A program made the position numbers and the translations under genes. A stretch of 64,000 bases of DNA from Lachnospiraceae bacterium AC2029 (GTDB lineage: Bacteria > Bacillota > Clostridia > Lachnospirales > Lachnospiraceae), in assembly GCA_000703065.1 (NCBI GenBank), contig JNLK01000001.1, positions 3,556,001 to 3,620,000 on the forward strand, in the 5' to 3' direction. The notes under the pieces are model-generated. The model did no database searches, was not told the origin of the DNA, and saw nothing but the letters and a program-made list of their open reading frames with translations. Shown here piece by piece: positions 1 through 64,000 of the stretch (position 1 is its first letter; every line of letters begins with the position of its first letter).

Positions 1-1322
1 CAGGCTGCGGATACCATGCGGGTTTTGTCATTGTTATGGGCAAAGTCCGCAAGACGGCTCATGAAGCTATATCGTTCATCGGAGTCCGGATTTTCATTTC
101 CGACAGACCAAATGATCACCGAAGCACGATTATAATCGCGTGAGATCATTTCCGCAAGTTGATTTTCCGCAGACGCGTAGGTGGCCGGGTTGTCAAAGGC
201 GATGGCCCAGTAAACAGGAATCTCTTCCCAAAGCAGGAGGCCTTCCCGGTCACAGAGCTTCGCCATGTTCTCATGGTGGGGATAATGTGCCAGTCTGAGA
301 TAGTTGGCTCCCAGCTGCTTCGCAGTCCTGATGATCTCCATTCGTTCTTCTTCGGTCAGAGCCTTTCCGGTGAATTCTGAGTCTTCATGAACGCTGATCC
401 CGTGCAGGAACAGCTTCCTTCCGTTCAGAAGGATGTCTCTGCCCTGAACGGAGATCTCACGAAAACCTACCAGATCGGAAACGGTATCCTCTTCGAGGGA
501 TGCCCGGACGTCATAGAGCTTCGGAGACTCGGGAAACCACAGCTCGGGAGAGGCATCTATGACAGTTTCGCCCTTATGTCCTGTAAGAGAGATGCTTTCC
601 TTTATTTCAAGTTCAGGAACCGTGACAGTTACATTTCCTGTTTCGGAAGAAGCTTCCACGGCGATCCGGATCTTTCGGAAGTCGGATCCGGGTACCAGGT
701 TGATCTGCAGATTTCTGATATATGTCTCGGGCAGAGTGACCAGCTCGATATCGCGGTACACGCCGCTGTAGTTGAACCAGTCCGTATTCTCAGTCGGGAC
801 GTTGGTGTGAACTCTGGTGTTGTCCGATACCAGAATGATGCGGTTCTCCGTCCGGATATGATCGGTTACATCCCACATAAATGGCGTGGAACCTCCGTTA
901 TGTGTGCAGATATAGCTTCCGTTCAGGAATATCCGGCAAGTGTAATTGGCTGCACCGATCCGGAGGAATACCTTCTGATGACTGAGATCCCCGTTATAGC
1001 TGAATCTCCGGGTGAAGACCAGCGGGCCTTCATACCAGAAAAGCTCGGGTTTTGCCAGGCTGGCAGAACAAGGAAGAGTAATGGTTTCCCATTCATCGAA
1101 GGAATAGTCCACAGGGAGTGTACGGCCGTCTGAATCGGTATATACCTCATTGAACCATTTCTGACGCAGACAGGTGTCATACTGATCAATGGTATAATTC
1201 CATGTGCCGTTCAGGCTCATGGTCCTGCGTCCGCCCATAAAGATCAGGTTCTTTGCTGTGGCTTCGTTGGAGAGATAGTCCTTTTTGTAATCGGCGGTTA
1301 AGATATCTGTTATTTCCTGCAT
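1..1322 (-). CDS. Glycoside hydrolase family 2 (beta-galactosidase/beta-glucuronidase type), partial at window edge
   Basis: Hydrolyses a terminal beta-linked sugar, probably in the cytoplasm since the N-terminus (MQEITDILTADYKKDY) has no signal peptide. Reading the minus strand from an ATG at 1322 (AAAGGA 8 bases upstream) gives 440 open codons running off the left edge. The order is an N-terminal sugar-binding jelly roll (NGTWNY, LPCSASLAKPELFWYEG), an immunoglobulin-like domain, then the TIM barrel. Key motifs are LFLHGISVHEDSEF, LLLWEEIPVYW and VIIWSVGNEN, where the last Glu is the acid/base of GH2 enzymes. The nucleophile Glu lies beyond the window. The sugar specificity (galactose, glucuronic acid, mannose) cannot be decided from this fragment. 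It is divergent from the sucrose locus and probably a separate unit. Confidence 0.9.
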   Translation of the reverse strand, partial: MQEITDILTADYKKDYLSNEATAKNLIFMGGRRTMSLNGTWNYTIDQYDTCLRQKWFNEVYTDSDGRTLPVDYSFDEWETITLPCSASLAKPELFWYEGPLVFTRRFSYNGDLSHQKVFLRIGAANYTCRIFLNGSYICTHNGGSTPFMWDVTDHIRTENRIILVSDNTRVHTNVPTENTDWFNYSGVYRDIELVTLPETYIRNLQINLVPGSDFRKIRIAVEASSETGNVTVTVPELEIKESISLTGHKGETVIDASPELWFPESPKLYDVRASLEEDTVSDLVGFREISVQGRDILLNGRKLFLHGISVHEDSEFTGKALTEEERMEIIRTAKQLGANYLRLAHYPHHENMAKLCDREGLLLWEEIPVYWAIAFDNPATYASAENQLAEMISRDYNRASVIIWSVGNENPDSDERYSFMSRLADFAHNNDKTRMVSAA

Positions 1323-1436
1323 ATTCTTATCCTTTCTATAATAAAACTGAAAGAAGACCGGTAAATACTGTCGGAATATTTGACTGTGAGAAATATTGTT
1401 ATTGTTATTATTATGACAGAAATAGAAGATAAATAA

Positions 1437-1552
1437 AGTGGCTATCCGGAAAATTTGATATGCTGTTTTTGCGCAACTTTACACTGAAGAGCAGACAGGT
1501 TCTCATTTCCCTTATTTCGATGGCAAAATCACTTGGTATCCATACTCTTACA
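1437..1552 (+). pseudogene. EAL-domain (c-di-GMP phosphodiesterase) remnant
   Basis: A gene fragment that codes for a recognisable piece of an EAL domain but has no start, catalytic core or normal end. The frame at 1451-1552 reads KFDMLFLRNFTLKSRQV followed by MAKSLGIHTLTEG, matching the sixth and seventh strands of EAL proteins (family pattern LDxxFLRxF, then MAKxLGIxTLAEGVE). A preceding AGTGGCTAT in another frame gives SGY, as in the family's DDFGSGYSSL, so at least one deletion or frameshift lies between them. After TEG the similarity ends and a stop follows at 1618. It is probably the relic of a lost GGDEF/EAL gene. Confidence 0.65.
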
Positions 1553-1634
1553 GAGGGGAAGGCGGCAGGGAATATCAGTCTGAAATCTACCAGCGGATCG
1601 ATCAAAATACAGTTTATATAGAAGAAAGAAGTGC

Positions 1635-1683
1635 TTGCAAAATGCAGGCACTTTTTTTATAATGGCATTGTAAACGTTTACAA
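1635..1683 (+). promoter_or_regulatory. ptsI promoter with LacI-type palindromic operator
   Basis: A -35 TTGCAA (1635-1640), a 17-base spacer and a -10 TATAAT (1658-1663) precede a perfect 16-base palindrome TTGTAAACGTTTACAA (1668-1683). Its centre is CG, as in LacI-family and CcpA operators, and it sits at the expected transcription start. A second half-site GGTTTACAA follows at 1686-1694. A near-perfect 10-bp stem (1630-1639/1643-1652) with seven Ts overlaps the promoter and may end transcription from upstream. The LacI-type regulator at 5520 is the natural candidate to bind. Confidence 0.75.
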
Positions 1684-1769
1684 ACGGTTTACAATAAATT
1701 GCAAAATGGGGTTAATCAGTAATCTAAGGCAGGACACAGACGGATCAAGGATCATAAGGAGGAGCGTAC

Positions 1770-3416
1770 ATGATAGTTTATGAGGGAAAAGCTGTATTTG
1801 AGGGAATAGCCATTGGTAAGTTGTCCGTCTATAAGAAGAATGAAGAGACGGTAAAGCGTGAGAAGGTAGAAGATGTGGAAGCCGAGGTGGCAAGGTATGC
1901 CTCCGCCCGGGAGGAAGCAGTTGATCAGCTTCAGGCACTGTATGAGAAGGCCGTGAAGGAGGTCGGTGAGGCTTCGGCAGAGATCTTCGAGGCCCATCAG
2001 ATGATGGTGGATGATGACGATTTTGTCGAATCTGTCGAGGGCATCATCCGTACCCAGGGAGTCAACGCTGAGTATGCTGTTGCCGAGACCGGGGACAACT
2101 TCAAGAAAATGTTCGAAGAGATGGAAGACGAGTATTTCCGGGGAAGAGCTGCGGACATCAAGGATATCTCCGAGCGGATCATCAGGATCCTTCAGGGCAA
2201 CGGCGGCGAGGGCATCGCTTCCGATGAACCGGTGATCGTGGTGGCTGATGATCTGGCTCCGTCCGAGACGGTACAGATGGATAAGGACAAGATTCTTTCC
2301 TTCGTTACGGTACACGGCTCCGCCAATTCCCATACCTCCATCCTGGCGAAGACCATGAATATCCCTGCAGTCATTACCTGTCCCATCCCGCTCACCGAGG
2401 AGGTGGACGGCAAGGAAGCAGTAGTGGACGGATTTGAAGGCAAGATCTATGTGGAGCCTACACCGGAGGTTTTGGCTGAGAAGCAGAAGTTGCTTCAGAC
2501 AGAACTGGAGAAGAAGGCTCTCCTGGAGGAACTGAAGGGCAAGGAAAATGTAACGCTGGACGGCCAGAAGATCAATCTCTATGCCAATATCGGAAACACC
2601 AAGGATCTGGGACTGGTACTGAAGAACGATGCCGGCGGTATCGGCCTCTTCCGTTCGGAATTCATCTATCTTGGTTCCTCCGATTATCCCACGGAGGATG
2701 AGCAGTTTGCCATCTACAAGCAGGTTGCAGAGACTCTGGCAGGTAAGAAGGTGATCATCCGTACCCTGGATATCGGCGCGGACAAGCAGGCGGATTATTT
2801 CCAGCTCCCCGCTGAGGAGAATCCGGCCATGGGCCTTCGTGCCATCCGTATCTGCCTCACCCGTCCGGAGGTATTTAAGACCCAGCTGCGTGCGATCCTG
2901 CGGGCATCTGCCTTCGGTAAGGTCTCCATCATGTTTCCCATGATCATCTCTGTGGATGAGGTGAAGGAGATCCAGGGAATCCTGGCCGAAGTGAAGGCAG
3001 AGCTTGACGGTGAGGGCATCGCCTATGATAAAAATATTGAGACTGGTATCATGATCGAGACTCCGGCTTCTGTCATCATGGCAGAGGAGCTGGCGAAGGA
3101 GGTGGACTTCTTCAGTATAGGAACCAATGATCTGACCCAGTACACCCTGGCCATCGACCGTCAGAATCAGTCACTGGATAAGTTCTATGATTCCCATCAT
3201 CCTGCCATCCTGAAGATGCTGAAGATGGTGGTGGATGCGGCACATAAGTACGGCAAATGGGCCGGCATCTGCGGCGAACTTGGTGCAGACCTGACCCTGA
3301 CCAAGGAATTCCTGGCCATGGGATTTGATGAGCTGTCCGTATCACCGGGACGGATCCTTCCCATCCGGAAGATCGTGCGGGAGACGGATGTGTCGGCTTA
3401 CAAGGCCGGGAAGTAA
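1770..3416 (+). CDS. ptsI: PTS enzyme I (phosphoenolpyruvate-protein phosphotransferase)
   Basis: Takes phosphate from phosphoenolpyruvate and passes it to HPr, starting the PTS cascade in the cytoplasm. The 548-residue protein is slightly shorter than the usual ~575. The N-terminal HPr-binding and phospho-His domain carries the active histidine in GSANSHTSILAK (about H188; the usual GGRTSHTA context is altered). The C-terminal PEP-binding barrel shows GIGLFRSEFIYL, TLDIGADKQADYF, ENPAMGLRAIR, MIETPAS, FFSIGTNDLTQYTLA and the catalytic Cys in GICGELGAD. An AAGGAGG site precedes the ATG. It is the first gene of a sucrose locus that also holds EII and HPr, an arrangement that keeps the whole cascade under one operator type. 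General PTS use elsewhere in the genome is also possible. Confidence 0.95.
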   Translation: MIVYEGKAVFEGIAIGKLSVYKKNEETVKREKVEDVEAEVARYASAREEAVDQLQALYEKAVKEVGEASAEIFEAHQMMVDDDDFVESVEGIIRTQGVNAEYAVAETGDNFKKMFEEMEDEYFRGRAADIKDISERIIRILQGNGGEGIASDEPVIVVADDLAPSETVQMDKDKILSFVTVHGSANSHTSILAKTMNIPAVITCPIPLTEEVDGKEAVVDGFEGKIYVEPTPEVLAEKQKLLQTELEKKALLEELKGKENVTLDGQKINLYANIGNTKDLGLVLKNDAGGIGLFRSEFIYLGSSDYPTEDEQFAIYKQVAETLAGKKVIIRTLDIGADKQADYFQLPAEENPAMGLRAIRICLTRPEVFKTQLRAILRASAFGKVSIMFPMIISVDEVKEIQGILAEVKAELDGEGIAYDKNIETGIMIETPASVIMAEELAKEVDFFSIGTNDLTQYTLAIDRQNQSLDKFYDSHHPAILKMLKMVVDAAHKYGKWAGICGELGADLTLTKEFLAMGFDELSVSPGRILPIRKIVRETDVSAYKAGK

Positions 3417-3539
3417 TATATACGAGGGTAATAGGCTCGGAATACAGAGTCAAAGGTCAGCATATAGGATCAGAAGAATAGATGCGTCGGCCGTATCCGA
3501 GAATTCGGATATGGCCGACAGCACGGAAAGGATTGTCAG

Positions 3540-5426
3540 ATGGCAGACGTGAAGGAAACCTTGAATACGACAGACTGGATGAAGAAGAAGCGCTGGGAGA
3601 AGACCTTCCGGGATCGGCTGGATCCGAAGTATGACGAGCTGAAATGGCTGTATGCCGAGCTGTACGGCAATGATATGCAGGCATTTCAGTATTTCTGTGA
3701 AATGCTTTATAAGAGCTTTAAGGACCGAAGCGCTGAATTGAAAAAATGGGATCTGGGCCGGGAGGCCATGCCGGAGTGGTTCTCCGGAAATGAGATGCTG
3801 GGAATGCTCATGTATACCAATGCCTTTGCCGGAACCCTGAAGGGTGTGCAGTCCCATTTGGATTATATCGAGGAATGCGGAGTGAACTATCTGCATCTGA
3901 TGCCGCTGCTTTCCAGCCCCAAGGGACGTTCGGACGGCGGATATGCGGTGTCGGATTTCCGGACGGTGGAGCCGGCCCTGGGAACCATGAAGGATCTTTC
4001 GGCGCTGGCCGAGGGGTGTCATGCACGGGGAATCTCCGTATGTCTTGATTTTGTCATGAATCATACCAGTGAGGACCATGAGTGGGCAAAACGTGCCCGG
4101 GCGGGAGAGAAGGAATTCCAGGATCGTTACTTCTTCTTTGATAACTGGGACATCCCCAATGAATACGAGAAGACAGTACCTCAGGTGTTCCCCACCACCG
4201 CTCCCGGAAACTTCACCTGGTGCGACGAGGCGGGAAAGGTGGTCATGACCTCCTTCTATCCCTATCAGTGGGATCTGAACTATCGGAATCCTACTGTATT
4301 TAACGACATGACGGCAAATATGCTGTTCCTCTGCAATCAGGGGGTGGACATCATCCGCCTGGATGCGGTTCCCTATATCTGGAAGACATTGGGAACCAAC
4401 TGTCGGAATCTGCCGGAGGTACATTCTCTTGTGCGGATCATGCGGATCGCGGCGGAGGTGGTTTGTCCCGGAACCCTGCTGCTGGGAGAAGTAGTCATGG
4501 AACCCTCCAAGGTGGTGCCTTACTTCGGAACCGTGGAGAAGCCGGAATGCCACATGCTGTACAACGTAACCACCATGGCCAGTACCTGGCACACTGTGGC
4601 AACCCGGGATGTGCGCCTGATCAGGCACCAGCTGGAAACTGTATTTGCACTGCCGAAGGAATATGTGTTCCTGAACTATCTCCGGTGCCACGACGACATC
4701 GGCTGGGGGCTGGACTATGATTATCTCAGGCAGTTCGGTATCGAAGAGGTGGCACATAAGAAATATCTGAACGATTATCTGAAGGGAGCCTGGTATGGCA
4801 GCGATGCCCGTGGGGAGCTTTATAATGATGATCCGAGACTGGGAGATGCCCGGCTCTGCGGTACCACGGCTTCTCTGTCCGGCATCGAAGCTGCGGAATA
4901 TGAACAGCGTGAGGATAAGCTGGACCGGGCCATCCGCCTGGATCTGATGCTTCATGCATTTCTGCTGACCCAGAGCGGCATTCCTGTTCTGTACAGTGGA
5001 GACGAGATCGGTCAGCGGAACGATTACAGCTATCATGAGGATCCGGAGAAGGCCGAGGACAGCCGGTATCTGCACCGCGGCTCTCTGGACTGGGATTCGG
5101 TGGAGAACCGGAAGAAGAAGGGATCCCGGGAGAATCGGATCTTTACGGGAATCCGGAAAATGACCAAGCTTCGTGCGGAGCACCGGGTTTTCGAAAATGC
5201 GGCTGATACCTGGATCCTGGAGACCTGGAATGATCATATCCTGGGGATCGGACGGTATTACCGGGGCGAGAAGCTGCTCGCACTCTTTAACTTCAGTGAT
5301 CAGGATGAAACGGCCTGGATCAACGAAGAGGGAGATTACAGGGATCTCATGACCGGTGAATCCCGTGAAGCGAAGGCTGTGGGTGTACCGGCCCAGGACT
5401 TTGTGTGGCTGCTGACAAAACTGTAA
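3540..5426 (+). CDS. GH13 amylosucrase-like alpha-glucan synthase/sucrose hydrolase (GH13_4 type)
   Basis: Amylosucrases split sucrose and transfer glucose to an alpha-1,4-glucan, releasing fructose. The 628-residue length and order match that family: an N-terminal helical region, then the catalytic barrel with HLMPLL, GGYAVSDF and CLDFVMNHTS, the nucleophile Asp in GVDIIRLDAVPYIWK (about residue 273), the acid/base Glu in LLLGEVVMEPSKVVPYFG (about 317) and the third acid in YLRCHDDIGWG (about 384). The HDDIGW motif separates it from ordinary amylases. There is no signal peptide. It lies 124 bases after ptsI. PTS import yields sucrose-6-phosphate, so either free sucrose also enters or the true substrate differs. 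Sucrose hydrolase activity is an alternative reading. Confidence 0.8.
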   Translation: MADVKETLNTTDWMKKKRWEKTFRDRLDPKYDELKWLYAELYGNDMQAFQYFCEMLYKSFKDRSAELKKWDLGREAMPEWFSGNEMLGMLMYTNAFAGTLKGVQSHLDYIEECGVNYLHLMPLLSSPKGRSDGGYAVSDFRTVEPALGTMKDLSALAEGCHARGISVCLDFVMNHTSEDHEWAKRARAGEKEFQDRYFFFDNWDIPNEYEKTVPQVFPTTAPGNFTWCDEAGKVVMTSFYPYQWDLNYRNPTVFNDMTANMLFLCNQGVDIIRLDAVPYIWKTLGTNCRNLPEVHSLVRIMRIAAEVVCPGTLLLGEVVMEPSKVVPYFGTVEKPECHMLYNVTTMASTWHTVATRDVRLIRHQLETVFALPKEYVFLNYLRCHDDIGWGLDYDYLRQFGIEEVAHKKYLNDYLKGAWYGSDARGELYNDDPRLGDARLCGTTASLSGIEAAEYEQREDKLDRAIRLDLMLHAFLLTQSGIPVLYSGDEIGQRNDYSYHEDPEKAEDSRYLHRGSLDWDSVENRKKKGSRENRIFTGIRKMTKLRAEHRVFENAADTWILETWNDHILGIGRYYRGEKLLALFNFSDQDETAWINEEGDYRDLMTGESREAKAVGVPAQDFVWLLTKL

Positions 5427-5519
5427 CGATAGACGTATATCATAAAATGATGCAGACGCGTGCTTGTACTTAATATGAAATAAGCCCCAGGATGAAGAGT
5501 TATAAGGAGGCTGGAAGAT

Positions 5520-6503
5520 ATGACGATCAAAGAGGTAGCGGAGCTTGCAGGGGTTTCCACGGCTGCAGTAAGCAGGTACTTCAATGGTGGTTCCCTGAGC
5601 GAGGAGAAGAGAAAAAAGATCAAGAAGGTAGTTGAGAAGAACTCCTATATGCCGAATGCACTGGCCCAGACCATGCGCACCGGTCGGAGCGGACAAATCG
5701 GCGTGATCATTCCGCGGATCCAGTCCCATTCCATGTCCCGGGTGTTGTCCGGACTGATGGGTAAACTGGATGAGCGCGGTTACAATATCATTCTCGGATG
5801 TACATTCGGCAAGCGGGAGAAGGAGGTCCGGCTCATCAATGACATGCAAAGGGGCGGACTGGAGGGCATCGTCCTCATGGGCACCCATATGACACCGATG
5901 CTGAAGGAGACCATCGCAGACTGCACCATCCCACTGGTAGTCACCGGGCAGAATTTCAAGAATGTGCCCTGTGTCTATCATGATGACGAAACGGCCATGT
6001 ATGATATGGCAAAGAGGGTGCTGTCAAAGCGGAAAAATGTTGTATTTATCGGTGTGGATGAGTCCGACCCGGCAACAGGCAAGGCAAGGAAGAAGGGAGT
6101 TCAGAAGGCCTTTCGCGAGGCAGGCATTGAACCGGAGAATATGCCCTATATCATATCCGACTACGCAGCAGAAGGCGGCTATCTCGCAGGACAGGAGCTT
6201 CTGAAGAAATATCCGAAGGCGGACGGCGTGATCTGTGCCACGGACCATATCGCTCATGGTGCGGCGCGGGCGCTGAAGGATGCCGGGAAGAAGATCCCGA
6301 AGGACATCGGAATCACCGGCGTGGGAGACAGTTGGGCAGACCTGATCACGAATCCGGCACTGACCACCGTGGAACTCTTCTATGAGGAGTGTGGAAATGT
6401 GGCCGGAACCCTGCTGCTTCGACTGATCGACGAGCCGGATGTGACCCATGCCATCGATCGGATCAAGCTGGGATATAATATTGTAGAAAGGGGGTCGATC
6501 TGA
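5520..6503 (+). CDS. scrR: LacI-family repressor, probably sucrose regulator
   Basis: A DNA-binding regulator of 327 residues. The N-terminal helix-turn-helix is typical (TIKEVAELAGVSTAAVSRYF, with hinge residues YMPNALAQTMRTGRS), followed by a periplasmic-binding-protein-like effector domain (IGVIIPRIQS, VTGQN, ADGVICATDHIAHGAARAL, ITGVGDSWADLITNPALTTV). A GGAGG precedes the ATG. It sits in the middle of the sucrose PTS genes and overlaps functionally with two CG-centred operators, at 1668-1683 and 7395-7408, so it most likely represses ptsI and the EII gene until sucrose or a phosphorylated derivative is present. The effector itself cannot be read from the sequence. Confidence 0.88.
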   Translation: MTIKEVAELAGVSTAAVSRYFNGGSLSEEKRKKIKKVVEKNSYMPNALAQTMRTGRSGQIGVIIPRIQSHSMSRVLSGLMGKLDERGYNIILGCTFGKREKEVRLINDMQRGGLEGIVLMGTHMTPMLKETIADCTIPLVVTGQNFKNVPCVYHDDETAMYDMAKRVLSKRKNVVFIGVDESDPATGKARKKGVQKAFREAGIEPENMPYIISDYAAEGGYLAGQELLKKYPKADGVICATDHIAHGAARALKDAGKKIPKDIGITGVGDSWADLITNPALTTVELFYEECGNVAGTLLLRLIDEPDVTHAIDRIKLGYNIVERGSI

Positions 6504-6506
6504 TTC

Positions 6507-7325
6507 ATGAAACTGATCTTTATAGACATTGACGGTACATTGACCGTACCCGGTGAAAATGTGCCGCCGGACAGTGCCCTCACAGCCATCCGGGCCGCCC
6601 AGGCCAAGGGGAACAAGGTGTTCCTCTGCACAGGCCGGAATCCGGACATGCTGAGTCCACTGCTTGTATACAACTTTGACGGGTATGTAGGCTGCGGCGG
6701 GGGATATGTGGTGGCAGAGGATGAGGTGCTCTTTGACTGCCCCATGACGGATGCACAGCGTGAAGTGGCCCTTCGGACTCTGCACGACAGCGGAGTATTC
6801 TGTACGGTAGAAGCAAAGGACGGATCCTGGGGCGATGAGAATCTGGGAGACTTCCTGTCCGGACAGGGTGAGGGTAACAGTGAGATCGAACGCTGGCGGA
6901 AGGCGCTGGCAGGAAATCTTGGGATCCGTCCCATGGGAGAGTATGACAACCGTCCCATTTACAAGGTGGTGGTCATGTGTACAGCCATGGAGCAGCTGGA
7001 TGCCTGCAAGGCAGAACTGGAGCAGGACTTCAAATTCGTAGTTCAGGAGGTGAAGGCCTACAGCTGTCTGAACGGAGAACTGGTGAACCGGAAGTTTGAC
7101 AAGGGTCTGGGGGTACGGCTCATAGCAGAGCATTACGGCGTGCCCATTTCGGACACCTACGGCTTCGGAGACAGTATGAATGATCTGGAGATGATCGAGA
7201 CCGTGGGAACCAGCGTCTGTATGGAGAATGGCGCAGAAGCCCTGAAGGCAGTATCCGATGTGATCTGTCCCCGGGTGGAGGAAGACGGACTCGCGAAGGC
7301 ATTTGCAGATCTGGGACTGGACTGA
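6507..7325 (+). CDS. HAD-superfamily hydrolase, Cof-type
   Basis: A sugar-phosphate phosphatase of the haloacid dehalogenase superfamily, 272 residues. Motif I is IDIDGTLT near the N-terminus, motif II lies near LCTGRN, and the C-terminal motifs are KGLGVRL (Lys) and YGFGDSMNDLEMI (paired Asp). A C2-type cap sits between residues ~80 and 190. It starts three bases after the repressor stop and is therefore co-transcribed. In sugar loci such enzymes often remove phosphate from accumulated sugar phosphates; here fructose- or sucrose-phosphate would be plausible, but the substrate is not shown by the sequence. Confidence 0.88.
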   Translation: MKLIFIDIDGTLTVPGENVPPDSALTAIRAAQAKGNKVFLCTGRNPDMLSPLLVYNFDGYVGCGGGYVVAEDEVLFDCPMTDAQREVALRTLHDSGVFCTVEAKDGSWGDENLGDFLSGQGEGNSEIERWRKALAGNLGIRPMGEYDNRPIYKVVVMCTAMEQLDACKAELEQDFKFVVQEVKAYSCLNGELVNRKFDKGLGVRLIAEHYGVPISDTYGFGDSMNDLEMIETVGTSVCMENGAEALKAVSDVICPRVEEDGLAKAFADLGLD

Positions 7326-7355
7326 AAAAGATTTGTATAGTTCGTAAAATAACAC

Positions 7356-7408
7356 TTGCGGATTTCTGAAAAAGTGATTATAATGAAACGTAAGTGAAAA
7401 CGATTACA
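7356..7408 (+). promoter_or_regulatory. Promoter and LacI/cre-type operator of the sucrose EII gene
   Basis: -35 TTGCGG (7356-7361), a 17-base spacer and -10 TATAAT (7379-7384), then TGAAAACGATTACA (7395-7408). The operator lies at the same distance from the -10 as the palindrome before ptsI and shares the AAACG...TTACA core. It also matches the CcpA cre consensus with one mismatch, so catabolite control by CcpA is an alternative to control by the local repressor. Confidence 0.72.
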
Positions 7409-7442
7409 ATATAATTTCAAAAAGAGAAGAGGAGGATACCAC

Positions 7443-9395
7443 ATGGCACTGGATTACAGGAAGTGCGCTGAGGAGATCGTTTCCAATATAGGCGGTCGTG
7501 AAAACGTAGCTCAGGCGGCGCACTGTGCGACCAGACTTCGACTTGTGATCAAGGATAACGGCAAGATCAACAAGGCGAACCTGGAGAACGTAGATGGTGT
7601 GAAGGGTATGTTCGAGAATAATGGACAGCTTCAGCTCATCATCGGAACCGGAACCGTTAACAAAGTGTACGACGAGTTTCTTGCAGTTACGGGAATGTCC
7701 GCAGCAACCAAGGATGATGTAAAGGCTGCGGCAGCCGCACAGCAGCCTGCATGGAAGAGGGCACTGAAGTCGATTGGTGATGTTTTCGTTCCGATCCTTC
7801 CGGCCATCGTAGCATCCGGTCTTTTGATGGGTGTTGTCGAAGCGCTCGGTAAGGTTTGGCCGTCATTCGCGGAAACCGACTGGTATGGCTTCCTGGATAT
7901 GGTTGCCAATACCGCATTTGCATTCCTGCCGGTTATCGTGGCAGTGAGTGCGGCAAGAGTCTTCGGAGGAAATGTATATCTGGCGGCCGTTATCGGTCTT
8001 ATGATGGTACACACCGGCCTGCTGAACGGCTGGAACGTAGGTAGTGAGGAAGCCATCAACAGCTTCTTCGGAATCTCAACAGGCCAGATTCCGACCTGGA
8101 ATCTATTCGGTAATATCCAGATAGGAAGCTATACGTTGGGATCTATCGCCCGGCATGGCTATCAAGGCCATGTCATACCGGTAATCATAGCCATATGGGT
8201 TATGTCGAAGCTGGAGAAATGGCTGCATAAGCACGTGCCGGAAATGATCGACCTCTTCGTTGTACCGATCACCACCGTATTCGTAACGGCACTCTTTACA
8301 TTTGTAGTTATAGGACCGATCTTTGCAGGACTTGAGAACTATGTACTTCAGGGAGCAAAATGGCTGGTTCAGTTCGGACCGGGTGCGATGATCATGGGTG
8401 CCCTATACCCACTGACCGTCGTCATGGGCCTACACCATATGTACAATGTAATAGAAGCAGGCATGCTATCGTCCGTCGGGCTAAATACGTGGATGCCAAT
8501 AGCATCTGCGGCGAACTTCGCACAGTTTGGTGCCTGCCTGGCGGTCGGTCTTAAGTGCCGCAACGCAAAACTGAAGACCGTAGCGATCCCGTCCTCCATG
8601 TCAGCAGCACTTGGAATCACGGAGCCGGCAATCTTCGGTGTAAACTTCCGTTTCATGAAACCGTTCTTATGTGGTATGGCAGGTGGCGCGGCCGGAGCAC
8701 TGTTCGGTGCGCTGACGAAGATCGGCGCAACCGCCTACGGCGTAACCGGTATCCCGGGATATCTGACCATTGACAGTCCGGGTCTGTATACGATCCTGCT
8801 TCTGATCTCCGGAGGTGTGGCATTCGGTCTCACCATGTTCTTCTGGAAGGAGGAGGCTCCTGCAGGAGGTGCTTCCATCAAGGAGGCAGCAGGAAAAACT
8901 GTGAGTGATGCATCGGGCGGCGGATCTGCTTCAGGCGGAGCTTTCGCTCAGGATGCAGGCTTTGAGCAGAAGGTAGTTATCAAGAGTTCCGGCGGTGAGA
9001 TCCTTCAGCCTACACCGGGTAAGGTCATTCCGTACACGGAGATCCCGGATCCTACATTTGCGGCAGGAACACTGGGTGAAGGCGTCGGGGTAGAACCCAC
9101 GGAAGGTGTAGTATACGCACCATACGATGGTGAGATATCTTCCGTGGCAGAAAGTAAGCACGCGATCGGTATCACAGGCGAGAATGATCAGGAGCTGTTG
9201 ATCCATGTGGGTGTCGATACCGTGGAAATGAACGGCGACGGATTCAATACTCTGGTTGCGGAAGGTGATCAGGTGAAGAAGGGTCAGAAGCTGATGGAGT
9301 TTGATATCTCCAAGATCAAGGCGGCTGGTCATCCGGATACGGTAGTTGTCCTGCTGACCAACAGCGATGACTATGAGGATGTTACATTTGGATGA
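7443..9395 (+). CDS. Sucrose-type PTS EIIBCA transporter
   Basis: Imports and phosphorylates a sugar, most likely sucrose to sucrose-6-phosphate. The 650-residue protein has all three PTS units. EIIB comes first (residues 1-85) with the phosphorylated Cys in AAHCATRLRLVI (C28). EIIC (about 105-460) is a multi-spanning membrane domain (VPILPAIVASGLLMG, MVHTGLLNGW, MYNVIEAGML, LGITEPAIFGVN). After a Ser/Gly-rich linker (SGGGSASGG), the EIIA-Glc domain (about 520-650) carries the phosphorylated His in LLIHVGVDTVEMNG (about H588) and its partner in ESKHAIGI. It has its own promoter and a GAGGAGG site. Fusion of EIIA makes it independent of a shared EIIA. Neighbouring sucrose-6-phosphate hydrolase and fructokinase support sucrose; trehalose is the main alternative. 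Confidence 0.92.
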   Translation: MALDYRKCAEEIVSNIGGRENVAQAAHCATRLRLVIKDNGKINKANLENVDGVKGMFENNGQLQLIIGTGTVNKVYDEFLAVTGMSAATKDDVKAAAAAQQPAWKRALKSIGDVFVPILPAIVASGLLMGVVEALGKVWPSFAETDWYGFLDMVANTAFAFLPVIVAVSAARVFGGNVYLAAVIGLMMVHTGLLNGWNVGSEEAINSFFGISTGQIPTWNLFGNIQIGSYTLGSIARHGYQGHVIPVIIAIWVMSKLEKWLHKHVPEMIDLFVVPITTVFVTALFTFVVIGPIFAGLENYVLQGAKWLVQFGPGAMIMGALYPLTVVMGLHHMYNVIEAGMLSSVGLNTWMPIASAANFAQFGACLAVGLKCRNAKLKTVAIPSSMSAALGITEPAIFGVNFRFMKPFLCGMAGGAAGALFGALTKIGATAYGVTGIPGYLTIDSPGLYTILLLISGGVAFGLTMFFWKEEAPAGGASIKEAAGKTVSDASGGGSASGGAFAQDAGFEQKVVIKSSGGEILQPTPGKVIPYTEIPDPTFAAGTLGEGVGVEPTEGVVYAPYDGEISSVAESKHAIGITGENDQELLIHVGVDTVEMNGDGFNTLVAEGDQVKKGQKLMEFDISKIKAAGHPDTVVVLLTNSDDYEDVTFG

Positions 9396-9474
9396 TTTCG
9401 GTATTCCGGAACGTATGACATGAAGGTGTAAGGAAATACTATAATACCAAGAGAATTCAGGAGGAGAAGGAAAC

Positions 9475-9732
9475 ATGAAGGAATTTAAGTATGTGATCAC
9501 AGATGAAGTAGGTATCCACGCACGTCCGGCAGGTCTTCTGGTAAAGAAGGCAAAGGAGTTCACCAGCACCATTATCATCAGCAAGGATGACAAGTCTGCG
9601 AAGGCTACGGCTCTGATGAAGCTGATGGGTATGGGAATCAAGAAGGGTGACGAGGTTACCGTTCAGGTGGAAGGCGATGACGAAGAGGCTGCTGCTGCAG
9701 CAATCGAAGCGTTCCTGAAGGAAAATCTGTAA
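9475..9732 (+). CDS. ptsH: HPr phosphocarrier protein
   Basis: Carries phosphate from enzyme I to the EII proteins. It is 85 residues long with the active histidine in GIHARPAG (H15). In Bacillus HPr the regulatory Ser46 precedes an IMGVM segment; here the aligned stretch is KATALMKLMGMGI and position 46 is Ala, with Thr at 45. If that alignment is right, the protein cannot be phosphorylated by HPr kinase at the usual site. A GGAGGAGAAGG site precedes the ATG, 79 bases after the EII gene, so the two are probably co-transcribed. Confidence 0.93.
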   Translation: MKEFKYVITDEVGIHARPAGLLVKKAKEFTSTIIISKDDKSAKATALMKLMGMGIKKGDEVTVQVEGDDEEAAAAAIEAFLKENL

Positions 9733-9863
9733 TTTCCCATTGCTGAGAATGATATCCGTGAACAGAAGGGACAATAGTGGAATGACTGAGCAGATCTGTC
9801 ACATGTCCCCGGTATGACTGATATCGGATGTCAGAAACGAAGGGAATAAGGTCACAAGAATCA

Positions 9864-9906
9864 GGGCGGTTCAGGGAGCGTTCGGACAGGACACCCGGAG
9901 CCGCCC
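9864..9906 (+). terminator. Possible weak hairpin in the HPr-fructokinase gap
   Basis: The 259-base gap between HPr and the fructokinase contains GGGCGG (9864-9869) and CCGCCC (9901-9906) with a long loop, followed by GTTTCT rather than a true T-run. I see no other gene or clear promoter in this gap. Confidence 0.25.
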
Positions 9907-9991
9907 GTTTCTAAGAAGATTGATTCGGGAAAGGAATGGATCCATAGTTGGACATTCCTTAACAGTGATTGAATGACATGGAGGAAATCAC

Positions 9992-10864
9992 ATGAGAATA
10001 GGAGCATTGGAAGCAGGCGGCACGAAAATGGTGTGCGCAATCGGTGATGAGAACGGGAAGATCTACGAGCAGATCTCTGTTCCGACAACCACACCGGAAG
10101 AGACCATGCCGAAGATCATAGAGTATTTTAAGGACAAGGAGATCGAGGCACTGGGTATCGCCAGCTTTGGTCCGGTGGATGTGCATCAGGATTCCCCAAC
10201 CTACGGCTATATCGTGAAGACTCCGAAGCTGGCATGGGCCAACTATAACATCGTGGGAACCATGAAGGATGCACTGAATGTTCCCATCGGCTTTGATACC
10301 GACGTGAACGGCTCTCTGCTGGGAGAGGTGACCTGGGGCGCAGCTCAGGGCCTTACGGACGTGGCGTATATCACCATCGGTACCGGCGTGGGTGGCGGTA
10401 TTCTGTCAGGCGGTAAGGTGGTTCATGGTATGCTTCATCCGGAAATGGGACACGTGAAGGTGATCCCTGCGCCGGGAGATACCTTTGCGGGACGTTGCCC
10501 GTTCCACGGAAACTGCCTGGAAGGCATGGCGGCCGGACCGGCCTTGAAGGATCGCTGGGGTAAAACCGCTCATGAACTGGTGGATATCCCAGAGGTATGG
10601 GAGTATGAAAGTGATTATCTGGCTCAGGCCTGTGTGATGCTGATCCTTACCATGAGTCCGCAGAAGATCATTCTGGGTGGCGGCGTGATGCATCAGATGC
10701 ATCTCTTCCCGCTGATCCGGACCAAGGTGGCAGAGAAGCTGAACGGATATCTGGAGACGAAGGAACTTGCGGATATGGACAACTATATCGTTCCTGCGGG
10801 ATGTAATGATGATCAGGGAATCCTGGGTGCTGTGAAGCTCGGCTTGGATGCACTTGGACAGTGA
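9992..10864 (+). CDS. scrK: ROK-family fructokinase
   Basis: Phosphorylates fructose released by sucrose-6-phosphate hydrolase, using ATP. The 290-residue protein starts with the ROK phosphate-binding motif (ALEAGGTKMVCAIG), then has a sugar-binding Asp in GFDTDVNGS, the second ATP motif ITIGTGVGGGIL, the zinc-binding signature HPEMGHV...GRCPFHGNCLEG and IILGGGVM. The PEMGH and C-x2-H-x2-C spacing is typical of bacterial fructokinases (ScrK/Mak). An ATGGAGGAAATCAC site precedes the ATG. Its place between HPr and the GH32 gene fits the sucrose pathway. Confidence 0.92.
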   Translation: MRIGALEAGGTKMVCAIGDENGKIYEQISVPTTTPEETMPKIIEYFKDKEIEALGIASFGPVDVHQDSPTYGYIVKTPKLAWANYNIVGTMKDALNVPIGFDTDVNGSLLGEVTWGAAQGLTDVAYITIGTGVGGGILSGGKVVHGMLHPEMGHVKVIPAPGDTFAGRCPFHGNCLEGMAAGPALKDRWGKTAHELVDIPEVWEYESDYLAQACVMLILTMSPQKIILGGGVMHQMHLFPLIRTKVAEKLNGYLETKELADMDNYIVPAGCNDDQGILGAVKLGLDALGQ

Positions 10865-10891
10865 TCATTTGTAGTTGAGGGCTTGAATGTT

Positions 10892-10925
10892 GGGATCCTT
10901 CACGTCTTGGGGCGTGAAGGGTCCC
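10892..10925 (+). repeat. 13-bp inverted repeat before the GH32 gene
   Basis: GGGATCCTTCACG (10892-10904) and CGTGAAGGGTCCC (10913-10925) form a 13-bp stem with one G-U pair and an 8-base loop. There is no T-run, so it is not a classical terminator. It may stabilise the upstream mRNA end or be a processing or protein site. Confidence 0.6.
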
Positions 10926-10969
10926 ATATCGGGATGTAGTGGATATATCGGAGAAGGGGGGCATGGAGT

Positions 10970-12451
10970 TTGAAAGAATGGACAAGAGAAGAAAAATACA
11001 GATACCTGAAGGATCCCCAGGAGCTGGTGGGATTGTATGACCGGATCCGAGGCTCCCGTTACCGCCAGACATTTCATAATCAGGCGGTGACCGGACTCAT
11101 GAACGACCCCAACGGCTTCGTGTGGTTTGACAACCGCTGGCATCTGTTCTATCAGTGGTGTCCCTGGGGCGCGGTTCATGGTCTGAAGCATTGGTATCAT
11201 ATCGTGTCCAAGGATCTGGTGACCTGGAAGAACCTGGGAGTCTGCCTGCTTCCGGATCAGGAAGAGGGCTATGACAACAAGGGAGTGTACTCCGGTTCCG
11301 CCATGCCCATCGGGGATAAGATCTATCTGTATTATACAGGGAATCACCGGGATCCGGACTGGACCCGGCATGCCTACACCTGTCTGGCGCGTCTGGGAAA
11401 TGACGGATGGCCGGAGAAGTACCCGCTGCCTCTCTTTGGCGCCCATCACGACTACACGGAGAATCAGAGAGATCCGAAGATCATCTGCGGTGTGGAGGAA
11501 GGAACCTATTACATGCTCATCGGCGCTGAGACGAAGGAGAAGCATGGCTGTGTTCTCGTTTATAAATCCGAGGATCTGCAGCATGGATGGCATTTTGAGG
11601 GGGAACTCTCGGTACCGGGATTTGAAGCCTTCGGCAATATGTGGGAATGCCCGTCCATCGAACGGATCGGCGGGAAGGATGTTCTGATCTTCTGTCCACA
11701 GCATCTGTCCATCCCCGGACGGGGAGGAAGCCAGAACCACAATGGTTATATCATGGGAACCATGGATTGGGAGAAGCTGACCTTCACACCGGACGGTCAG
11801 TTCCACGTGTTGGATTTCGGCTTTGATTCTTATGCGGCAGCCTGTGCCAACAATATTGAGGATGCGGACAAGGCGGTTCTCATCGCATGGATGGGAGTAC
11901 CGGATGTGTCTTATCCGACGGATGAAGAGGATTGGGCCGGCTGCCTGACCCTGCCGAGAGAGCTCACGGTCAGGGGCAGAAGACTGATCCAGCAGCCACT
12001 TCCCGAACTGAAAAAACTGAGGGAAGAGAAGGTGGAACTCAGGCCGAACGAGTTTGGTGCCTGCAAATTGCCTGAGGCTGCGGAGCTGGAGCTGGACTGC
12101 AGGGCCGGTCATGTTCGGGTTCATCTTTTCACGGATGAACGGGGTGAAGGCGGACTGGAGATCCGTTACAATGATGTGAAGCGTGAGATCACTGTGGACC
12201 GCAGCGGACTAAAGACCCGGTTTAATCTTCAGGAAGGTACAGAGCGTACCCGTCCGCTGGAGAACGGGCTCCAGCATTTACGGATCTTTATAGACCGGAG
12301 TTCCGTGGAGATCTTCGTAAATGACGGAGATGCGGTATTTACCTCCAGAGTGTTCCCACAGGAGACGGAACATCATTTCCGGATGGAGGGAGATCTCTTC
12401 CCCAGGCTTTGGACGCTGAAACCGGCAGTGAAGGAAGAATTTTTAATTTGA
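10970..12451 (+). CDS. scrB: GH32 sucrose-6-phosphate hydrolase
   Basis: Cuts sucrose-6-phosphate into glucose-6-phosphate and fructose in the cytoplasm. The 493-residue protein has the GH32 nucleophile in GLMNDPNGFVW, the transition-state motif RDPKI and the acid/base in MWECPS, followed by the C-terminal beta-sandwich (IDRSSVEIFVNDG). The only in-frame start after the upstream stop at 10937 is TTG at 10970, preceded by a GGGGGG stretch; ATGs nearby are out of frame. The 5' end overlaps a tiny out-of-frame ATG, which is unlikely to matter. It ends the sucrose run and its product feeds the fructokinase just upstream. Confidence 0.92.
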   Translation: MKEWTREEKYRYLKDPQELVGLYDRIRGSRYRQTFHNQAVTGLMNDPNGFVWFDNRWHLFYQWCPWGAVHGLKHWYHIVSKDLVTWKNLGVCLLPDQEEGYDNKGVYSGSAMPIGDKIYLYYTGNHRDPDWTRHAYTCLARLGNDGWPEKYPLPLFGAHHDYTENQRDPKIICGVEEGTYYMLIGAETKEKHGCVLVYKSEDLQHGWHFEGELSVPGFEAFGNMWECPSIERIGGKDVLIFCPQHLSIPGRGGSQNHNGYIMGTMDWEKLTFTPDGQFHVLDFGFDSYAAACANNIEDADKAVLIAWMGVPDVSYPTDEEDWAGCLTLPRELTVRGRRLIQQPLPELKKLREEKVELRPNEFGACKLPEAAELELDCRAGHVRVHLFTDERGEGGLEIRYNDVKREITVDRSGLKTRFNLQEGTERTRPLENGLQHLRIFIDRSSVEIFVNDGDAVFTSRVFPQETEHHFRMEGDLFPRLWTLKPAVKEEFLI

Positions 12452-12480
12452 GGTTGCCGGAAAACAAGCGGCATCAATGA

Positions 12481-12516
12481 TAGGGCAGACTGCAATTCAA
12501 TTTGTGGTCTGCCCTA
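12481..12516 (+). repeat. 10-bp inverted repeat after the sucrose locus
   Basis: TAGGGCAGAC (12481-12490) and GTCTGCCCTA (12507-12516) form a perfect 10-bp stem with a 16-base loop, followed by TACTATAATATCT. It may act as a weak terminator or mRNA 3' end. Confidence 0.5.
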
Positions 12517-12573
12517 TACTATAATATCTGAGGGTTGTAGGATATGACTTCCATCAGGGTTTTTGAGCGATAA

Positions 12574-12610
12574 GGCCGGCAAACGGGAGTGTTTGCCGGC
12601 CTGCTTGATC
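12574..12610. terminator. Terminator-like hairpin between convergent genes
   Basis: GGCCGGCAAAC (12574-12584) and GTTTGCCGGCC (12591-12601) form a perfect 11-bp GC-rich stem with a 6-base loop. It lies between the ends of the GH32 gene and the minus-strand lipoprotein gene. A short T-rich stretch follows on the plus strand (CTTTTATTG) and TTATCGC on the minus, so it could serve both. Confidence 0.65.
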
Positions 12611-12657
12611 TTTTATTGTCATATTATGATTTGTAATGGGACGGGTATGAATTAAGA

Positions 12658-14193
12658 TTATTCTCCGGGTTTTGCAGGAGGCTCACCGTCACCGTCTGGC
12701 TTTGCGGGAGGTTCATTACCGTCACCGGGTTTTCCCGGAGGCTCATTTCCGTCACCGGGTTGTCCACCATGGCCTTCACCTCCGGAAGAGGAAGATGTGA
12801 AGGTGATGGCTTCGCCGGTGGAAGAGGAGCCTTCTGTATAAGCGGTTCCGTTAATGTACAGTGTATGGCCGTTCAGATTGATGGAGGATGCATCACAGGT
12901 GAGTCCTGATATATAGGAATCTCCTGTAAGTGTCCATGTGGATCCGCCGGACAGTTCGACGTAGACATCACCGGCTGTTCCGTCGGAGTTGATGGCTCCG
13001 GTAAATGTGGAACCGTTTGTAAGATACAGGTTCAGACCGGAAATCTCATCTACGATCATATCGCCGTTTATCGTCTGACTGTCTGCGGTCAGGTTCACCT
13101 TGCCGCCGTTGGATCCCTCATTTCCCCAGCCGGCTGCCGCTGCCCGAAGGAATACGCCGGAGCTGTCGTTGTTTACGATGGAGGTGCCGGAAAGGTTGAT
13201 GTCGGCTACGGTATTGTTGACAAAGAAGATATCTCCGTTTGCATTGGTAAGGGATCCTCCCTTCATGGTGAAGGAAGCCTTGCCTTCTGCAGCATCTCCT
13301 GACATGGACTGGTAGATCATGACTGCCTGATACCAGGAGGATTTATCGCTGTTCTTTGACTTGTTGTCCGCTGTCAGCGTTACATTGTTCAATGTAACGG
13401 AATTCTTTCCTTCCACAACGACGCCCTGTGAAGAGGTCGAGGTCAGCTCGGCATCATTTACGGTGATGTCGGCTGTGGAGTAGATCGCAGGTGAGCCTTT
13501 ACCGCTTGTGGTGTAGGATCCGCCGGTAACGGTTACGGTTCCGCCACCCCGGTCAGAACGGATCGCTGCTGAGGAATTGCCGGATGTGGATATTGTCAGG
13601 TTGGTGGCGTTCATGGTGCCTCCGCCGGTGGTCATCAGACCGCCGGAGCAGTTCCCTGAAGTGGTGATCACCGAATCACTGATATTCACAGTCGTTCCTT
13701 CGCCATAAGAGAAGACACCGTTTGCATGCTTTCCGTTTGTATCGACAACGATCTCGGAGAGGGTGAGAGTCCCTCCGTTGGTTGCAAAGATGGCCGCATT
13801 TTCACCGTAGAAATCTGCTTCATCGCCATCGGCTTCCCCGGTCTTTTCAACCTTGATATTATTGTAGGAGAGGGACTCCCCGTCAGCAGTGATGGCATGC
13901 TCACCGTCGCTGCTGTTGGATACGGTCTCATTTATCGTGATATTATCTGCAGACGGGGCTGAGGACTTAGATGATTCCGATGTGCTTTCCGAGGATGATT
14001 GGGATGTGCTTTCCGAGGATGATTCCCCTGAATCCGTAGATCCTTCAGTAGCTATTTTTGTTTCTGTATCCGATACGGCTGTTGTCGCAGTGTCATCCGT
14101 TTTTGAGGAGCTTCCGCATCCCGCAAGAGAAACGATAAGTCCCATGGTGATTGAAATGGCTGCTAACTTTCGTCTGTATTCCTTAGCTTTCAT
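12658..14193 (-). CDS. Secreted beta-helix lipoprotein with acidic/proline tail
   Basis: A surface lipoprotein of 511 residues with unknown ligand. The signal peptide ends in the lipobox SLAGC, after which the lipidated Cys would anchor it to the outer face of the membrane. A Ser/Thr/Glu-rich linker (ESSSESTSQSSSEST) leads to about 380 residues of short repeating strands typical of a right-handed beta-helix (GTLTLSEIVVDTNG, GGTMNATNLTISTSG, ADITVNDAELTSTSS), the fold of pectate-lyase-like adhesins. The C-terminus has three to four GDGNEPPxKP-type repeats. No catalytic motif is visible. GAAAGGAGGCGG precedes the ATG. It may bind carbohydrate or another surface; function unknown. Confidence 0.82.
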   Translation of the reverse strand: MKAKEYRRKLAAISITMGLIVSLAGCGSSSKTDDTATTAVSDTETKIATEGSTDSGESSSESTSQSSSESTSESSKSSAPSADNITINETVSNSSDGEHAITADGESLSYNNIKVEKTGEADGDEADFYGENAAIFATNGGTLTLSEIVVDTNGKHANGVFSYGEGTTVNISDSVITTSGNCSGGLMTTGGGTMNATNLTISTSGNSSAAIRSDRGGGTVTVTGGSYTTSGKGSPAIYSTADITVNDAELTSTSSQGVVVEGKNSVTLNNVTLTADNKSKNSDKSSWYQAVMIYQSMSGDAAEGKASFTMKGGSLTNANGDIFFVNNTVADINLSGTSIVNNDSSGVFLRAAAAGWGNEGSNGGKVNLTADSQTINGDMIVDEISGLNLYLTNGSTFTGAINSDGTAGDVYVELSGGSTWTLTGDSYISGLTCDASSINLNGHTLYINGTAYTEGSSSTGEAITFTSSSSGGEGHGGQPGDGNEPPGKPGDGNEPPAKPDGDGEPPAKPGE

Positions 14194-14355
14194 AATTCCG
14201 CCTCCTTTCGGTAGAGTATGGTTTCTTTGTATGTTATGATCTGACTATATTCGACGAAACTGAAATCTGTCTGAAGAAATATATTTTTTTTACCGGATAA
14301 TCGAGTAGGAGAGGCACATGCTACTTGATGGTCGCGCCAGCCGGCCTTATTGCAC

Positions 14356-14387
14356 AAAAACGAGCCGATCATAACAGAACGGCTCGT
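14356..14387 (-). terminator. Terminator of the kinase-like gene
   Basis: On the minus strand ACGAGCCG and CGGCTCGT pair (14380-14387 with 14360-14367), with a 12-base loop and a TTTTTG tail at 14355-14360. It sits 28 bases past the stop of the gene ending at 14415. Confidence 0.8.
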
Positions 14388-14414
14388 GGTTCTTATTGTC
14401 TGATGGAAAAAAGC

Positions 14415-15278
14415 TCACATTTGAAGGCATTTTGTCATATCCCGGACGCAGAAGTCGATACATTCCTGTCGGTCGGGAATCTCCGTGTGGCGGTCCATAA
14501 AGTCTATGATCCGGATACATCCTAAAAGCTGCGCCCTGCGTTTGGTATCTTCAATGGTTTTCTCATCGGCCCCGTCCAGATAGAGTTCGAAGCTCCGGTC
14601 GCAGATCTTCGAGGCCATATCAACAGTGATCCCAAGAAAATGTGCGGCTTTCGGATCGAAGGAGGGGAACTGCCGGTAGGATACAAAAACGGTGGCAAGC
14701 TCGAAAATGGGATCGCCGGTGCAAAGAGTATCCATGTCAATCAGCATGAGCTCATCATCACAGATCAGAATATTCTTCAAATGAAAATCTGCATGAAGGA
14801 TCGTAAGACATTCCGGTACTGCATTGACGATATCACTGAGCTTCGAATAAAGCTCTTCCGGCAGTAGCTGCCGGATCCGGGGCATCCAGCCCAGAGTCTT
14901 CTGTTTCATATCCGGAAGCTCTCCCGGAGCTGCCTCGATCGTATGGATCTGCTTCATCAGTTCCACAGAACGTCTGAGAAAGCTTTCAAAATGTTCCGGG
15001 GATTTGTTGATATATTCGGTGGCGGACTCAGCGTGCAGATGCTCGAATACGGTTCCGTATCTGTCGCCGACACGCACGATATCAAAGGGGATAGCAGTGG
15101 GAATCCCCTTTACAAATGCCCAGCGTGCCAGTTCCCTTTCCTGACGGATGGAATCCAGAGGAACATTTTCGTAATATACCTTGACCAGCATGTCCGGTGC
15201 GGTACGGTATACAACGCCGTGGGCTCCGCGCCCGATCTCGGGGCAGCCTTCAATATTGATCTCCCGAAGTTTCTTCAT
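14415..15278 (-). CDS. APH/choline-kinase-fold protein (TIGR02172-like)
   Basis: A small-molecule kinase fold of about 287 residues. A glycine-rich ATP loop (EIGRGAHGVVY), the Lys in LVKVY, the catalytic loop ILHADFHLKNILI (HxDxxxxN) and the metal site LIDMDTL are all present, so it looks active. The best start is the ATG at 15278 (MKKLREINIEGC); an upstream in-frame ATG at 15317 lacks a ribosome site. Proteins of this type occur in Clostridia near STAS and SpoIIE regulators, but the substrate is unknown. It follows the histidine kinase gene by 92 bases on the same strand and may be co-transcribed. Confidence 0.8.
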   Translation of the reverse strand: MKKLREINIEGCPEIGRGAHGVVYRTAPDMLVKVYYENVPLDSIRQERELARWAFVKGIPTAIPFDIVRVGDRYGTVFEHLHAESATEYINKSPEHFESFLRRSVELMKQIHTIEAAPGELPDMKQKTLGWMPRIRQLLPEELYSKLSDIVNAVPECLTILHADFHLKNILICDDELMLIDMDTLCTGDPIFELATVFVSYRQFPSFDPKAAHFLGITVDMASKICDRSFELYLDGADEKTIEDTKRRAQLLGCIRIIDFMDRHTEIPDRQECIDFCVRDMTKCLQM

Positions 15279-15369
15279 ATACGTTACACCAACCTTTGCA
15301 GATATTATAATGATCATTGAAGCTTTCGGTTGCAGATTCTTATAATATACGTGGATCAGTTGCTATGTC

Positions 15370-16650
15370 TCAATCATTTGGAATAAATATGGTCGCGATC
15401 GTTCCGGTACCTTCCGGTCTGTTCTGGATCGTGAGGGTGCCGTTGCACATCAGTGCAAGTCTTTGCTGGATATTCAGCAGGGCAGTGTGCGGCTGATCGT
15501 TGTTCCCCGCATCGTCGATGCCCGGACCGGTGTCTTCAATGGTTATAAAGCTTCCCTCATCTGTTCTCGAGGTTGTGATCCTGATGTTCAGAGGAGAGGA
15601 ATTCTCCGGGTCGACACCGTATTTTACTGAATTCTCTACGAGGGGCTGCAGTGTCAGCGGTGGAAGACAGAATTCCGTGTGCGGAGTGTCAAATTCGATG
15701 AACAGAGTATCCTCGAAACGAACCTGTTCCACTGCCAGGTAGGCCTGGGTATGGACCAGCTCCTCGTCAAAGGGGATCATATCCTGCTTGGCGATGGCGT
15801 TGAAGTTCTTTCTGAGATAGGTGGTAAAGTCCAGCGTCACCTTCTGAGCCTTCTTCGGATCCTGTTCACAGAGATAGTAGATGCTGGTCATGGTATTGTA
15901 GATGAAATGCGGACGCATTTGCAGGACCGCCGTTTCCGTCTTCAGCTTTGCATTTTCTTCCTGTTGTCGGATCTGCTCGGCGGCAACATCCGTCATCAGA
16001 TATCCGAACATGAACAGCGATGCGATGGAAGTACCGATAACTACCATCAGAAGTCCGTAGGAGAACATCTGGATCAGGATACATCCCAGCGGGATCAGAA
16101 GGAAGACCAGGAAGGCCTTGATTTGAGATCGGGAGAAGATATCACGCCGGATGATAACGTACAGGATATTGCTGATCGTCATCAGGGCCGGAGGGATGAG
16201 CAACAGGAAGTAAAGCGGTCCGCGGAAGTATTCATTATCTTCTGTGATATAGTAGATCTTGTCCGTGAACTGTGTTAAGACAAGAAGCACCAGATAGGTT
16301 CCCCACAGGAACACTTCCAGCCGGAACAGCAGGCTCTTCTTAACGCGTTCTCCGGCATAATGGAGGATTTGGACGGTGAGAAGAGGTACCAGCATGGAAG
16401 AAAAGAAGGACTCCAGGAAGACACCGACCTTCGTGAGAAGCCAGAAATCCTTCCCAAGATAGTAGAAAGAGATCTGTTCTATGATATCCGATGCGATATA
16501 TGCGACCAGGATCGGAAAGAATATCATATAGAAACGGCGGTTCCAGCGCTCAGCATAGGGAGTGATCAGGTTGAGAAAAAGCCCCAGGATCGCAAGGAGC
16601 AGACCGTTGATAGCGACTGTAAAATTGGTAACATCGACCCAATTATGCAT
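15370..16650 (-). CDS. Sensor histidine kinase, LytS/YesM type
   Basis: A membrane sensor kinase of 426 residues. Roughly residues 1-220 form about seven membrane helices with short loops. A coiled linker (AAEQIRQQEENAKLKTE) leads to the His_kinase domain with the phospho-acceptor in QMRPHFIYNTMTSIYYL, and a GHKL ATPase with N-box LVENSVKYG, and G-boxes IEDTGPGI and EGTG. This RPHFxYN form usually partners LytTR or AraC-type regulators. None is adjacent; the HTH-receiver gene at 22411 shares its promoter sequence and is the best local partner. The ATG lies about 20 bases after an AAGGAAGGG, so the start is not certain. Confidence 0.88.
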   Translation of the reverse strand: MHNWVDVTNFTVAINGLLLAILGLFLNLITPYAERWNRRFYMIFFPILVAYIASDIIEQISFYYLGKDFWLLTKVGVFLESFFSSMLVPLLTVQILHYAGERVKKSLLFRLEVFLWGTYLVLLVLTQFTDKIYYITEDNEYFRGPLYFLLLIPPALMTISNILYVIIRRDIFSRSQIKAFLVFLLIPLGCILIQMFSYGLLMVVIGTSIASLFMFGYLMTDVAAEQIRQQEENAKLKTETAVLQMRPHFIYNTMTSIYYLCEQDPKKAQKVTLDFTTYLRKNFNAIAKQDMIPFDEELVHTQAYLAVEQVRFEDTLFIEFDTPHTEFCLPPLTLQPLVENSVKYGVDPENSSPLNIRITTSRTDEGSFITIEDTGPGIDDAGNNDQPHTALLNIQQRLALMCNGTLTIQNRPEGTGTIATIFIPND

Positions 16651-16688
16651 TTTGTTATTCCGTATGTTCCCTTCCTTATAATGAATTC

Positions 16689-16749
16689 ACTATATCAGAT
16701 TCCCGCATCGTGAACAACAGAAAAGAAGAAAGTGTGCCAATATGGAACG
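16689..16749 (-). promoter_or_regulatory. Histidine-kinase promoter (57-bp copy A)
   Basis: On the minus strand, -35 TTGTTC (16712-16717), 17 bases, then -10 TATAGT (16689-16694). Upstream lies TGTGCC-N5-GG (16733-16745), one intact and one damaged arm of an inverted repeat. The 57 bases 16689-16745 match 23023-23079 at 48 positions, without gaps. Confidence 0.75.
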
Positions 16750-16812
16750 TTAGCATGTGATGGAATGTGATACAATAAGGACATCGTGGATTGTATAGGA
16801 TAGGAGGTTAAG

Positions 16813-17676
16813 GTGTTAAAACAGGAGATAATACTTCCGGGGGTGAAAAATGCCCGGGAACTTGGAGGTTATCAGGTAGGGGACAGGACCATACGGAAAG
16901 ACGTGTTCCTGCGTACGGCTTCGCTCGATCAGATCAGTGAAGAGGCGCTTCAGCTGCTGCAGCAGAAGTACCATGTCCAAACTGTAGTCGACTTCCGTAT
17001 GAGCGATGAACAAAGGCTGGATCCGGATCCGGTCATTCCGGGCTGCGAGAATCTGCCGCTTCGTGTGATCGAAATATCTGAGGTGTTGAAGGATGATCCG
17101 TCGGATGAGGCTTCAGCTCTCAGGAAAATGTTTTCTGATCCAAATGCGGATAAGCTTCAGCTCTATAAAACTATCATTGAATCCGGGATGATCGATGACA
17201 GGGTCTATGCAGGCTTTCTGCTCAGTGAGGACGGGATCGGGGCTTACCGGGCCTTCTTTCAGGCAGTGCTCTCATTAGAAGAGGGTCGCGCGATCCTGTG
17301 GCACTGTACAAACGGAAAGGATCGTACCGGGTGCGCTGCCATGCTGCTCCTGTATGCTCTTGGAGCTTCGGAGGAAACGGTGTATGACGACTATCTTCTG
17401 ACAAATGAATACTTTGCGGAAGAACTGGAGGGTCTTCGTAAGAGGCTTGAGCCCTGGCATTTGTCTCCTGAGAAGCTTGATCAGTTCCTGTTTTTGACCC
17501 GCGGGGTCAGCAGGAAATACCTGGAGAATGCACAAAATGCCCTGATCGGGCAATTTGGTTCTGTGGAAGGGTATCTTTCCGATGCACTGGGGATCGGCGA
17601 AGAAGAGCGGAAGTTACTGCGGGAAAGGTTCTTGGTGTATTATGTGGAGGTAAACGATGAGCAAGAAGGGAAATAA
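16813..17676 (+). CDS. Tyrosine-phosphatase-like protein (Y_phosphatase3)
   Basis: A cytoplasmic dual-specificity or phosphoinositide-like phosphatase of 287 residues. The N-terminus has the family signature GVKNARELGGY, and the catalytic P-loop is HCTNGKDRTG with nucleophile Cys and Arg. VVDFRMSDEQ matches the conserved RT-loop region. The start is GTG at 16813, six bases after TAGGAGG. The end overlaps the next gene by 20 bases, so the two are translated together. Substrate unknown: phosphotyrosine protein, polyphosphate or lipid. Confidence 0.87.
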   Translation: MLKQEIILPGVKNARELGGYQVGDRTIRKDVFLRTASLDQISEEALQLLQQKYHVQTVVDFRMSDEQRLDPDPVIPGCENLPLRVIEISEVLKDDPSDEASALRKMFSDPNADKLQLYKTIIESGMIDDRVYAGFLLSEDGIGAYRAFFQAVLSLEEGRAILWHCTNGKDRTGCAAMLLLYALGASEETVYDDYLLTNEYFAEELEGLRKRLEPWHLSPEKLDQFLFLTRGVSRKYLENAQNALIGQFGSVEGYLSDALGIGEEERKLLRERFLVYYVEVNDEQEGK

Positions 17677-18622
17677 TGCCGTTATAGGTGTGCTTGGTGC
17701 AGGTGCGGCAGCAGTCGTGATCGTTGCGAGAATTCTTTACAACAAGACCGTGGTACGTCCTAAGGAGGTCAGTCAGGACATTATTGACGAGTTTGCCGAT
17801 CCGAAGAAAATGAAGGTTTATATGGCCGAGCTGGAGCCGGTGTATGAATGGATGGATCAGCAGACATTCGAGCATATCTACATTACGGCAGATGACGGTA
17901 TAAAGCTGCATGCCATGTACCTGCCGGCCGGTGAAGATCAGGGCAAGCTTGCGATCATCCATCACGGATTTACCAGCAAGGCGGAGGACGGGCTCTTTCA
18001 CATCAAGGCATTTTATGATATGGGATATGATGTCCTCGCACTGGATCTTCGGGCCCATGGCAAAAGCGAGGGTCAGTATGTGGGATTTGGAATTCTCGAC
18101 AGATTTGATACCCGGTGCTGGATCCGGTATGTGAGAGAAAGGTTCGGACGGAACCGAAAGATCATCCTTCACGGAATCTCCATGGGGGCAACCACATCAC
18201 TGATGGCTCTGGGAAGTCCCGAGGTAAGACAGGAAATATCGGCTGTGATCGCGGATTGTGCATTTACATCACCGGACGCGATCTTCTCCCATGTCATGAA
18301 GAAGGATTATCATCTGCCCGCATTTCCTTTCATGGCGGTGTATAACAAGATGACGAAGTCGAATGCAGGGTACAGAGCGGATGAGTATTCCACGCTGAAG
18401 GCACTTGCCGAGAATGACAGCATTCCTGTACTCATTATTCACGGAAATGAGGACAAGTTCGTCCCTGTATGGATGGCAGAGCAGAACTACGAGGCCTGCC
18501 GGACCGAGAAGGAATTGTTGATCGTGGAAGGTGGAGGACATGGCTCCAGTGCATTTGAGAATCCGGAGCTGTATATAAAGACGGAGAAAGAGTTTTTGAG
18601 TAGAGTTGGAGGTTTATCATGA
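17657..18622 (+). CDS. Membrane-anchored alpha/beta hydrolase
   Basis: A serine hydrolase of 321 residues. One membrane helix near the N-terminus (AVIGVLGAGAAAVVIVARIL) should anchor it. The catalytic triad is visible: nucleophile Ser in HGISMGATTS, Asp in HGNEDKFVP and His in EGGGHGSSA. The oxyanion region is IIHHGFTSKAED. Such proteins (YqkD-type) are esterases or peptidases of unknown substrate. It overlaps the phosphatase gene upstream by 20 bases and the condensation-like gene downstream by 4 bases, which argues for one operon. Confidence 0.87.
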   Translation: MSKKGNNAVIGVLGAGAAAVVIVARILYNKTVVRPKEVSQDIIDEFADPKKMKVYMAELEPVYEWMDQQTFEHIYITADDGIKLHAMYLPAGEDQGKLAIIHHGFTSKAEDGLFHIKAFYDMGYDVLALDLRAHGKSEGQYVGFGILDRFDTRCWIRYVRERFGRNRKIILHGISMGATTSLMALGSPEVRQEISAVIADCAFTSPDAIFSHVMKKDYHLPAFPFMAVYNKMTKSNAGYRADEYSTLKALAENDSIPVLIIHGNEDKFVPVWMAEQNYEACRTEKELLIVEGGGHGSSAFENPELYIKTEKEFLSRVGGLS

Positions 18623-20112
18623 AGGAGCAGGGTACAAAGAGTAAGGTGGCAGAACCGACTGCAAAGAAGACGAAGACGGTAGATACAACAGATTTCCGGC
18701 AGGAGATCAGCATTAACGGCGCAGTAGTACAGGGCTATCCCCTGACGGCAGCCCAGAGGATCCATCTCTACACGGTGTACGGCTGTAAGAGGGAGGAACT
18801 TCTGAATATCGGTATCGGGTTCTATATCCAGTACGACAAGGTGAACTTTGATGTGCTGAAGGAGTGCATCTATGACGGCTATCAGAAGTTCGAGTGCATG
18901 CGGCTCCGGTTCCACACGGATGAGAACGGACAGACGCTGCAGTATCTGGTACCCACAGAGGACCGTGAGATCAAGGTCTTCGACTTCTCCAACTGGAGAG
19001 AAGAGGATGCCCATGAGGAAATGACCCGCTGGACGAAGATCCCCCTGAACCGGCAGGGCGGTCCCATGAACGAGATCGTACTGATCCGTCTTCCGGATTA
19101 TTACAACGGAATCTACATGAAGGTGAATCATCTGACCATGGATTCCCAGGCCATCATGCATTTCTGCAGTTATGTGCTTCAGCTTTACTGCTCGAAGGAG
19201 TTTGAAGGGGTGGAACCGCCCACACTGCCGAAGAGATATATCGACCAGCTTCTGGTGGATCTGAAATATGAACAGAACAGTCCGGCGATGATGAAGGATC
19301 AGGCGTACTGGTACGAACAGCTGAAACAGCCCGAACCGACCTACTCCTCCTTCAGTGCCAGAAACCGACTGGAGGAGTTTCGAGCAGCTACGAACGATCC
19401 GAACCTGAAGGCAACCTACATCATCGGAGATCTGGAAGCGGCCATCAAGGTCTATGATCTGGAGGAGGAACCATCCAGGAGGATCGTACAGTTCAGCAAG
19501 GAGAATCACATCCCGGTTGCTGTGATCCTGCTTATGGCGCTCCGAACAGTATTCTCCAAATTCTCCGGAAATAACCCGGATGTGGTTCTGAAGAATGCCG
19601 TGGCAAGACGCGGAACACTGCTGGAGACAAAGTCCGGCGGAACGCGGATCCATTTCTTCCCGCTTCGGACGAATATCCCGCCGGAGACTACATTTATGGA
19701 TGCCCTGAAGATCGTATATGCGAAGGAAAATGAGCTGCTCCGGCATGCAAATTACGACGCCATCCGTTATATGGGTGAAGTGGTGGAGCACTACGGGATC
19801 AAGCCGGGTATGTCCTATGAGCCGACGACTCTGACCTATCAGCCCGTAAATGCGGCAAATCTCAAGGGTCACAACATTCCGGAAATGAATTTCAAGAGCA
19901 AATGGTACTCCAACGGCGTTGCAATGCAGCATATCTATGTGACGGTCATGCACAGACCTACGGATGACGGCATGAGCTTCAATTTCGAGTATGAGAAGAA
20001 GGAAGTGACGGAGGAGGAACTGGAGAAGCTGTATTATTATATCTGCAGAACCATCTTTAAGGGGATTGAGGACCCGTCCATTACGGTAGGTGAACTGCTG
20101 GACTGGATCTGA
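18619..20112 (+). CDS. Standalone NRPS condensation-domain-like acyltransferase
   Basis: Condensation domains join an acyl or aminoacyl thioester to a nucleophile. This 497-residue protein has only that fold. The HHxxxDG catalytic motif is represented by VNHLTMDS: the second His and the Asp remain, the first His is Asn and the Gly is Ser. Other family landmarks are YPLTAAQRIHLY near the N-terminus, and FFPLRTNIP. It overlaps the upstream hydrolase by four bases and is followed within 61 bases by a carrier protein, which it may acylate from or to. It lacks adenylation and thioesterase domains. Whether it makes a lipid, amide or ester is not shown; acyltransferase of the PapA type is an alternative. 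Confidence 0.75.
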   Translation: MKEQGTKSKVAEPTAKKTKTVDTTDFRQEISINGAVVQGYPLTAAQRIHLYTVYGCKREELLNIGIGFYIQYDKVNFDVLKECIYDGYQKFECMRLRFHTDENGQTLQYLVPTEDREIKVFDFSNWREEDAHEEMTRWTKIPLNRQGGPMNEIVLIRLPDYYNGIYMKVNHLTMDSQAIMHFCSYVLQLYCSKEFEGVEPPTLPKRYIDQLLVDLKYEQNSPAMMKDQAYWYEQLKQPEPTYSSFSARNRLEEFRAATNDPNLKATYIIGDLEAAIKVYDLEEEPSRRIVQFSKENHIPVAVILLMALRTVFSKFSGNNPDVVLKNAVARRGTLLETKSGGTRIHFFPLRTNIPPETTFMDALKIVYAKENELLRHANYDAIRYMGEVVEHYGIKPGMSYEPTTLTYQPVNAANLKGHNIPEMNFKSKWYSNGVAMQHIYVTVMHRPTDDGMSFNFEYEKKEVTEEELEKLYYYICRTIFKGIEDPSITVGELLDWI

Positions 20113-20172
20113 TGCAGGTGTGTGAAATGTAACGGAGCGCAGGATTGCGTGTATGATTTAGGAGGAACAAAT

Positions 20173-20403
20173 ATGTTAGATCAGGTAAGAGAGATCCTCT
20201 CCCAGTACGTTGAGGCGGATCCGTCCACCATTACTGAGGATACCCAGCTCGCAGAGGATCTGGGGCTTTCGTCCTTTGCGTTTATGACCATGATGGGCAA
20301 TTTTGAGGAAACCTTTGGGATCACAGTGGACGAGACGGAACTGACCGGGATCCGGACAGTGGGAGACGTGATGGATTACGTAAAGAAGAAGCAGGCTGAA
20401 TAA
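20173..20403 (+). CDS. Acyl carrier protein
   Basis: A 76-residue carrier protein. The phosphopantetheine site is the Ser in EDLGLSSFAFM (DSL-type motif with an altered first position). The start at 20173 is chosen because AGGAGGAA lies eight bases before it; a longer frame from 20122 lacks a site. It is placed between the condensation-like gene and a GH13 gene and so probably serves the condensation-like enzyme rather than general fatty-acid synthesis. Confidence 0.88.
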   Translation: MLDQVREILSQYVEADPSTITEDTQLAEDLGLSSFAFMTMMGNFEETFGITVDETELTGIRTVGDVMDYVKKKQAE

Positions 20404-20494
20404 CATCCCGGCAGCGATACGGCGACGGGAATGAATCCTTTCGGGGAGAATACGGGCATATAACGATTAAGCACACATAAGGAGAGTGGGTACT

Positions 20495-22324
20495 ATGGCA
20501 TGGTATGATGAGGCGGTATTCTATCACATTTATCCTTTAGGACTGACAGGAGCACCGAAGCAGAACGATTACGGAGAACCGGTACACAGGCTGAATACTC
20601 TGATCCCATGGATCGATCATCTGAAGAGGCTTGGGATAACGGCGCTTTATATCGGACCGCTTTTTGAATCCGTAGGTCATGGATATGAGACCACGGATTA
20701 TAAGAAGCTGGATTCCCGTTTGGGAACAAATGAGGATCTTAAGACCTTCGTTGCGGAGTGCCATAGGAAGGATATCCGGGTGATCTTCGACGGAGTGTTC
20801 AATCACACCGGCCGTGATTTCTTTGCTTTTAAGGACATTCAGAAGAATCGGGAAGGATCGGCATACCGGGACTGGTATTGCAATGTGAACTTCTGGGGAA
20901 ATAACGAGTATAATGACGGCTTCTCCTATGATAACTGGGGCGGCTACAATCTTCTGGTGAAGCTGAATCAGAGGAATCCGGCAGTGCGGGATTATATCTG
21001 TGATGTGATCCGTTTCTGGGTATCGGAATTCGATATCGACGGGATCCGTCTGGATGCGGCTGATGTGCTGGATTTTGATTTCATGAAAGCCCTTCGTGGT
21101 ACGGCTGATTCCGTGAAGCCGGATTTCTGGCTGATGGGTGAGGTGATCCACGGGGATTATTCCCGTTGGGCCAATGCACAGACCCTGCACAGTGTCACAA
21201 ACTATACACTTCATAAGGCCCTGTACAGCGGGCATAATGACCATAACTATTTTGAGATCGCTCATACGGTGAATTATACCGGAGGGATGATCTCCTCGAA
21301 CATCAAGCTGTATAATTTCGTGGATAATCATGATGTGGAACGGATCTATACCAAGCTGAACGAGAAGGGAAATTTTGAGCCGGTTCATATCCTCCTCTTC
21401 ACACTGCCGGGAATTCCGTCTATCTATTACGGAAGCGAGTTCGGCATCGAGGGGCGAAAGGAGCGGTATTCCGATGATTCCCTGCGTCCCTGCATCGATC
21501 TTAAGGAGTATGCGGATGCATTTGAGAAGAATCCCTGTACGAAGCTGATCGCGGCTCTGGCGAAGATCCATAAGGAACAGCCGGATCTTGTAAACGCAGG
21601 ATATCAGCAGCTGGTGCTGATGAACGGACATTACTCATTTGCCCGCGGCAGCCTCATCATCGCAGTGAACAATGAGAATAAGGAAGTGACATTAAATGTT
21701 CCTGCGTCGGCAGTAGAATATACGGGACTGCTCCGTGGAAAGACGGTTTCCGCATCCGGTGGACGTCTGGAGATTCAGCTGTCTCCGTATTCCGGAGAAA
21801 TCTTCGCGCCCGGAAAGGGTGAGGGGAAACTGATCGCGGATGCAGGAGAGATGAAGGAGGAGAAGCAGGAGGCTAAGATCGGGAAGTCGGAATCCACGCA
21901 GGAAACGAAGCCCGAGAAGCAGGAATCCATACAGGAGTCAAAGCTCGAGGAGCCGGAATCTACGCAGGGAACGAAGCCGGAAGTGAAGCCGGAGTCTGAG
22001 CAGGAAGGAAAGTCCGAGACAAAGCCTGAGATCAATCAGGAAGCGCAGAACAAAACGAAGACAGCGTCAGGTCAGGGAAATAAGACTCCTGAGAACAAGA
22101 CAGGAACCTATGATTCATTGAGGGATTCAAAATCAGAACAGAAGGTGGATCTGGATTCGGTGGAGATCCCGGATATTCCATATGAGGAAATGACCGTAGA
22201 ACAGCTGCAGGCCGTGATTCTTTCCAAGATGAAGAAGAATGGTCCGGTCACAGATCGGATGCGGAAGGATGTGGAAGAGAATATCTGGCATAACTCTCTT
22301 GTGAACTGGGCGAATAGCTTCTGA
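20495..22324 (+). CDS. Intracellular GH13 alpha-glucosidase/amylase with low-complexity tail
   Basis: A cytoplasmic alpha-glucan-acting enzyme, 609 residues from the ATG at 20495 (AAGGAGAG eight bases before; a GTG at 20486 overlaps that site). The catalytic barrel has FDGVFNHTGRD, nucleophile Asp in DIDGIRLDAADVL, acid/base Glu in FWLMGEVIHGD and FVDNHDVERI. Residues ~450-560 form a Lys/Glu/Ser/Pro/Gln linker with irregular ESTQETKPE-like units, then about 45 ordered residues (IPYEEMTVEQLQAVILSKM...ENIWHNSLVNWANSF). The tail is unusual for an enzyme without a signal peptide. Maltodextrin or glycogen trimming is likely; exact bond specificity is unknown. Confidence 0.87.
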   Translation: MAWYDEAVFYHIYPLGLTGAPKQNDYGEPVHRLNTLIPWIDHLKRLGITALYIGPLFESVGHGYETTDYKKLDSRLGTNEDLKTFVAECHRKDIRVIFDGVFNHTGRDFFAFKDIQKNREGSAYRDWYCNVNFWGNNEYNDGFSYDNWGGYNLLVKLNQRNPAVRDYICDVIRFWVSEFDIDGIRLDAADVLDFDFMKALRGTADSVKPDFWLMGEVIHGDYSRWANAQTLHSVTNYTLHKALYSGHNDHNYFEIAHTVNYTGGMISSNIKLYNFVDNHDVERIYTKLNEKGNFEPVHILLFTLPGIPSIYYGSEFGIEGRKERYSDDSLRPCIDLKEYADAFEKNPCTKLIAALAKIHKEQPDLVNAGYQQLVLMNGHYSFARGSLIIAVNNENKEVTLNVPASAVEYTGLLRGKTVSASGGRLEIQLSPYSGEIFAPGKGEGKLIADAGEMKEEKQEAKIGKSESTQETKPEKQESIQESKLEEPESTQGTKPEVKPESEQEGKSETKPEINQEAQNKTKTASGQGNKTPENKTGTYDSLRDSKSEQKVDLDSVEIPDIPYEEMTVEQLQAVILSKMKKNGPVTDRMRKDVEENIWHNSLVNWANSF

Positions 22325-22346
22325 TAAAACTATATAGTCAAAAAAG

Positions 22347-22390
22347 ACAGAGGATGAAATCGGGAAAATGATTTCATCCTCTGTTTCTTC
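22347..22390. terminator. Bidirectional terminator between convergent genes
   Basis: ACAGAGGATGAAATC (22347-22361) and its exact complement (22370-22384) form a 15-bp stem with an 8-base loop, flanked by AAAAAAG before and TTTCTT after. It serves the GH13 gene and the minus-strand regulator ending at 22411. Confidence 0.88.
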
Positions 22391-22410
22391 ATGTTTCGGA
22401 ACTGATGATC

Positions 22411-22992
22411 TTACTCCAGGCTCCTGATCTTGTTTCGCAGGAATGGAAGCTGTTTCTGAATTGCATCTACGGTAAGCGGTTTCATTATAAATCCGCTGGC
22501 ACCGGTGCTCCATGCATCCAGGGAGTAGCCCTCATATGCGGTGAGGAAGACTACATTTGTCTTCGGATTGATCTCCAGAAGCTCCGTGCAGACGGTAAGG
22601 CCGCTTTTCTTGCCCATCTCGATATCCAGAAAGGCCAGATCCACCGGATTGTTTCTTGCAAATTCAAGTGCTTCGGAGGGCTTTGTGAAACCGGAGATGG
22701 ATGCACCCGGCAGGGCTTTCGCCAGCACGGGAAGACTACCTGTCAGAATGATCCGTTCATTATCGACCAGGATCACGGTGAGTTCTTTTTCTTCATTAGA
22801 CTCATTTAGAAGGTCTGCAACGTCCACATCCAGGCATTTTGACAGACGGGCGACCATGATGGCATCCGGCATACGTGCTCCGGACTCCCAACGCGCCACA
22901 CTGGAACGGTCAACGAATACAAGGTCTGCCAGCTGCTGTTGGGAGAGGTTTTTTTTGTTTCTCAGTTCCTTTAAGCGTTCTGCAAAGTCCAT
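22411..22992 (-). CDS. HTH (XRE)-receiver response regulator
   Basis: A 193-residue regulator with reversed architecture: an XRE-type helix-turn-helix first (residues 1-60; LSQQQLADLVFVDRSSVARW), then a receiver domain. The receiver has the acidic pair in VILVDNE, phospho-acceptor Asp in LAFLDIEMG, Thr in VVFLTAYEG and Lys in GFIMKPLT. Most response regulators carry the DNA-binding domain at the C-terminus. ACAAGGAG lies ten bases before the ATG. No kinase is adjacent, but the promoter matches that of the histidine kinase at 15370-16650, suggesting one regulatory circuit. Confidence 0.87.
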   Translation of the reverse strand: MDFAERLKELRNKKNLSQQQLADLVFVDRSSVARWESGARMPDAIMVARLSKCLDVDVADLLNESNEEKELTVILVDNERIILTGSLPVLAKALPGASISGFTKPSEALEFARNNPVDLAFLDIEMGKKSGLTVCTELLEINPKTNVVFLTAYEGYSLDAWSTGASGFIMKPLTVDAIQKQLPFLRNKIRSLE

Positions 22993-23022
22993 ATGACAGT
23001 TCTCCTTGTTGTTTATGATTTT

Positions 23023-23083
23023 ACTATATCAGATTCCCCATACCCGAACAACAAAAAAGCGGAAAGTGTGCCAATATGGCACA
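23023..23083 (-). promoter_or_regulatory. HTH-receiver gene promoter (57-bp copy B) with inverted repeat
   Basis: Minus strand: -35 TTGTTC (23046-23051), 17 bases, -10 TATAGT (23023-23028). Fifteen bases upstream of the -35 lies TGTGCC-N5-GGCACA (23067-23083), a perfect 6+6 inverted repeat placed where an activator would bind. Autoregulation by the HTH-receiver protein is the simplest reading. Confidence 0.75.
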
Positions 23084-23146
23084 TATTGGAACTAGTGTTT
23101 TGTGGTATCATCATCTTGGGGGATTTTTTGATCAGAAGGGATAGAA

Positions 23147-24841
23147 ATGAGGACGGATTCGGAGGAATATCAGGACATGGCAATCTGGAATCCCTGGCAT
23201 GGGTGTAAAAAACTGAGTCCCGGATGTGCGAATTGCTATGTCTACAGAAGGGATGAAAGCGTCGGGAAGGATGCAAGTATTGTATCGAAAACAGGTGATT
23301 ATGACTTCCCGCTGAAAAGAAACAGGAAGAAAGAGTATAAGCTCTCGTCGGATGACGGAGTGGTCTATACCTGTATGACATCTGATTTCTTCCTGGAGGA
23401 AGCGGATGAATGGAGGCAGGGCTGCTGGGATATGATCCGGGAGCGAAGGGATCTTTCGTTCCATATCATTACAAAACGGATCGATCGGTTTGAGCAGTGC
23501 ATACCACCGGACTGGGGAGACGGATGGGAGCATGTAACGATCTGCAGTACCTGCGAGAATCAGGATAGGGCGGATTACAGGCTGCCGATCCTACTGGAGC
23601 TTCCCATCCGCCATAGGCGGATCATTTCCGAGCCGATGCTGGAAGAAATCCATTTTGAGAAGTATCTGGAAACCGGACTGATTGAGCAGGTTACCTGTGG
23701 CGGCGAATCCGGTCCGAATGCGCGACCCTGTGATTTCCGGTGGATCCAGGAGGTTCGTCGGGAATGTATCCGGCAGGGCGTCCCATTTTACTTCAAGCAG
23801 ACAGGCACGGTCTTTTTGATGAACGGGAAGACCTATCACATAGACCGTAAAGATCAGATGTCACAGGCCAGAAAATCAGGGCTCAGTTATACGCCGGGGA
23901 CGGGATCGGCGGATGAAGTGTCTTATCAACTCCCGAGGAGAGATGATTTGTTTCAGCGGCTCAGGAACTCTGACTTCCGCAGCAGGTTTCATCTTTCGGA
24001 GAAGGATCTGACATATGTGTCCGAAAAAGGAATGGATACGATACGGAGTCATGCGACCGATTTTGTAGAGAAGCGGCTGGCCCCTGAGAATCCTGAGAAT
24101 GACGGGAAGCAGACTCCGATGAAGGGACATCCGGTCTTTATCGCACAGCATGCCACGGCCTGTTGCTGCAGAAGCTGTCTGGAGAAGTGGCATCATATTC
24201 CTGCCGGGAAGGCGCTCACGAAGAAAGAGCAGTATTATGTTGTTGATGTTCTGATGGACTGGATCAGGAGAGAGTGCGGATCGGCAGGGGAGACCTGGGA
24301 CAGGAAAGCGTCCTATCGGTACATCGTATTTGATGTGGAGACCCCGAATTACAGGAATGACCGCATGAGTGCTATCGGCATTTCCGTGATCGAGGATGGG
24401 GTGATCACAAAGGAGTTCTTCTCCTATATTGATCCGGAGACATATTTCGATGAGTTCAATACGCAGCTGACCGGAATCGATGAAGAAGTGGTACGTGGAA
24501 AACCTACATTTCCGGAGATATGGAAAGAAATCGAACCGATCATGAGCAGTGGAATCCTGGTGGCTCACAACGCCGTCTTTGATCTGAGTGTGCTGAAGGC
24601 ATGCCTGAAGGATTATGAGATCGAATGGAGACCCTCCGTGAAATATGCCTGCACGGTGCGGATCGGTCGGAAGCTGCTGCCGGAGATGAAACATAACCTG
24701 GATGTTATGTGTGATTATTATGGTATTGCCCTGGATCATCATAAGGCGGACAGCGACAGCCATGCCTGTGCAGAGATCCTGCTCAGGTATTTTGAGACCG
24801 GGGTGGATGAAAAGAGCATTATCAGGACGTATACATTCTAA
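23147..24841 (+). CDS. DUF5131 - DUF4186 - DEDDh exonuclease fusion protein
   Basis: A 564-residue three-part protein. Residues ~1-240 resemble DUF5131 (phage Gp37/Gp68 family), with the metal-type cysteine motif WNPWHGCKKLSPGCANCY (C20, C27, C30), LSFHIITKRIDRF, CGGESGPNARPCD and PFYFKQTGT. Residues ~255-385 resemble DUF4186 (HPVFIAQHATACCCRSCLEKWH). Residues ~392-564 are a 3'-5' exonuclease of the DnaQ type, with FDVETPN, AHNAVFDLSVL and HKADSDSHAC supplying the DEDDh acids. AGAAGGGAT precedes the ATG. The gene stands alone, divergent from the HTH-receiver gene. DUF5131 is thought to be radical-SAM-like, which is not proven here. A nucleic-acid repair or modification role is an inference. 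Confidence 0.8.
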   Translation: MRTDSEEYQDMAIWNPWHGCKKLSPGCANCYVYRRDESVGKDASIVSKTGDYDFPLKRNRKKEYKLSSDDGVVYTCMTSDFFLEEADEWRQGCWDMIRERRDLSFHIITKRIDRFEQCIPPDWGDGWEHVTICSTCENQDRADYRLPILLELPIRHRRIISEPMLEEIHFEKYLETGLIEQVTCGGESGPNARPCDFRWIQEVRRECIRQGVPFYFKQTGTVFLMNGKTYHIDRKDQMSQARKSGLSYTPGTGSADEVSYQLPRRDDLFQRLRNSDFRSRFHLSEKDLTYVSEKGMDTIRSHATDFVEKRLAPENPENDGKQTPMKGHPVFIAQHATACCCRSCLEKWHHIPAGKALTKKEQYYVVDVLMDWIRRECGSAGETWDRKASYRYIVFDVETPNYRNDRMSAIGISVIEDGVITKEFFSYIDPETYFDEFNTQLTGIDEEVVRGKPTFPEIWKEIEPIMSSGILVAHNAVFDLSVLKACLKDYEIEWRPSVKYACTVRIGRKLLPEMKHNLDVMCDYYGIALDHHKADSDSHACAEILLRYFETGVDEKSIIRTYTF

Positions 24842-24971
24842 GAACTTTATGAGCGAAGATGTGCCATATATTGGGATATACATTCACCGGAAAATGAAGA
24901 GAGATTCGGAAATGTAAAGGTTACTTTCAAAAAGTAAGATCCACGTTCTTTGACCACTTATTATTTTGATG

Positions 24972-25026
24972 TTGCTTTATTACACGTATACTTTATAATG
25001 ACAGAAATAGTCTGTAATGCTATAAT
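24972..25026 (+). promoter_or_regulatory. Promoter(s) for the leader ORF and M23 gene
   Basis: TTGCTT (24972-24977), 16 bases, TATAAT (24994-24999). A second TATAAT at 25021-25026 has ATGACA 17 bases before it. Either would transcribe the leader ORF and its terminator. Confidence 0.5.
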
Positions 25027-25055
25027 CTATTTATCATTTTCAGGAGGAAAAATAC

Positions 25056-25187
25056 TTGACAGCATTAGTTTGGATAAGTGAAAATCCTGACCGACCGACC
25101 GAGGCAAACTGCTCTGACGTAGCAGTTTCTTTTGATGTGAATAATGATATGAATTATGCTCCATCTGATACGTGGTTTACTATGTGA
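25056..25187 (+). CDS. Possible 43-residue leader peptide
   Basis: A short frame starting at TTG 25056, nine bases after a strong CAGGAGGAA. It reads LTALVWISENPDRPTEANCS and ends APSDTWFTM at TGA 25185-25187. Its stop touches the first base of the 3' arm of the following terminator, so a ribosome on the last codons would cover the 5' arm and prevent the hairpin. That layout is the hallmark of a translation-sensing attenuator. A second small hairpin (25106-25113/25121-25128, with CTTTT) lies inside the frame. The peptide matches nothing I recognise. Confidence 0.45.
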   Translation: MTALVWISENPDRPTEANCSDVAVSFDVNNDMNYAPSDTWFTM

Positions 25188-25209
25188 TCAGATGGGGCTT
25201 TTATTATTT
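25158..25209 (+). terminator. Terminator/attenuator in the M23 gene leader
   Basis: GCTCCATCTGAT (25158-25169) and ATCAGATGGGGC (25187-25198) form a 12-bp stem with one G-U pair, a 17-base loop and the tail TTTTATTATTT. It stands between the leader ORF and the M23 gene, so transcription of the M23 gene from the upstream promoter needs read-through. Confidence 0.75.
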
Positions 25210-25229
25210 CAAGAGGAGGGCGAGTGTTT

Positions 25230-25262
25230 ATGAAAATGAATTGCAGGAGGTGGAAGCTATGA
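25230..25262 (+). CDS. 10-residue coupling ORF overlapping the M23 start
   Basis: ATG at 25230, after AGAGGAGGG, encodes MKMNCRRWKL and its TGA overlaps the M23 start as ATGA (25259-25262). The last codons contain the GCAGGAGGTGG site of the M23 gene. This fits translational coupling. Confidence 0.4.
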   Translation: MKMNCRRWKL

Positions 25263-27343
25263 GTAGAAAGCTGAGAATTTCAATGGCGTTGGTTCTAACT
25301 GTGTTGTTGATGATGTTCATGGCTATTTGGTCGTTGGATGCTTTTGCATCTGAAAACTACCTATGGCCGAATGATTCACAGTCAACTAGCAGAGGATTTG
25401 AAAATGGGCATTTGGGGCAGGATATCACTGGTAGTTATGGCAGTAATGTGTATGCCACAAAATCAGGAACCGTAATCAAGGTTTATAGCGGATGTGGGAA
25501 TATTGACGCGGCAAGTACCAAAGTAAATTGCCCTTGCTCAAGTTGCTCGCCGAATTGTGGAACTTACTATCAATCTGAATATGGGATTTATGCATGTAAT
25601 TATGGATATGGAAATGGAGTTGTTATTCAACATGATGACGGAAGTGGTTTTTCCATGTATGCTCATATGTCCAGTATCTCTGTTTCTCAGGACCAAAAGG
25701 TTTCTCAGGGACAAGTGATTGGGAAAGTGGGTTCTTCTGGTAATTCATCTGGAACTCATCTGCACTTTGAGTTGTCGAGCGGCGGATGGATGAGTGGTAA
25801 TTATTTCGAGCCGGGTGGAAGTTCATTTAACAACAATAAAGATGTGATACCATATATTTATGGTTCGCCCGACACCACCGCTCCGACTATCTCCAAGAAC
25901 GTTGTGAAAAGAAGTATTTCTCCTACTGAATTCGCGGTTGACGCTACTGTAACTGATAATGTTGGTGTTAGTCGTGTATGGGCGATCGTTTGGCCTGAAA
26001 CCACCACCTGGGAGAACGGAAAGCAGATTGATGCTGTTAGCCAGGGTGGTAATCGTTACACTGTATCTATTCCGACGAAGGATTTTAACAATTATGTCGG
26101 CAAATACCAGGTGGATCTTTATGCGACGGATGCAGCAGGAAATACAGGCTGGTTATTAGGGACTATAGTCGACAGGACTCCGCCTACACTTACAGACTTC
26201 CAGACGCATGTTGTTTCGAAGAGTAAATTCACTGTAGAGGTTGATGTAACTGATGATGAAGCGGTGGATCGTGTATGGTGTGTTATTTGGCCTGATAACA
26301 CCACCTGGGAAAATGGCAAACAGCCGGAAATGACATCTCTGGATGGAAAGCATTTTACTCTCGAGGTGACTTCGAGCCAGTTCGATGGTTATTCGGGTAT
26401 TTATCATGTTGATGTATATGCATCGGATAAGGTTGGTAATTATAACTACATTTTACACAACACAACGACTCCTTTATCTGCAGGGTGTGAAAACCATATA
26501 TGGAATGATGGCGAGGTTACAGCCGAGCCTACCTGCACGGAAACAGGAACAAAGCTATTTACATGCACTTCATGCGGTGAAACCAAAACCGAGACGATCC
26601 CTGCAAAGGGTCATTCCTGGGATGAAGGCGTCGTAGTGACACCTGCTTCTCTTTCAGCTGACGGTGTAAAACGGTTCACCTGTGAGCAATGCAAACTCAA
26701 AAAGAAAAGAACCTTCAAGCTTCCTGCCGGATGGTATGAGGAAGATGGATACAAGTACTATATCACAGCCAAGCATGTTCCGGTAACCGGAGCAAAGACC
26801 ATCGAGAATAAGGTTTACTACTTTGACGAAACTGGAAAGATGCATACAGGATGGCTGGACCTGAAAGGAAGAAGGTATTATTTCGGCAAAGATGGCAGCA
26901 TGGTAACCGGTGTAAAGAAGATTGAAGGCAAGACCTATTATTTTAATAACAAGGGAATCATGCAGGTTGGCTGGCTTGAACTTGATGGAAATAAGTATTT
27001 CCTGGATAAAAATGGTGTCGTTCAAACCGGTTGGAAGAAAATTGATGGCACTTACTACTGTTTCAGCAGTAAGGGTATTATGATGACCGGTTGGACGGAG
27101 TATAAGGGTAATAAGTACTATCTGAATGAAGACGGAACCCTGCATACTGGCTGGATAAAGATCGACGGTAAATGGTATCGGTTCAGCACGAAAGGAGCGA
27201 TGATCATCGGGTGGACCCAGTATAAAAATAATCGTTATTACCTGGATGAGACAGGAGCAATGGTTAAGAACTGTAAGATAGTGATCGACGGGCAGGAGTA
27301 TATATTTGACAAGAACGGAGTTTGTCAGAATCCATCAAACTAA
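25259..27343 (+). CDS. Secreted M23 peptidase with GBS_Bsp-like and cell-wall repeat domains
   Basis: A secreted cell-wall endopeptidase of about 694 residues. A signal peptide (LVLTVLLMMFMAIWSLDAFA) precedes the LytM/M23 domain, with zinc ligands in ENGHLGQDI and GTHLHFEL. Two GBS_Bsp-like repeats follow (DNVGVSRVWAIVWP, DDEAVDRVWCVIWP), then a Cys-pair module (FTCTSCGETK, FTCEQCKLKK), then about nine YG-type wall-binding repeats (GWLELDGNKYFLDKNGVVQ). The ATG at 25259 has GCAGGAGGTGG before it; an earlier frame from 25172 lies inside the terminator. The gene looks more AT-rich than its neighbours. It may remodel the producer's wall or attack other cells. Confidence 0.9.
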   Translation: MSRKLRISMALVLTVLLMMFMAIWSLDAFASENYLWPNDSQSTSRGFENGHLGQDITGSYGSNVYATKSGTVIKVYSGCGNIDAASTKVNCPCSSCSPNCGTYYQSEYGIYACNYGYGNGVVIQHDDGSGFSMYAHMSSISVSQDQKVSQGQVIGKVGSSGNSSGTHLHFELSSGGWMSGNYFEPGGSSFNNNKDVIPYIYGSPDTTAPTISKNVVKRSISPTEFAVDATVTDNVGVSRVWAIVWPETTTWENGKQIDAVSQGGNRYTVSIPTKDFNNYVGKYQVDLYATDAAGNTGWLLGTIVDRTPPTLTDFQTHVVSKSKFTVEVDVTDDEAVDRVWCVIWPDNTTWENGKQPEMTSLDGKHFTLEVTSSQFDGYSGIYHVDVYASDKVGNYNYILHNTTTPLSAGCENHIWNDGEVTAEPTCTETGTKLFTCTSCGETKTETIPAKGHSWDEGVVVTPASLSADGVKRFTCEQCKLKKKRTFKLPAGWYEEDGYKYYITAKHVPVTGAKTIENKVYYFDETGKMHTGWLDLKGRRYYFGKDGSMVTGVKKIEGKTYYFNNKGIMQVGWLELDGNKYFLDKNGVVQTGWKKIDGTYYCFSSKGIMMTGWTEYKGNKYYLNEDGTLHTGWIKIDGKWYRFSTKGAMIIGWTQYKNNRYYLDETGAMVKNCKIVIDGQEYIFDKNGVCQNPSN

Positions 27344-27357
27344 AGAATAATCTGAGA

Positions 27358-27395
27358 TCCCTCTGCATGGCATTGACATGCAGGGGGATTTTTTT
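27358..27395 (+). terminator. Terminator of the M23 gene
   Basis: TCCCTCTGCATG (27358-27369) and CATGCAGGGGGA (27377-27388), with a 7-base loop and seven Ts. Confidence 0.88.
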
Positions 27396-27478
27396 CCATA
27401 ATACTTTAGGCTGAAGGTTGGATTATTTACGGCCTCATTTATATCGTTATATAACGCTCATTTTATATCGTTTTTTCA

Positions 27479-27507
27479 TTGACAAATTTCGTTACAAGGA
27501 ATACAAT
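27479..27507 (+). promoter_or_regulatory. Strong promoter of the riboswitch operon
   Basis: TTGACA (27479-27484), exactly 17 bases, TACAAT (27502-27507). The start of transcription should fall near 27514, about seven bases before the aptamer. Confidence 0.82.
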
Positions 27508-27520
27508 ATTACTATATTAA

Positions 27521-27598
27521 TCAAGATTCAGCAAACCCGGGGAAACCCGGCGGCGCAAAGCTCCAGAACCTGTAAAATGGTAGTCAGCTGCAACTTGT
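27521..27598 (+). ncRNA. Cyclic-di-GMP-I (GEMM-I) riboswitch aptamer
   Basis: Binds cyclic di-GMP in the nascent mRNA. The conserved core is present in order: GCAAACC, a CCGGGGAAACCCGG helix with GNRA-type GAAA loop, GGCGCAAAGC, then ATGGTAG. The closing helix pairs CAAG and CAGC at 27522-27532 with GCTG and CTTG at 27587-27597. The second helix base pairing is less clear, and the tetraloop-receptor side is only partly recognisable. A strong terminator follows, so ligand binding probably switches transcription of the SPFH-TIR operon. Confidence 0.85.
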
Positions 27599-27603
27599 GA
27601 TTT

Positions 27604-27654
27604 CGCATCAGGGCGACCATAGGTGGTCGTTTTTGATGCGCTTTTTGTTTTTTT
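27604..27654 (+). terminator. Riboswitch expression-platform terminator
   Basis: An outer stem CGCATCA/TGATGCG (27604-27610/27634-27640) encloses an inner stem CGACCA/TGGTCG (27614-27619/27624-27629) and ends in CTTTTTGTTTTTTT. It begins six bases after the aptamer, the usual spacing for a transcription-attenuating riboswitch. Confidence 0.85.
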
Positions 27655-27668
27655 GAGGGGAAAGCAAT

Positions 27669-27914
27669 ATGGATGAATATTTAACGATCAAAGAGATAGC
27701 GGAGAAGTGGGAACTAACGCCTCGAATGGTTCAGAAAATGTGCGCAGACGGGCGGATCCCCGGAGCATCCAAATTCGGAAGAGACTGGGCCATTCCAAAG
27801 GATGCGGAGAAGCCGCTGGATGGAAGAAAGACAACCGGCGCTTATGTGAATTGGAGACGAAAAGGTAAAAAAGAAAATACAAATAACGAAAATATTCAAG
27901 GAGGGAATGTATAA
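27669..27914 (+). CDS. Small HTH protein (excisionase/MerR-like fold)
   Basis: An 81-residue DNA-binding protein, first gene after the riboswitch. The HTH_17-type domain is YLTIKEIAEKWELTPRMVQKM, GRIPGASKFGRDWAIP; the C-terminus is basic and Asn-rich. The ATG follows GAGGGGAAAGC. It overlaps the next gene's ribosome site (GGAGGGAATG) and so is probably co-translated with the SPFH gene. It may regulate the operon. No integrase is nearby, so it is unlikely to be a real excisionase. Confidence 0.8.
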   Translation: MDEYLTIKEIAEKWELTPRMVQKMCADGRIPGASKFGRDWAIPKDAEKPLDGRKTTGAYVNWRRKGKKENTNNENIQGGNV

Positions 27915-29390
27915 ATGGCACTGTCAGAAGTAATCAAATATGAGGGCGATAATTCAACATTTATTTGGAAGTATCCCAATGAAGATTTTAACAACATGAC
28001 CGAACTGATCGTTCATGAGAGTCAGGAAGCAATCTTCTTCGCAAATGGTCAGGCGGCTGATACATTTGGCCCCGGAAGATACAGACTGGATTCTTCCAAT
28101 ATCCCCATTTTAACCAGGCTGGTCAACAAGGTGACGGGCGTAAGCGTATTCCATTGTGAGGTCTACTTCATCAATAAGACCGTTCAGATGGCCATTAAGT
28201 GGGGGACCGATTCCAAGGTCAGATTTATAGAGCCGACACTGGGTGTACCGGTAGAACTCGGCGCATCCGGAGAAATGAATCTGGCAGTGTCCGATGGCAG
28301 GAAGCTTCTGATCAAGCTTGTAGGAACCATGAACGGTATTGCGTGGGGATCTGACGGTGCTGGATTTACCAAGTCACTCCAGATGTCCTTCAGACCCCTG
28401 ATCTCCACGGAGGTTAAAGCGAATCTTTCATCTGCGATCAAACAACAGAATATAGATATTGTTGAAGTGGATGAACATCTTATGGAACTGTCAGAGGCTC
28501 TTCGGGTAAAGCTCCTTCCCGGATTTGAAGAGTACGGACTCACGATCCCTCAGTTCTATCTGTCAAATGTAGTTCTTCCGGAAAGTGATCCGAATTTCAA
28601 GAGGCTTCGTGAACTTCATACGATTTCACTTCAGAAACGTATGGCTCAGGCGGATGCAGAGTTGAAGACAACGCAGGCTGAATCCAGAGCCGCCTATATG
28701 ACTGCTGAAGCCCGGTATAAAGCGCAGATCAAGGCCGCAGAGAGAGAGGCCGTTCTTGAGGCTCAGACGACTGAGACTGAGATCGCAAAGAGAGAAGCTG
28801 AGAGACAGCTGATCCAGGCACAGGCGGATGCACAGGCTGCACAGATGGCAGGACTGGCGGAAGCTACTGTTATGCAGGCTCAGGGATATAATAAGAAAGA
28901 TGTGCTGCAGGCAGACGTTCAGAAAGCATATGCTGAGGGTATCGGAAATATGGGACCGGCCATTTCCGGTGGTGGCGGAGGCAGCTCCGTCATGGGTGAT
29001 ATGATCGGACTTGGCGTCGGAATGGCAGCTATGGGTGCCATGGCTCCGCAGGTCGGCGAGATGATGAAGGGCTTCGGCATGGGAACGTCGAATAATACGG
29101 AAAATGCGGAAAATGCGACTTCGCCACAGACTTCCAATACTTCACAGTCCATAGTATGCGCAAAATGCGGAAATATACTCCCGTCAAATGCCAAGTTCTG
29201 TATGGAATGCGGAACGAAGGTTGAACTGTTGGCCGATAATGAAATGATCTGTCCGATATGCGGAAGGAAGACCCCTAAGGGAAAGTTCTGCATGGAATGC
29301 GGGAATCCCCTGATCAATAAATGTCCGAATTGCGGGGCTGAGGTTCCGCTGGGCGGAAAATTCTGTCTGGAGTGTGGAACAAAACTGTAA
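27915..29390 (+). CDS. SPFH-domain protein with C-terminal zinc ribbons (virion-core-like, YdjI type)
   Basis: A 491-residue scaffold protein. The N-terminal two-thirds is SPFH/band-7 like (ESQEAIFFANGQAADTFGPG, KFRR-type signals absent), with a long coiled region rich in Ala/Glu/Gln (AEREAVLEAQTTETEIAKRE). A Gly/Met-rich stretch follows (GGGGGSSVMGDMIGLGVGMA), then three double-Cys zinc ribbons (CAKCGN...CMECG, CPICGR...CMECG, CPNCGA...CLECG). No membrane helix is obvious. Such proteins are annotated as virion-core-like and are often found with the membrane and TIR-type genes that follow here. It may assemble at the membrane. It overlaps the preceding stop closely. Confidence 0.87.
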   Translation: MALSEVIKYEGDNSTFIWKYPNEDFNNMTELIVHESQEAIFFANGQAADTFGPGRYRLDSSNIPILTRLVNKVTGVSVFHCEVYFINKTVQMAIKWGTDSKVRFIEPTLGVPVELGASGEMNLAVSDGRKLLIKLVGTMNGIAWGSDGAGFTKSLQMSFRPLISTEVKANLSSAIKQQNIDIVEVDEHLMELSEALRVKLLPGFEEYGLTIPQFYLSNVVLPESDPNFKRLRELHTISLQKRMAQADAELKTTQAESRAAYMTAEARYKAQIKAAEREAVLEAQTTETEIAKREAERQLIQAQADAQAAQMAGLAEATVMQAQGYNKKDVLQADVQKAYAEGIGNMGPAISGGGGGSSVMGDMIGLGVGMAAMGAMAPQVGEMMKGFGMGTSNNTENAENATSPQTSNTSQSIVCAKCGNILPSNAKFCMECGTKVELLADNEMICPICGRKTPKGKFCMECGNPLINKCPNCGAEVPLGGKFCLECGTKL

Positions 29391-29414
29391 ATTCATAGAG
29401 AGAGGACCAAGAAT

Positions 29415-30125
29415 ATGGGAAGACAGATTAAGTATTTTATAATGTGGCTGGCAGGTGTGGGACTTTTTAACCTCATATGCTTTTTGCCGGCGTTAGAGAA
29501 TGAAAGAACAGGCAATCAGTCCGGAAATTTCTGGACGATCTATGGACTGGTAATGCTGGCGTTTGTTCTCCATCTCATTTTCTCATGTATTGCTCTTGCA
29601 GAAAAGAATAAAGAAAAGAGGATCCTGAATACGCCGTTAATAATCATTTGTACGATCGATCTCCTCCTGATGATCATTGCCGGGATTGTATGTATGGCAG
29701 TGAGCTCCATGCCCGGTTGGTTGGGTATTGTCATCTGTTATGGGCTGTTATTCCTGTCTGTTCTTTTCTTCCTTGGCGCAAAAGCCGTGGGAGAAACCAC
29801 CGCAGAGGCAAATCACGAGCTGAACAGAAAGACATATTCATTCCGTATTTTTACTGACAGAGCGCAGGAACTGATATCCATGGCAGATACACCTGAAAAG
29901 AAGGAGATCGCTCAGTCGGTATACGATAAGCTCAGATACAGCGATATGGTTTCTGATCCCCGGTTGGCAGATGACGAATTCCAGATCAATGAGAAACTGA
30001 ACCAGCTGTATGGCGGGTTCCAGGGCATGGGCAATGTTCAAAGCCTTCAGCAGACTGCAAATGATCTGATCATTATAGTGGATAGAAGAAATAACAAGTG
30101 TAAAGAGTTAAAAAGACAGGTGTAA
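29415..30125 (+). CDS. Integral membrane protein of unknown function
   Basis: A 236-residue protein that I do not recognise. Four hydrophobic segments are visible in the first 125 residues (YFIMWLAGVGLFNLICFL; IYGLVMLAFVLHLIFSCIAL; LIIICTIDLLLMIIAGIVCMA; WLGIVICYGLLFLSVLFFLG). The remaining ~110 residues are soluble and helical (ISMADTPEKKEIAQSVYDKL, LNQLYGGFQG), probably cytoplasmic. It sits between the SPFH gene and the TIR gene with short gaps, so it likely belongs to the same complex or response. Confidence 0.8.
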   Translation: MGRQIKYFIMWLAGVGLFNLICFLPALENERTGNQSGNFWTIYGLVMLAFVLHLIFSCIALAEKNKEKRILNTPLIIICTIDLLLMIIAGIVCMAVSSMPGWLGIVICYGLLFLSVLFFLGAKAVGETTAEANHELNRKTYSFRIFTDRAQELISMADTPEKKEIAQSVYDKLRYSDMVSDPRLADDEFQINEKLNQLYGGFQGMGNVQSLQQTANDLIIIVDRRNNKCKELKRQV

Positions 30126-30157
30126 ACTGCGCGTTATGAAGGACGAGGGTGCATAAA

Positions 30158-32234
30158 ATGGCTATATTCAAGTGTAAAATGTGTGGGGGAGAGCTTCTGA
30201 TCTCTGAGGGGATGACGGTTTGCGAGTGTGCATACTGTGGTACAGTCCAGACACTTCCCAAGCTGGAAGACGGAAAGCGGGAGAATCTGTATGACAGAGC
30301 CAATCATTTCCGGAGGAATAATGATTACGATAAGGCGATGTCCATCTATGAACAGATCCTGACTGAGGATACGACGGATGCCGAGGCTTACTGGTCCATC
30401 GTGCTCTGCCGCTATGGTATTGAGTATGTGGAGGATCCTGCAACACATAAGAGGATTCCCACGGTCAACCGCGCTCAGTATAAATCCATTTACTCCGACG
30501 AGGATTACAAGTCCGCCATCGAACATGCGGACATGATCCAGAGACAGGTCTACGAGGCGGAGGCAAAAACCATCGATGATATCCAGAAGGGAATCCTGGC
30601 GATCTCGAACAAGGAAAAGCCCTTTGATGTCTTTATCTGCTATAAGGAAACAGATGAAAATGGTAAGCGGACCCGGGATTCTGTAATAGCGAACGACATG
30701 TATCATCAGCTTGAGAAGGAAGGGTTTAAGACCTTTTTCGCAGCCATCACCCTGGAAGGCAAGCTTGGTACTGCTTTTGAGCCGTACATTTTTGCAGCGT
30801 TGAACAGTGCAAAGGTTATGATCGTCCTTGGTACGAAACCGGAGTATTTCGTTGCACCCTGGGTAAAGAATGAGTGGAGTCGTTTCCTGGCGATCATCAA
30901 GAATGATTCCAGCAAGATCCTCATCCCCGCATACCGAGACATGGATCCCTATGAACTGCCGGAGGAGTTCTCTTTCCTGCAGGCACAGGACATGGGGAAG
31001 ATCGGATTCATGAATGATATCATTCATGGGATCAAAAAGGTGCTGGTAAAAGAGAAGGAGAAAGCAGCACCTCAGGAAAAGATAACACGCAGCGTATCCA
31101 TCGGTTCAAAAACAGATGCTGATACGCTTTTGGAGCGTGCATTCCTGTTCCTTAATGCGGGCAATTGGGAGAATGCAACGGTTTACTGTGATAAGGTTCT
31201 GGATGTTGACCCCGGAAATGCAAAGGCATATCTCGGAAAACTGCTTGCATCCAAAAAAACTGAGGAATCAATCAGATCTTTCGGGCCTGAATGAAGTGTT
31301 GTCAACCAACCCGTTATTCAAATCAGCATATACAAATGCGGATGAGGCTCTGAAAAAGGAACTGGATCAGTACGTTGAGTCCAGTATAGAAAACACAGTG
31401 TCCTATGTTACTGAACAGGCGGCTAAAGCCACGGATGAAAGCGATTATCTCGCTTTGATTCAACAGCTTCAGATGAGCAGTGGGTTTGAAAAGATTGACA
31501 CGCTGATTCAGGAACTGACGGAAAGGTATAACCTTCTCCATGCAGAAAATGAGTATGCAAAGGCATGTGAAATTCTGAATCGTGCAAGAACGGAATTGGA
31601 TTATCATAATGCAGCGAAGATCCTTAGGGCGATTGATTGGTATGGCGATGCGGCAAACCTCGCCGTTCAGTGTGATGAGCAGGAAAAGAGTCTTGCGAAA
31701 GAAAGCGGGATGTGTGCTATCTGCAGAAGCGCTCCGGGAACCACCATGTTTATTCCACGGAATCAGGATATAAAATGCTGCGGCAACTGTTTCTCGCGAC
31801 TTTCCGCCCTTCAGAACAATATGGGGCAGGACAATCAGGTTGCGCGTAATTCCTATACATTTCTTAAAACTGCGGTTGAGCAGGTTATGACCTTTTCCGC
31901 AGCGATCGACAGAGTAAATGGGTTCATTGGTAAATATGAAGCGTCACTGCCGGAGATCTACGGAAAGAAAGAGGAAGAGACGGCCAGAACCTCACAACCC
32001 AATACCAACGATTTGTCAGGTCCCTTCACCGTTGAATATGATAATAAGGAATTTGAATATGATGTCCAGGTTGTCATTGATACTCCCACAGGTGGCGTTG
32101 ATAATGAAATGCTGAAATTCATCCTCGATAAGTATTCGGCCGATGGCTGGAAGCTGCATTCCATTATGAGGGATTCGAGGGATAGCGCAGCCGGTCAGGT
32201 TATAGTGGTATTTGAAAGACGATATCAGCATTGA
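30158..32234 (+). pseudogene. Zinc-ribbon/TPR/TIR protein interrupted by a frameshift at an A7 tract
   Basis: One gene split into two frames. The first (30158 to about 31290) has an N-terminal zinc ribbon (CKMCGGELL...CECAYCGT), a TPR-like stretch (RRNNDYDKAMSIYEQILTED) and a TIR domain (FDVFICYKETDE; WVKNEW, with Glu in the position of the TIR catalytic Glu). It then passes CCAAAAAAAC at 31251-31260 and ends. The second frame, from 31260 to 32234, continues the protein (SGLNEVLSTNPLFKSAYTN, a Cys-rich ribbon CAICRS...CCGNC, and a DUF4177-like C-terminus). With six instead of seven As the frames would join. The ATG at 30158 follows GAGGG. It may be a real mutation, a slippage site or an assembly error. 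TIR proteins of this type occur widely in gut Clostridia; NADase activity is inferred only. Confidence 0.82.
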
Positions 32235-32304
32235 CGGATAGATGACTTGATGTTTACAGGAAGAAGAGCATGATTGAACGTGAAGTGATAAAAAGGAGGC
32301 AAAC

Positions 32305-32904
32305 ATGAATAGTACGCAAATGACTGTACGCAGCAACGGAGAAGGAGTCAGTGAGGCGGTTAAGGCTACAGAGAAGATCGGCCTGGATGCCGGACTCGGT
32401 AAGAAGGAGGCTCTTCGTCTTCAGCTTCTGGCGGAGGAACTGCTCGGGATGATGCAGAATATCGCCGGAGAGGTGGAAGGTGAATATAAGGTGGAACAGG
32501 AAGATAAGAGCTATCGTATTATTCTGGATTCCAGGATCGACATGACGAAGGAGATGCGGAAGACACTGATCTCCGTTTCCTCCAAGGGAGAAAATGAGGC
32601 GGCGAAAAGCTTCATGGGTAAACTCAGGGATATGATCCAGGTGGCCCTCCTCCCCAGTGAGAACGGTCCCTCGGCTCTGTCCATGGGTCTGATGAGCATG
32701 GGAAGTCCTTCCACCTATAATTCCAGTGAGAATCTGGACTGGTCCATGGTCGAGTACGTGAATGGTGTGAAGAGTTCTCAGGGTGCAGATGCGGAAGCGG
32801 CATGGGACGAGTTGGAGAAATCCATTACTGCAAGTATCGCTGATGATATCAGCATTCGGATCAAGGGAACGAGAGTTGTGATCACTGTAATGAAGACCTT
32901 CTGA
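32305..32904 (+). CDS. HATPase-fold-like protein, degenerate anti-sigma-kinase type
   Basis: A 199-residue protein of unknown function. The N-terminal half resembles the RsbW/HATPase fold: the N-box region is LRLQLLAEELLGMMQNIAG (the usual Asn is Met or shifted) and the last strand is ISIRIKGTRVVITVMKTF. The G-box glycines are not seen, so ATP binding is doubtful. The middle has a Ser/Met-rich insert. AAAAGGAGG precedes the ATG. It follows the TIR gene by 70 bases and may be a partner protein or regulator. Confidence 0.6.
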   Translation: MNSTQMTVRSNGEGVSEAVKATEKIGLDAGLGKKEALRLQLLAEELLGMMQNIAGEVEGEYKVEQEDKSYRIILDSRIDMTKEMRKTLISVSSKGENEAAKSFMGKLRDMIQVALLPSENGPSALSMGLMSMGSPSTYNSSENLDWSMVEYVNGVKSSQGADAEAAWDELEKSITASIADDISIRIKGTRVVITVMKTF

Positions 32905-32954
32905 TCCCGACACGCGGATTGACGCCAGGTGCTAAAGCCATGGAGGATTATGTG

Positions 32955-34082
32955 ATGAGTACATCTAGAGACTGGCTTGAAGAATTCAAATGGTTTCATT
33001 CACATCCCGAGGTCGGTTTCAGGGAATATGAAACGACGATACGGATCAGACAGATATTGCAGGAGGAGGGAATCGAAGAGATTCCCTTTCCGCTGGAAAC
33101 GGGAGCGCTTGCGGTTATCCGGGGAACGAAGCCCGGAAATAGCAGGCTTCTTCGTGCGGATATCGACGCTTTGCCGGTGAAGGAGGAAAGCGGTCTTCCC
33201 TACGCTTCCGTTAATGAAGGACGTATGCATGCCTGCGGACACGATATCCATATAGTCAACGGACTGATGGTGGCAAGTGACCTGAACGGTCGCAGAGATG
33301 AAGTGGAAGGGACTGTTTATGTCCTGTTCCAGCCCGGAGAAGAGGTGGTGGACGGCGCAAGAAGCGTGATCCGTTCCGGCATTACAGAAGGCATCGACGA
33401 GTTCTATGCGATTCATGTGGATCCTGCCTCGGAAGCGGGTATGCTCGGACTGAAGAGCGGAGGAATCACTGCCTCCGTTGACCGGTTCCATTTTACGGTG
33501 ACCGGTGAAAGCGCACATGCTGCGATGCCTCATCAGGGGAACAATCCGATCCATGTGCTGACGGATCTGGCAAAGTGGCTGGATTCCTATTCCGACAGTA
33601 AGGTGAATGCATTTACCTCCCATGTGGTGACGGTTGCACGTATCAGTGCAGGAAATGCATGGAATGTCATTCCGGCCTCCGGTGAACTGGAGGGGACGGT
33701 AAGAACCTACGATGAAGCTGCAAGGGCAGTGATCAAATCGGAGATCGAAGGAGCCATGAGGGCGTTTGAGAAACTGTACGGTGTGAACATCTCGCTTGAC
33801 TGGTGGGACGGCCCGCATGTGACGATGAATGATGAGGCTTTGTATGAGAAGGCAAAGAGAGTTGCTGACAGGCTCGGATTTCCGACGAAGGTGCCGGATG
33901 ACATCATGATCGGTGATGATTTCGGAGACTATGTCACCCCTGAAAGCGGGAAGAAGAGCTTATATATCCGGATCGGAAGCGGTGTGGGAGAGACCTATCA
34001 TCATCCGAGGTTTTGTGCGGATCCGACAATGCTCCATACAACCTCGCGCTTTATGAGTGAGCTTCTGCTTAAAGATGCTTAA
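32955..34082 (+). CDS. M20 family amidohydrolase/aminoacylase
   Basis: A metal-dependent hydrolase (hippurate hydrolase or N-acyl-amino-acid amidohydrolase type), cytoplasmic, about 375 residues. Motifs: LLRADIDALPVKEE (metal Asp), MHACGHDIHIVNGL (metal His and Asp), FQPGEEVVDGAR (catalytic Glu), IHVDPASEAGML and YHHPRFCADP (C-terminal metal His). The start at 32955 (MSTSRDWLEEF) follows GGAGG at 32942-32946 by eight bases; earlier TTG and ATG starts lack a site. It is followed by an ABC importer, suggesting uptake of an acylated or peptide substrate, but no link is proven. Confidence 0.9.
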   Translation: MSTSRDWLEEFKWFHSHPEVGFREYETTIRIRQILQEEGIEEIPFPLETGALAVIRGTKPGNSRLLRADIDALPVKEESGLPYASVNEGRMHACGHDIHIVNGLMVASDLNGRRDEVEGTVYVLFQPGEEVVDGARSVIRSGITEGIDEFYAIHVDPASEAGMLGLKSGGITASVDRFHFTVTGESAHAAMPHQGNNPIHVLTDLAKWLDSYSDSKVNAFTSHVVTVARISAGNAWNVIPASGELEGTVRTYDEAARAVIKSEIEGAMRAFEKLYGVNISLDWWDGPHVTMNDEALYEKAKRVADRLGFPTKVPDDIMIGDDFGDYVTPESGKKSLYIRIGSGVGETYHHPRFCADPTMLHTTSRFMSELLLKDA

Positions 34083-34178
34083 TGGATAATGCGGAAGAAT
34101 AGAAGAATTCGACGAAAAAACTCCGAAGAGTGCTCTCTGCGGATGTTTATGAAATGAACGAAGAAGGGACGAAGTGAA

Positions 34179-35882
34179 GTGGATTCAACAAAAGTGACAG
34201 GCAGAAACAGGCGTTTCCGCTTTGATATCAAATGGGTGTTTATATGGGTGATACTGGCATTTCTGCTGGTATTTCTTGTATTTCCTCTGCTTTACCTTCT
34301 GTTCCGTGCGTTCTTTATCGACGGGTCCTTCACCTTTGATGCGGTGAAGCGTATCTACAGTTATTTCATGAACTGGGGATGTCTTAAGAACACACTGATC
34401 ACGTCTTCGCTTTCCATGGTGTTCGGCGTTCTGATCGCATTTCCGCTGGCATGGCTTGTGACCCGGACAAATCTCTTCGGGAAAGGTCTGTTTCGGTCGA
34501 TCTTTCTGATGACCTATATGATTCCGCCCTATGTGGGGGCCATGGCCTGGATCCGTCTCCTGAATCCCAAGGTAGGTACCCTGAATCAGGTTCTTCAGAA
34601 TATCTTCGGACTGTCAGAAGCGCCCTTCAATATTTATACCGTGGGCGGGATGGTTTGGGTGCTTACCACATTTTACTATCCCTTTGCATTTATTACCATC
34701 TGCCGTGCACTGGAGCATATGGATCCTTCTCTTGAGGAGGCGGCAAGGATCTCAGGGGCATCACCGATGAAGACTCTCTTTACCGTTACGATCCCCATGG
34801 TGCTGCCTGCTATCGGAGCCTCGGCCATTATGGTCTTTATCGCTGCGGCTTCCTGCTATGGGATCCCGTCTATCATCGGTGCACCGGGGAAGATCTACAC
34901 GGTTACAACCCGGATCGCGGAGTATGTGGCCACGGGAACCGAAGGAGGACTGAGAGACGCCACAGTGCTCTCTGTATTTCTGATGGTGCTCTCCATGGTC
35001 CTTCTCTTTATTTCGAATTTCGTGATCGGACGGAAGGACCGCATCACCATTTCCGGAAAATCCGTGCAGCCGAACATCGTGGACCTTCGGGGCTGGCGGA
35101 TCCCGCTCACGCTTCTGGTGGGACTGTTCGCCATTATCGTGGTTGTGATCCCGATCCTTTCCGTTGTGTTCACATCCTTTACCATGAATATGGGAAAGTC
35201 CGTCTTTGCGGAAGGCAATGCCACCATGAAATTCTGGGGAAATGTGTTCTCCCGGTCTGAGATCCTGAAATCCGCTCTGAACAGCCTGATCGCCGCAACG
35301 GTTGCGGCGACTCTGGGTATGATCATCTGTCTGCTCATGGGATATCTGCTGAAGCGTACGGAAATGAAGGGCAGAAAGATTCCGGATTTCCTGATCGCGG
35401 TCGGCTCAGGAACCCCCAGCGTGGTCATCGGTCTTGCGCTGATCATGACTATGTCCGGACGTTTCGGGATCAATATCTACAATACTCTGATGATCATGAT
35501 CGTTGCCTATATGGTCAAGTATATGGCCATGGGAATGCGGACGGTGGTTCCCGGCTTCTCGCAGATCAGTATGTCCCTGGAGGAGGCTGCGGCCGTTTCC
35601 GGTGCGGGCTGGTTCCGGAGAATGAAGGATGTGGTATTTCCCATGCTTCTTCCCTCCATCGTGGCGGGCTGGTTCCTGATCTTCATGCCGTCATTTTACG
35701 AGCTTACCATGTCCAACCTCCTATACAGTGATCAGACAAAGACCCTTGGTGTGGAACTTTACCTCTATCAGGTGAACAGCAGTCAGCAGACTGCATCGGC
35801 CCTGGCATGTGTTATCCTGCTGATGGTTCTGATCATGAATATCGTCATGCGGAAGGTGACGAAGGGAAAATTCTCGATCTGA
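34179..35882 (+). CDS. ABC transporter double permease (Fe(III)/FbpB or spermidine/putrescine-like)
   Basis: A 567-residue fused permease with two homologous halves, each of about six helices. The cytoplasmic EAA loops are EEAARISGASPMKTLF and EEAAAVSGAGWFRRM. The start is GTG at 34179 after AGAAGGGACG. The partner ATPase follows in 14 bases, but no periplasmic-type binding protein is encoded next to it. FbpB-type iron and phosphonate transporters look like this; the substrate cannot be assigned. The vWA/substrate-binding protein at 48157 is far away and of another type. Confidence 0.88.
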   Translation: MDSTKVTGRNRRFRFDIKWVFIWVILAFLLVFLVFPLLYLLFRAFFIDGSFTFDAVKRIYSYFMNWGCLKNTLITSSLSMVFGVLIAFPLAWLVTRTNLFGKGLFRSIFLMTYMIPPYVGAMAWIRLLNPKVGTLNQVLQNIFGLSEAPFNIYTVGGMVWVLTTFYYPFAFITICRALEHMDPSLEEAARISGASPMKTLFTVTIPMVLPAIGASAIMVFIAAASCYGIPSIIGAPGKIYTVTTRIAEYVATGTEGGLRDATVLSVFLMVLSMVLLFISNFVIGRKDRITISGKSVQPNIVDLRGWRIPLTLLVGLFAIIVVVIPILSVVFTSFTMNMGKSVFAEGNATMKFWGNVFSRSEILKSALNSLIAATVAATLGMIICLLMGYLLKRTEMKGRKIPDFLIAVGSGTPSVVIGLALIMTMSGRFGINIYNTLMIMIVAYMVKYMAMGMRTVVPGFSQISMSLEEAAAVSGAGWFRRMKDVVFPMLLPSIVAGWFLIFMPSFYELTMSNLLYSDQTKTLGVELYLYQVNSSQQTASALACVILLMVLIMNIVMRKVTKGKFSI

Positions 35883-35895
35883 AAGGAGATATTAG

Positions 35896-36687
35896 ATGTC
35901 GGAAATTAAGATTGAACATATAAGGAAATGCTTCGGGAAAGTGGAGGTCCTGAAGGATTTCACGGAGTCCTTTTCGGACGGAGAATTTGTCACCCTGCTG
36001 GGACCCTCCGGCTGCGGCAAGACCACCATGCTTCGCATGATCGCCGGATTTGACAGGCCCACCTCCGGTGAGATCATGATCGGAGGAACTGTTGTTAGTT
36101 CGGATACGGTCTTTGTCCCGCCGGAAGAGCGTGGTCTGGGAATGGTATTTCAGTCCTACGCCGTCTGGCCTCATATGAACGTCTTTAAAAATGTGGCGTA
36201 TCCCCTGAAGCTCAGGAAGATGCCGAAGGATGAGATCCGTGAGAAGGTAATGCGTGTCCTTGAGATCGTTAATATGCAGGATCTGGAGGATCGTACTCCG
36301 GAGGAACTGTCCGGCGGACAGCAGCAGCGTGTGGCACTGGCCCGCGCCCTGGTGGCGGAGCCGAAGGTGCTTCTCCTGGATGAGCCTCTTTCGAATCTGG
36401 ATGCGAAGCTTCGAAATACCATGCGTCGGGAGATCAAGGATCTGCAGAAGCGGCTTGGCATCAGCATCATCTATGTAACACATGACCAGAGCGAGGCGCT
36501 GACTATGTCTGATCGGGTCGTGGTATTAAATGAGGGAGTGATCCAGCAGGCGGGTATGCCCGCGGAGATATTCCACCATCCCGCAAATGCATTTGTGGAA
36601 GGCTTTGTCGCTGATGTAATCCGGGAGCAGATGGCTGATTATTCTTCAATCAGCGGTCCCTTAACAGAGAAGAAGTCGGAGGAGTAG
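35896..36687 (+). CDS. ABC transporter ATP-binding protein (FbpC/PotA-like)
   Basis: Powers the permease encoded just upstream. 263 residues with Walker A GPSGCGKTT, Q-loop FQSYAVWPHM, signature LSGGQQQR, Walker B VLLLDEPLSNLD and switch THDQSEAL. It is shorter than FbpC (~350) and lacks the C-terminal regulatory TOBE region, ending just after GFVADVI. AAAGGAG precedes the ATG. It is four bases from the MazG gene, so the run is one operon. Confidence 0.92.
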   Translation: MSEIKIEHIRKCFGKVEVLKDFTESFSDGEFVTLLGPSGCGKTTMLRMIAGFDRPTSGEIMIGGTVVSSDTVFVPPEERGLGMVFQSYAVWPHMNVFKNVAYPLKLRKMPKDEIREKVMRVLEIVNMQDLEDRTPEELSGGQQQRVALARALVAEPKVLLLDEPLSNLDAKLRNTMRREIKDLQKRLGISIIYVTHDQSEALTMSDRVVVLNEGVIQQAGMPAEIFHHPANAFVEGFVADVIREQMADYSSISGPLTEKKSEE

Positions 36688-36691
36688 ATCG

Positions 36692-37171
36692 GTGTCAGAG
36701 ATAGAGAGATTGAAAGATGTGGTGATTCGGCTACGGGCCGAGGATGGTTGTCCCTGGGACATGGTACAGACCCATGCGAGTCTGAAGACCACCTGTATCG
36801 AAGAGGCGGCAGAGGTGATCTGCGGAGTCAATATCCTGGAGGAGAAGGGAGACCCCGAGAATCTGAAAGAGGAACTGGGGGATCTGCTCCTGCAGGTGAT
36901 GTTCCATGCTGTTATTGCGGAGGAGGAGGGACTTTTCACCTTCGATGATGTGGCCCGGACGGTTTCGGAGAAAATGATCCGACGTCATCCCCATGTATTC
37001 TCCGGCGTGGTCTACGATTTGGATGAGGATCGACATGCGGCCTGGGAACAGATCAAGCAGGCGGAGAAGGCCGGAAAGGAATGGCAGGAGCCATATCTGA
37101 AGGCAGCCATGGAAGAAGCGGAAGAGTTGATAGAGAAAGCAAAAAAGAGGAAGGGTTATGATCAGAATTGA
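36692..37171 (+). CDS. mazG: MazG-family nucleotide pyrophosphohydrolase
   Basis: Hydrolyses non-canonical or excess NTPs to NMP and pyrophosphate. 159 residues, about the length of one MazG domain. Metal-binding acids are in TCIEEAAEVI and LKEELGDLLLQVMFHA (EExxE and ExxD), with RRHPHVF following. The start is GTG at 36692 after GGAGGAG. It overlaps the macro-NADAR gene by 14 bases, so the two are translated together and may work on the same nucleotide pool. Confidence 0.92.
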   Translation: MSEIERLKDVVIRLRAEDGCPWDMVQTHASLKTTCIEEAAEVICGVNILEEKGDPENLKEELGDLLLQVMFHAVIAEEEGLFTFDDVARTVSEKMIRRHPHVFSGVVYDLDEDRHAAWEQIKQAEKAGKEWQEPYLKAAMEEAEELIEKAKKRKGYDQN

Positions 37172-38594
37172 GAAGATTTCGATAACGGAACTGAATACAG
37201 ATGCGATCGTCAATGCCGCAAATGAGGAGCTGCAGGCCGGCGGTGGTGTGTGCGGTGCGATCTTCAGGGCGGCAGGATATAATGAACTTCAGGATGCCTG
37301 CAACAGGATCGGACACTGTAACACCGGTTATGCGGTGATCACTCCCGGGTTTCATCTGAAGGCAAAATATGTCATTCATGCGGTTGGGCCGGTGTGGTAT
37401 GGCGGTGGCAATAATGAACCGGAGTTACTCTACGGCGCATATCAGAATGCCCTGAAGCGTGCCATGGAAGCCGGATGTCACTCCATCGGATTCCCTCTTA
37501 TTTCTGCAGGGATCTTCGGATATCCGATGCAGGAAGCATGGGAGAAGGCGATCGAAGCATGTGCGGATTTCTGTGATGAGAATCAAAACTGGGAGATGGA
37601 GATCGTATTTGCTGTCCTGAGCGATGAGATCCTTGCCGCCGGGAAAAATGAATTACGGCAGCAGGCATCGCATCTGAAGATCGCGGAGAGATCCGACTGG
37701 AAGACGTTGGAAATGCCGGAGGAGAATGAGCATTTCACTCTGAAACGTGACTTTACAAAGGAACAGATGGAGTCTCTGCGTCGGGGGAATATTCCTCAGC
37801 AGCAGGAGGACAAATGGTTCTGGTATATGGATGGGAACACCCTCTACGCATACCGAAGCTGGACCGGAGTTTGCATGTACATCATTACATTTTCCGGGGA
37901 TGGGTACCACAAAGTTGTTGTGAACCGGGATCCGGAGCAATACTTGTGCATAGATGTGCATGAAGACAGGAATAAGCTGAACAAGTTGCTTGACTGGTGG
38001 ACTCAGCCGAAATATGACTATTACAATGAATGGCTGTCAGAGACGGTTGATGCATTGAAAAAGTCCGGTAAGCTGGCAGAACAGCTTTCAATCGCCGGTG
38101 AAAAAGTAGATGCCTTCTTCTTCCATTTGCCCTCAGAACCGAACGGATATCTCAGCAACTGGTATCTGTCTGATTTTTACGTTGGTGATATCTGTTTTTC
38201 GTCAGCTGAACAGTATATCATGTATCAGAAATGCATGATATTCGGGGATGAGGAATCGGCACAGAAGGTTCTGGCCACTAAGGATACGGCAGAGCAGCAG
38301 AGGATAGGAAGAGAGTTGGTCGGATATGTTGATCATGTGTGGGAAGGTCTGCGCCAGTTGGTCGCATTTCGCGGCCTTTTGGGGAAGTTCTCTCAGAATG
38401 CGGAACTGAAACAGAAGCTCATAGATACGAAGGATGCCTGGCTTGTGGAATGTGGTTATCATGATACCATCTGGGCCTGCGGCAGAAGGTTGAATGAAGA
38501 TGAGCGCCTGGATGTGCAGACATGGAGAGGACAGAATATCCTTGGATTTACTCTTATGGAAGTGAGAGCAGTATTGCAGGCGGGAGTAAATTAG
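37158..38594 (+). CDS. Macro domain-NADAR fusion protein
   Basis: A 478-residue protein with two ADP-ribose-related domains. Residues 1-175 are a macro domain (DAIVNAANEELQAGGGVCGA, GFPLISAGIFGYP). Residues ~180-300 hold an unfamiliar region (DKWFWYMDGNTLYAYRSW). Residues ~310-478 are a NADAR domain (NGYLSNWYLSDFYVG, SAEQYIMYQKCMIFGD, WACGRRLNEDERLD, WRGQNILGFTLMEVR). Macro and NADAR domains remove or bind ADP-ribose; NADAR proteins have been linked to guanine ADP-ribosylation reversal. Its overlap with mazG suggests nucleotide or nucleic-acid quality control or defence. No partner ADP-ribosyltransferase is seen in the window. Confidence 0.87.
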   Translation: MIRIEKISITELNTDAIVNAANEELQAGGGVCGAIFRAAGYNELQDACNRIGHCNTGYAVITPGFHLKAKYVIHAVGPVWYGGGNNEPELLYGAYQNALKRAMEAGCHSIGFPLISAGIFGYPMQEAWEKAIEACADFCDENQNWEMEIVFAVLSDEILAAGKNELRQQASHLKIAERSDWKTLEMPEENEHFTLKRDFTKEQMESLRRGNIPQQQEDKWFWYMDGNTLYAYRSWTGVCMYIITFSGDGYHKVVVNRDPEQYLCIDVHEDRNKLNKLLDWWTQPKYDYYNEWLSETVDALKKSGKLAEQLSIAGEKVDAFFFHLPSEPNGYLSNWYLSDFYVGDICFSSAEQYIMYQKCMIFGDEESAQKVLATKDTAEQQRIGRELVGYVDHVWEGLRQLVAFRGLLGKFSQNAELKQKLIDTKDAWLVECGYHDTIWACGRRLNEDERLDVQTWRGQNILGFTLMEVRAVLQAGVN

Positions 38595-38681
38595 TGTCAG
38601 ATCTATGTTATGAGTCTGAAGGAGTAGGTACCCTCCGATTCGACAGATAGGCAGAGCAGTCAGAAGGGACGAGTGAATAAA

Positions 38682-39635
38682 ATGGAACTTTACCAGATTT
38701 TGATCATAGCCGGTGTGGTTGTTACAGCTCTGGTTGTTTTTCTTGTTATTTCAGGTAAAAAGAATAAGTGGGTATCAACGGAGGATTTCCAGACTGCCAA
38801 AGGGAAGCTGAAACGCGATTGTTCTGAAGAGGAATTTGATGCATTTTTCTCTTTCCTGAAAACCTATAAGGGCGGATATGTTCGAAGAAGTGCAGGCCAG
38901 ATCGTGGAGCAGGGATACCTGGGTAAGGAAAAAGGAGATCTTAAGGGCATATTTTTCAATGTGGTATATCCAAACCATAATTTGAGTACCGGAAGGAAAG
39001 AGGAATTCAGACGGTATCTTGTATCTGTCGGTGTAAATGGGCTTGATGAAAGACCATCTTATGAGACGCGGGATAATAAACTGAAGAACAGGGCAACGGA
39101 TGAAGACGAATATCAAAGAAAGGCAGTCGGAAATGCCGGAGAGCAGGCGGTAAGAAATGTGCTGGATCAGCTGGACCCGGAGAAATATGCAGTCATTAAC
39201 GGACCTGTCCTGAAGTTGGAAGGAGTTACCAGGGAATATGACCATATTGTTGTTGGCGTAAACGGTCTTTTCGTCATAGAGACGAAAGCCTTCGGAATGA
39301 CAGATGGAAAGTCGGCCAGAGCATCCCTGTTTATCGATGCGGGTGATAAATGGATCATTCGTAAAAACGGAAATAACAGAGATCTGGAATCTCCGACAAA
39401 GCAGGTCATGGAAGAAAAAAGACATCTTGAGCAGATCACCGAGAGCCTGGTTGAGGTTCATCCTATTCTCGTATTAAGTAATACCCAGCTCTTTGTGAAA
39501 CAAAACATTTCACTTTCGTACGATGTGATCAGACAGGATGCGTTGAAGGATTTTATCGAAGGATATAACGAGATCCTTCGGGAAAATGAGAAATCCCTGA
39601 TCCTTCAGAAGATAGACAGGAGCAGGATCAACTGA
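38682..39635 (+). CDS. NERD-domain protein with N-terminal membrane helix
   Basis: A nuclease-related (NERD) protein of about 317 residues. One membrane helix (ILIIAGVVVTALVVFLVIS) is followed by an uncharacterised region and the NERD domain (GNAGEQAVRNVLDQL, REYDHIVVGVNGLFVIETKAF), which carries the acid/Lys residues of the restriction-like core (E, D, ExK). An in-frame GTG at 38673 is an alternative start; AGAAGGGA lies 12 bases before the ATG. Substrate and role are unknown. It may act at the membrane on incoming DNA. Confidence 0.82.
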   Translation: MELYQILIIAGVVVTALVVFLVISGKKNKWVSTEDFQTAKGKLKRDCSEEEFDAFFSFLKTYKGGYVRRSAGQIVEQGYLGKEKGDLKGIFFNVVYPNHNLSTGRKEEFRRYLVSVGVNGLDERPSYETRDNKLKNRATDEDEYQRKAVGNAGEQAVRNVLDQLDPEKYAVINGPVLKLEGVTREYDHIVVGVNGLFVIETKAFGMTDGKSARASLFIDAGDKWIIRKNGNNRDLESPTKQVMEEKRHLEQITESLVEVHPILVLSNTQLFVKQNISLSYDVIRQDALKDFIEGYNEILRENEKSLILQKIDRSRIN

Positions 39636-39696
39636 TCGTAAATCCGGATCAGGGAACAGGGGGCGCACAGGCGCGGATTAGTGATAGGAGGTCCCT

Positions 39697-40365
39697 ATGG
39701 ATATAAAAAAAGTCATGAAAGAACGTCACAGTGTACGGAGTTTCAAGCCCCTTCCGATTCCGGAGGATCTTCGGGAGAGAATCGATGAACTGGTCTTTGG
39801 ATGCAACAAGGACAGTGGTCTCAAGATCCAGGCCATCTACAATGATCCGGAGTGCTTTGACACATTTCTCGCGCACTACGGGAAATTCAAAAATGCAAAT
39901 AACTACATTGCCCTGGTGGGCAGTAAACGCATGGAGCACCTGGATGAGCTCTGCGGATACTATGGAGAGCGTCTGGTGCTGGAGCTGCAGGACATGGGCC
40001 TTCGTTCCTGCTGGGTTGGCGGAAGCTACGGAAAAGGAAAATGCAAGGCAGACGCTGAGGCCGGTGAGAAGATTGTGTGCGTGATCGCATTCGGATATGG
40101 TGAAAATGACGGCGTGAAGCATAAAAATAAGCCTGCAAGGAAGCTCTGCAACGTGGCCGAAGAGGATATGCCCACATGGTTCCGAAACGGAATGGTTGCA
40201 GCCATGATGGCGCCCACAGCCCTCAACCAGCAGAAGTTCTACATTACGCTGGAGGGAGAAAATGTGAGCATCACATCAAAGACGAGACCGTTTTCAAAGG
40301 TGGATCTCGGGATCGTGAAGTATCATTTTGAGGCTGTGACCGGAAGGAAAGTGACGACGATATAA
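39697..40365 (+). CDS. Nitroreductase-family flavoprotein
   Basis: An FMN-dependent oxidoreductase of 222 residues. The N-terminus has the family signature IKKVMKERHSVRSFKPLPI; later GLRSCWVGG and GMVAAMMAPTALNQQKFYI fit the FMN and dimer regions. GATAGGAGG precedes the ATG. Substrate is unknown; nitro compounds, quinones or flavins are possible. Confidence 0.88.
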   Translation: MDIKKVMKERHSVRSFKPLPIPEDLRERIDELVFGCNKDSGLKIQAIYNDPECFDTFLAHYGKFKNANNYIALVGSKRMEHLDELCGYYGERLVLELQDMGLRSCWVGGSYGKGKCKADAEAGEKIVCVIAFGYGENDGVKHKNKPARKLCNVAEEDMPTWFRNGMVAAMMAPTALNQQKFYITLEGENVSITSKTRPFSKVDLGIVKYHFEAVTGRKVTTI

Positions 40366-40549
40366 GTTGATCAGGGAAGCTTGGTAGTTGGCCGATTTTC
40401 CTTATAGCAACAAAGCAGTGATAATTTCCTCTATGCACTGCAGCACTGTTTCATCCCCACTATGTTTGACGTGAAGTATATGGCGTACCGTTTTCTGTCC
40501 TTCCTGCCTCTGACAGTGATCTTTTGCTGGAATTCGAAGGGATTGATCA

Positions 40550-41053
40550 CTAAATTGCTAACAGCATGATACGGTGAGCAAATTTCAGGTTCACGGCAAC
40601 CCCGATGATCCCAACGATTATGCCTGCGATCAGAGTCACATCGAAGGTCAGTAAAGGCATACATCTGGAGATCAGGAAGATGCTCGGCGGCAGGCTGATG
40701 ATGCTGGTAATGAGACAGGGGATATAACGCTGTATCAGAGCTGCCTGCCCGATATGAATGACTAAGTGCAGGGTAAATCCCACGAGTCCTCCGAACCAGA
40801 GACCATCGAAGAATGTGATATCCGTGAAATCTGCTGCAAGGCAGATCGCGATCAGGACGATCAGTTCCTCATACACAGCAGCGGCAAAACCGGCAGTGGT
40901 GACACCCCGGTAGACCTTCAGCAACCGCTTTGCTCCGGGATATGCCGTAATGACGGCATCGAGATTATTTTGTATCCAGTTTTCCGCACCTACAATCTCT
41001 TCCATGTCGTGGAACATGAAGATCACGGGCAGAAGCCAGATGTATGTACTCAT
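40550..41053 (-). CDS. HXXEE-motif membrane protein
   Basis: A 167-residue membrane protein of the HXXEE family (PF13787), function unknown. The motif is FMFHDMEEI near the N-terminus. At least four hydrophobic segments follow (VYEELIVLIAICLAADF, FGGLVGFTLHLVIHI, CLITSIISLPPSIFLIS, LIAGIIVGIIGVAVNL). The ATG follows AAGGAGG. It is divergent from the TetR-type gene at 41498, and the operators between them make regulation by that protein likely. Confidence 0.8.
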   Translation of the reverse strand: MSTYIWLLPVIFMFHDMEEIVGAENWIQNNLDAVITAYPGAKRLLKVYRGVTTAGFAAAVYEELIVLIAICLAADFTDITFFDGLWFGGLVGFTLHLVIHIGQAALIQRYIPCLITSIISLPPSIFLISRCMPLLTFDVTLIAGIIVGIIGVAVNLKFAHRIMLLAI

Positions 41054-41307
41054 AGATTACCTCCTTATCGAAAGGGACAGCATGTGTGATTGATTCTCAT
41101 GGGACCCCGATCTTTCATGGGCTATACGTGAATCTCGAACTCTAGCCCCCTTGTTCGAACGCCCTTGTAGGAATCGCCCATTTTTCTTACATAGGGACGG
41201 ATTCCGAACCTGAATATCACTGCATGAAAGAGACGCTGCATTAGATGCATTCCAGGATTCGTTCAGCAATTATTTCGGCGTCATCCTTCATATTGCATTT
41301 TCCAAAG

Positions 41308-41403
41308 TGACACACTTGTGTCATTTCATATCCCATGTTACAATGAACAAAATAAGAAGTAAACCATTACACAGAAAGAGACACATTTTAGTGAAAATGT
41401 GTC
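41308..41403. promoter_or_regulatory. Two TetR-type operators in a divergent intergenic region
   Basis: TGACACA-CT-TGTGTCA (41308-41323) and GACACATTTT-AGTG-AAAATGTGTC (41380-41403; 10-bp perfect arms) both carry the ACACA...TGTGT pattern typical of TetR sites. They lie between the HXXEE gene and the TetR gene. A third inverted repeat, GACCGATT-N5-AATCGGTC (41420-41440), follows. The rest of 41054-41497 shows no gene I can support. Confidence 0.65.
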
Positions 41404-41497
41404 ATTTGTCGTATCATGAGACCGATTGTGAAAATCGGTCCTTAGATACATGGTAATGAACTGATCATAACTGTCTGACCGTAAAAAGGAGTATCCC

Positions 41498-42058
41498 ATG
41501 AACGAATCACAGAATCCCTCAGCCCTCCGTTCGAAGCAGGAGATTACGGATGCCCTCCTGAAACTGATGGAGCAGTACCCATACAGTGAGATCAGCGTGA
41601 AGCAGATCGTTCTGGAATCCGGACTGGTTCGAAAAACCTTCTATCGAAACTATAGTTCCAAGGACGATGTGCTGAATGCCTATATCAATTCCGCGATCAG
41701 AGAATATGTAGGCGGGCTGTTGGAACACCCAGAAGATCCTATGGGAGTGATCTTCAGCTTCTGCGAGAAAAACCGGAAGCTGCTGGAACTTCTGAACCGA
41801 AACCGGCTTCTGTACCTTCTGCTGCTCCGTCTGAATGAGGAAATACCAAGGCTTAGCAAAAACGTGGATATGAGCCGAAATCCTTTTGCACATCTCATGG
41901 AAGGAATGGAGCCGGATTACCTGATCGCTTTCAACATCGGAGCGATCTGGAACGTGATCTTTAAATGGGTGGAACGCGGGATGGAGGAACCGCTGGATTA
42001 TGTGCGCAGTACGTTGGAGGAATATCTGCGTCGGATGTCACAAAGAACAGAATCATAA
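41498..42058 (+). CDS. TetR-family regulator
   Basis: A 186-residue transcription factor. The N-terminal helix-turn-helix is ITDALLKLMEQYPYSEISVK, followed by VRKTFYRNYSSKDDVLNAYI; the rest is a helical ligand domain typical of the family (TetR_C_33-like). GTAAAAAGGAG precedes the ATG. Palindromes upstream suggest autoregulation and control of the divergent HXXEE gene. A remnant of an ABC exporter lies downstream, a common target for such regulators. Confidence 0.88.
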   Translation: MNESQNPSALRSKQEITDALLKLMEQYPYSEISVKQIVLESGLVRKTFYRNYSSKDDVLNAYINSAIREYVGGLLEHPEDPMGVIFSFCEKNRKLLELLNRNRLLYLLLLRLNEEIPRLSKNVDMSRNPFAHLMEGMEPDYLIAFNIGAIWNVIFKWVERGMEEPLDYVRSTLEEYLRRMSQRTES

Positions 42059-42101
42059 GGTAAATCATAGGGTTATATGCAGCTCAGGCCGCACAAGTCG
42101 G

Positions 42102-42130
42102 TTGAATAAAGGCCCGATTTTTGGTATAAT
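42102..42130 (+). promoter_or_regulatory. Sigma-A promoter for a short terminated transcript
   Basis: TTGAAT (42102-42107), exactly 17 bases, TATAAT (42125-42130). The predicted start is near 42137, and the transcript meets a terminator at 42261. Confidence 0.75.
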
Positions 42131-42136
42131 TTTCAA

Positions 42137-42261
42137 GGGAATGTTTTGTTAGTGAAAGAGTAGAAGGGGTCGGCAGCTATGGGGGAAAACATTCAGATAT
42201 CAGTTGCATGAGCGTCAGAATCGGCGGGGTTTAAACCCCGCGGGTTTTTGACGCTTTTTTT
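42137..42261 (+). ncRNA. Candidate small RNA or orphan structured leader
   Basis: About 125 bases between a strong promoter and a strong terminator, without a plausible ORF. Inner pairing GAATGTTTT (42140-42148) with AAAACATTC (42186-42194) encloses a purine-rich loop. The terminator is a nested hairpin: GCGTCA/TGACGC (42212-42217/42249-42254) around CGGGGTTTAAACCCCG (42225-42240), ending in seven Ts. Its layout resembles the riboswitch terminator at 27604, but the upstream part matches no aptamer I know. Confidence 0.45.
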
Positions 42262-42270
42262 GCTTTCGAG

Positions 42271-42372
42271 TTGAATAACGTCTATAACCGGACTCATGAC
42301 GAACTGAATAAAAACGGCGGATTCTTTGCGGAGCTTGTAGGACGGCAGAGACTGGATACCGCCGCAGAATAA
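42271..42372 (+). pseudogene. C-terminal remnant of an ABC exporter
   Basis: The frame 42271-42372 reads NRTHDELNKNGGFFAEL then VGRQRLDTAAE and a stop. This matches the C-terminal end of MsbA/multidrug ABC exporters (GTHDELLxKGGFYAELxxxQ). Nothing upstream in this frame encodes the ATPase domain, so only the last ~33 codons remain. A TetR gene just upstream fits an old exporter locus. Confidence 0.65.
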
Positions 42373-42427
42373 TCTGAAAGAAAGGATCATTGGTGTTATT
42401 CATCTGAAAAACACCATAAGGAGAAGC

Positions 42428-43948
42428 ATGACAGAGAAACTCAAAGGAAAAGGTAAATATTTTGGTCTGGTTTTTACCATTGCTGTCGGTATTGTTGCAA
42501 TTACCCTCACATGGTTTCTGAATGACCCTGACATGATGCCGTTTCTTTTTGATCTCGGCATAGATGCCATGGGTGCATTCATCTGTGCGGCGCTTTATTA
42601 TGGTTGCATACGGCAGGAAGGAGAAGGAGTTGGGATCTTCAGGGGTCTGAACGTTCTGGTGAGTGCCGCATTTTTGGTGCAGGAGCTGATGTATTTCACA
42701 TTGATGGAACCGGCTCTTTCCACATGGTGTTTCATCTTCTGTATTCTCAGTAAACTGATCGATCTGGTGATGATCATTCTGTTCTATATGTATATCAAAA
42801 AGACACTGGATCTGAAAGGAAAGCTTGTAAATTTCACGGATAAGATCATTCCTTTTCTTCTCGTGTTTGAATGCATTATAGTATTATCGAATGTTTTCTA
42901 TCCGACAACGTTTATGATCGATGACACCGGTATGTATCAGACGATGGGTCTCGCCTGGACAGAGGATATCCTTCTTATCGTTTTATCGGCTCTTACGATT
43001 GTTCTGATCATTAGGTGTGACAGTCCGCGGAATCAGAAAACGGCCGCTCTGTTATTTATATTCCTGCCGATCTTTGAATATATTTCCGTGAACGGTTCCT
43101 TCGGAAATGCAGGACAGTACGGATTTGTTCTGATGTCGCTGATCATCATGTACTGCATCATATTCAATGAAAAGAGCATTAAGCTTGCGTCAACACAAAC
43201 CGAGCTCAATCTGGCCACGGATATTCAGGCGAGTATGCTTCCGTCAATCTTCCCTGCATTTCCGAACAGAGAGGAGTTCGATCTTCATGCCAGCATGGAT
43301 CCGGCAAAGGAAGTGGGCGGTGATTTCTATGACTTCTTTATGATCGATGATGATCACCTGGGTATGGTGATCGCCGATGTATCCGGTAAGGGAGTGCCTG
43401 CCGCGCTTTTCATGATGTCTTCCAAGATCCTGATCTCCGACCATGCATTAATGGGTGGCTCGCCTTCGGAGATCCTGGCAAGAGTCAATAAGCAGATCTG
43501 CGAAACCAACAAGGCAAATATGTTCGTAACCGTATGGCTGGGGATTCTTGAGATCAGTACAGGAAAGCTTACAACTGCAAATGCAGGACATGAATACCCG
43601 ATGATCAACGTAAACGGACGTTATGAACTGCTAAAGGACAAGCATGGGATCGCCATCGGAGTGCTGAAGAAGGCAAAATACACGGAGCATGAGCTTACGC
43701 TGAAAAAAGGTGACAGCATCTTCGTATACACCGATGGTGTGGCGGAAGCTACGGATTCGAAGGACGAGCTTTTCGGTACGGATCGTACGCTTGAGGCTTT
43801 AAACTCTCTTCCGCAGGGCGCATCTCAGAAGGAAGTGCTTCAGGGCGTTCGTGCTGCAGTTGACGCCTTTGTTAAGGAAGCACCTCAGTTTGATGATCTT
43901 ACGATGGTAGGATTCAAGTACTACGGTCCGGGAGGTAAGGAAGAATGA
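42428..43948 (+). CDS. Membrane-bound SpoIIE-type serine phosphatase
   Basis: A PP2C-type phosphatase of 506 residues. About seven N-terminal helices (residues ~10-245) precede the SpoIIE/PP2C domain (about 260-500) with metal Asp/Gly motifs (DPAKEVGGDFYDFF, IADVSGKGVPAALFM, FVYTDGVAEATD, QFDDLTMV). Such phosphatases normally dephosphorylate a STAS-domain anti-anti-sigma factor in a partner switch. The natural partners here are damaged: an RsbW remnant overlaps its stop (43945) and a deleted STAS lies at 47941. ATAAGGAG precedes the ATG. It may be orphaned or use another STAS, e.g. that at 55563. Confidence 0.9.
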   Translation: MTEKLKGKGKYFGLVFTIAVGIVAITLTWFLNDPDMMPFLFDLGIDAMGAFICAALYYGCIRQEGEGVGIFRGLNVLVSAAFLVQELMYFTLMEPALSTWCFIFCILSKLIDLVMIILFYMYIKKTLDLKGKLVNFTDKIIPFLLVFECIIVLSNVFYPTTFMIDDTGMYQTMGLAWTEDILLIVLSALTIVLIIRCDSPRNQKTAALLFIFLPIFEYISVNGSFGNAGQYGFVLMSLIIMYCIIFNEKSIKLASTQTELNLATDIQASMLPSIFPAFPNREEFDLHASMDPAKEVGGDFYDFFMIDDDHLGMVIADVSGKGVPAALFMMSSKILISDHALMGGSPSEILARVNKQICETNKANMFVTVWLGILEISTGKLTTANAGHEYPMINVNGRYELLKDKHGIAIGVLKKAKYTEHELTLKKGDSIFVYTDGVAEATDSKDELFGTDRTLEALNSLPQGASQKEVLQGVRAAVDAFVKEAPQFDDLTMVGFKYYGPGGKEE

Positions 43949-44001
43949 AGGAGCTTGTGATCGAAGCAAAAAGAGAGATCCGATATGAAAAGAATGCTTA
44001 G
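43945..44001 (+). pseudogene. Remnant of an RsbW-type ATP-binding kinase start
   Basis: An ATG overlaps the phosphatase stop (ATGA at 43945-43948) and encodes MKELVIEAKREIRYEKNA before a stop. MKELVIEA is the typical beginning of the small RsbW/HATPase protein encoded after SpoIIE phosphatases in Lachnospiraceae. The rest is gone, replaced by the NlpC-type gene starting at 43985. Confidence 0.55.
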
Positions 44002-45028
44002 CAATAGATGGCTCAAGAATAGAATACTCCCCGTGTTGATATGCATAAGCCTGGTGATACTTTTATTTCCGGCGAAAACATTTGCCAGGGATTCATTAAC
44101 CAATCTGAATACCGATGTTACGGATAAAAAGTCCTTTGCCGAATATCTGGGGTTGAATCTGACAAATGAATCAGTGATAAGGTGGATCGAGGATAATACC
44201 AATAACGGATTAAATTATGCCGGAGCCGCATATTATGGATATAGAAAGATAAAATGGTGGAGATGTTATAATATAAATGACGACGGGAGCCAGAAAACCG
44301 GCAATCAGACCGGCTCCGGATATAATTGTACCGGCTTTGTCTGGTCGGTATATTATTATACGCATTGGAAAAATAAAGGTTATTATACTAACTCCTGTGA
44401 CAGGACAAATAAAATGATCACATACTTAACTGATCTGTATGGATCATTTCAGGGACAGGATAATCTGAGTCATACCGGATGGTTTGCAAGATGGGCGAAC
44501 AACAATGCGGATAAGATCGATCATTATCACTGGAATAATCTGAAGGATGCTGCCGAGGTTCAGACCAGGCTGAAAAATGCGGAATCAGAAGGTAAAATTC
44601 AACCCGGTGATCTGATTATTTACTGGAATGATAACGACCGTAATGACATTCATTCGGCGATTTATGCCGGAGCCGGTTATCAGTATGAGAAAAATAATGA
44701 TCACCCGTTGACTCTTAAAGCGGAAGCCGGTGCTGTCTCATATAATACAAATGTGTTTGTTTTTCCGCTGAAAAGAACCGGTTGGCTGCAAAACGCCGAT
44801 AGAATATGGTATTATGTATTTCCGGACGGAACCATGGCACGATCCGAGTATGTCAATGGGTATTGGCTGAATAAGAACGGAACATGGACATATAAAAAAA
44901 GAGCCGGCTGGAAGCATAATAAAACCGGATGGTGGTATGGTGATTCAACCGGCTGGTATGCAAAAAATCAATCATTGAAGATCGATCGGAAAATATACCG
45001 TTTTGATAAAAAAGGGTATTTGTACTGA
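43985..45028 (+). CDS. Secreted NlpC/P60-like cysteine hydrolase with cell-wall repeat
   Basis: A secreted protein of 347 residues. The signal peptide (ILPVLICISLVILLFPAKTFA) leads to a CHAP/NlpC-like region with a candidate catalytic Cys in SGYNCTGFVWSVYYY (C115) and His in NDIHSAIYAGAGY. The C-terminus carries degenerate wall-binding repeats (WYYVFPDGTMARSEYVNG, GWWYGDSTGWYAKN, YRFDKKGY). The sequence looks more AT-rich than its neighbours and the gene begins inside an RsbW relic, so it was probably inserted there. Peptidoglycan amidase or endopeptidase activity is likely. Confidence 0.8.
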   Translation: MKRMLSNRWLKNRILPVLICISLVILLFPAKTFARDSLTNLNTDVTDKKSFAEYLGLNLTNESVIRWIEDNTNNGLNYAGAAYYGYRKIKWWRCYNINDDGSQKTGNQTGSGYNCTGFVWSVYYYTHWKNKGYYTNSCDRTNKMITYLTDLYGSFQGQDNLSHTGWFARWANNNADKIDHYHWNNLKDAAEVQTRLKNAESEGKIQPGDLIIYWNDNDRNDIHSAIYAGAGYQYEKNNDHPLTLKAEAGAVSYNTNVFVFPLKRTGWLQNADRIWYYVFPDGTMARSEYVNGYWLNKNGTWTYKKRAGWKHNKTGWWYGDSTGWYAKNQSLKIDRKIYRFDKKGYLY

Positions 45029-45085
45029 GAAGCAAAAGTGAATGCGGAGCCTGGTATAACGGGCTTCTGCAGGAGAGGAGAAGCT

Positions 45086-46168
45086 ATGGATCTTTATACA
45101 AATTTGGAACAGGCGGTCCTTGATCCGTCACTTGCCATTATCACTGATGGTATTTCAACACAGAAGGAATTAAACAAGGTCTATCTCAGATACAGAGTTC
45201 TGTCGAAAAAGAAGCAGAGATTCTCCGACTATTATTCAACGGAATTTCTTGGCCATACGGTACCCGAAATGTATGTCCTGATGAAGGATAAACTGAAGGC
45301 CGACAATTATACCTTTGACGAAAATCAGCTGCCCAACGAAAAGTATATGCTTTCAGAGCCGGACCTTTACTATAAGCAGGAAGAGTTCAATTCCGGTGAC
45401 ACCAATATATGCTTTATCCTCGGTCATTCAGGAAGCGGCAAGTCCATGATGGCGAGAACCCTTGAGGGAGAGGATATCGATCATATCGAGTTGGACGACC
45501 TGCTCCTCACTAAGGATCATTTCACCATGGAGGAACTGAAGGACTATTCGGATATGTTCTACAGCTTTTTCAGCGGTGAGGGTGCGAAGTATTACATCGG
45601 CATTGAGGAGAGGGACAGCATCCCAAAGGAAGAATATGAGGATCAGGTATTTATCGACTTTGTCCGTTTTGCCATGGATCATGCAAGGCAGCATAAGGAC
45701 AAAAAGTATATCATCGATGGGATATGGATCTATCTATATTTTGATGATCCTTCTCTGTTCGAGGATTTTGCGGTATTCATCAAGGGGACTTCCTTTCTTA
45801 AGTCAAAGATACGCACAGTGAAGAGAGAGATGCAGAGAGACAAGGAGACACTTCAGGACAGAAAGCAGATGTTCGGTAGAGCGGTCAGAAACTATCTTCT
45901 GGATGAGGATAAGATCAACAAATACCGGCTCTTCTTCGGTGACAGACCTGAAACCGTACTGAAAGCAGAAACGAATGAAGCGGTTAAGAAAGACGAGGCC
46001 GTGGTAAGTGAACTGAACCGGATCAACAGACTCTTTGTAAATGAGGATGCGGATGGGATAAATGAGATCCTGAAAAGGGCAAAAGCAGATCCTGAATTAT
46101 CAAATTGGAATAAAATGCGGATATTCAATGAATGCAAATCTGCTTTGTATGAACTGAAGAAAGAATAA
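45086..46168 (+). CDS. P-loop kinase-like protein
   Basis: A cytoplasmic protein of 360 residues. The P-loop GHSGSGKSM (Walker A) lies near residue 115, followed by HIELDDLLL (Asp pair of zeta-toxin/uridine-kinase-like folds) and YIIDGIWIYLYFDD. The N-terminal ~105 residues (STEFLGHTVPEMYVLM) and the C-terminus are helical and unfamiliar. GCAGGAGAGGAG precedes the ATG; a longer frame from 45038 lacks a site. It may be a zeta-toxin-like or nucleotide kinase; substrate unknown. It lies between the SpoIIE module and the HATPase-DAACS gene. Confidence 0.72.
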   Translation: MDLYTNLEQAVLDPSLAIITDGISTQKELNKVYLRYRVLSKKKQRFSDYYSTEFLGHTVPEMYVLMKDKLKADNYTFDENQLPNEKYMLSEPDLYYKQEEFNSGDTNICFILGHSGSGKSMMARTLEGEDIDHIELDDLLLTKDHFTMEELKDYSDMFYSFFSGEGAKYYIGIEERDSIPKEEYEDQVFIDFVRFAMDHARQHKDKKYIIDGIWIYLYFDDPSLFEDFAVFIKGTSFLKSKIRTVKREMQRDKETLQDRKQMFGRAVRNYLLDEDKINKYRLFFGDRPETVLKAETNEAVKKDEAVVSELNRINRLFVNEDADGINEILKRAKADPELSNWNKMRIFNECKSALYELKKE

Positions 46169-46249
46169 CTCTTAAGCGAAGGATCCATTATATGAGAACG
46201 CTGAGCGGTATTTTTTTCTGAATGAAGTTGCCGGATTGATTGGAGATTT

Positions 46250-47845
46250 ATGATGAAGAAAGAAGACAAGATCGAAATTTACAATATGGCGGAAGACTAT
46301 GAGAAGTGTCGGCTGTATGTGGAAGATCTTCTGAAGAAAGAGAAGGTCTCGGACACGACTCACTATGAGACAATGCTCGTCTTTGAGACCATTTATCATA
46401 ATATCCTGAAGCAGAAGGCAGATGACGGAGCACCGGTGACGGTTCAAACGGAAAAGAAGTGGGGAAGCACCTGTATCCATATCGGATATAGGGGGGAGAT
46501 GTATAAAGAAGAGGAATCGGATCAGAAAGATCCTTCTCCGGAAGAAAAAATCATCCAGGCCTATAATGAAAGGATCGATTATAGCTATGCTTCCGGTTAT
46601 AACAGGATTCAGATCACGGTCAGACACAGTCGCGGAAAAGCTCTGATCCCCTGTATCATCGGGATCGTTCTCGCTTTTATAGTTTATGCTGTATTTCATA
46701 TGCTTTGCGATGAGAAAAAGGAAACAGCCATTTTGAGTGACATTGTCTTTCCGTTGGAAAAGTGGTGTGGAAACCTGGTGCTTATGGTGGGAACGCCCAT
46801 AACCTTTATCTCATTTGTAAAGTATCTGACAGATATCTATATTCTGGTGGACCAGGATTCGGATGTAAGAAAACTCCGAAGGGCGATCATCAGTTCTTCG
46901 ATATTTTCCGTGTTTCTTGCACTGATAACGTGCCGGATCATCATGCAGATCTTTGAGGATCCTCAGATTGATTTTCAAAGCGCAATGAGTGTGGATAAGT
47001 CTTTGCCGGAGCTTCTGTCAACACTGATCCCATCTGACATTTTCACTCCGTTTATGGTAATGTCACCGTTCCCGATCCTGGTTCTTGCAACTGTTGTGAC
47101 CGCGTCACTCTGTACCATCGGAAAATACTTTGACAGGATAAAGAGGGTCATAGATACGTGCTATGCGCTTTTTTCCAGAATGCTGGCCATAGTAATGAAC
47201 GGACTTCCTTTCTTTGTCTTTCTGGCAGTCCTGGATATCCTGTTCAGCGGAGGGTATGAGTCGCTATGGCTCTATCTTATCCCGATCTGGGCCGGTATCA
47301 TAGGCATTTTGATCATCGGATTCGTTTACTGGATCCGGCTCTGCAGAAAGAAGATACCTGTACGTACCTTCGTGGGGCAGTTGGTACCGCTTCTTCGGGA
47401 GAACCGCAGGATAGGGTCCGTGATCGATGCAACACCGTATAATATCAGATATTGCGCCAGAACCTGGTCCATGAATCGTAAGAGACTCGAGAACAGTTTT
47501 CCGGTGCTGGCGGAGATCAATCTGGACGGCAACTGCTTTTTCATCACACTGATCCCTCTGGTCGTCATGTTTGTATCCAATGCAGAGATTTCGCTCCTTA
47601 ACATGCTTCTGGTCGGTATCCTGGCATTCTTTCTGTCATTGGGAGCACCGAACCAGCCCGGATCTGTTCTGATCGGGATCCTTATCGTTTTTAATTTCAT
47701 GCAGGCAGATTATCTGATCTCAAATGCTATTTTATTTGAAGTACTCTTCGGAGGAGTTCTGAATCTTATCAATGTTACCGGTGATGTGGTGACGATTTAC
47801 GAGATTGAGAAGAATGAAGAGAAGCTTAAGGGCCGGGTCGCTTGA
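46250..47845 (+). CDS. HATPase-like/DAACS symporter fusion
   Basis: A 531-residue protein joining a soluble regulatory domain to a transporter. Residues 1-125 resemble an RsbW-type HATPase fold: an N-box-like TMLVFETIYHNILK, HIGYRGEMY where a DxGxx box would be, and final strands GYNRIQITVRH. The Asp of the G1 box is missing, so ATP binding is uncertain. The rest (from ~130) is a dicarboxylate/amino-acid:cation symporter (DAACS/SLC1 type) with about eight helices (LVLMVGTPITFISF, FVFLAVLDILF) and the motif SVIDATPYNIRYCAR. An inserted helix bundle and hairpin loops are as expected. GGAG lies before the ATG. Possibly transport under partner-switch control. Confidence 0.75.
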   Translation: MMKKEDKIEIYNMAEDYEKCRLYVEDLLKKEKVSDTTHYETMLVFETIYHNILKQKADDGAPVTVQTEKKWGSTCIHIGYRGEMYKEEESDQKDPSPEEKIIQAYNERIDYSYASGYNRIQITVRHSRGKALIPCIIGIVLAFIVYAVFHMLCDEKKETAILSDIVFPLEKWCGNLVLMVGTPITFISFVKYLTDIYILVDQDSDVRKLRRAIISSSIFSVFLALITCRIIMQIFEDPQIDFQSAMSVDKSLPELLSTLIPSDIFTPFMVMSPFPILVLATVVTASLCTIGKYFDRIKRVIDTCYALFSRMLAIVMNGLPFFVFLAVLDILFSGGYESLWLYLIPIWAGIIGILIIGFVYWIRLCRKKIPVRTFVGQLVPLLRENRRIGSVIDATPYNIRYCARTWSMNRKRLENSFPVLAEINLDGNCFFITLIPLVVMFVSNAEISLLNMLLVGILAFFLSLGAPNQPGSVLIGILIVFNFMQADYLISNAILFEVLFGGVLNLINVTGDVVTIYEIEKNEEKLKGRVA

Positions 47846-47870
47846 TTTACAATACTTTCTTATGTATAAT
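47842..47870 (+). promoter_or_regulatory. Promoter of the STAS remnant
   Basis: TTGATT (47842-47847), 17 bases, TATAAT (47865-47870), about 70 bases before the STAS start. The -35 overlaps the end of the transporter gene. Confidence 0.7.
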
Positions 47871-47940
47871 CAAGTAGATGTTTTTGATTATGATAAGAAC
47901 AATACGAGAAATATAGGATATTCGAAGCAGAAGGTAATTT

Positions 47941-48030
47941 ATGAAGATCAATATGACAAGGAACGGAACAGAACTCACCGTAGAGGTGATCGAGCTGGTG
48001 GGCTTTGATAATGCGCTTGTGATCGAGTAG
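47941..48030 (+). pseudogene. STAS anti-sigma antagonist reduced by internal deletion
   Basis: Twenty-nine codons after an AGAAGG site. The start, MKINMTRNGTELTVEV, is the typical STAS N-terminus in this group; the end, ELVGFDNALVIE, is the typical STAS C-terminus (FDVTGFSDILTIE). About 70 central residues, including the phosphorylated Ser, are absent and the two ends are joined in frame. The product cannot act as an anti-sigma antagonist. Confidence 0.6.
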
Positions 48031-48084
48031 AGCAGGAATACGTATCACTCCTGAGATGCGTCGAAAACAGAATAGTATAAAAAT

Positions 48085-48106
48085 AGAGGAGACTTCGGTC
48101 TCCTCT
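48085..48106 (-). terminator. UUCG-type terminator of the vWA gene
   Basis: AGAGGAGA (48085-48092) and TCTCCTCT (48099-48106) pair around CTTCGG. On the minus strand an ATTTTTATA stretch follows, fitting termination of the gene that ends at 48157. Confidence 0.7.
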
Positions 48107-48110
48107 CAGA

Positions 48111-48162
48111 CTGTAGACAAAGTGGGTGGGGAGCTGACGCTCCCCACCCACTTTGTCTACAG
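48111..48162. repeat. 24-bp perfect inverted repeat at a stop codon
   Basis: Arms 48111-48134 and 48139-48162 are exact complements around TGAC. The right arm includes the last codons and the stop (TAG at 48157-48159) of the vWA gene; the left arm lies past it. With the hairpin at 48085 it makes a tandem 3' structure. No T-run follows immediately, so it may protect the mRNA or block exonucleases. Confidence 0.85.
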
Positions 48163-49830
48163 CTGGCTGTTGAAGAGGTTCTTCAGTTTATAAACGATAT
48201 CATCTGAATCCGCGTTGATGCTGGCTGCCTCGTTAATTCCGGCAACCTTCTGCAGCTCTTCCTTATCCGCTTCATCACCGTAGCTGATGGTGTAAACCGG
48301 GATAGCAGAGGTGCGGATCGCATCCTCCACATCGGTAATGGCGTATTCTCCGTTGGCCAGACCGTCACTGAGAAGAAGGATCATGCATTTTGCATCGGGA
48401 TGATCGACCTTCGCCTTCTCGATCATCTGTGCAGCTACTACCAATGCCTCATAGGTGCTGGTGGTTCCGTTTGCGTAAAGATTATCCACGGCACCCTGGA
48501 AATAGGACCGCTGGGTAAGATCGAACTTTCCGATCTCCAGTTCAATGGTTACCTTGCTGTTGTAGCTTACCAGCCCGACATAGTTGTTGTCGTTGATATA
48601 GGACATACCGTTGGTAAGAGAGCTCTTCAGCTGATTCATGGCCTCACCGCTCATGGAACCGGAGCAGTCGGCCACAAATACGGCGATGATGTCCTTGCCG
48701 TTATCCTTTTCCTTCTTGTAGGTAACCAGTGCCTGGGTCACCTCGGCTCCGGAGAAATCCAGGGTTGACTTATAATCATCATTGGCATTGAAGCCCTTCT
48801 CGGTGGCGATCTTCTGCATATCCGGAGAAAGACAGTAATCAATGATCATACGGATGGCGTCCAGTTCGTCCTGGCTCTTTGCGGATTTCTGACAGATGAA
48901 GACCGGATTGTCATGTCTTACACCGAAGGGAATGAAATCATACATGGAAGTAAGATTCTCATCATGAATATAGGCCTGGTACTCGGTCAGCATTCCGTCC
49001 AGATTACCGTTGGAAGCGCTGTCACGCATCTGCTGTGTGGTATAGGCCACATAGGGAATATTGGCGTTGAACTTGGTGAAATTCTCCGTTCCGCCCTCCA
49101 GAAGAGTAAGGAGCAGATTGAGTCCGGTTGCGCTGGTCTGGGGATTTGTGTATCCCACATTGATCTTATTTTCCTGCACGGCCTTGATCACGGAATCAAA
49201 GTCCTTATATCCGCTGTCCTTCTTGACCAGGATACCTGCGGTATTTCCCACGAGACGCTTTTCATAGATCTCCAGATCCCCGCCGTTTGCCATTGCATAT
49301 TCTCCGAAAAGGGTATTACTGGGAGAATAAAGATCGGGGACATATTTGTTGGACATGATATAGTCCGCTGCGGTTCCGGAAGCTACGGACCGCACACTGA
49401 GAGATACGGACTTTCCGTTGGAAAGAGTGTGGCTTTCCTGGTTAAACCTGTTCGCAACATCGATAAGCCAGGAATCATCGCCGGATCCGGCTTTCTCTCC
49501 GGAGGTGAAGATCTCAATATCCACTTCACCGCTGCCGGTTACAGCCTGGGGATACTTTTCGATCGCCGGAAGCTCGTCAAAAAGAGTGTTGTTATCAAAG
49601 GTAACCTTTCCCTTGGTGGGAGTTGCCTTATCCACCTCAACATTCTGACTCAGTTCATCCAGTGTTCTTGCGGTTTTCGTGCTTTCACCGGAGTTTCCTC
49701 CCGAGCGTCCTCCCGTGCTTTCTTCCGAACCGTCCTTTGACCTGCCGGCAACGATCGCGATCAGAACGCTCATCATTACGATCAATATGACAACACCGAC
49801 TACCACCATGGATTTTGATTTTTTATCCAT
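48157..49830 (-). CDS. Substrate-binding and vWA domain membrane protein
   Basis: A membrane-anchored protein of 557 residues. An N-terminal helix (SMVVVGVVILIVMMSVLIAIV) precedes a Ser/Gly linker, a type-2 periplasmic-binding-like domain (residues ~100-350, VDIEIFTSGEKAG, FIPFGVRHDNPVF) and a C-terminal vWA domain (from ~370) with the metal motif VFVADCSGSMSG and ILLLSDGLANGE. The domain faces out. The start at 49830 follows AAAGGTGG. It is preceded by the 190-residue membrane protein gene, and the pair is typical of Clostridial toxic-anion or wall-stress operons. The ligand is unknown. Confidence 0.87.
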   Translation of the reverse strand: MDKKSKSMVVVGVVILIVMMSVLIAIVAGRSKDGSEESTGGRSGGNSGESTKTARTLDELSQNVEVDKATPTKGKVTFDNNTLFDELPAIEKYPQAVTGSGEVDIEIFTSGEKAGSGDDSWLIDVANRFNQESHTLSNGKSVSLSVRSVASGTAADYIMSNKYVPDLYSPSNTLFGEYAMANGGDLEIYEKRLVGNTAGILVKKDSGYKDFDSVIKAVQENKINVGYTNPQTSATGLNLLLTLLEGGTENFTKFNANIPYVAYTTQQMRDSASNGNLDGMLTEYQAYIHDENLTSMYDFIPFGVRHDNPVFICQKSAKSQDELDAIRMIIDYCLSPDMQKIATEKGFNANDDYKSTLDFSGAEVTQALVTYKKEKDNGKDIIAVFVADCSGSMSGEAMNQLKSSLTNGMSYINDNNYVGLVSYNSKVTIELEIGKFDLTQRSYFQGAVDNLYANGTTSTYEALVVAAQMIEKAKVDHPDAKCMILLLSDGLANGEYAITDVEDAIRTSAIPVYTISYGDEADKEELQKVAGINEAASINADSDDIVYKLKNLFNSQL

Positions 49831-49847
49831 ATTTCCACCTTTCTGTT

Positions 49848-50420
49848 TTATTGCATTGCCTGCATTTCCTGAAGACATTCTACCACATCATCCACATAAT
49901 TCATGTCCAGCGATGTTGGATTCGTATCAATATCCACCAGCTGTTCCACCAGGATGTTGAACTTCTGCACCAGTTGATCTCCCTGCCGGCAGAGATTATG
50001 AAGATACACCGGTTCGGGTCTTGTATAATAATCATAGGACTCGATGTAGGCTGCGGCACTGTCCATATTGGATTTAGCCTGCTCCAGGATCCGCCCGTAC
50101 AGCTCCTGCATGCTGTCCGTGGTTTTCTGCATATACTCGGCTCTGGAGGAGATGCTGTTGTACTGGGTGAAGAGGATCTGAACCTCATTCCTGAAAAGAC
50201 CTCTTTTATCACATTTTCCGAGCCGCTCGATGGGCGCATCGGCCAGGGCTTTCTCTTCCCGTTTCCCCTGAGTGATGAGGTACGCATTTGCGACAATGGT
50301 GTAGAGCAGCCACAATGCGGAAAAACTGATTCCGATCGCCAGATTATCCGCGGCAAAAAGCAGGATCACGCAGAATATAAACATGATCACGCTTATGGTA
50401 TTTACAATCCGGAAATTCAA
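49848..50420 (-). CDS. Two-helix membrane protein, vWA partner
   Basis: A protein of about 190 residues, possibly an XpaC/bromo-chloroindolyl-phosphatase relative. Two membrane helices (NTISVIMFIFCVILLFA; GISFSALWLLYTIVANA) are followed by a helical cytoplasmic region (RNEVQILFTQYNSISS, LDMNYVDDVVECLQEM). The TTG at 50420 is preferred because AAGGAGG lies nine bases before it; the ATG at 50480 has no site. It ends 17 bases before the vWA gene. Family assignment is weak. Confidence 0.7.
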   Translation of the reverse strand: MNFRIVNTISVIMFIFCVILLFAADNLAIGISFSALWLLYTIVANAYLITQGKREEKALADAPIERLGKCDKRGLFRNEVQILFTQYNSISSRAEYMQKTTDSMQELYGRILEQAKSNMDSAAAYIESYDYYTRPEPVYLHNLCRQGDQLVQKFNILVEQLVDIDTNPTSLDMNYVDDVVECLQEMQAMQ

Positions 50421-50494
50421 TTCAGCCTGCCTCCTTATCCGAAGTCTGAACCTGTTATGAACCATAACGTTATGATTCATAGATAACTCATTCT

Positions 50495-50524
50495 ATTATA
50501 TAAAATTCAATACCATAAAGTCAA
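50495..50524 (-). promoter_or_regulatory. Promoter of the vWA operon
   Basis: Minus strand: TTGACT (50519-50524), 18 bases, TATAAT (50495-50500), about 75 bases before the TTG start. Confidence 0.72.
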
Positions 50525-50611
50525 TCAAGGACAGGAACAGTTTGCCATCGATCCGGGAATAGAATATAATGGGATGGTAGTTTGTTTCACGGATTTAAAG
50601 GAGTCGGACAT

Positions 50612-51421
50612 ATGACCGGGTTATCGGAAAAATATGAAAAGCTACAGGAATATCTCCGTTCGCTCGGCAGTGTCGCAGTGGCTTTTTCCGGCGGGGTGGA
50701 TTCTTCCTTCCTGCTGAGAGTTGCCCATGATGTGCTGGGAGACCGGGTAATAGCGATTACCGCGACCTCCCGTTCCTTTCCGGAACGCGAATTGAAGGAG
50801 GCGGAGGATTTCTGCAGACAGAACGGCATTCGGCAGATACTGGTTCCGTCGGAGGAGCTGAACATTGAGGGGTTTCGGCAGAACCCCAAAAACCGATGCT
50901 ATCTTTGCAAGCACGAGCTGTTTGAAAAAATATGGGCCATTACGAAAGAAAACGGGATAGACACCGTTGTGGAAGGCTCCAACATGGACGATAATAATGA
51001 CTATCGTCCGGGAATGATCGCTGTTCGGGAACTGGGAGTGAAAAGCCCGCTTCAGGAGGCGGAATTCTGCAAAGCGGAGATCCGGGAGCTTTCCAGGGAA
51101 CTGGGGCTGCCCACCTGGGACAAGCAGTCATTTGCCTGCCTGTCCTCTCGATTTGTATATGGGGAGACCATCACCGAAGAAAAGCTGGCAATGGTGGACC
51201 GGGCAGAGCAGCTGTTGCTGGATCTGGGATTTCATCAGGTGCGCGTGCGTATCCACGGAATGATCGCCAGAATTGAGATCGTACCTCAGGATTTCGAGAA
51301 GATCATGGCAGAGGATGTACGAAATAACATTTATCTGAAGTTCAGATCCTTTGGATTTTCCTACGTGACGCTGGATCTGCTTGGCTATCGTACCGGAAGC
51401 ATGAATGAAATGGGTGTATGA
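50612..51421 (+). CDS. larE: ATP-dependent sacrificial sulfur transferase LarE-like
   Basis: An adenylating sulfur-transfer enzyme used in nickel-pincer cofactor synthesis for lactate racemase, or a related ATP-pyrophosphatase. 269 residues from the ATG at 50612 (AAAGGAG before it). The PP-loop is AFSGGVDSSFL, followed by RCYLCKHELF and the Cys-bearing SFACLSSRFVYG that in LarE gives up its sulfur. ARIEIVPQDF matches the C-terminus. No larB, larC or larA gene is close by, so its partners are elsewhere or the role differs. Confidence 0.85.
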   Translation: MTGLSEKYEKLQEYLRSLGSVAVAFSGGVDSSFLLRVAHDVLGDRVIAITATSRSFPERELKEAEDFCRQNGIRQILVPSEELNIEGFRQNPKNRCYLCKHELFEKIWAITKENGIDTVVEGSNMDDNNDYRPGMIAVRELGVKSPLQEAEFCKAEIRELSRELGLPTWDKQSFACLSSRFVYGETITEEKLAMVDRAEQLLLDLGFHQVRVRIHGMIARIEIVPQDFEKIMAEDVRNNIYLKFRSFGFSYVTLDLLGYRTGSMNEMGV

Positions 51422-51464
51422 AACAATCTGATCCGGTGAAGCCGTTTGAAGCAAGGAGGAGTAT

Positions 51465-53603
51465 ATGAAAAAACTGAGGATCCTATTGACACTCGTTATC
51501 ATGGGAATCATTTTTATGGTTTCGGATCGTTCCTGCTATGCGGTGCCTGCGCTGAACGGTTCATCCGAGGATGAAGAGGGGCGGTGTCACTCGTCTGCGG
51601 CGGATACACCGGTGACCCTGGAAGTTCTGGAGAAACGTGACCGGATGAAGGAAGCGAAGAATGCGCCCGGTTCGAATACGATAACTGCATTGTCCGGAAG
51701 TAATAAGAAGGATAAGAAGAATAAGAAGAAAACACTTCCGTTGCTCTGTATTGTGGTTGGGTTTAACGGAGAAACCTCGGATGCGCCGGAAGGTCTGCCT
51801 TATTCGGACGAGTATGACTGGTATGACTTTATTTTCAATGGGGATGAATCTCTTGTAGAGTATTATAATGATATGTCCTCCGGAAAGTTCACCTTTGAAC
51901 CGGCAGCGGAGAATTCCCGATATGGTACAGGCGGGAATACGAATCTGTATGACAAAAAGAATGACGGGATCGTTCATGTAACCGTAGACTTCCCTCATTT
52001 GGACTGGAGTGTACTTCCCAAGATCACCTCTGAGTCTACGTATCCGGTATATTCAGAGGCTGTCCGTAAGGCTTCATCATATGTAGACCTGGCTCAGTAT
52101 GACGTTGACGGGAACGGAGAAATATCCAACAGTGAACTTGCTGTAACCTTCATTTTTGCCGGTTATGATACAGCTGTTGAATATCCGACCCTAAGTAGGG
52201 GAATACAGAATTATATCTGGCCGCATGCAACCACCTTTACTGAAATGAAGGAAGATCTTGAGGATTTTGAGTATCCGTCCATTGACGGAGTCAGATTTGA
52301 TCGATATATCTGCATGGCAGAAACAGATGTTTTCAAAGGAGTTGATCAACAGGCGTTGCTTTCCACTCTCTTTCACGAGCTGGGACATTATCTCGGACTT
52401 CCTGATCTGTATAATGCTGATACGGAGACTGATGGTGAGTGGAGAAATTACAGAGTGGGGTATATGAGTCTGATGGCGGATGGCTGTTGGGGCGCGAGAC
52501 CTGACGGAAGCTTCAGACCTTATTCAATGGATGTATGGTCCATGTATTACCTCGGATGGCTGGATGCGGTACCTATCACAGAGAGCGGAACCTATACCGT
52601 AAGTGGTGACAAGTCATCTACGGATCCCCAAAAACCCGCCCTCTATTACCTTTCCGGGGCGAAAAAAGGGGAGTACTATCTGATTGAAAACCGTCTGATG
52701 TCCGGCTGGGATGAGGGACTGTATGTCGGAATTGCCGCCCATATGCCGTCAAAGATCTATCCCGCAGTTGGCGGTATGGTGATCTGGCATGTGGATACAA
52801 ACGATCTGGATTCCCGTTTGATACAGAATGCAGTGAATGTACTCTATCGTCGTCCCGGTGTTATGCCTCTCTATCCGGAACTGAATAAAGACGGAACCTA
52901 CAGCCTTATCAGTGATAAAAAAGATGGGGGTGTTCTGCTGGATCCCATTATTGACGGCAGCAATTTTGGTCAGAAGAAGGCGGATCTTATGCTTCCCTGC
53001 TTTGGCTGGGGGAAGAACGTGGATAAGCGGAGCAGTCGATTCACCTCCAAAACAAGGATCTACGATATCGGACGCGGTGGCGACAGCATCACCTTCAAGG
53101 TTTCCATTCAATCAAATAAATGGGTGAAGGAGAACGGCTCGTGGCGGTATCTGGGAAATAATGGTATCATTCAGACGGATTGGCTGAAATATCAGAATAA
53201 ATGGTATTATCTGGGCGAAAATGGGATCATGAAGACCGGTTGGCAGACGTACAGGGGGAAGTGGTATTTCCTGGCTCAAAGCGGAGAGATGAAGACCGGT
53301 TGGGTGAAATCCGGAAATAAATGGTATTATCTTGATCAAAGCGGTGCCATGAATACCGGATGGTTAAAATGGAGCGGTAAATGGTATTACTTCGGCATCG
53401 ACGGAGCCATGAAGACCGGATGGCAGAAATGGGCCGGAAAATGGTATTACTTTACCTCCGCCGGGGTAATGAAGACCGGTTGGCTGAACTGGGGAAATTG
53501 CTGGTATTTCCTTGACAGCAACGGAGTCATGGTAACCGGCACGCGTACGATCGGAGGAAAAACCTATCGGTTTTATTATTCCGGAGTGTGCCTGAACCCC
53601 TGA
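51465..53603 (+). CDS. Secreted M6-family metalloprotease with cell-wall repeats
   Basis: A secreted metalloprotease of 712 residues. The signal peptide (LTLVIMGIIFMVSDRSCYA) precedes a charged linker and the M6-like domain; the zinc site is FHELGHYLGLPDLYN (HExxHxxGxxD). Residues ~545-712 are about eight YG-type wall-binding repeats (GWLKWSGKWYYFGIDGAMKT). AAGGAGG precedes the ATG. It may degrade host or microbial proteins at the cell surface. An RNG-like site or inhibitor is not seen. Confidence 0.9.
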   Translation: MKKLRILLTLVIMGIIFMVSDRSCYAVPALNGSSEDEEGRCHSSAADTPVTLEVLEKRDRMKEAKNAPGSNTITALSGSNKKDKKNKKKTLPLLCIVVGFNGETSDAPEGLPYSDEYDWYDFIFNGDESLVEYYNDMSSGKFTFEPAAENSRYGTGGNTNLYDKKNDGIVHVTVDFPHLDWSVLPKITSESTYPVYSEAVRKASSYVDLAQYDVDGNGEISNSELAVTFIFAGYDTAVEYPTLSRGIQNYIWPHATTFTEMKEDLEDFEYPSIDGVRFDRYICMAETDVFKGVDQQALLSTLFHELGHYLGLPDLYNADTETDGEWRNYRVGYMSLMADGCWGARPDGSFRPYSMDVWSMYYLGWLDAVPITESGTYTVSGDKSSTDPQKPALYYLSGAKKGEYYLIENRLMSGWDEGLYVGIAAHMPSKIYPAVGGMVIWHVDTNDLDSRLIQNAVNVLYRRPGVMPLYPELNKDGTYSLISDKKDGGVLLDPIIDGSNFGQKKADLMLPCFGWGKNVDKRSSRFTSKTRIYDIGRGGDSITFKVSIQSNKWVKENGSWRYLGNNGIIQTDWLKYQNKWYYLGENGIMKTGWQTYRGKWYFLAQSGEMKTGWVKSGNKWYYLDQSGAMNTGWLKWSGKWYYFGIDGAMKTGWQKWAGKWYYFTSAGVMKTGWLNWGNCWYFLDSNGVMVTGTRTIGGKTYRFYYSGVCLNP

Positions 53604-53690
53604 GTCCGGAACTGACACGTGACTCCTTCAGGTCTGAATCGGGAGAAATGATCGGGACAGGAATTTCGGTCGGGAAAGGAAACTGACAGA

Positions 53691-54191
53691 ATGGATCACT
53701 CTGCAATACATGAGAAATACAGAAGACTCACACTCCTTTTGATTGAAAAGCAACTGACAATAACCACCATGGAATCCATCACATCGGGGCTGGTCGCGTC
53801 TCTGATCACCGATACGGAAGGGGCGTCAGCGATCTTCAGAGGCGCATACGTCACTTACTGTAATGAGGCAAAGATCAAAAACGGCGTACCCGCGGAGATC
53901 ATCGACCGGTACTCCGTGTATTCCACGGAAACGGCAGATGCCATGGCAGAAGCCTGTGCGAAGGCTTACAATGCCGACATCGGGATTGGGATCACGGGAA
54001 CCACCGGAAATGTAGATCCTGCAAACCCGGACTTTTCCGTTCCCGGGCAGGTGTTCTTTTCGGTCTATTATCAGGGAACCAAGCATTCCTTCCGGAAGGA
54101 TCTCGGAACATGTCCGACAAGAGCGGATTATAAGTTCGCCGTTGCCGATGAGGTACATTCGGCACTGATCCGGCTTCTCGAAACGCTGTGA
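53691..54191 (+). CDS. pncC: Nicotinamide-nucleotide amidase (CinA C-terminal domain)
   Basis: Deamidates nicotinamide mononucleotide, recycling NAD precursors. 166 residues, the size of a standalone PncC. Conserved motifs: ITTMESITSGLVASLITD, GAYVTYCNEAK and IGITGTTGN; the usual GIAGPGG is GITGTTG here. GAAAGGAAAC precedes the ATG. It stands alone after the protease gene. Confidence 0.87.
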   Translation: MDHSAIHEKYRRLTLLLIEKQLTITTMESITSGLVASLITDTEGASAIFRGAYVTYCNEAKIKNGVPAEIIDRYSVYSTETADAMAEACAKAYNADIGIGITGTTGNVDPANPDFSVPGQVFFSVYYQGTKHSFRKDLGTCPTRADYKFAVADEVHSALIRLLETL

Positions 54192-54247
54192 TCGGTTTCT
54201 GACAGAACGGCATTGACCGTGACATACCGGATTTGATCAACGTATCG

Positions 54248-54276
54248 TTGTGAATAATGTCCGATTATGGTATCAT
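54248..54276 (+). promoter_or_regulatory. Promoter of the thioester-reductase block
   Basis: TTGTGA (54248-54253), 17 bases, TATCAT (54271-54276). It places the transcription start near 54283, which excludes an earlier ATG at 54257 as the start of the reductase. Confidence 0.65.
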
Positions 54277-54337
54277 TACATCATGTAACGCTGATCACAG
54301 CGGGGGGGGATTTGACTTTCAGTCAGGGGGTGTGACA

Positions 54338-55507
54338 TTGGAAAAGAATGCACTTGCACATAATACGGTGGAGTACGTGAACGGGATCACCGGTCCGGAG
54401 GATATCGGGGATGTCCTGCTGACAGGTTCCACAGACTTCCTGGGGATCCATATTCTGAAGTATCTGGTCGACTCCACTCAGAAGACCATATTCTGTCTGA
54501 TCCGCGGAGAGCAGGAGATGCTTGAGAAGCGGCTCCAGAATATGCTGATGTACTATTTCGACGGGCCCATGTGGGAACTCTTCGGCAGCCGGATCCGGTG
54601 TGTGAAGGGAGATATCACGGACCCTGAGAGTCTGGACGCTCTGACGGCGTATGATTTCAAGACCGTGATCAACTGTGCCGCATATTCGCAGTATCAGGCC
54701 AAGGGCGATAACCTGGAGCAGGTGAATCACATCGGTGTGGAGAATCTGATCGCTTTCTGTCTGAAGACGAAGCGGCGTCTGGTACAGGTTTCCACGGTTG
54801 CTGTCGCAGGGATCAATGTAAAGCATAAATTTCCCGAAGAGAAGGTGCTCTTCGAAAATGAACTGGATTTCGGTCAGCATCTGGAGGGGAAATTTTTCGA
54901 ATCCAAGTTCAAGGCAGAGAAGGCCGTGCTGAAGGCAGTGGAAGAGCAGGAACTGGATGGTAAGATCATCCGGGTCGGAAGCCTGATGAGCCGTTACAGC
55001 GACGGAGAGTTCCGTGCCAACTTTGTGAACAACAGCTTCATGAGACGTCTCAGAGCCTATGGCGCTCTGGGAAAGGTTCCGGTTTCCATACTGGATCAGC
55101 CGGTGGAGTGTTCACCTGTTGACTGCACGGCAGAGGCTGTCGTAAAGCTTTCCGCCACAGGCTCGGATTTCACGGTATTTCATGCCACCAACGGACACAT
55201 GGTACAGATGGGCGATGTGATCCAGGCCATGCGGATCATCGGCCTGGAGATCCAGGTAGTGGATGACGATGAATTTGAACAGACGCTGAAGGATGCCAAG
55301 AAGGATGACAAGCTGAAGAAGATTGCTTCACCGCTGCTTTATTTCCGGAGTACGGGGAATAAAGATGCAGACAGTATCATCGGTCACAGCAACAGGTTTA
55401 CCACCAAAGTTCTCTACCGTCTCAGTTTCAAATGGCCCATCATCACGGATGATTATCTTGCAAATACGTTCCGGATCCTGGAGAAACTTGATTTCTTCAG
55501 AGAATAA
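54338..55507 (+). CDS. Standalone thioester reductase (NAD-binding-4 type)
   Basis: Reductases of this type release a carrier- or CoA-bound acyl thioester as aldehyde or alcohol using NAD(P)H. This 389-residue protein has only the reductase domain. The Rossmann motif is VLLTGSTDFLGIHIL (TGxTxFLG); VINCAAYSQ and VSTVAVAGINVKHKF supply the SDR active region, with FFESKFKAEKAV carrying the YxxxK-like position as FESKF, where Tyr is Phe, so catalysis should be checked. A TTG at 54338, after AGGGGG, is the best start. It begins a block with STAS, SpoIIE-RsbW, FakA and DegV genes. Confidence 0.78.
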   Translation: MEKNALAHNTVEYVNGITGPEDIGDVLLTGSTDFLGIHILKYLVDSTQKTIFCLIRGEQEMLEKRLQNMLMYYFDGPMWELFGSRIRCVKGDITDPESLDALTAYDFKTVINCAAYSQYQAKGDNLEQVNHIGVENLIAFCLKTKRRLVQVSTVAVAGINVKHKFPEEKVLFENELDFGQHLEGKFFESKFKAEKAVLKAVEEQELDGKIIRVGSLMSRYSDGEFRANFVNNSFMRRLRAYGALGKVPVSILDQPVECSPVDCTAEAVVKLSATGSDFTVFHATNGHMVQMGDVIQAMRIIGLEIQVVDDDEFEQTLKDAKKDDKLKKIASPLLYFRSTGNKDADSIIGHSNRFTTKVLYRLSFKWPIITDDYLANTFRILEKLDFFRE

Positions 55508-55562
55508 ACGGACGGATCATAAATACTGAATCTTATAACTCATTTTTCAGGAGGAAGAAATT

Positions 55563-55865
55563 ATGAAAATCGAAGCTGCTACAAATGGGGATACCGTCAT
55601 TCTGTTCCCGGAGGGATGGATCGATTCCTCTAATGCAATTGAACTGGAGCAGGCGGTTGCAGCCTATGTGGATGACTGTGACAAGCTGATCCTGGATTTT
55701 TCCGGAATTGATTATATCTCTTCTGCAGGGATCCGTGTGATCGTGGCAGCACATAGAGAGATGGAGTCCAAGGACGGGCTGTATCTTCGGAATCTGAACA
55801 GGAATGTTACGGATCTTCTTAAACTGACAGGCTTTGATATGAAGCTGAATATTGAGGAAGACTGA
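55563..55865 (+). CDS. STAS-domain anti-sigma factor antagonist
   Basis: A 100-residue intact STAS protein. The phospho-switch serine lies in IDYISSAGIRVIV (S53/S54). It would bind an RsbW-type kinase when unphosphorylated and be reset by the SpoIIE phosphatase encoded 30 bases downstream. TCAGGAGG precedes the ATG. No sigma factor is encoded in the window, so the output may be an enzyme such as the adjacent reductase or kinase, or a distant sigma factor. Confidence 0.92.
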   Translation: MKIEAATNGDTVILFPEGWIDSSNAIELEQAVAAYVDDCDKLILDFSGIDYISSAGIRVIVAAHREMESKDGLYLRNLNRNVTDLLKLTGFDMKLNIEED

Positions 55866-55895
55866 TCCGGATAAAGATAACGGGACGGATAGCGT

Positions 55896-57854
55896 ATGAA
55901 AAAATCCATTTTCCGGAAGATCACCCTGATCATCCTGCTGGTAGTGCTGGTCGTAGATTCAGCACTACTTGTTGTGTCATACAAAATCGCATATAACAGA
56001 AGTTACCAAAGATGTGTGGATCAGTTGCAGCATGCAATCGGAGTGGTGGAGGAAATGCTGGCCTTCTTCAGGTCCACCGAAACGGATACGGATACGATCT
56101 GTAACAGTATGACCAGGTGCTGCAAAAATCTTGAACTTCCTTACATTTACGCATTTGAGGTGGATACGGAAAGGTCCCTGATCCGTTATCTGGCCATCGG
56201 TTTCGGTGACGAGGCCACTGAGGTGGGACGTACGGAGCTCTATCCCGGTGCAGAGATTGAAATGGAATTACCGGAAGAGCTTATGGAGGTCTACGAAGGA
56301 AGGGCCAAGCGTTCCTTGCAGCATGTGAAGAACCAGTACGGAGAGACCCTGATCTGCTACTCGACACTTGAAAAGAAATATGATGCCGGTACGGACAGCT
56401 TTGTAACCGAGACGGGAAATCCTGTCATGATCGGCGTGGACATTTCTCTTTCCAGGGTTATGGACGATCTCGCCAGGACCTACAACATCATGTCCATCCT
56501 GCTGATCGGACTTTCCATCGCCATCGTTCTTGCCTGTGCGCTGATCCTGTACAGGAAGATCTCAGTACCCATCAGAAGGATCAGCGACCGTATGAGCGGT
56601 TTTGTGGAGGACTATGCAAAGGGAATTCAGACCCTCCCTGTCAAGGGAGAGGATGAACTTGCCGAGGTGTCCAGATCCTTTAATACCATGGCCGAGAATA
56701 TCCACACGTATCTTGGCAATATCGAGGAGCTGAACAGGGAGAAGCATACCCGTCAAGCGGAGCTGGATATTGCAACGAATATCCAGAAGGGATTGCTTGG
56801 GGATACAGAATACGTGACCGAATCCTTCCGGATCGATGCATGCATGACCCCGGCGAAGGAGGTCGGAGGAGATCTCTATGACTATCTGGTTTTGGATGAC
56901 GGAAGGATCTTCCTTACGATAGCGGATGTATCAGGGAAGGGAATTTCCGCTTCGCTTTTCATGTCCCGTGCCGTAACCCTTCTTCATATCTATGCGAAAA
57001 TGAACCTTTCTCCCGCAGGGATCCTGAAGGAATTCAATGATTCACTTTCGGCATATAATCCCGGCAAGCTTTTCATCACGGTTTTTGTCGCCATCTATGA
57101 CCCGGTAACAAAGGAACTCACTTATTCCAACGGCGGACATAATGTTCCTTATGTGATATCCGACCGCCTGATCCCATTGGAAGAGGGGCGGGGGATCGCT
57201 TCCGGAATCTTCCCGGGGGAGGATTTTAAAGAAGCAACCATTCGTCTTAAAGAGGGTGATACGGTATTTCTTTATACAGATGGTGTCAACGAGGCTATCA
57301 GCAAGGATGTGGAATTCTATTCCGTAGAACGGCTGGAGGAAAGACTGACCGACTGTATCGGTAAGGAGGAGAATCCGCTTATGCTGATCCGGAAGGATCT
57401 CAGCAGCTTCACGGAGGGAGCGGTACAGAGTGATGACATCACCATGCTGACCCTGAAGATCCTGACCGGGGATACGATCCTTCATCTGATGGCGGACCTG
57501 AGTGAGCTTCATCGCGTGAAGGAAGCGGTCCTCAGCCTTCCTGTGAGTGAGGATATGCAGAAGAAGCTGTATCTGGCTGCTGATGAGATCTTCACAAATA
57601 TCTGCTCCTATGCCTATGACCAGAGCGGAGATGTGGAAGTGAAGATCACCATGGGGGATAATAATGTGGAAATGATCTTCAGGGATTCGGGGCGTCCTTT
57701 CGATCCTACAAAGGATATTCTGAAGCTGGAGGATTATGATTACGAGCATGAGATCGGAGGTCTGGGCAGATTCCTGACCTTCACCATTGCAGATGACTTC
57801 AGATATGAATATACAGATAAGAAAAATGTGCTGTGGCTGAAGTTTATGATCTGA
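55896..57854 (+). CDS. Membrane SpoIIE phosphatase fused to RsbW-type HATPase
   Basis: A 652-residue sensor with both partner-switch enzymes. A membrane helix (ILLVVLVVDSALLVVSYKI), an extracytoplasmic sensor (~35-190), a second helix (ILLIGLSIAIVLACALILY) and HAMP lead to the PP2C domain (about 270-510; TPAKEVGGDLYDYL, IADVSGKGISASLFM, FLYTDGVNEAIS, QSDDITMLT). A HATPase_c_2 domain closes it (LAADEIFTNICSYAY, FRDSGRPFDP, GGLGRFL). Both kinase and phosphatase appear intact. It can thus set the STAS phosphorylation alone. The start is ATG 55896 with weak GGGACGG before it. Confidence 0.92.
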   Translation: MKKSIFRKITLIILLVVLVVDSALLVVSYKIAYNRSYQRCVDQLQHAIGVVEEMLAFFRSTETDTDTICNSMTRCCKNLELPYIYAFEVDTERSLIRYLAIGFGDEATEVGRTELYPGAEIEMELPEELMEVYEGRAKRSLQHVKNQYGETLICYSTLEKKYDAGTDSFVTETGNPVMIGVDISLSRVMDDLARTYNIMSILLIGLSIAIVLACALILYRKISVPIRRISDRMSGFVEDYAKGIQTLPVKGEDELAEVSRSFNTMAENIHTYLGNIEELNREKHTRQAELDIATNIQKGLLGDTEYVTESFRIDACMTPAKEVGGDLYDYLVLDDGRIFLTIADVSGKGISASLFMSRAVTLLHIYAKMNLSPAGILKEFNDSLSAYNPGKLFITVFVAIYDPVTKELTYSNGGHNVPYVISDRLIPLEEGRGIASGIFPGEDFKEATIRLKEGDTVFLYTDGVNEAISKDVEFYSVERLEERLTDCIGKEENPLMLIRKDLSSFTEGAVQSDDITMLTLKILTGDTILHLMADLSELHRVKEAVLSLPVSEDMQKKLYLAADEIFTNICSYAYDQSGDVEVKITMGDNNVEMIFRDSGRPFDPTKDILKLEDYDYEHEIGGLGRFLTFTIADDFRYEYTDKKNVLWLKFMI

Positions 57855-57942
57855 CCGCAATAAATGCCTTGCCGGGCAAAAAAAGATATGACGCCGGGAG
57901 GAAGGTTTCTCCGGTGAAAAGACGAGGAGAAGATAAGAACAA

Positions 57943-59661
57943 GTGTCCAGAAACTATAATGATCACACCTATATCGACGGAGAATTGTTCGGGATACTGA
58001 TCCGGAGCGGGGCAGTCCGCCTGAAGCAGAATATTCAGAGGATCAATGACCTGAATGTTTTTCCGATCCCGGACGGAGATACCGGTGATAATATGTATCT
58101 GACCCTGTCCGGAGGGATCCGGGAGATGGATCAGGAGAAGAATACTTCCATCGGCAGGAGGGCGCGTGCTCTCGCCGGGGGAATGCTTCTTGCTGCCCGT
58201 GGAAACAGCGGTGTGATCCTGTCCCAGATATTTGCGGGCATCGCCGATGGTCTGGAAGAGAAGGACCGGGTATCACTGACGGAACTGACAGAGGCTCTGG
58301 ATTCCGGGGTCTCAAGAGCCTATGAGAAGGTATTAACTCCCGTAGAGGGAACCATTCTTACAGTGGCACGGGAAACTGCACAGGCGCTTCATTTTACGGA
58401 TGAAGAAACCACTTTGGGAGAATACACGGATCACATGATCCGGGCCATGCATGATTCGCTTGAGAATACCCCGGAACTGCTGGACGTACTGAAGGAGGCC
58501 GGAGTCGTGGACAGCGGCGGGGCAGGTCTCTATATGATCGCAGAGGGCATGGCCGAGGCTGTACACGGCGATGCAGCCGAGGGCACGGTGGAACCGGCTG
58601 CCACGACCGGCCAGATGCCGAACCTGGAGCTGTTCACCGAGGACAGCATCCTGGAATTCGGATACTGCACGGAATTCCTCCTCAGGCTGACCCGTTCCAA
58701 AGTGGATGTGGATGGGTTTGATGAGCAGGTGATCATCGATTATCTTTCCACCATCGGAGATTCCATCGTTGCATTTAAGGATGGTTCCATCGTAAAGGTT
58801 CATGTCCATACAATGACGCCCTCGAGGGCCATGGAATTCTGTCAGCAGTTCGGCGAATTCCTGACCGTAAAGGTTGAAAATATGATGCTGCAGCATAATC
58901 ATCATATGGAGCAGCTGGAAAAAAAACGAGGGAACCATGATCAGGATGATAATAACTCAGACGACGGGGCGGTCATTCCGACTGTAAAGAAGAAACGCCG
59001 TCACTATGGCACCTGTGTTGTTTCAAGCGGCAAAGGGATACAGGAGGTCTTCCGTGAGCTGGGGGCTGATGAGATCCTGGAAGGGGGACAGACAAAGAAT
59101 CCCTCGATACAGGAGTTCCTGGACTGCTTTGACCGGTTGAATGCCGATGTTGTCTTTGTCTTCCCGAATAATTCCAACATTTTCCTGGCCGCGCGTCAGG
59201 CAGCGGAAATGTATCATGACTCTGACATTCGTGTGATCCCGTCCCGGGATCCCGGACAGGCCTACACTGCCATGTCCATGCTGGATATCAGCTTTGACGA
59301 CCCGGATCAGGTGGAGCAGAACTTCATTTCCAATATGGAATATGCTGCCACCGGGATGGTATGCAGGGTCTGCAGGGACTATCAGAACGATGAACTGACT
59401 GTATCAGATGACGGTTACCTGGGGATCGCCGGTCAGAAACCGGTCTGTGCGTCTCAGGATAAGGTTATGGCTCTGAAGGATCTCTGCGAAAAACTGGGGA
59501 TCAGTGAACGGGAGATCGTTACCGTGATCTTCGGAGAGGATAACACGGATGAAGACCGTGAGAAGGTACGGGGGCTGTTCCGTGAGGAGTGGCCGGATAA
59601 GGAGTTTTATGAGATCGACGGTCAGCAGGACGTATATGATCTGATCGTGATCCTGGAGTGA
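57943..59661 (+). CDS. Fatty acid kinase FakA-like (DAK2-domain) protein
   Basis: A 572-residue relative of FakA/YloV, which phosphorylates fatty acids presented by DegV/FakB. The N-terminal Dak-type kinase domain has NVFPIPDGDTGDNMY, AARGNSGVILSQIF and VVDSGGAGLYM; the middle and C-terminal DegV-like FakA_C domain follows from ~340 (CVVSSGKGIQEVFRELGA, NNSNIFLAARQA). The start is GTG at 57943 after GAGGAGA. A DegV protein is encoded 14 bases downstream, which supports FakAB function. Confidence 0.9.
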   Translation: MSRNYNDHTYIDGELFGILIRSGAVRLKQNIQRINDLNVFPIPDGDTGDNMYLTLSGGIREMDQEKNTSIGRRARALAGGMLLAARGNSGVILSQIFAGIADGLEEKDRVSLTELTEALDSGVSRAYEKVLTPVEGTILTVARETAQALHFTDEETTLGEYTDHMIRAMHDSLENTPELLDVLKEAGVVDSGGAGLYMIAEGMAEAVHGDAAEGTVEPAATTGQMPNLELFTEDSILEFGYCTEFLLRLTRSKVDVDGFDEQVIIDYLSTIGDSIVAFKDGSIVKVHVHTMTPSRAMEFCQQFGEFLTVKVENMMLQHNHHMEQLEKKRGNHDQDDNNSDDGAVIPTVKKKRRHYGTCVVSSGKGIQEVFRELGADEILEGGQTKNPSIQEFLDCFDRLNADVVFVFPNNSNIFLAARQAAEMYHDSDIRVIPSRDPGQAYTAMSMLDISFDDPDQVEQNFISNMEYAATGMVCRVCRDYQNDELTVSDDGYLGIAGQKPVCASQDKVMALKDLCEKLGISEREIVTVIFGEDNTDEDREKVRGLFREEWPDKEFYEIDGQQDVYDLIVILE

Positions 59662-59674
59662 AGGGGTGGATGAT

Positions 59675-60577
59675 ATGAAACGATTTGCCATATTTACGGA
59701 TTCCAGCTGCAATCTTTCCAGTAAGGACATGGAGGAGATCGGTATCGCAGGAGCGATTCCCATGCATTTCTATCTGAACGGTACGGAATACGATGCCAGC
59801 GGAGACTGGACCGCCATCGGAGCGAAGGAATACTACGACGCCATCCGGGCCGGTGCAAAGCTCCGATCCTCACAGGCCAGATCGGCGGATTACGAGAAGG
59901 CGTTCCGGGAAGTGATTGAGGCGGGAGAGGATGTTCTGTCCATTTCCTGTACCGGTGCACTTTCCGGTTCCATAAAGGAAAGCATCGCGGCCGCACAGCG
60001 TCTGATGAAGGAATATCCGGATGCAAAGATCCACTGTGTGGACAGCTGCAACTGTACCTATCCGCTGGCCTTGCTTCTGATGGAGGCCTGCAGACAGAGA
60101 GATCAGGGTAAGACCATGGAAGAGGTGGAGGCCTGGATCGAAAAGGAGAAGCTATGTTATAATGTGGTCGGAACGGTAGACCGGCTGACCTACCTCAGAA
60201 ATGCGGGACGTATCAGCGCCTCGGCGGCTTTCTTCGGCGGAGTCTTCAGTGTGAAGCCCATCGTGGTCAATGACGAGCTGGGAAATAACGTTGCCATCGA
60301 AAAGCTCCGCGGACGGAAGGCGTCCATAGAACGTGTGGCGGATCTGGCGGTTCAGTATATGCGTACGGACGTACATCCCGAGGTGGGGATCGCTCATGCG
60401 GACTGCCTGGAGGAGGCAGAGCAGCTGGCGGAGATGATCCGTGAACGCTGCAGGGGAACGAAACCGGAATTCCGGTTTGCCTATGTAGAGTCCGGCGTGG
60501 GGTCGTCCGTTGGTCCGGGAACACTGATCGTAGGATTTTACGGAGATCCCGCCATGAGACAGCTTTACAAAAAGTAA
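59675..60577 (+). CDS. DegV family fatty-acid-binding protein (FakB-like)
   Basis: Binds a fatty acid and hands it to FakA. 300 residues from the ATG at 59675 (AAGGGGTGG before it). Motifs: FAIFTDSSCNLSS, SSQARSADYEKAF, CTGALSGSIKES, VGTVDRLTYLRNAGRIS, FSVKPIV and ESGVGSSVGPGTLIVGF. It lies 14 bases after the FakA-like gene and surely works with it. Confidence 0.93.
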   Translation: MKRFAIFTDSSCNLSSKDMEEIGIAGAIPMHFYLNGTEYDASGDWTAIGAKEYYDAIRAGAKLRSSQARSADYEKAFREVIEAGEDVLSISCTGALSGSIKESIAAAQRLMKEYPDAKIHCVDSCNCTYPLALLLMEACRQRDQGKTMEEVEAWIEKEKLCYNVVGTVDRLTYLRNAGRISASAAFFGGVFSVKPIVVNDELGNNVAIEKLRGRKASIERVADLAVQYMRTDVHPEVGIAHADCLEEAEQLAEMIRERCRGTKPEFRFAYVESGVGSSVGPGTLIVGFYGDPAMRQLYKK

Positions 60578-60630
60578 ATATAAATCACAATGTAGTCATG
60601 AGGTTTGTTTTCTGAAAAGGAGGGGTTACG

Positions 60631-61524
60631 ATGGGAAGTATCAGAAGACGCTGTATGATGTGCATTCTTGCACTTGCGATCGTTCTTTCGGCGATCATGA
60701 TCCCGGATATCCGGACGGAAGCGGCAGCCGGAGAGATCGATCCGATCAAAAATTATATGGAATCGTCGATCCGTGACGAATCCTACATTCATTTTTATTA
60801 TACTCCGAGTGAAAAAGAATCCAGAGTGGTAGCCTCTGTTATCGCGCCTACCGGCGAGGTTAAGCAAATCTTCCTTAACGGTTCCGGAAAAAGACAGAGA
60901 TGCTTCATCAAGGTGATCATGTATATCGCCGGAACGTATTCGGTCCGCCTGCAGGAGCAGGTAAGAACCATATCGGGCGGTTGGATGGACAGTTCGGTTA
61001 TGGCGGTGGTCGGAATAAAGGTGACCGGAAGAAAGAACGGCTGGGCAAAAACCAACGGACAGTGGTGTTATTACAACAGCGACGGAGTCCGCCAGTATGG
61101 CTGGAAGAAGATGAACGGAAAATGGTACTACCTGGATGAGCTTTGGGAAAATATCTATACCGGCTGGCAGAAGATCAAGGGGAAATGGTACTATTTCACC
61201 GCCTCCGGACAGGCTGTGGTCGGCTGGATGAGAAGCGGCGCCAACTGGTATCATTTCAATACCGGATGCTGGATGGATACCGGATGGAAGTTGATCGACG
61301 GCAAATGGTATTACTTCAAGACCGATGGTGCCATGGTCAAAAACTGGAAGCTGATCAGCGGAAAATGGTACTACTTCGGTTCCGACGGGATCATGAAGTC
61401 CGGCTGGATCCTGATCAGTAACAAATGGTACTATCTGAAGGACGGAGCCGCTGTCATGGGAGGAACCATTACCATTGACGGAAAAGTATATCGGTTTGAT
61501 AAGAACGGAGCGCTGGTGAAATAA
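60631..61524 (+). CDS. Secreted cell-wall-repeat protein
   Basis: A 297-residue secreted protein without a recognisable enzyme domain. Signal peptide (CILALAIVLSAIMIPDIRTEA), a short beta-rich region to ~130 (YYTPSEKESRVVASVIAP), then about eight YG-type repeats (GWKKMNGKWYYLDELWENIY, GWKLIDGKWYYFKTDGAMV). AAAAGGAGGGG precedes the ATG. It may be a wall-attached adhesin or scaffold. Confidence 0.87.
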   Translation: MGSIRRRCMMCILALAIVLSAIMIPDIRTEAAAGEIDPIKNYMESSIRDESYIHFYYTPSEKESRVVASVIAPTGEVKQIFLNGSGKRQRCFIKVIMYIAGTYSVRLQEQVRTISGGWMDSSVMAVVGIKVTGRKNGWAKTNGQWCYYNSDGVRQYGWKKMNGKWYYLDELWENIYTGWQKIKGKWYYFTASGQAVVGWMRSGANWYHFNTGCWMDTGWKLIDGKWYYFKTDGAMVKNWKLISGKWYYFGSDGIMKSGWILISNKWYYLKDGAAVMGGTITIDGKVYRFDKNGALVK

Positions 61525-61579
61525 CCTGATATGCCGTATATAATTCCCGGTAATATACACATGCCGGGTTTAAGAAAAA

Positions 61580-61629
61580 GGGGACGGTTCTGGATGATCA
61601 TGAAATACTGATCATCCAGAACCGTCCCC
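61580..61629. repeat. 21-bp perfect palindrome, REP-like
   Basis: Arms 61580-61600 and 61609-61629 are exact complements around TGAAATAC. The ends GGGGACGGTTCTGG and CCAGAACCGTCCCC resemble the REP sequences linked to RAYT (Y1-type) transposases in Firmicutes. It lies in an intergenic region after the wall-repeat gene and could also stop transcription, but has no T-run on the right side. Confidence 0.7.
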
Positions 61630-61632
61630 GGC

Positions 61633-61743
61633 TTACGCAGTCATCTTCCTTTCCGTTTGATTTCGTATGTAACAGAAGATCTGCCCTGACGGTATATTAT
61701 GATCCGGACCCTTACTGAGACACTGTACCTGTCCCTCTGTCAT
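61633..61743 (-). CDS. Possible 36-residue small protein
   Basis: Reading the minus strand from ATG 61743, after AAGAGGTGCC, the frame gives MTEGQVQCLSKGPDHNIPSG to a stop at 61633. It lies directly after the PHP phosphatase gene. No family is recognised; it may be chance. Confidence 0.25.
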   Translation of the reverse strand: MTEGQVQCLSKGPDHNIPSGQIFCYIRNQTERKMTA

Positions 61744-61759
61744 GATCCGGCACCTCTTA

Positions 61760-62569
61760 CTACAGCGGGTGGAACTCCGGCTGAAGCTTCGAGAAGGTAC
61801 AGTAGTATTTGAAGCCCAGGGACCTGCAGAGCTCACGTGCTTCATCAAAGGCATAACCAACATGAACATTGTCATGACTGTCACTTCCGAAGGTAATGAT
61901 CTCACCGCCCATTTCCTTATACAGCTTCAGAAGATCCGGATGGGGGTGAGCAAAATCCATTCCCCGGTACAGGGAACCGGTATTCACCTCAATGCCTTTC
62001 CCTTCATCCAGGATCCTGCGGAAAATAGCTTCAAACAGATCGAGATAATCATGGATGCGATAATTCTCCGCCTTCGTCGGACCATAACGGACGATATAGT
62101 CCAGATGTCCGTAGACATTGTAGTCGGAAAAATGCTCCACGGTGTACAGGATCTCCTCGAAATACCTGCGATAGCCTCCGGCCTCGCCCCATTTTTCAAA
62201 ATAAGCGGGGTAGTAGGGATCGAATCCGTCCACCACATGGGTGGAGCAGATGATAAAATCGAGGCAGGGATATTTGGAGGAAAAATCGGACAATGCCTCG
62301 CAGGTGGATCGCATAAGCCCCTGCTCGATACCGATCTTCAGGTTGAAGTCAGGAGCCAGTTCCTCCTTCAGCGCCTGAAGTGCGGAAAAATATCGGTCAA
62401 AGTCCAGATCAAAGCTGCACTCGGCGATGCCCGGCGGAAAATCATGATCGTAATGATCCGTTATACAGATTTCGTTCATTCCCTTTGCTTTCGCAGCTGC
62501 GATCACATCCCGTAAGGGAGTTTTGCAGTCACCGGAAAAGCAGGTGTGCAGGTGATAATCCGGATACAT
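61760..62569 (-). CDS. hisK: PHP-domain histidinol-phosphatase
   Basis: A PHP-family phosphoesterase of 269 residues, most like histidinol-phosphatase HisK/HisJ. Metal ligands are in DYHLHTCFSGD, ICITDHYDHDFP, IGIEQG, ICSTHVVDG, YGHLDYIVRYG and ITFGSDSHDNVHVG. The ATG follows AAAGGGGACAG. The gene is alone; in many Clostridia it completes histidine synthesis away from the his operon. Confidence 0.9.
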   Translation of the reverse strand: MYPDYHLHTCFSGDCKTPLRDVIAAAKAKGMNEICITDHYDHDFPPGIAECSFDLDFDRYFSALQALKEELAPDFNLKIGIEQGLMRSTCEALSDFSSKYPCLDFIICSTHVVDGFDPYYPAYFEKWGEAGGYRRYFEEILYTVEHFSDYNVYGHLDYIVRYGPTKAENYRIHDYLDLFEAIFRRILDEGKGIEVNTGSLYRGMDFAHPHPDLLKLYKEMGGEIITFGSDSHDNVHVGYAFDEARELCRSLGFKYYCTFSKLQPEFHPL

Positions 62570-62816
62570 GGCTGTCCCCTTTCGTATCTATGGTCTCATA
62601 AATGACCTTCTGAGAATATCCTCCCGAAGGTTAATCACTTCGATACATTGTCGATTATATGGTCCGGGGGATGAAATGGCAAGTATCATTACCTATATAA
62701 TAGGGCACTTTTTTGAAAATGCGTGAAAATCAGCCGGAAACTGCGGACTGTGGCAGAGTTTTCCGTGAGGAGCCCCATTTGACCGCCTTTATTATGAAAA
62801 AATTGTGAAAACTCAC
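62570..62816. other. Intergenic region between hisK and gap
   Basis: Between the minus-strand phosphatase and the GAPDH promoter there are about 250 bases with no ORF of interest. AT-rich stretches (TATTATGAAAAAATTGTG) and a short poly-T at 62707 are seen; no regulatory RNA is recognised. Confidence 0.5.
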
Positions 62817-62845
62817 TTGAAATATACCCCTAAAAAAGGTATTAT
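62817..62845 (+). promoter_or_regulatory. gap promoter
   Basis: TTGAAA (62817-62822), exactly 17 bases, TATTAT (62840-62845). The start of transcription would be near 62852, 47 bases before the coding region. Confidence 0.78.
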
Positions 62846-62898
62846 AGTTCTATGTGAGTGATACGTTCACAAAGTATATTTCTAGGAGGAAATGACAA

Positions 62899-63951
62899 AT
62901 GGCAGTTAAGGTAGCAATTAATGGTTTCGGTCGTATCGGTCGTCTGGCTTTCAGACAGATGTTCGGCGCAGAGGGATATGAGGTAGTTGCAATCAACGAT
63001 CTGACAAAGCCTTCCATGCTGGCACACCTGCTGAAGTATGATACTGCTCAGGGCGGTTACGCAGGAGTGATCGGTCAGAATCTTCATACTGTTACAGCTG
63101 ATGATGAGGCAAATACGATCACAGTTGACGGAAAGACCCTTCAGATCTATGCAAAGGCTAATGCAGCTGAGCTTCCGTGGGGAGAGATCGGTGTAGACGT
63201 AGTACTTGAGTGTACAGGTTTCTACTGCTCCAAGGATAAGTCCCAGGCTCATATCGATGCCGGCGCTAAGAAGGTTGTTATTTCCGCACCTGCTGGCAAT
63301 GATCTGAAGACAATCGTATTCTCCGTAAACCAGGATACACTTACAGCTGATGACAAGATCATCTCCGCTGCATCCTGTACAACAAACTGCCTTGCACCGA
63401 TGGCTAAGGCTCTGAATGATTATGCACCGATCCAGTCCGGTATCATGAGCACAATCCATGCATACACAGGTGATCAGATGATCCTTGACGGACCGCACAG
63501 AAAGGGCGATCTCAGAAGAGCACGTGCCGGCGCTGCAAACATCGTTCCGAACTCCACAGGAGCTGCAAAGGCTATCGGCCTTGTTATTCCTGAGCTGAAC
63601 GGAAAGCTGATCGGCTCTGCACAGAGAGTTCCGGTTCCGACAGGTTCCACCACCATTCTTACAGCTGTTGTTAAGAAGGCAGGCGTTACCAAGGAAGACA
63701 TCAATGCAGCTATGAAGGCAGCAGCAAGCGAGTCCTTCGGCTACAATGAGGATCCGATCGTATCTTCCGACGTTATCGGTATGAGATATGGTTCTCTGTT
63801 CGATGCAACTCAGACAATGGTTGCTCAGATCGCAGATGATCTGTATGAGGTACAGGTAGTTTCCTGGTATGACAATGAGAATTCTTACACATCTCAGATG
63901 GTAAGAACCATCAAGTACTTCGCTGAGCTTGACAGCAGTCTCAATGACTAA
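62899..63951 (+). CDS. gap: Glyceraldehyde-3-phosphate dehydrogenase
   Basis: Oxidises glyceraldehyde-3-phosphate to 1,3-bisphosphoglycerate with NAD in glycolysis. The 350-residue protein has the NAD motif [15 protein letters not shown], catalytic Cys in [34 protein letters not shown] and [19 protein letters not shown] precedes the ATG. Its codon use looks biased to preferred synonymous codons, as in highly expressed genes. The start of a downstream gene is not seen before the window ends. Confidence 0.97.
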
Positions 63952-64000
63952 TCAGCCACGCGACCTCGAAACATATTAAAACCTATCTGGGGCTCGGTCT

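Follow-up and report, generated by a model that had tools for sequence, protein, structure and literature searches.

Known systems that resemble the locus

Riboswitches of the c-di-GMP-I class (Rfam family RF01051) typically act on motility, adhesion, pilus and surface genes. The one described here, from Lachnospiraceae bacterium AC2029, resembles the rest of the family in aptamer sequence and structure, scoring over the gathering score, and in its use of a terminator as expression platform, but differs in leading an operon for an SPFH protein, a membrane protein and a TIR protein. The prophages of C. difficile carry c-di-GMP riboswitches (cdi1_4 and cdi1_5) that are linked to type I toxin-antitoxin loci with an antitoxin RNA, and so likewise place a c-di-GMP-I riboswitch beside conflict-type genes in a clostridial species (PMC6563280). 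However, the partner there is an antitoxin RNA, whereas the AC2029 riboswitch leads a protein operon, and searches of phage, plasmid and viral collections gave almost no relatives of its SPFH or TIR proteins.

The operon shares with Thoeris and TIR NADase defence the invariant glutamate of the TIR domain, and SIR2-type genes occur in two scanned cassettes of related loci, but it has an SPFH-membrane core and no ThsA among the operon genes scanned. It did not score as Thoeris (ThcB4, 24.3 bits against a cut-off of 220; ThsB, E 0.0031). PADLOC 2023 gave the HTH and TIR proteins weak matches only (PDC-S66, E 2.4e-5, the best for the four proteins; the ThsB match just given; mad1, 0.0018) and the SPFH and membrane proteins none, and no module protein reached its cut-off in NCBIfam. 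Operons of the flotillin or SPFH-NfeD type also set an SPFH protein beside a membrane protein, but the membrane partner in AC2029 has no NfeD match in Pfam and is followed by TIR genes. Finally, the vWA-, GTPase- and other NTP-dependent conflict systems have zinc ribbons, TPRs, TIR effectors and interchangeable effector domains in common with our locus (PMC7159879); the AC2029 operon differs from them in having no vWA, MoxR or GTPase, and in that text SPFH appears once, in the reference list. As a separate observation, a second AC2029 riboswitch leads an operon of vWA, PP2C and kinase genes, an operon type also linked to conflict systems. The sequence-only reading had held that c-di-GMP control of such a gene set was, to its knowledge, undescribed. 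Among the titles and abstract openings listed by full-text searches of an open-licence library, none describes an SPFH and TIR module or a TIR gene under a c-di-GMP riboswitch.

The leader and its operon

The window analysed is a 64-kb stretch of the AC2029 genome. The features of the locus are as follows.

27357..27396, + strand: terminator-like repeat closing the preceding M23 peptidase/choline-binding gene (inverted repeat, then T run, by eye)
27479..27507, + strand: sigma-70-type promoter TTGACA-17-TACAAT (11/12 consensus matches)
27520..27595, + strand: c-di-GMP-I (GEMM-I) riboswitch aptamer (RF01051 match)
27604..27654, + strand: expression platform, a terminator hairpin (27604-27640) and T runs to 27654 (folds, sequence)
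27669..27914, + strand: HTH_17 (excisionase-type) protein, 81 aa (Pfam PF12728, E 1.2e-8)
27915..29390, + strand: SPFH/Band-7 protein of 491 aa, zinc ribbons at its C-terminus (PF13421, Band_7_1, E 1.2e-36; Zn_Ribbon_1; DZR)
29415..30125, + strand: membrane protein, 236 aa, about four TM helices and a helical C-terminus (helices judged by eye and on the structure model)
30158..31294, + strand: ZnR-TPR-TIR-TPR protein, first reading frame, with the entire TIR domain inside (TIR_2, E 1.2e-10)
31281..32234, + strand: continuation of the TIR gene in the other frame, C-terminal region with a DUF4177-like end (identity to the G041 and G007a proteins)

A GEMM-I leader thus stands in front of an SPFH-membrane-TIR operon, set apart by the repeat at 27357-27396 from the gene upstream. 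The aptamer proposed in the sequence-only reading was recovered by the covariance model at full length (all 87 model positions; 43.4 bits against a gathering score of 35, E 3.5e-5), and nothing else in the window reaches an Rfam gathering threshold. The consensus-like promoter and the terminator that had been placed on either side of it are both present; promoters this good are not rare by chance in such a scan (10 in 5.2 kb against 8.1 expected). The terminator hairpin was missing from the output of a simple terminator scan.

The proposed gene set stands in most respects: Pfam supports the HTH, SPFH/zinc-ribbon and ZnR-TPR-TIR proteins, and the membrane protein is present without a Pfam family above cut-off. 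What did not stand is the TIR gene as a single frame. Its first frame runs from 30158 to 31294, and the rest of the gene, up to 32234, is read in another frame. The break lies in or next to an A run near 31254; in relatives the gene is intact, the orthologue in another genome of the genus (G041) being one frame of 696 aa. The product of the second AC2029 frame shares 54% identity with the corresponding C-terminal region of G041 and 51% with G007a, and its DUF4177 match (E 5.8e-5) is below the family cut-off. The break may stem from mutation, from slippage or from an error in the sequence; a programmed frameshift was considered and dropped, as the site is unconserved in the intact G041 gene. 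With its frame broken, the full-length TIR product may be absent in AC2029.

In the TIR domain, Glu208, which judged by its spacing would be the equivalent of the SARM1/AbTir glutamate, is invariant in 61/61 aligned sequences (chosen from 106). The model of the first frame (pLDDT 88.5) matched MAL (E 9.9e-4, TM-score by target 0.77), AbTir (E 1.8e-3, 0.75) and the SPARTA TIR (E 2.1e-2) in the PDB. From this TIR fold and the conserved catalytic-type glutamate, the protein is predicted to cut NAD.

The frameshift invites the reading that the operon is decaying and that the riboswitch in its leader has decayed too or is incidental, all the more as its 43.4 bits are the lowest score among the ten RF01051 matches in the genome. 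We regard this as quite improbable. The aptamer nevertheless lies above the family cut-off, its flanks resemble those of the G007 and G041 leaders, the frames of the HTH, SPFH and membrane genes are unbroken, and the first TIR frame keeps its entire TIR domain. A genus model (R1), whose training set includes this aptamer, gives it 75.3 bits.

Recurrence of the riboswitch and probable kinship of the leaders

The placement of a riboswitch before this gene set, as first read in AC2029, recurs in three further genomes of the genus. In 4 of its 11 SPFH-bearing genomes (AC2029, G041, G007 and G022), the first operon gene as called is preceded at 66 to 130 nt by a c-di-GMP-I aptamer on the same strand, and a terminator hairpin follows the aptamer in each. 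The chance of a 4/11 pairing is about 4e-8, or 3.9e-6 leaving out AC2029, for loci that are not independent; all seven riboswitch-negative loci among the ten other genus loci were counted, including G012 and G053, whose contigs give 448 and 313 nt of sequence before SPFH. The genus-wide riboswitch count used stricter filters, by which weak matches are lost, and its positions are those among the matches listed. The pairing of riboswitch and module in the genus is non-random. Beyond the 7/11 genus genomes, the module riboswitch was absent from 23/23 family relatives outside the genus and from 79/80 named relatives, several of which have loci short upstream. The suggested survey of gene order therefore has a divided outcome, with the module widespread in Clostridia and the riboswitch on it so far found in one genus only. 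An SPFH paralogue (L124:9319-10548) with three riboswitches 3 to 8 kb away was rejected as a further case, the riboswitches being downstream and aimed at other genes.

A divergent Cro-like HTH gene occurs in 4/7 of the non-riboswitch genus loci and in 0/4 of the riboswitch loci, as found with HMMs built from genus loci, the search model coming from three of those four. The AC2029 HTH protein is 65% identical to the one behind the G007 riboswitch; G041 and G022 have no such ORF between the riboswitch and the SPFH gene. The match of AC2029 with G007 covers leader, HTH and TIR and leaves out the SPFH and membrane genes.

On the SPFH tree of 112 rows (L054, L059 and L080 left out), the riboswitch has to change state three times. 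Independent gains, which these changes might suggest, were rejected because the AC2029 flanks resemble the leaders of both G007 and G041. The 80 nt before the AC2029 aptamer are closer to the G007 leader than any of 500 shuffles; on both sides 0/500 shuffles scored as high against G007, and 1 and 2 of 500 against G041. Against a shared leader, the upstream flanks of G007 and G041 themselves have no likeness (253/500 shuffles as high; 173/500 in the reverse comparison) and the downstream flanks a weak one (35 and 58 of 500). Downstream the comparison is less clean, for the AC2029 flank also matches all three G022 leaders and two other AC2029 leaders (0 to 1 of 500), a likeness that probably arises through T runs, so that the upstream flank is the better witness. 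On the likeness of the AC2029 flanks to both, a leader shared among AC2029, G007 and G041 is likely. The G022 leader looks separate; it resembles the leaders of both its neighbours (shuffles as high: 3 and 0 of 500 upstream, 0 and 0 downstream).

The module among relatives

Across 88 parsed loci (91 minus L059, on the same contig as L132, and L072 and L110, where the SPFH ORF was not picked up), the membrane gene lies within the next two ORFs after SPFH in 73 and a TIR gene in the run downstream of SPFH in 69. We infer from this conserved order that SPFH-membrane-TIR is a real module. The membrane protein has an AlphaFold model with pLDDT 93.3 and has D177 and R225 invariant in 47/47 aligned sequences (chosen from 76); its model had no PDB fold match at E<=0.001.

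Many loci have several TIR copies, and further genes stand between those of the module. Twenty of these cassette ORFs were scanned, from 28 selected out of 116; ten had a Pfam family (SIR2_2 twice, FRG twice, RES, CAP12-PCTIR_TIR, AAA_21, DUF2971, DUF4365 and 23S_rRNA_IVP) and ten had none. An AbiEii-type family is also found among the cassette genes. Since SIR2, FRG, RES, CAP12-type TIR and AbiEii-type cassettes are of effector type, a conflict role for the module appears likelier than membrane upkeep alone. A full SPFH gene is present in 11/61 genus genomes and TIR matches at E<=1e-80 in 9/61, all nine within the SPFH-bearing 11 and on the same contig as SPFH. This co-occurrence, together with the cassettes, strengthens an immune-like reading of the module.

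SPFH proteins are membrane organisers, and the module might instead serve envelope maintenance or surface assembly, with the SPFH and membrane proteins organising the membrane, the TIR/TPR protein acting as signalling adaptor and the riboswitch co-regulating them with surface proteins. Indeed, at 7/9 of the other AC2029 riboswitches the protein that follows has an export signal as judged by eye, and several of these proteins have choline-binding, CHAP or LRR domains. Against this, TIR is patchy in the genus, its copies are multiplied in many loci, and the SIR2, RES, FRG, CAP12-TIR and AbiEii-type genes are interchangeable. We therefore find an envelope role doubtful.

Ligand and direction of control

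In all four riboswitch leaders of the genus, the terminator stem begins 7 to 20 nt past the aptamer end with no overlap, so the terminator is compatible with a bound aptamer; this layout fits a switch that is OFF with ligand. Cross pairing between aptamer and terminator, as in an antiterminator, appears in the G041, G007 and G022 folds and little in the AC2029 leader. Attractive as it was in three leaders, it failed the shuffle control, with shuffled arms as high in 357/500 cases for AC2029, 39 for G041, 163 for G007 and 66 for G022. Therefore, folding does not establish the OFF direction.

The lack of a significant antiterminator leaves room for an ON switch, or for an aptamer that chiefly senses another cyclic dinucleotide such as 3',3'-cGAMP, the operon being ligand-induced. 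A G at the Vc2 G20 position is usual, not defining, for c-di-GMP-I aptamers, and an A instead broadens recognition towards cGAMP. The position that we match to G20 is A in AC2029, as it is in G022 and three other AC2029 aptamers. However, the G041 and G007 aptamers carry G, and A occurs in 6/14 of the other aligned aptamers, which makes it natural variation within RF01051. Enzymes that make cGAMP (Hypr) have a serine in the GGDEF-domain motif. The AC2029 genome is rich in GGDEF domains (40 matches), in keeping with a c-di-GMP switch; among 36 loci fetched, nine were unreadable and 27/27 of the readable ones have GHxxGD, none with the Hypr serine, and no SMODS nucleotidyltransferase matched in the genome. 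cGAMP is thus the less likely ligand, and with the terminator and aptamer also non-overlapping in every leader, we consider an ON or cGAMP-sensing switch unlikely.

The reading that we favour, and think probable, is that expression of an immune- or conflict-like module is controlled by a c-di-GMP-I riboswitch acting through a transcription terminator. The SPFH/zinc-ribbon protein would form a scaffold at the membrane beside the membrane protein, and membrane disturbance, by phage entry or damage, might release or activate the cytosolic ZnR-TPR-TIR protein. Its TIR domain would then cleave NAD or make an NAD-derived signal, and cell growth would stop. Because such an enzyme would be costly, its transcription would be gated by the riboswitch: at high c-di-GMP the bound aptamer would leave the terminator free and the operon off, and at low c-di-GMP, in motile, planktonic cells, read-through into the operon would follow.

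Implications

More tentatively, c-di-GMP might arm innate immunity across this genus, a leader-HTH cassette and its matching TIR joining different SPFH-membrane cores and replacing the Cro-like regulator; a suicidal defence aimed at NAD would then be active while cells swim and shut down once they settle. The locus suggests that a gut-type bacterium tunes a self-harming defence up or down across the switch between swimming and settled life. The SPFH-membrane-TIR module is widespread, has an effector slot and is unrecognised by the PADLOC 2023 and NCBIfam defence models. If our reading is true, a known RNA sensor of the motile/sessile decision would directly gate a predicted NAD-depleting immune module, and the locus would offer a simple, testable case of lifestyle-scheduled immunity.

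Leader and gene content of the operon

The window (positions 3556001-3620000 of the single 3.86 Mb contig of genome G000) contains a match to the RF01051 covariance model, which bears out the c-di-GMP-I aptamer that the sequence-only reading had placed at the head of an SPFH-membrane-TIR operon. The promoter ahead of the aptamer is, as proposed, near consensus, and the terminator hairpin and its T runs sit 5' of the operon's first start codon. Gene content is also as that reading had it, except that the TIR gene (30158-32234) is not one frame but two, with the break in or beside an A run near 31254. Its orthologues in G041 and G007, two genomes of the same genus, are uninterrupted single frames. 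The first frame encodes a zinc ribbon, TPR, a complete TIR domain and then another TPR; the second is the C-terminal region, with 54% identity to the intact G041 protein. Two other genes of the window were noted:

25172-27343: M23 peptidase with choline-binding repeats, immediately upstream, with its own terminator-like repeat
23147-24841: single ORF joining DUF5131, DUF4186 and an RNase_T exonuclease domain, matching PADLOC candidate models at E 2.9e-19 to 2.4e-29

The peptidase gene is like several riboswitch-led genes of G000 in kind, and no Rfam aptamer was found ahead of it. Besides the one on the SPFH operon, G000 has nine riboswitches. Seven stand before genes whose products, judged by eye, look exported, and several of these products carry choline-binding, CHAP or LRR domains; an eighth stands before a membrane-type ORF. 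The last (44652-44737, minus strand) heads a vWA, PP2C and kinase-FHA operon (L130:338-6238, G000:C1, minus strand), in which the PP2C match is barely above cut-off and which also holds choline-binding proteins and small zinc-ribbon-like ORFs. This operon resembles kinase/PP2C/vWA sets near conflict systems; PMC7159879 describes the vWA, PP2C and kinase-FHA combination for one group of such systems.

A patchily distributed module with immune-like content

We collected 91 loci (the best 80 of 141 named SPFH-protein relatives, ten from the genus and the window), 88 of which were parsed and kept. A membrane gene was among the next two ORFs after SPFH in 73/88, and a TIR gene lay within the downstream run in 69 and anywhere in the locus in 77. 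Among 61 genomes of the genus, 11 have a full SPFH gene (E<=1e-40) and nine the TIR protein (E<=1e-80), all nine being among the eleven and their TIR matches sharing a contig with SPFH. Because of this gene order and nested co-occurrence, SPFH, membrane protein and TIR are a single unit of patchy distribution. The module was rarely seen on mobile elements: the viral collection searched contained two SPFH relatives, one full length, and the first-frame TIR protein had no match among plasmid and phage records (E 1e-20 and 1e-10).

Variable ORFs fill the stretch from the membrane gene to the TIR gene, or separate successive TIR genes. Ten of the 20 scanned had no Pfam family above cut-off; the other ten had the following.

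Pfam families above cut-off in the variable ORFs, by locus
L049, L061: SIR2_2
L063, L137: FRG
L109: RES
L116: CAP12-PCTIR_TIR
L093: AAA_21, AbiEii type
L138: DUF2971
L065: DUF4365
L069: 23S_rRNA_IVP

NAD-consuming toxins or effectors occur among the SIR2, RES and TIR families. One glutamate of the TIR domain is kept in 61/61 aligned relatives, chosen from 106. The TIR protein model (pLDDT 88.5) had designed TPR proteins as its two top PDB matches overall, and also matched MAL (E 9.9e-4), the bacterial NADase AbTir (1.8e-3) and the SPARTA TIR (2.1e-2). No PDB relative of the membrane protein model (pLDDT 93.3) was found at E 0.001, and the operon proteins gave only weak matches to PADLOC and NCBIfam. 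The G041 gene next after TIR (L132:2849-4783) matches PADLOC candidate HEC-07 (E 1.4e-29).

Recurrence of the riboswitch within one genus

The aptamer immediately precedes the operon in four SPFH loci of the genus and is missing there from seven. Besides the window, the four comprise:

L132:9238-9320, minus strand: aptamer of G041
L133:8327-8410, minus strand: aptamer of G007
L136:7745-7837, plus strand: aptamer of G022

For the 60 riboswitches in the 11 SPFH genomes, about 0.04 would be expected before the operon by chance (transcription-unit basis) against the four seen (P 4e-8), and 3/10 genus loci retain one when the window is left out (P 3.9e-6), both values assuming independence among loci that are not entirely independent. 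A genus aptamer model added nothing on the 80 named loci except L059, which is the G041 contig, and likewise found none before the module in 23 loci from elsewhere in the family. Thus the gene-order survey that had been proposed finds the module common to many relatives, but the riboswitch on it so far in one genus only. That absence elsewhere is partly a matter of host range, since 53/61 genomes of the genus have at least one RF01051 match, against only 5/20 of those that carry the best named loci, and these five include the record of G041 itself.

A divergent Cro-like HTH gene lies upstream of SPFH in the non-riboswitch loci of G059, G012, G004 and G028 but in 0/4 riboswitch loci, and so it seems that, in this part of the family, the riboswitch takes the place of a protein regulator. 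The loci of G014, G053 and G055 have neither.

The window and G007 are close in HTH (65% identity) and TIR (80%) and far apart in the intervening SPFH (43%) and membrane protein (21%), so that leader, HTH and TIR look like a set combined with two SPFH-membrane cores, or one inside which the core was exchanged. Identity to G041 is 82% for SPFH, 55% for the membrane protein and 80% for TIR. The SPFH tree places the window with G041 in one clade and G007 with G022 in a different one. Within the genus, window-type TIR (81% or more) is confined to G000, G041 and G007; the remaining 15 matches have 48-52% identity to the TIR of the window. The resemblance of the leaders is firm between window and G007 and fair between window and G041; no link was seen between G007 and G041. 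The G022 riboswitch looks separate, having a leader similar to that of each of its two neighbors. The three similar c-di-GMP-I riboswitches lie within 5.3 kb (L136:2548-7837) and precede, respectively, a small ORF and a BspA-type LRR gene, an ORF in which zinc-ribbon motifs are visible by eye, and the SPFH operon.

Direction of control and ligand

Type I c-di-GMP riboswitches in C. difficile are known for OFF control. Terminator and aptamer do not overlap in any of the four leaders, a layout that fits OFF control, in which the ligand-bound aptamer would leave the terminator free. We consider this direction probable but well short of assured for the predicted switch, because the antiterminator pairing that it needs was significant in none of the four. 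The site that we take to match G20 of the reference aptamer Vc2 is A in the window, G022 and three other G000 aptamers, and G in G041 and G007.

G000 has 40 GGDEF matches; the motif was readable in 27 of 36 fetched loci, all 27 with the canonical aspartate, and no SMODS nucleotidyltransferase was found. Among these two families, c-di-GMP is therefore the cyclic dinucleotide for which G000 has likely synthases.

Precedent and significance

Among open-licence papers, we found no description of a defence module joining SPFH, Band 7 or stomatin to TIR (by title or abstract start; one may exist elsewhere), and no paper on a c-di-GMP riboswitch with a TIR domain or on c-di-GMP-I riboswitches in Lachnospiraceae. 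The nearest precedent comes from C. difficile, in which riboswitches cdi1_4 and cdi1_5 are associated with antitoxin RNAs of prophages (PMC6563280). The individual parts are of known kinds, and it is their combination that appears new. As read from the genomes, the link between c-di-GMP sensing and this widespread module of immune-like type appears real, so far in one genus and with a putative function and direction of control.
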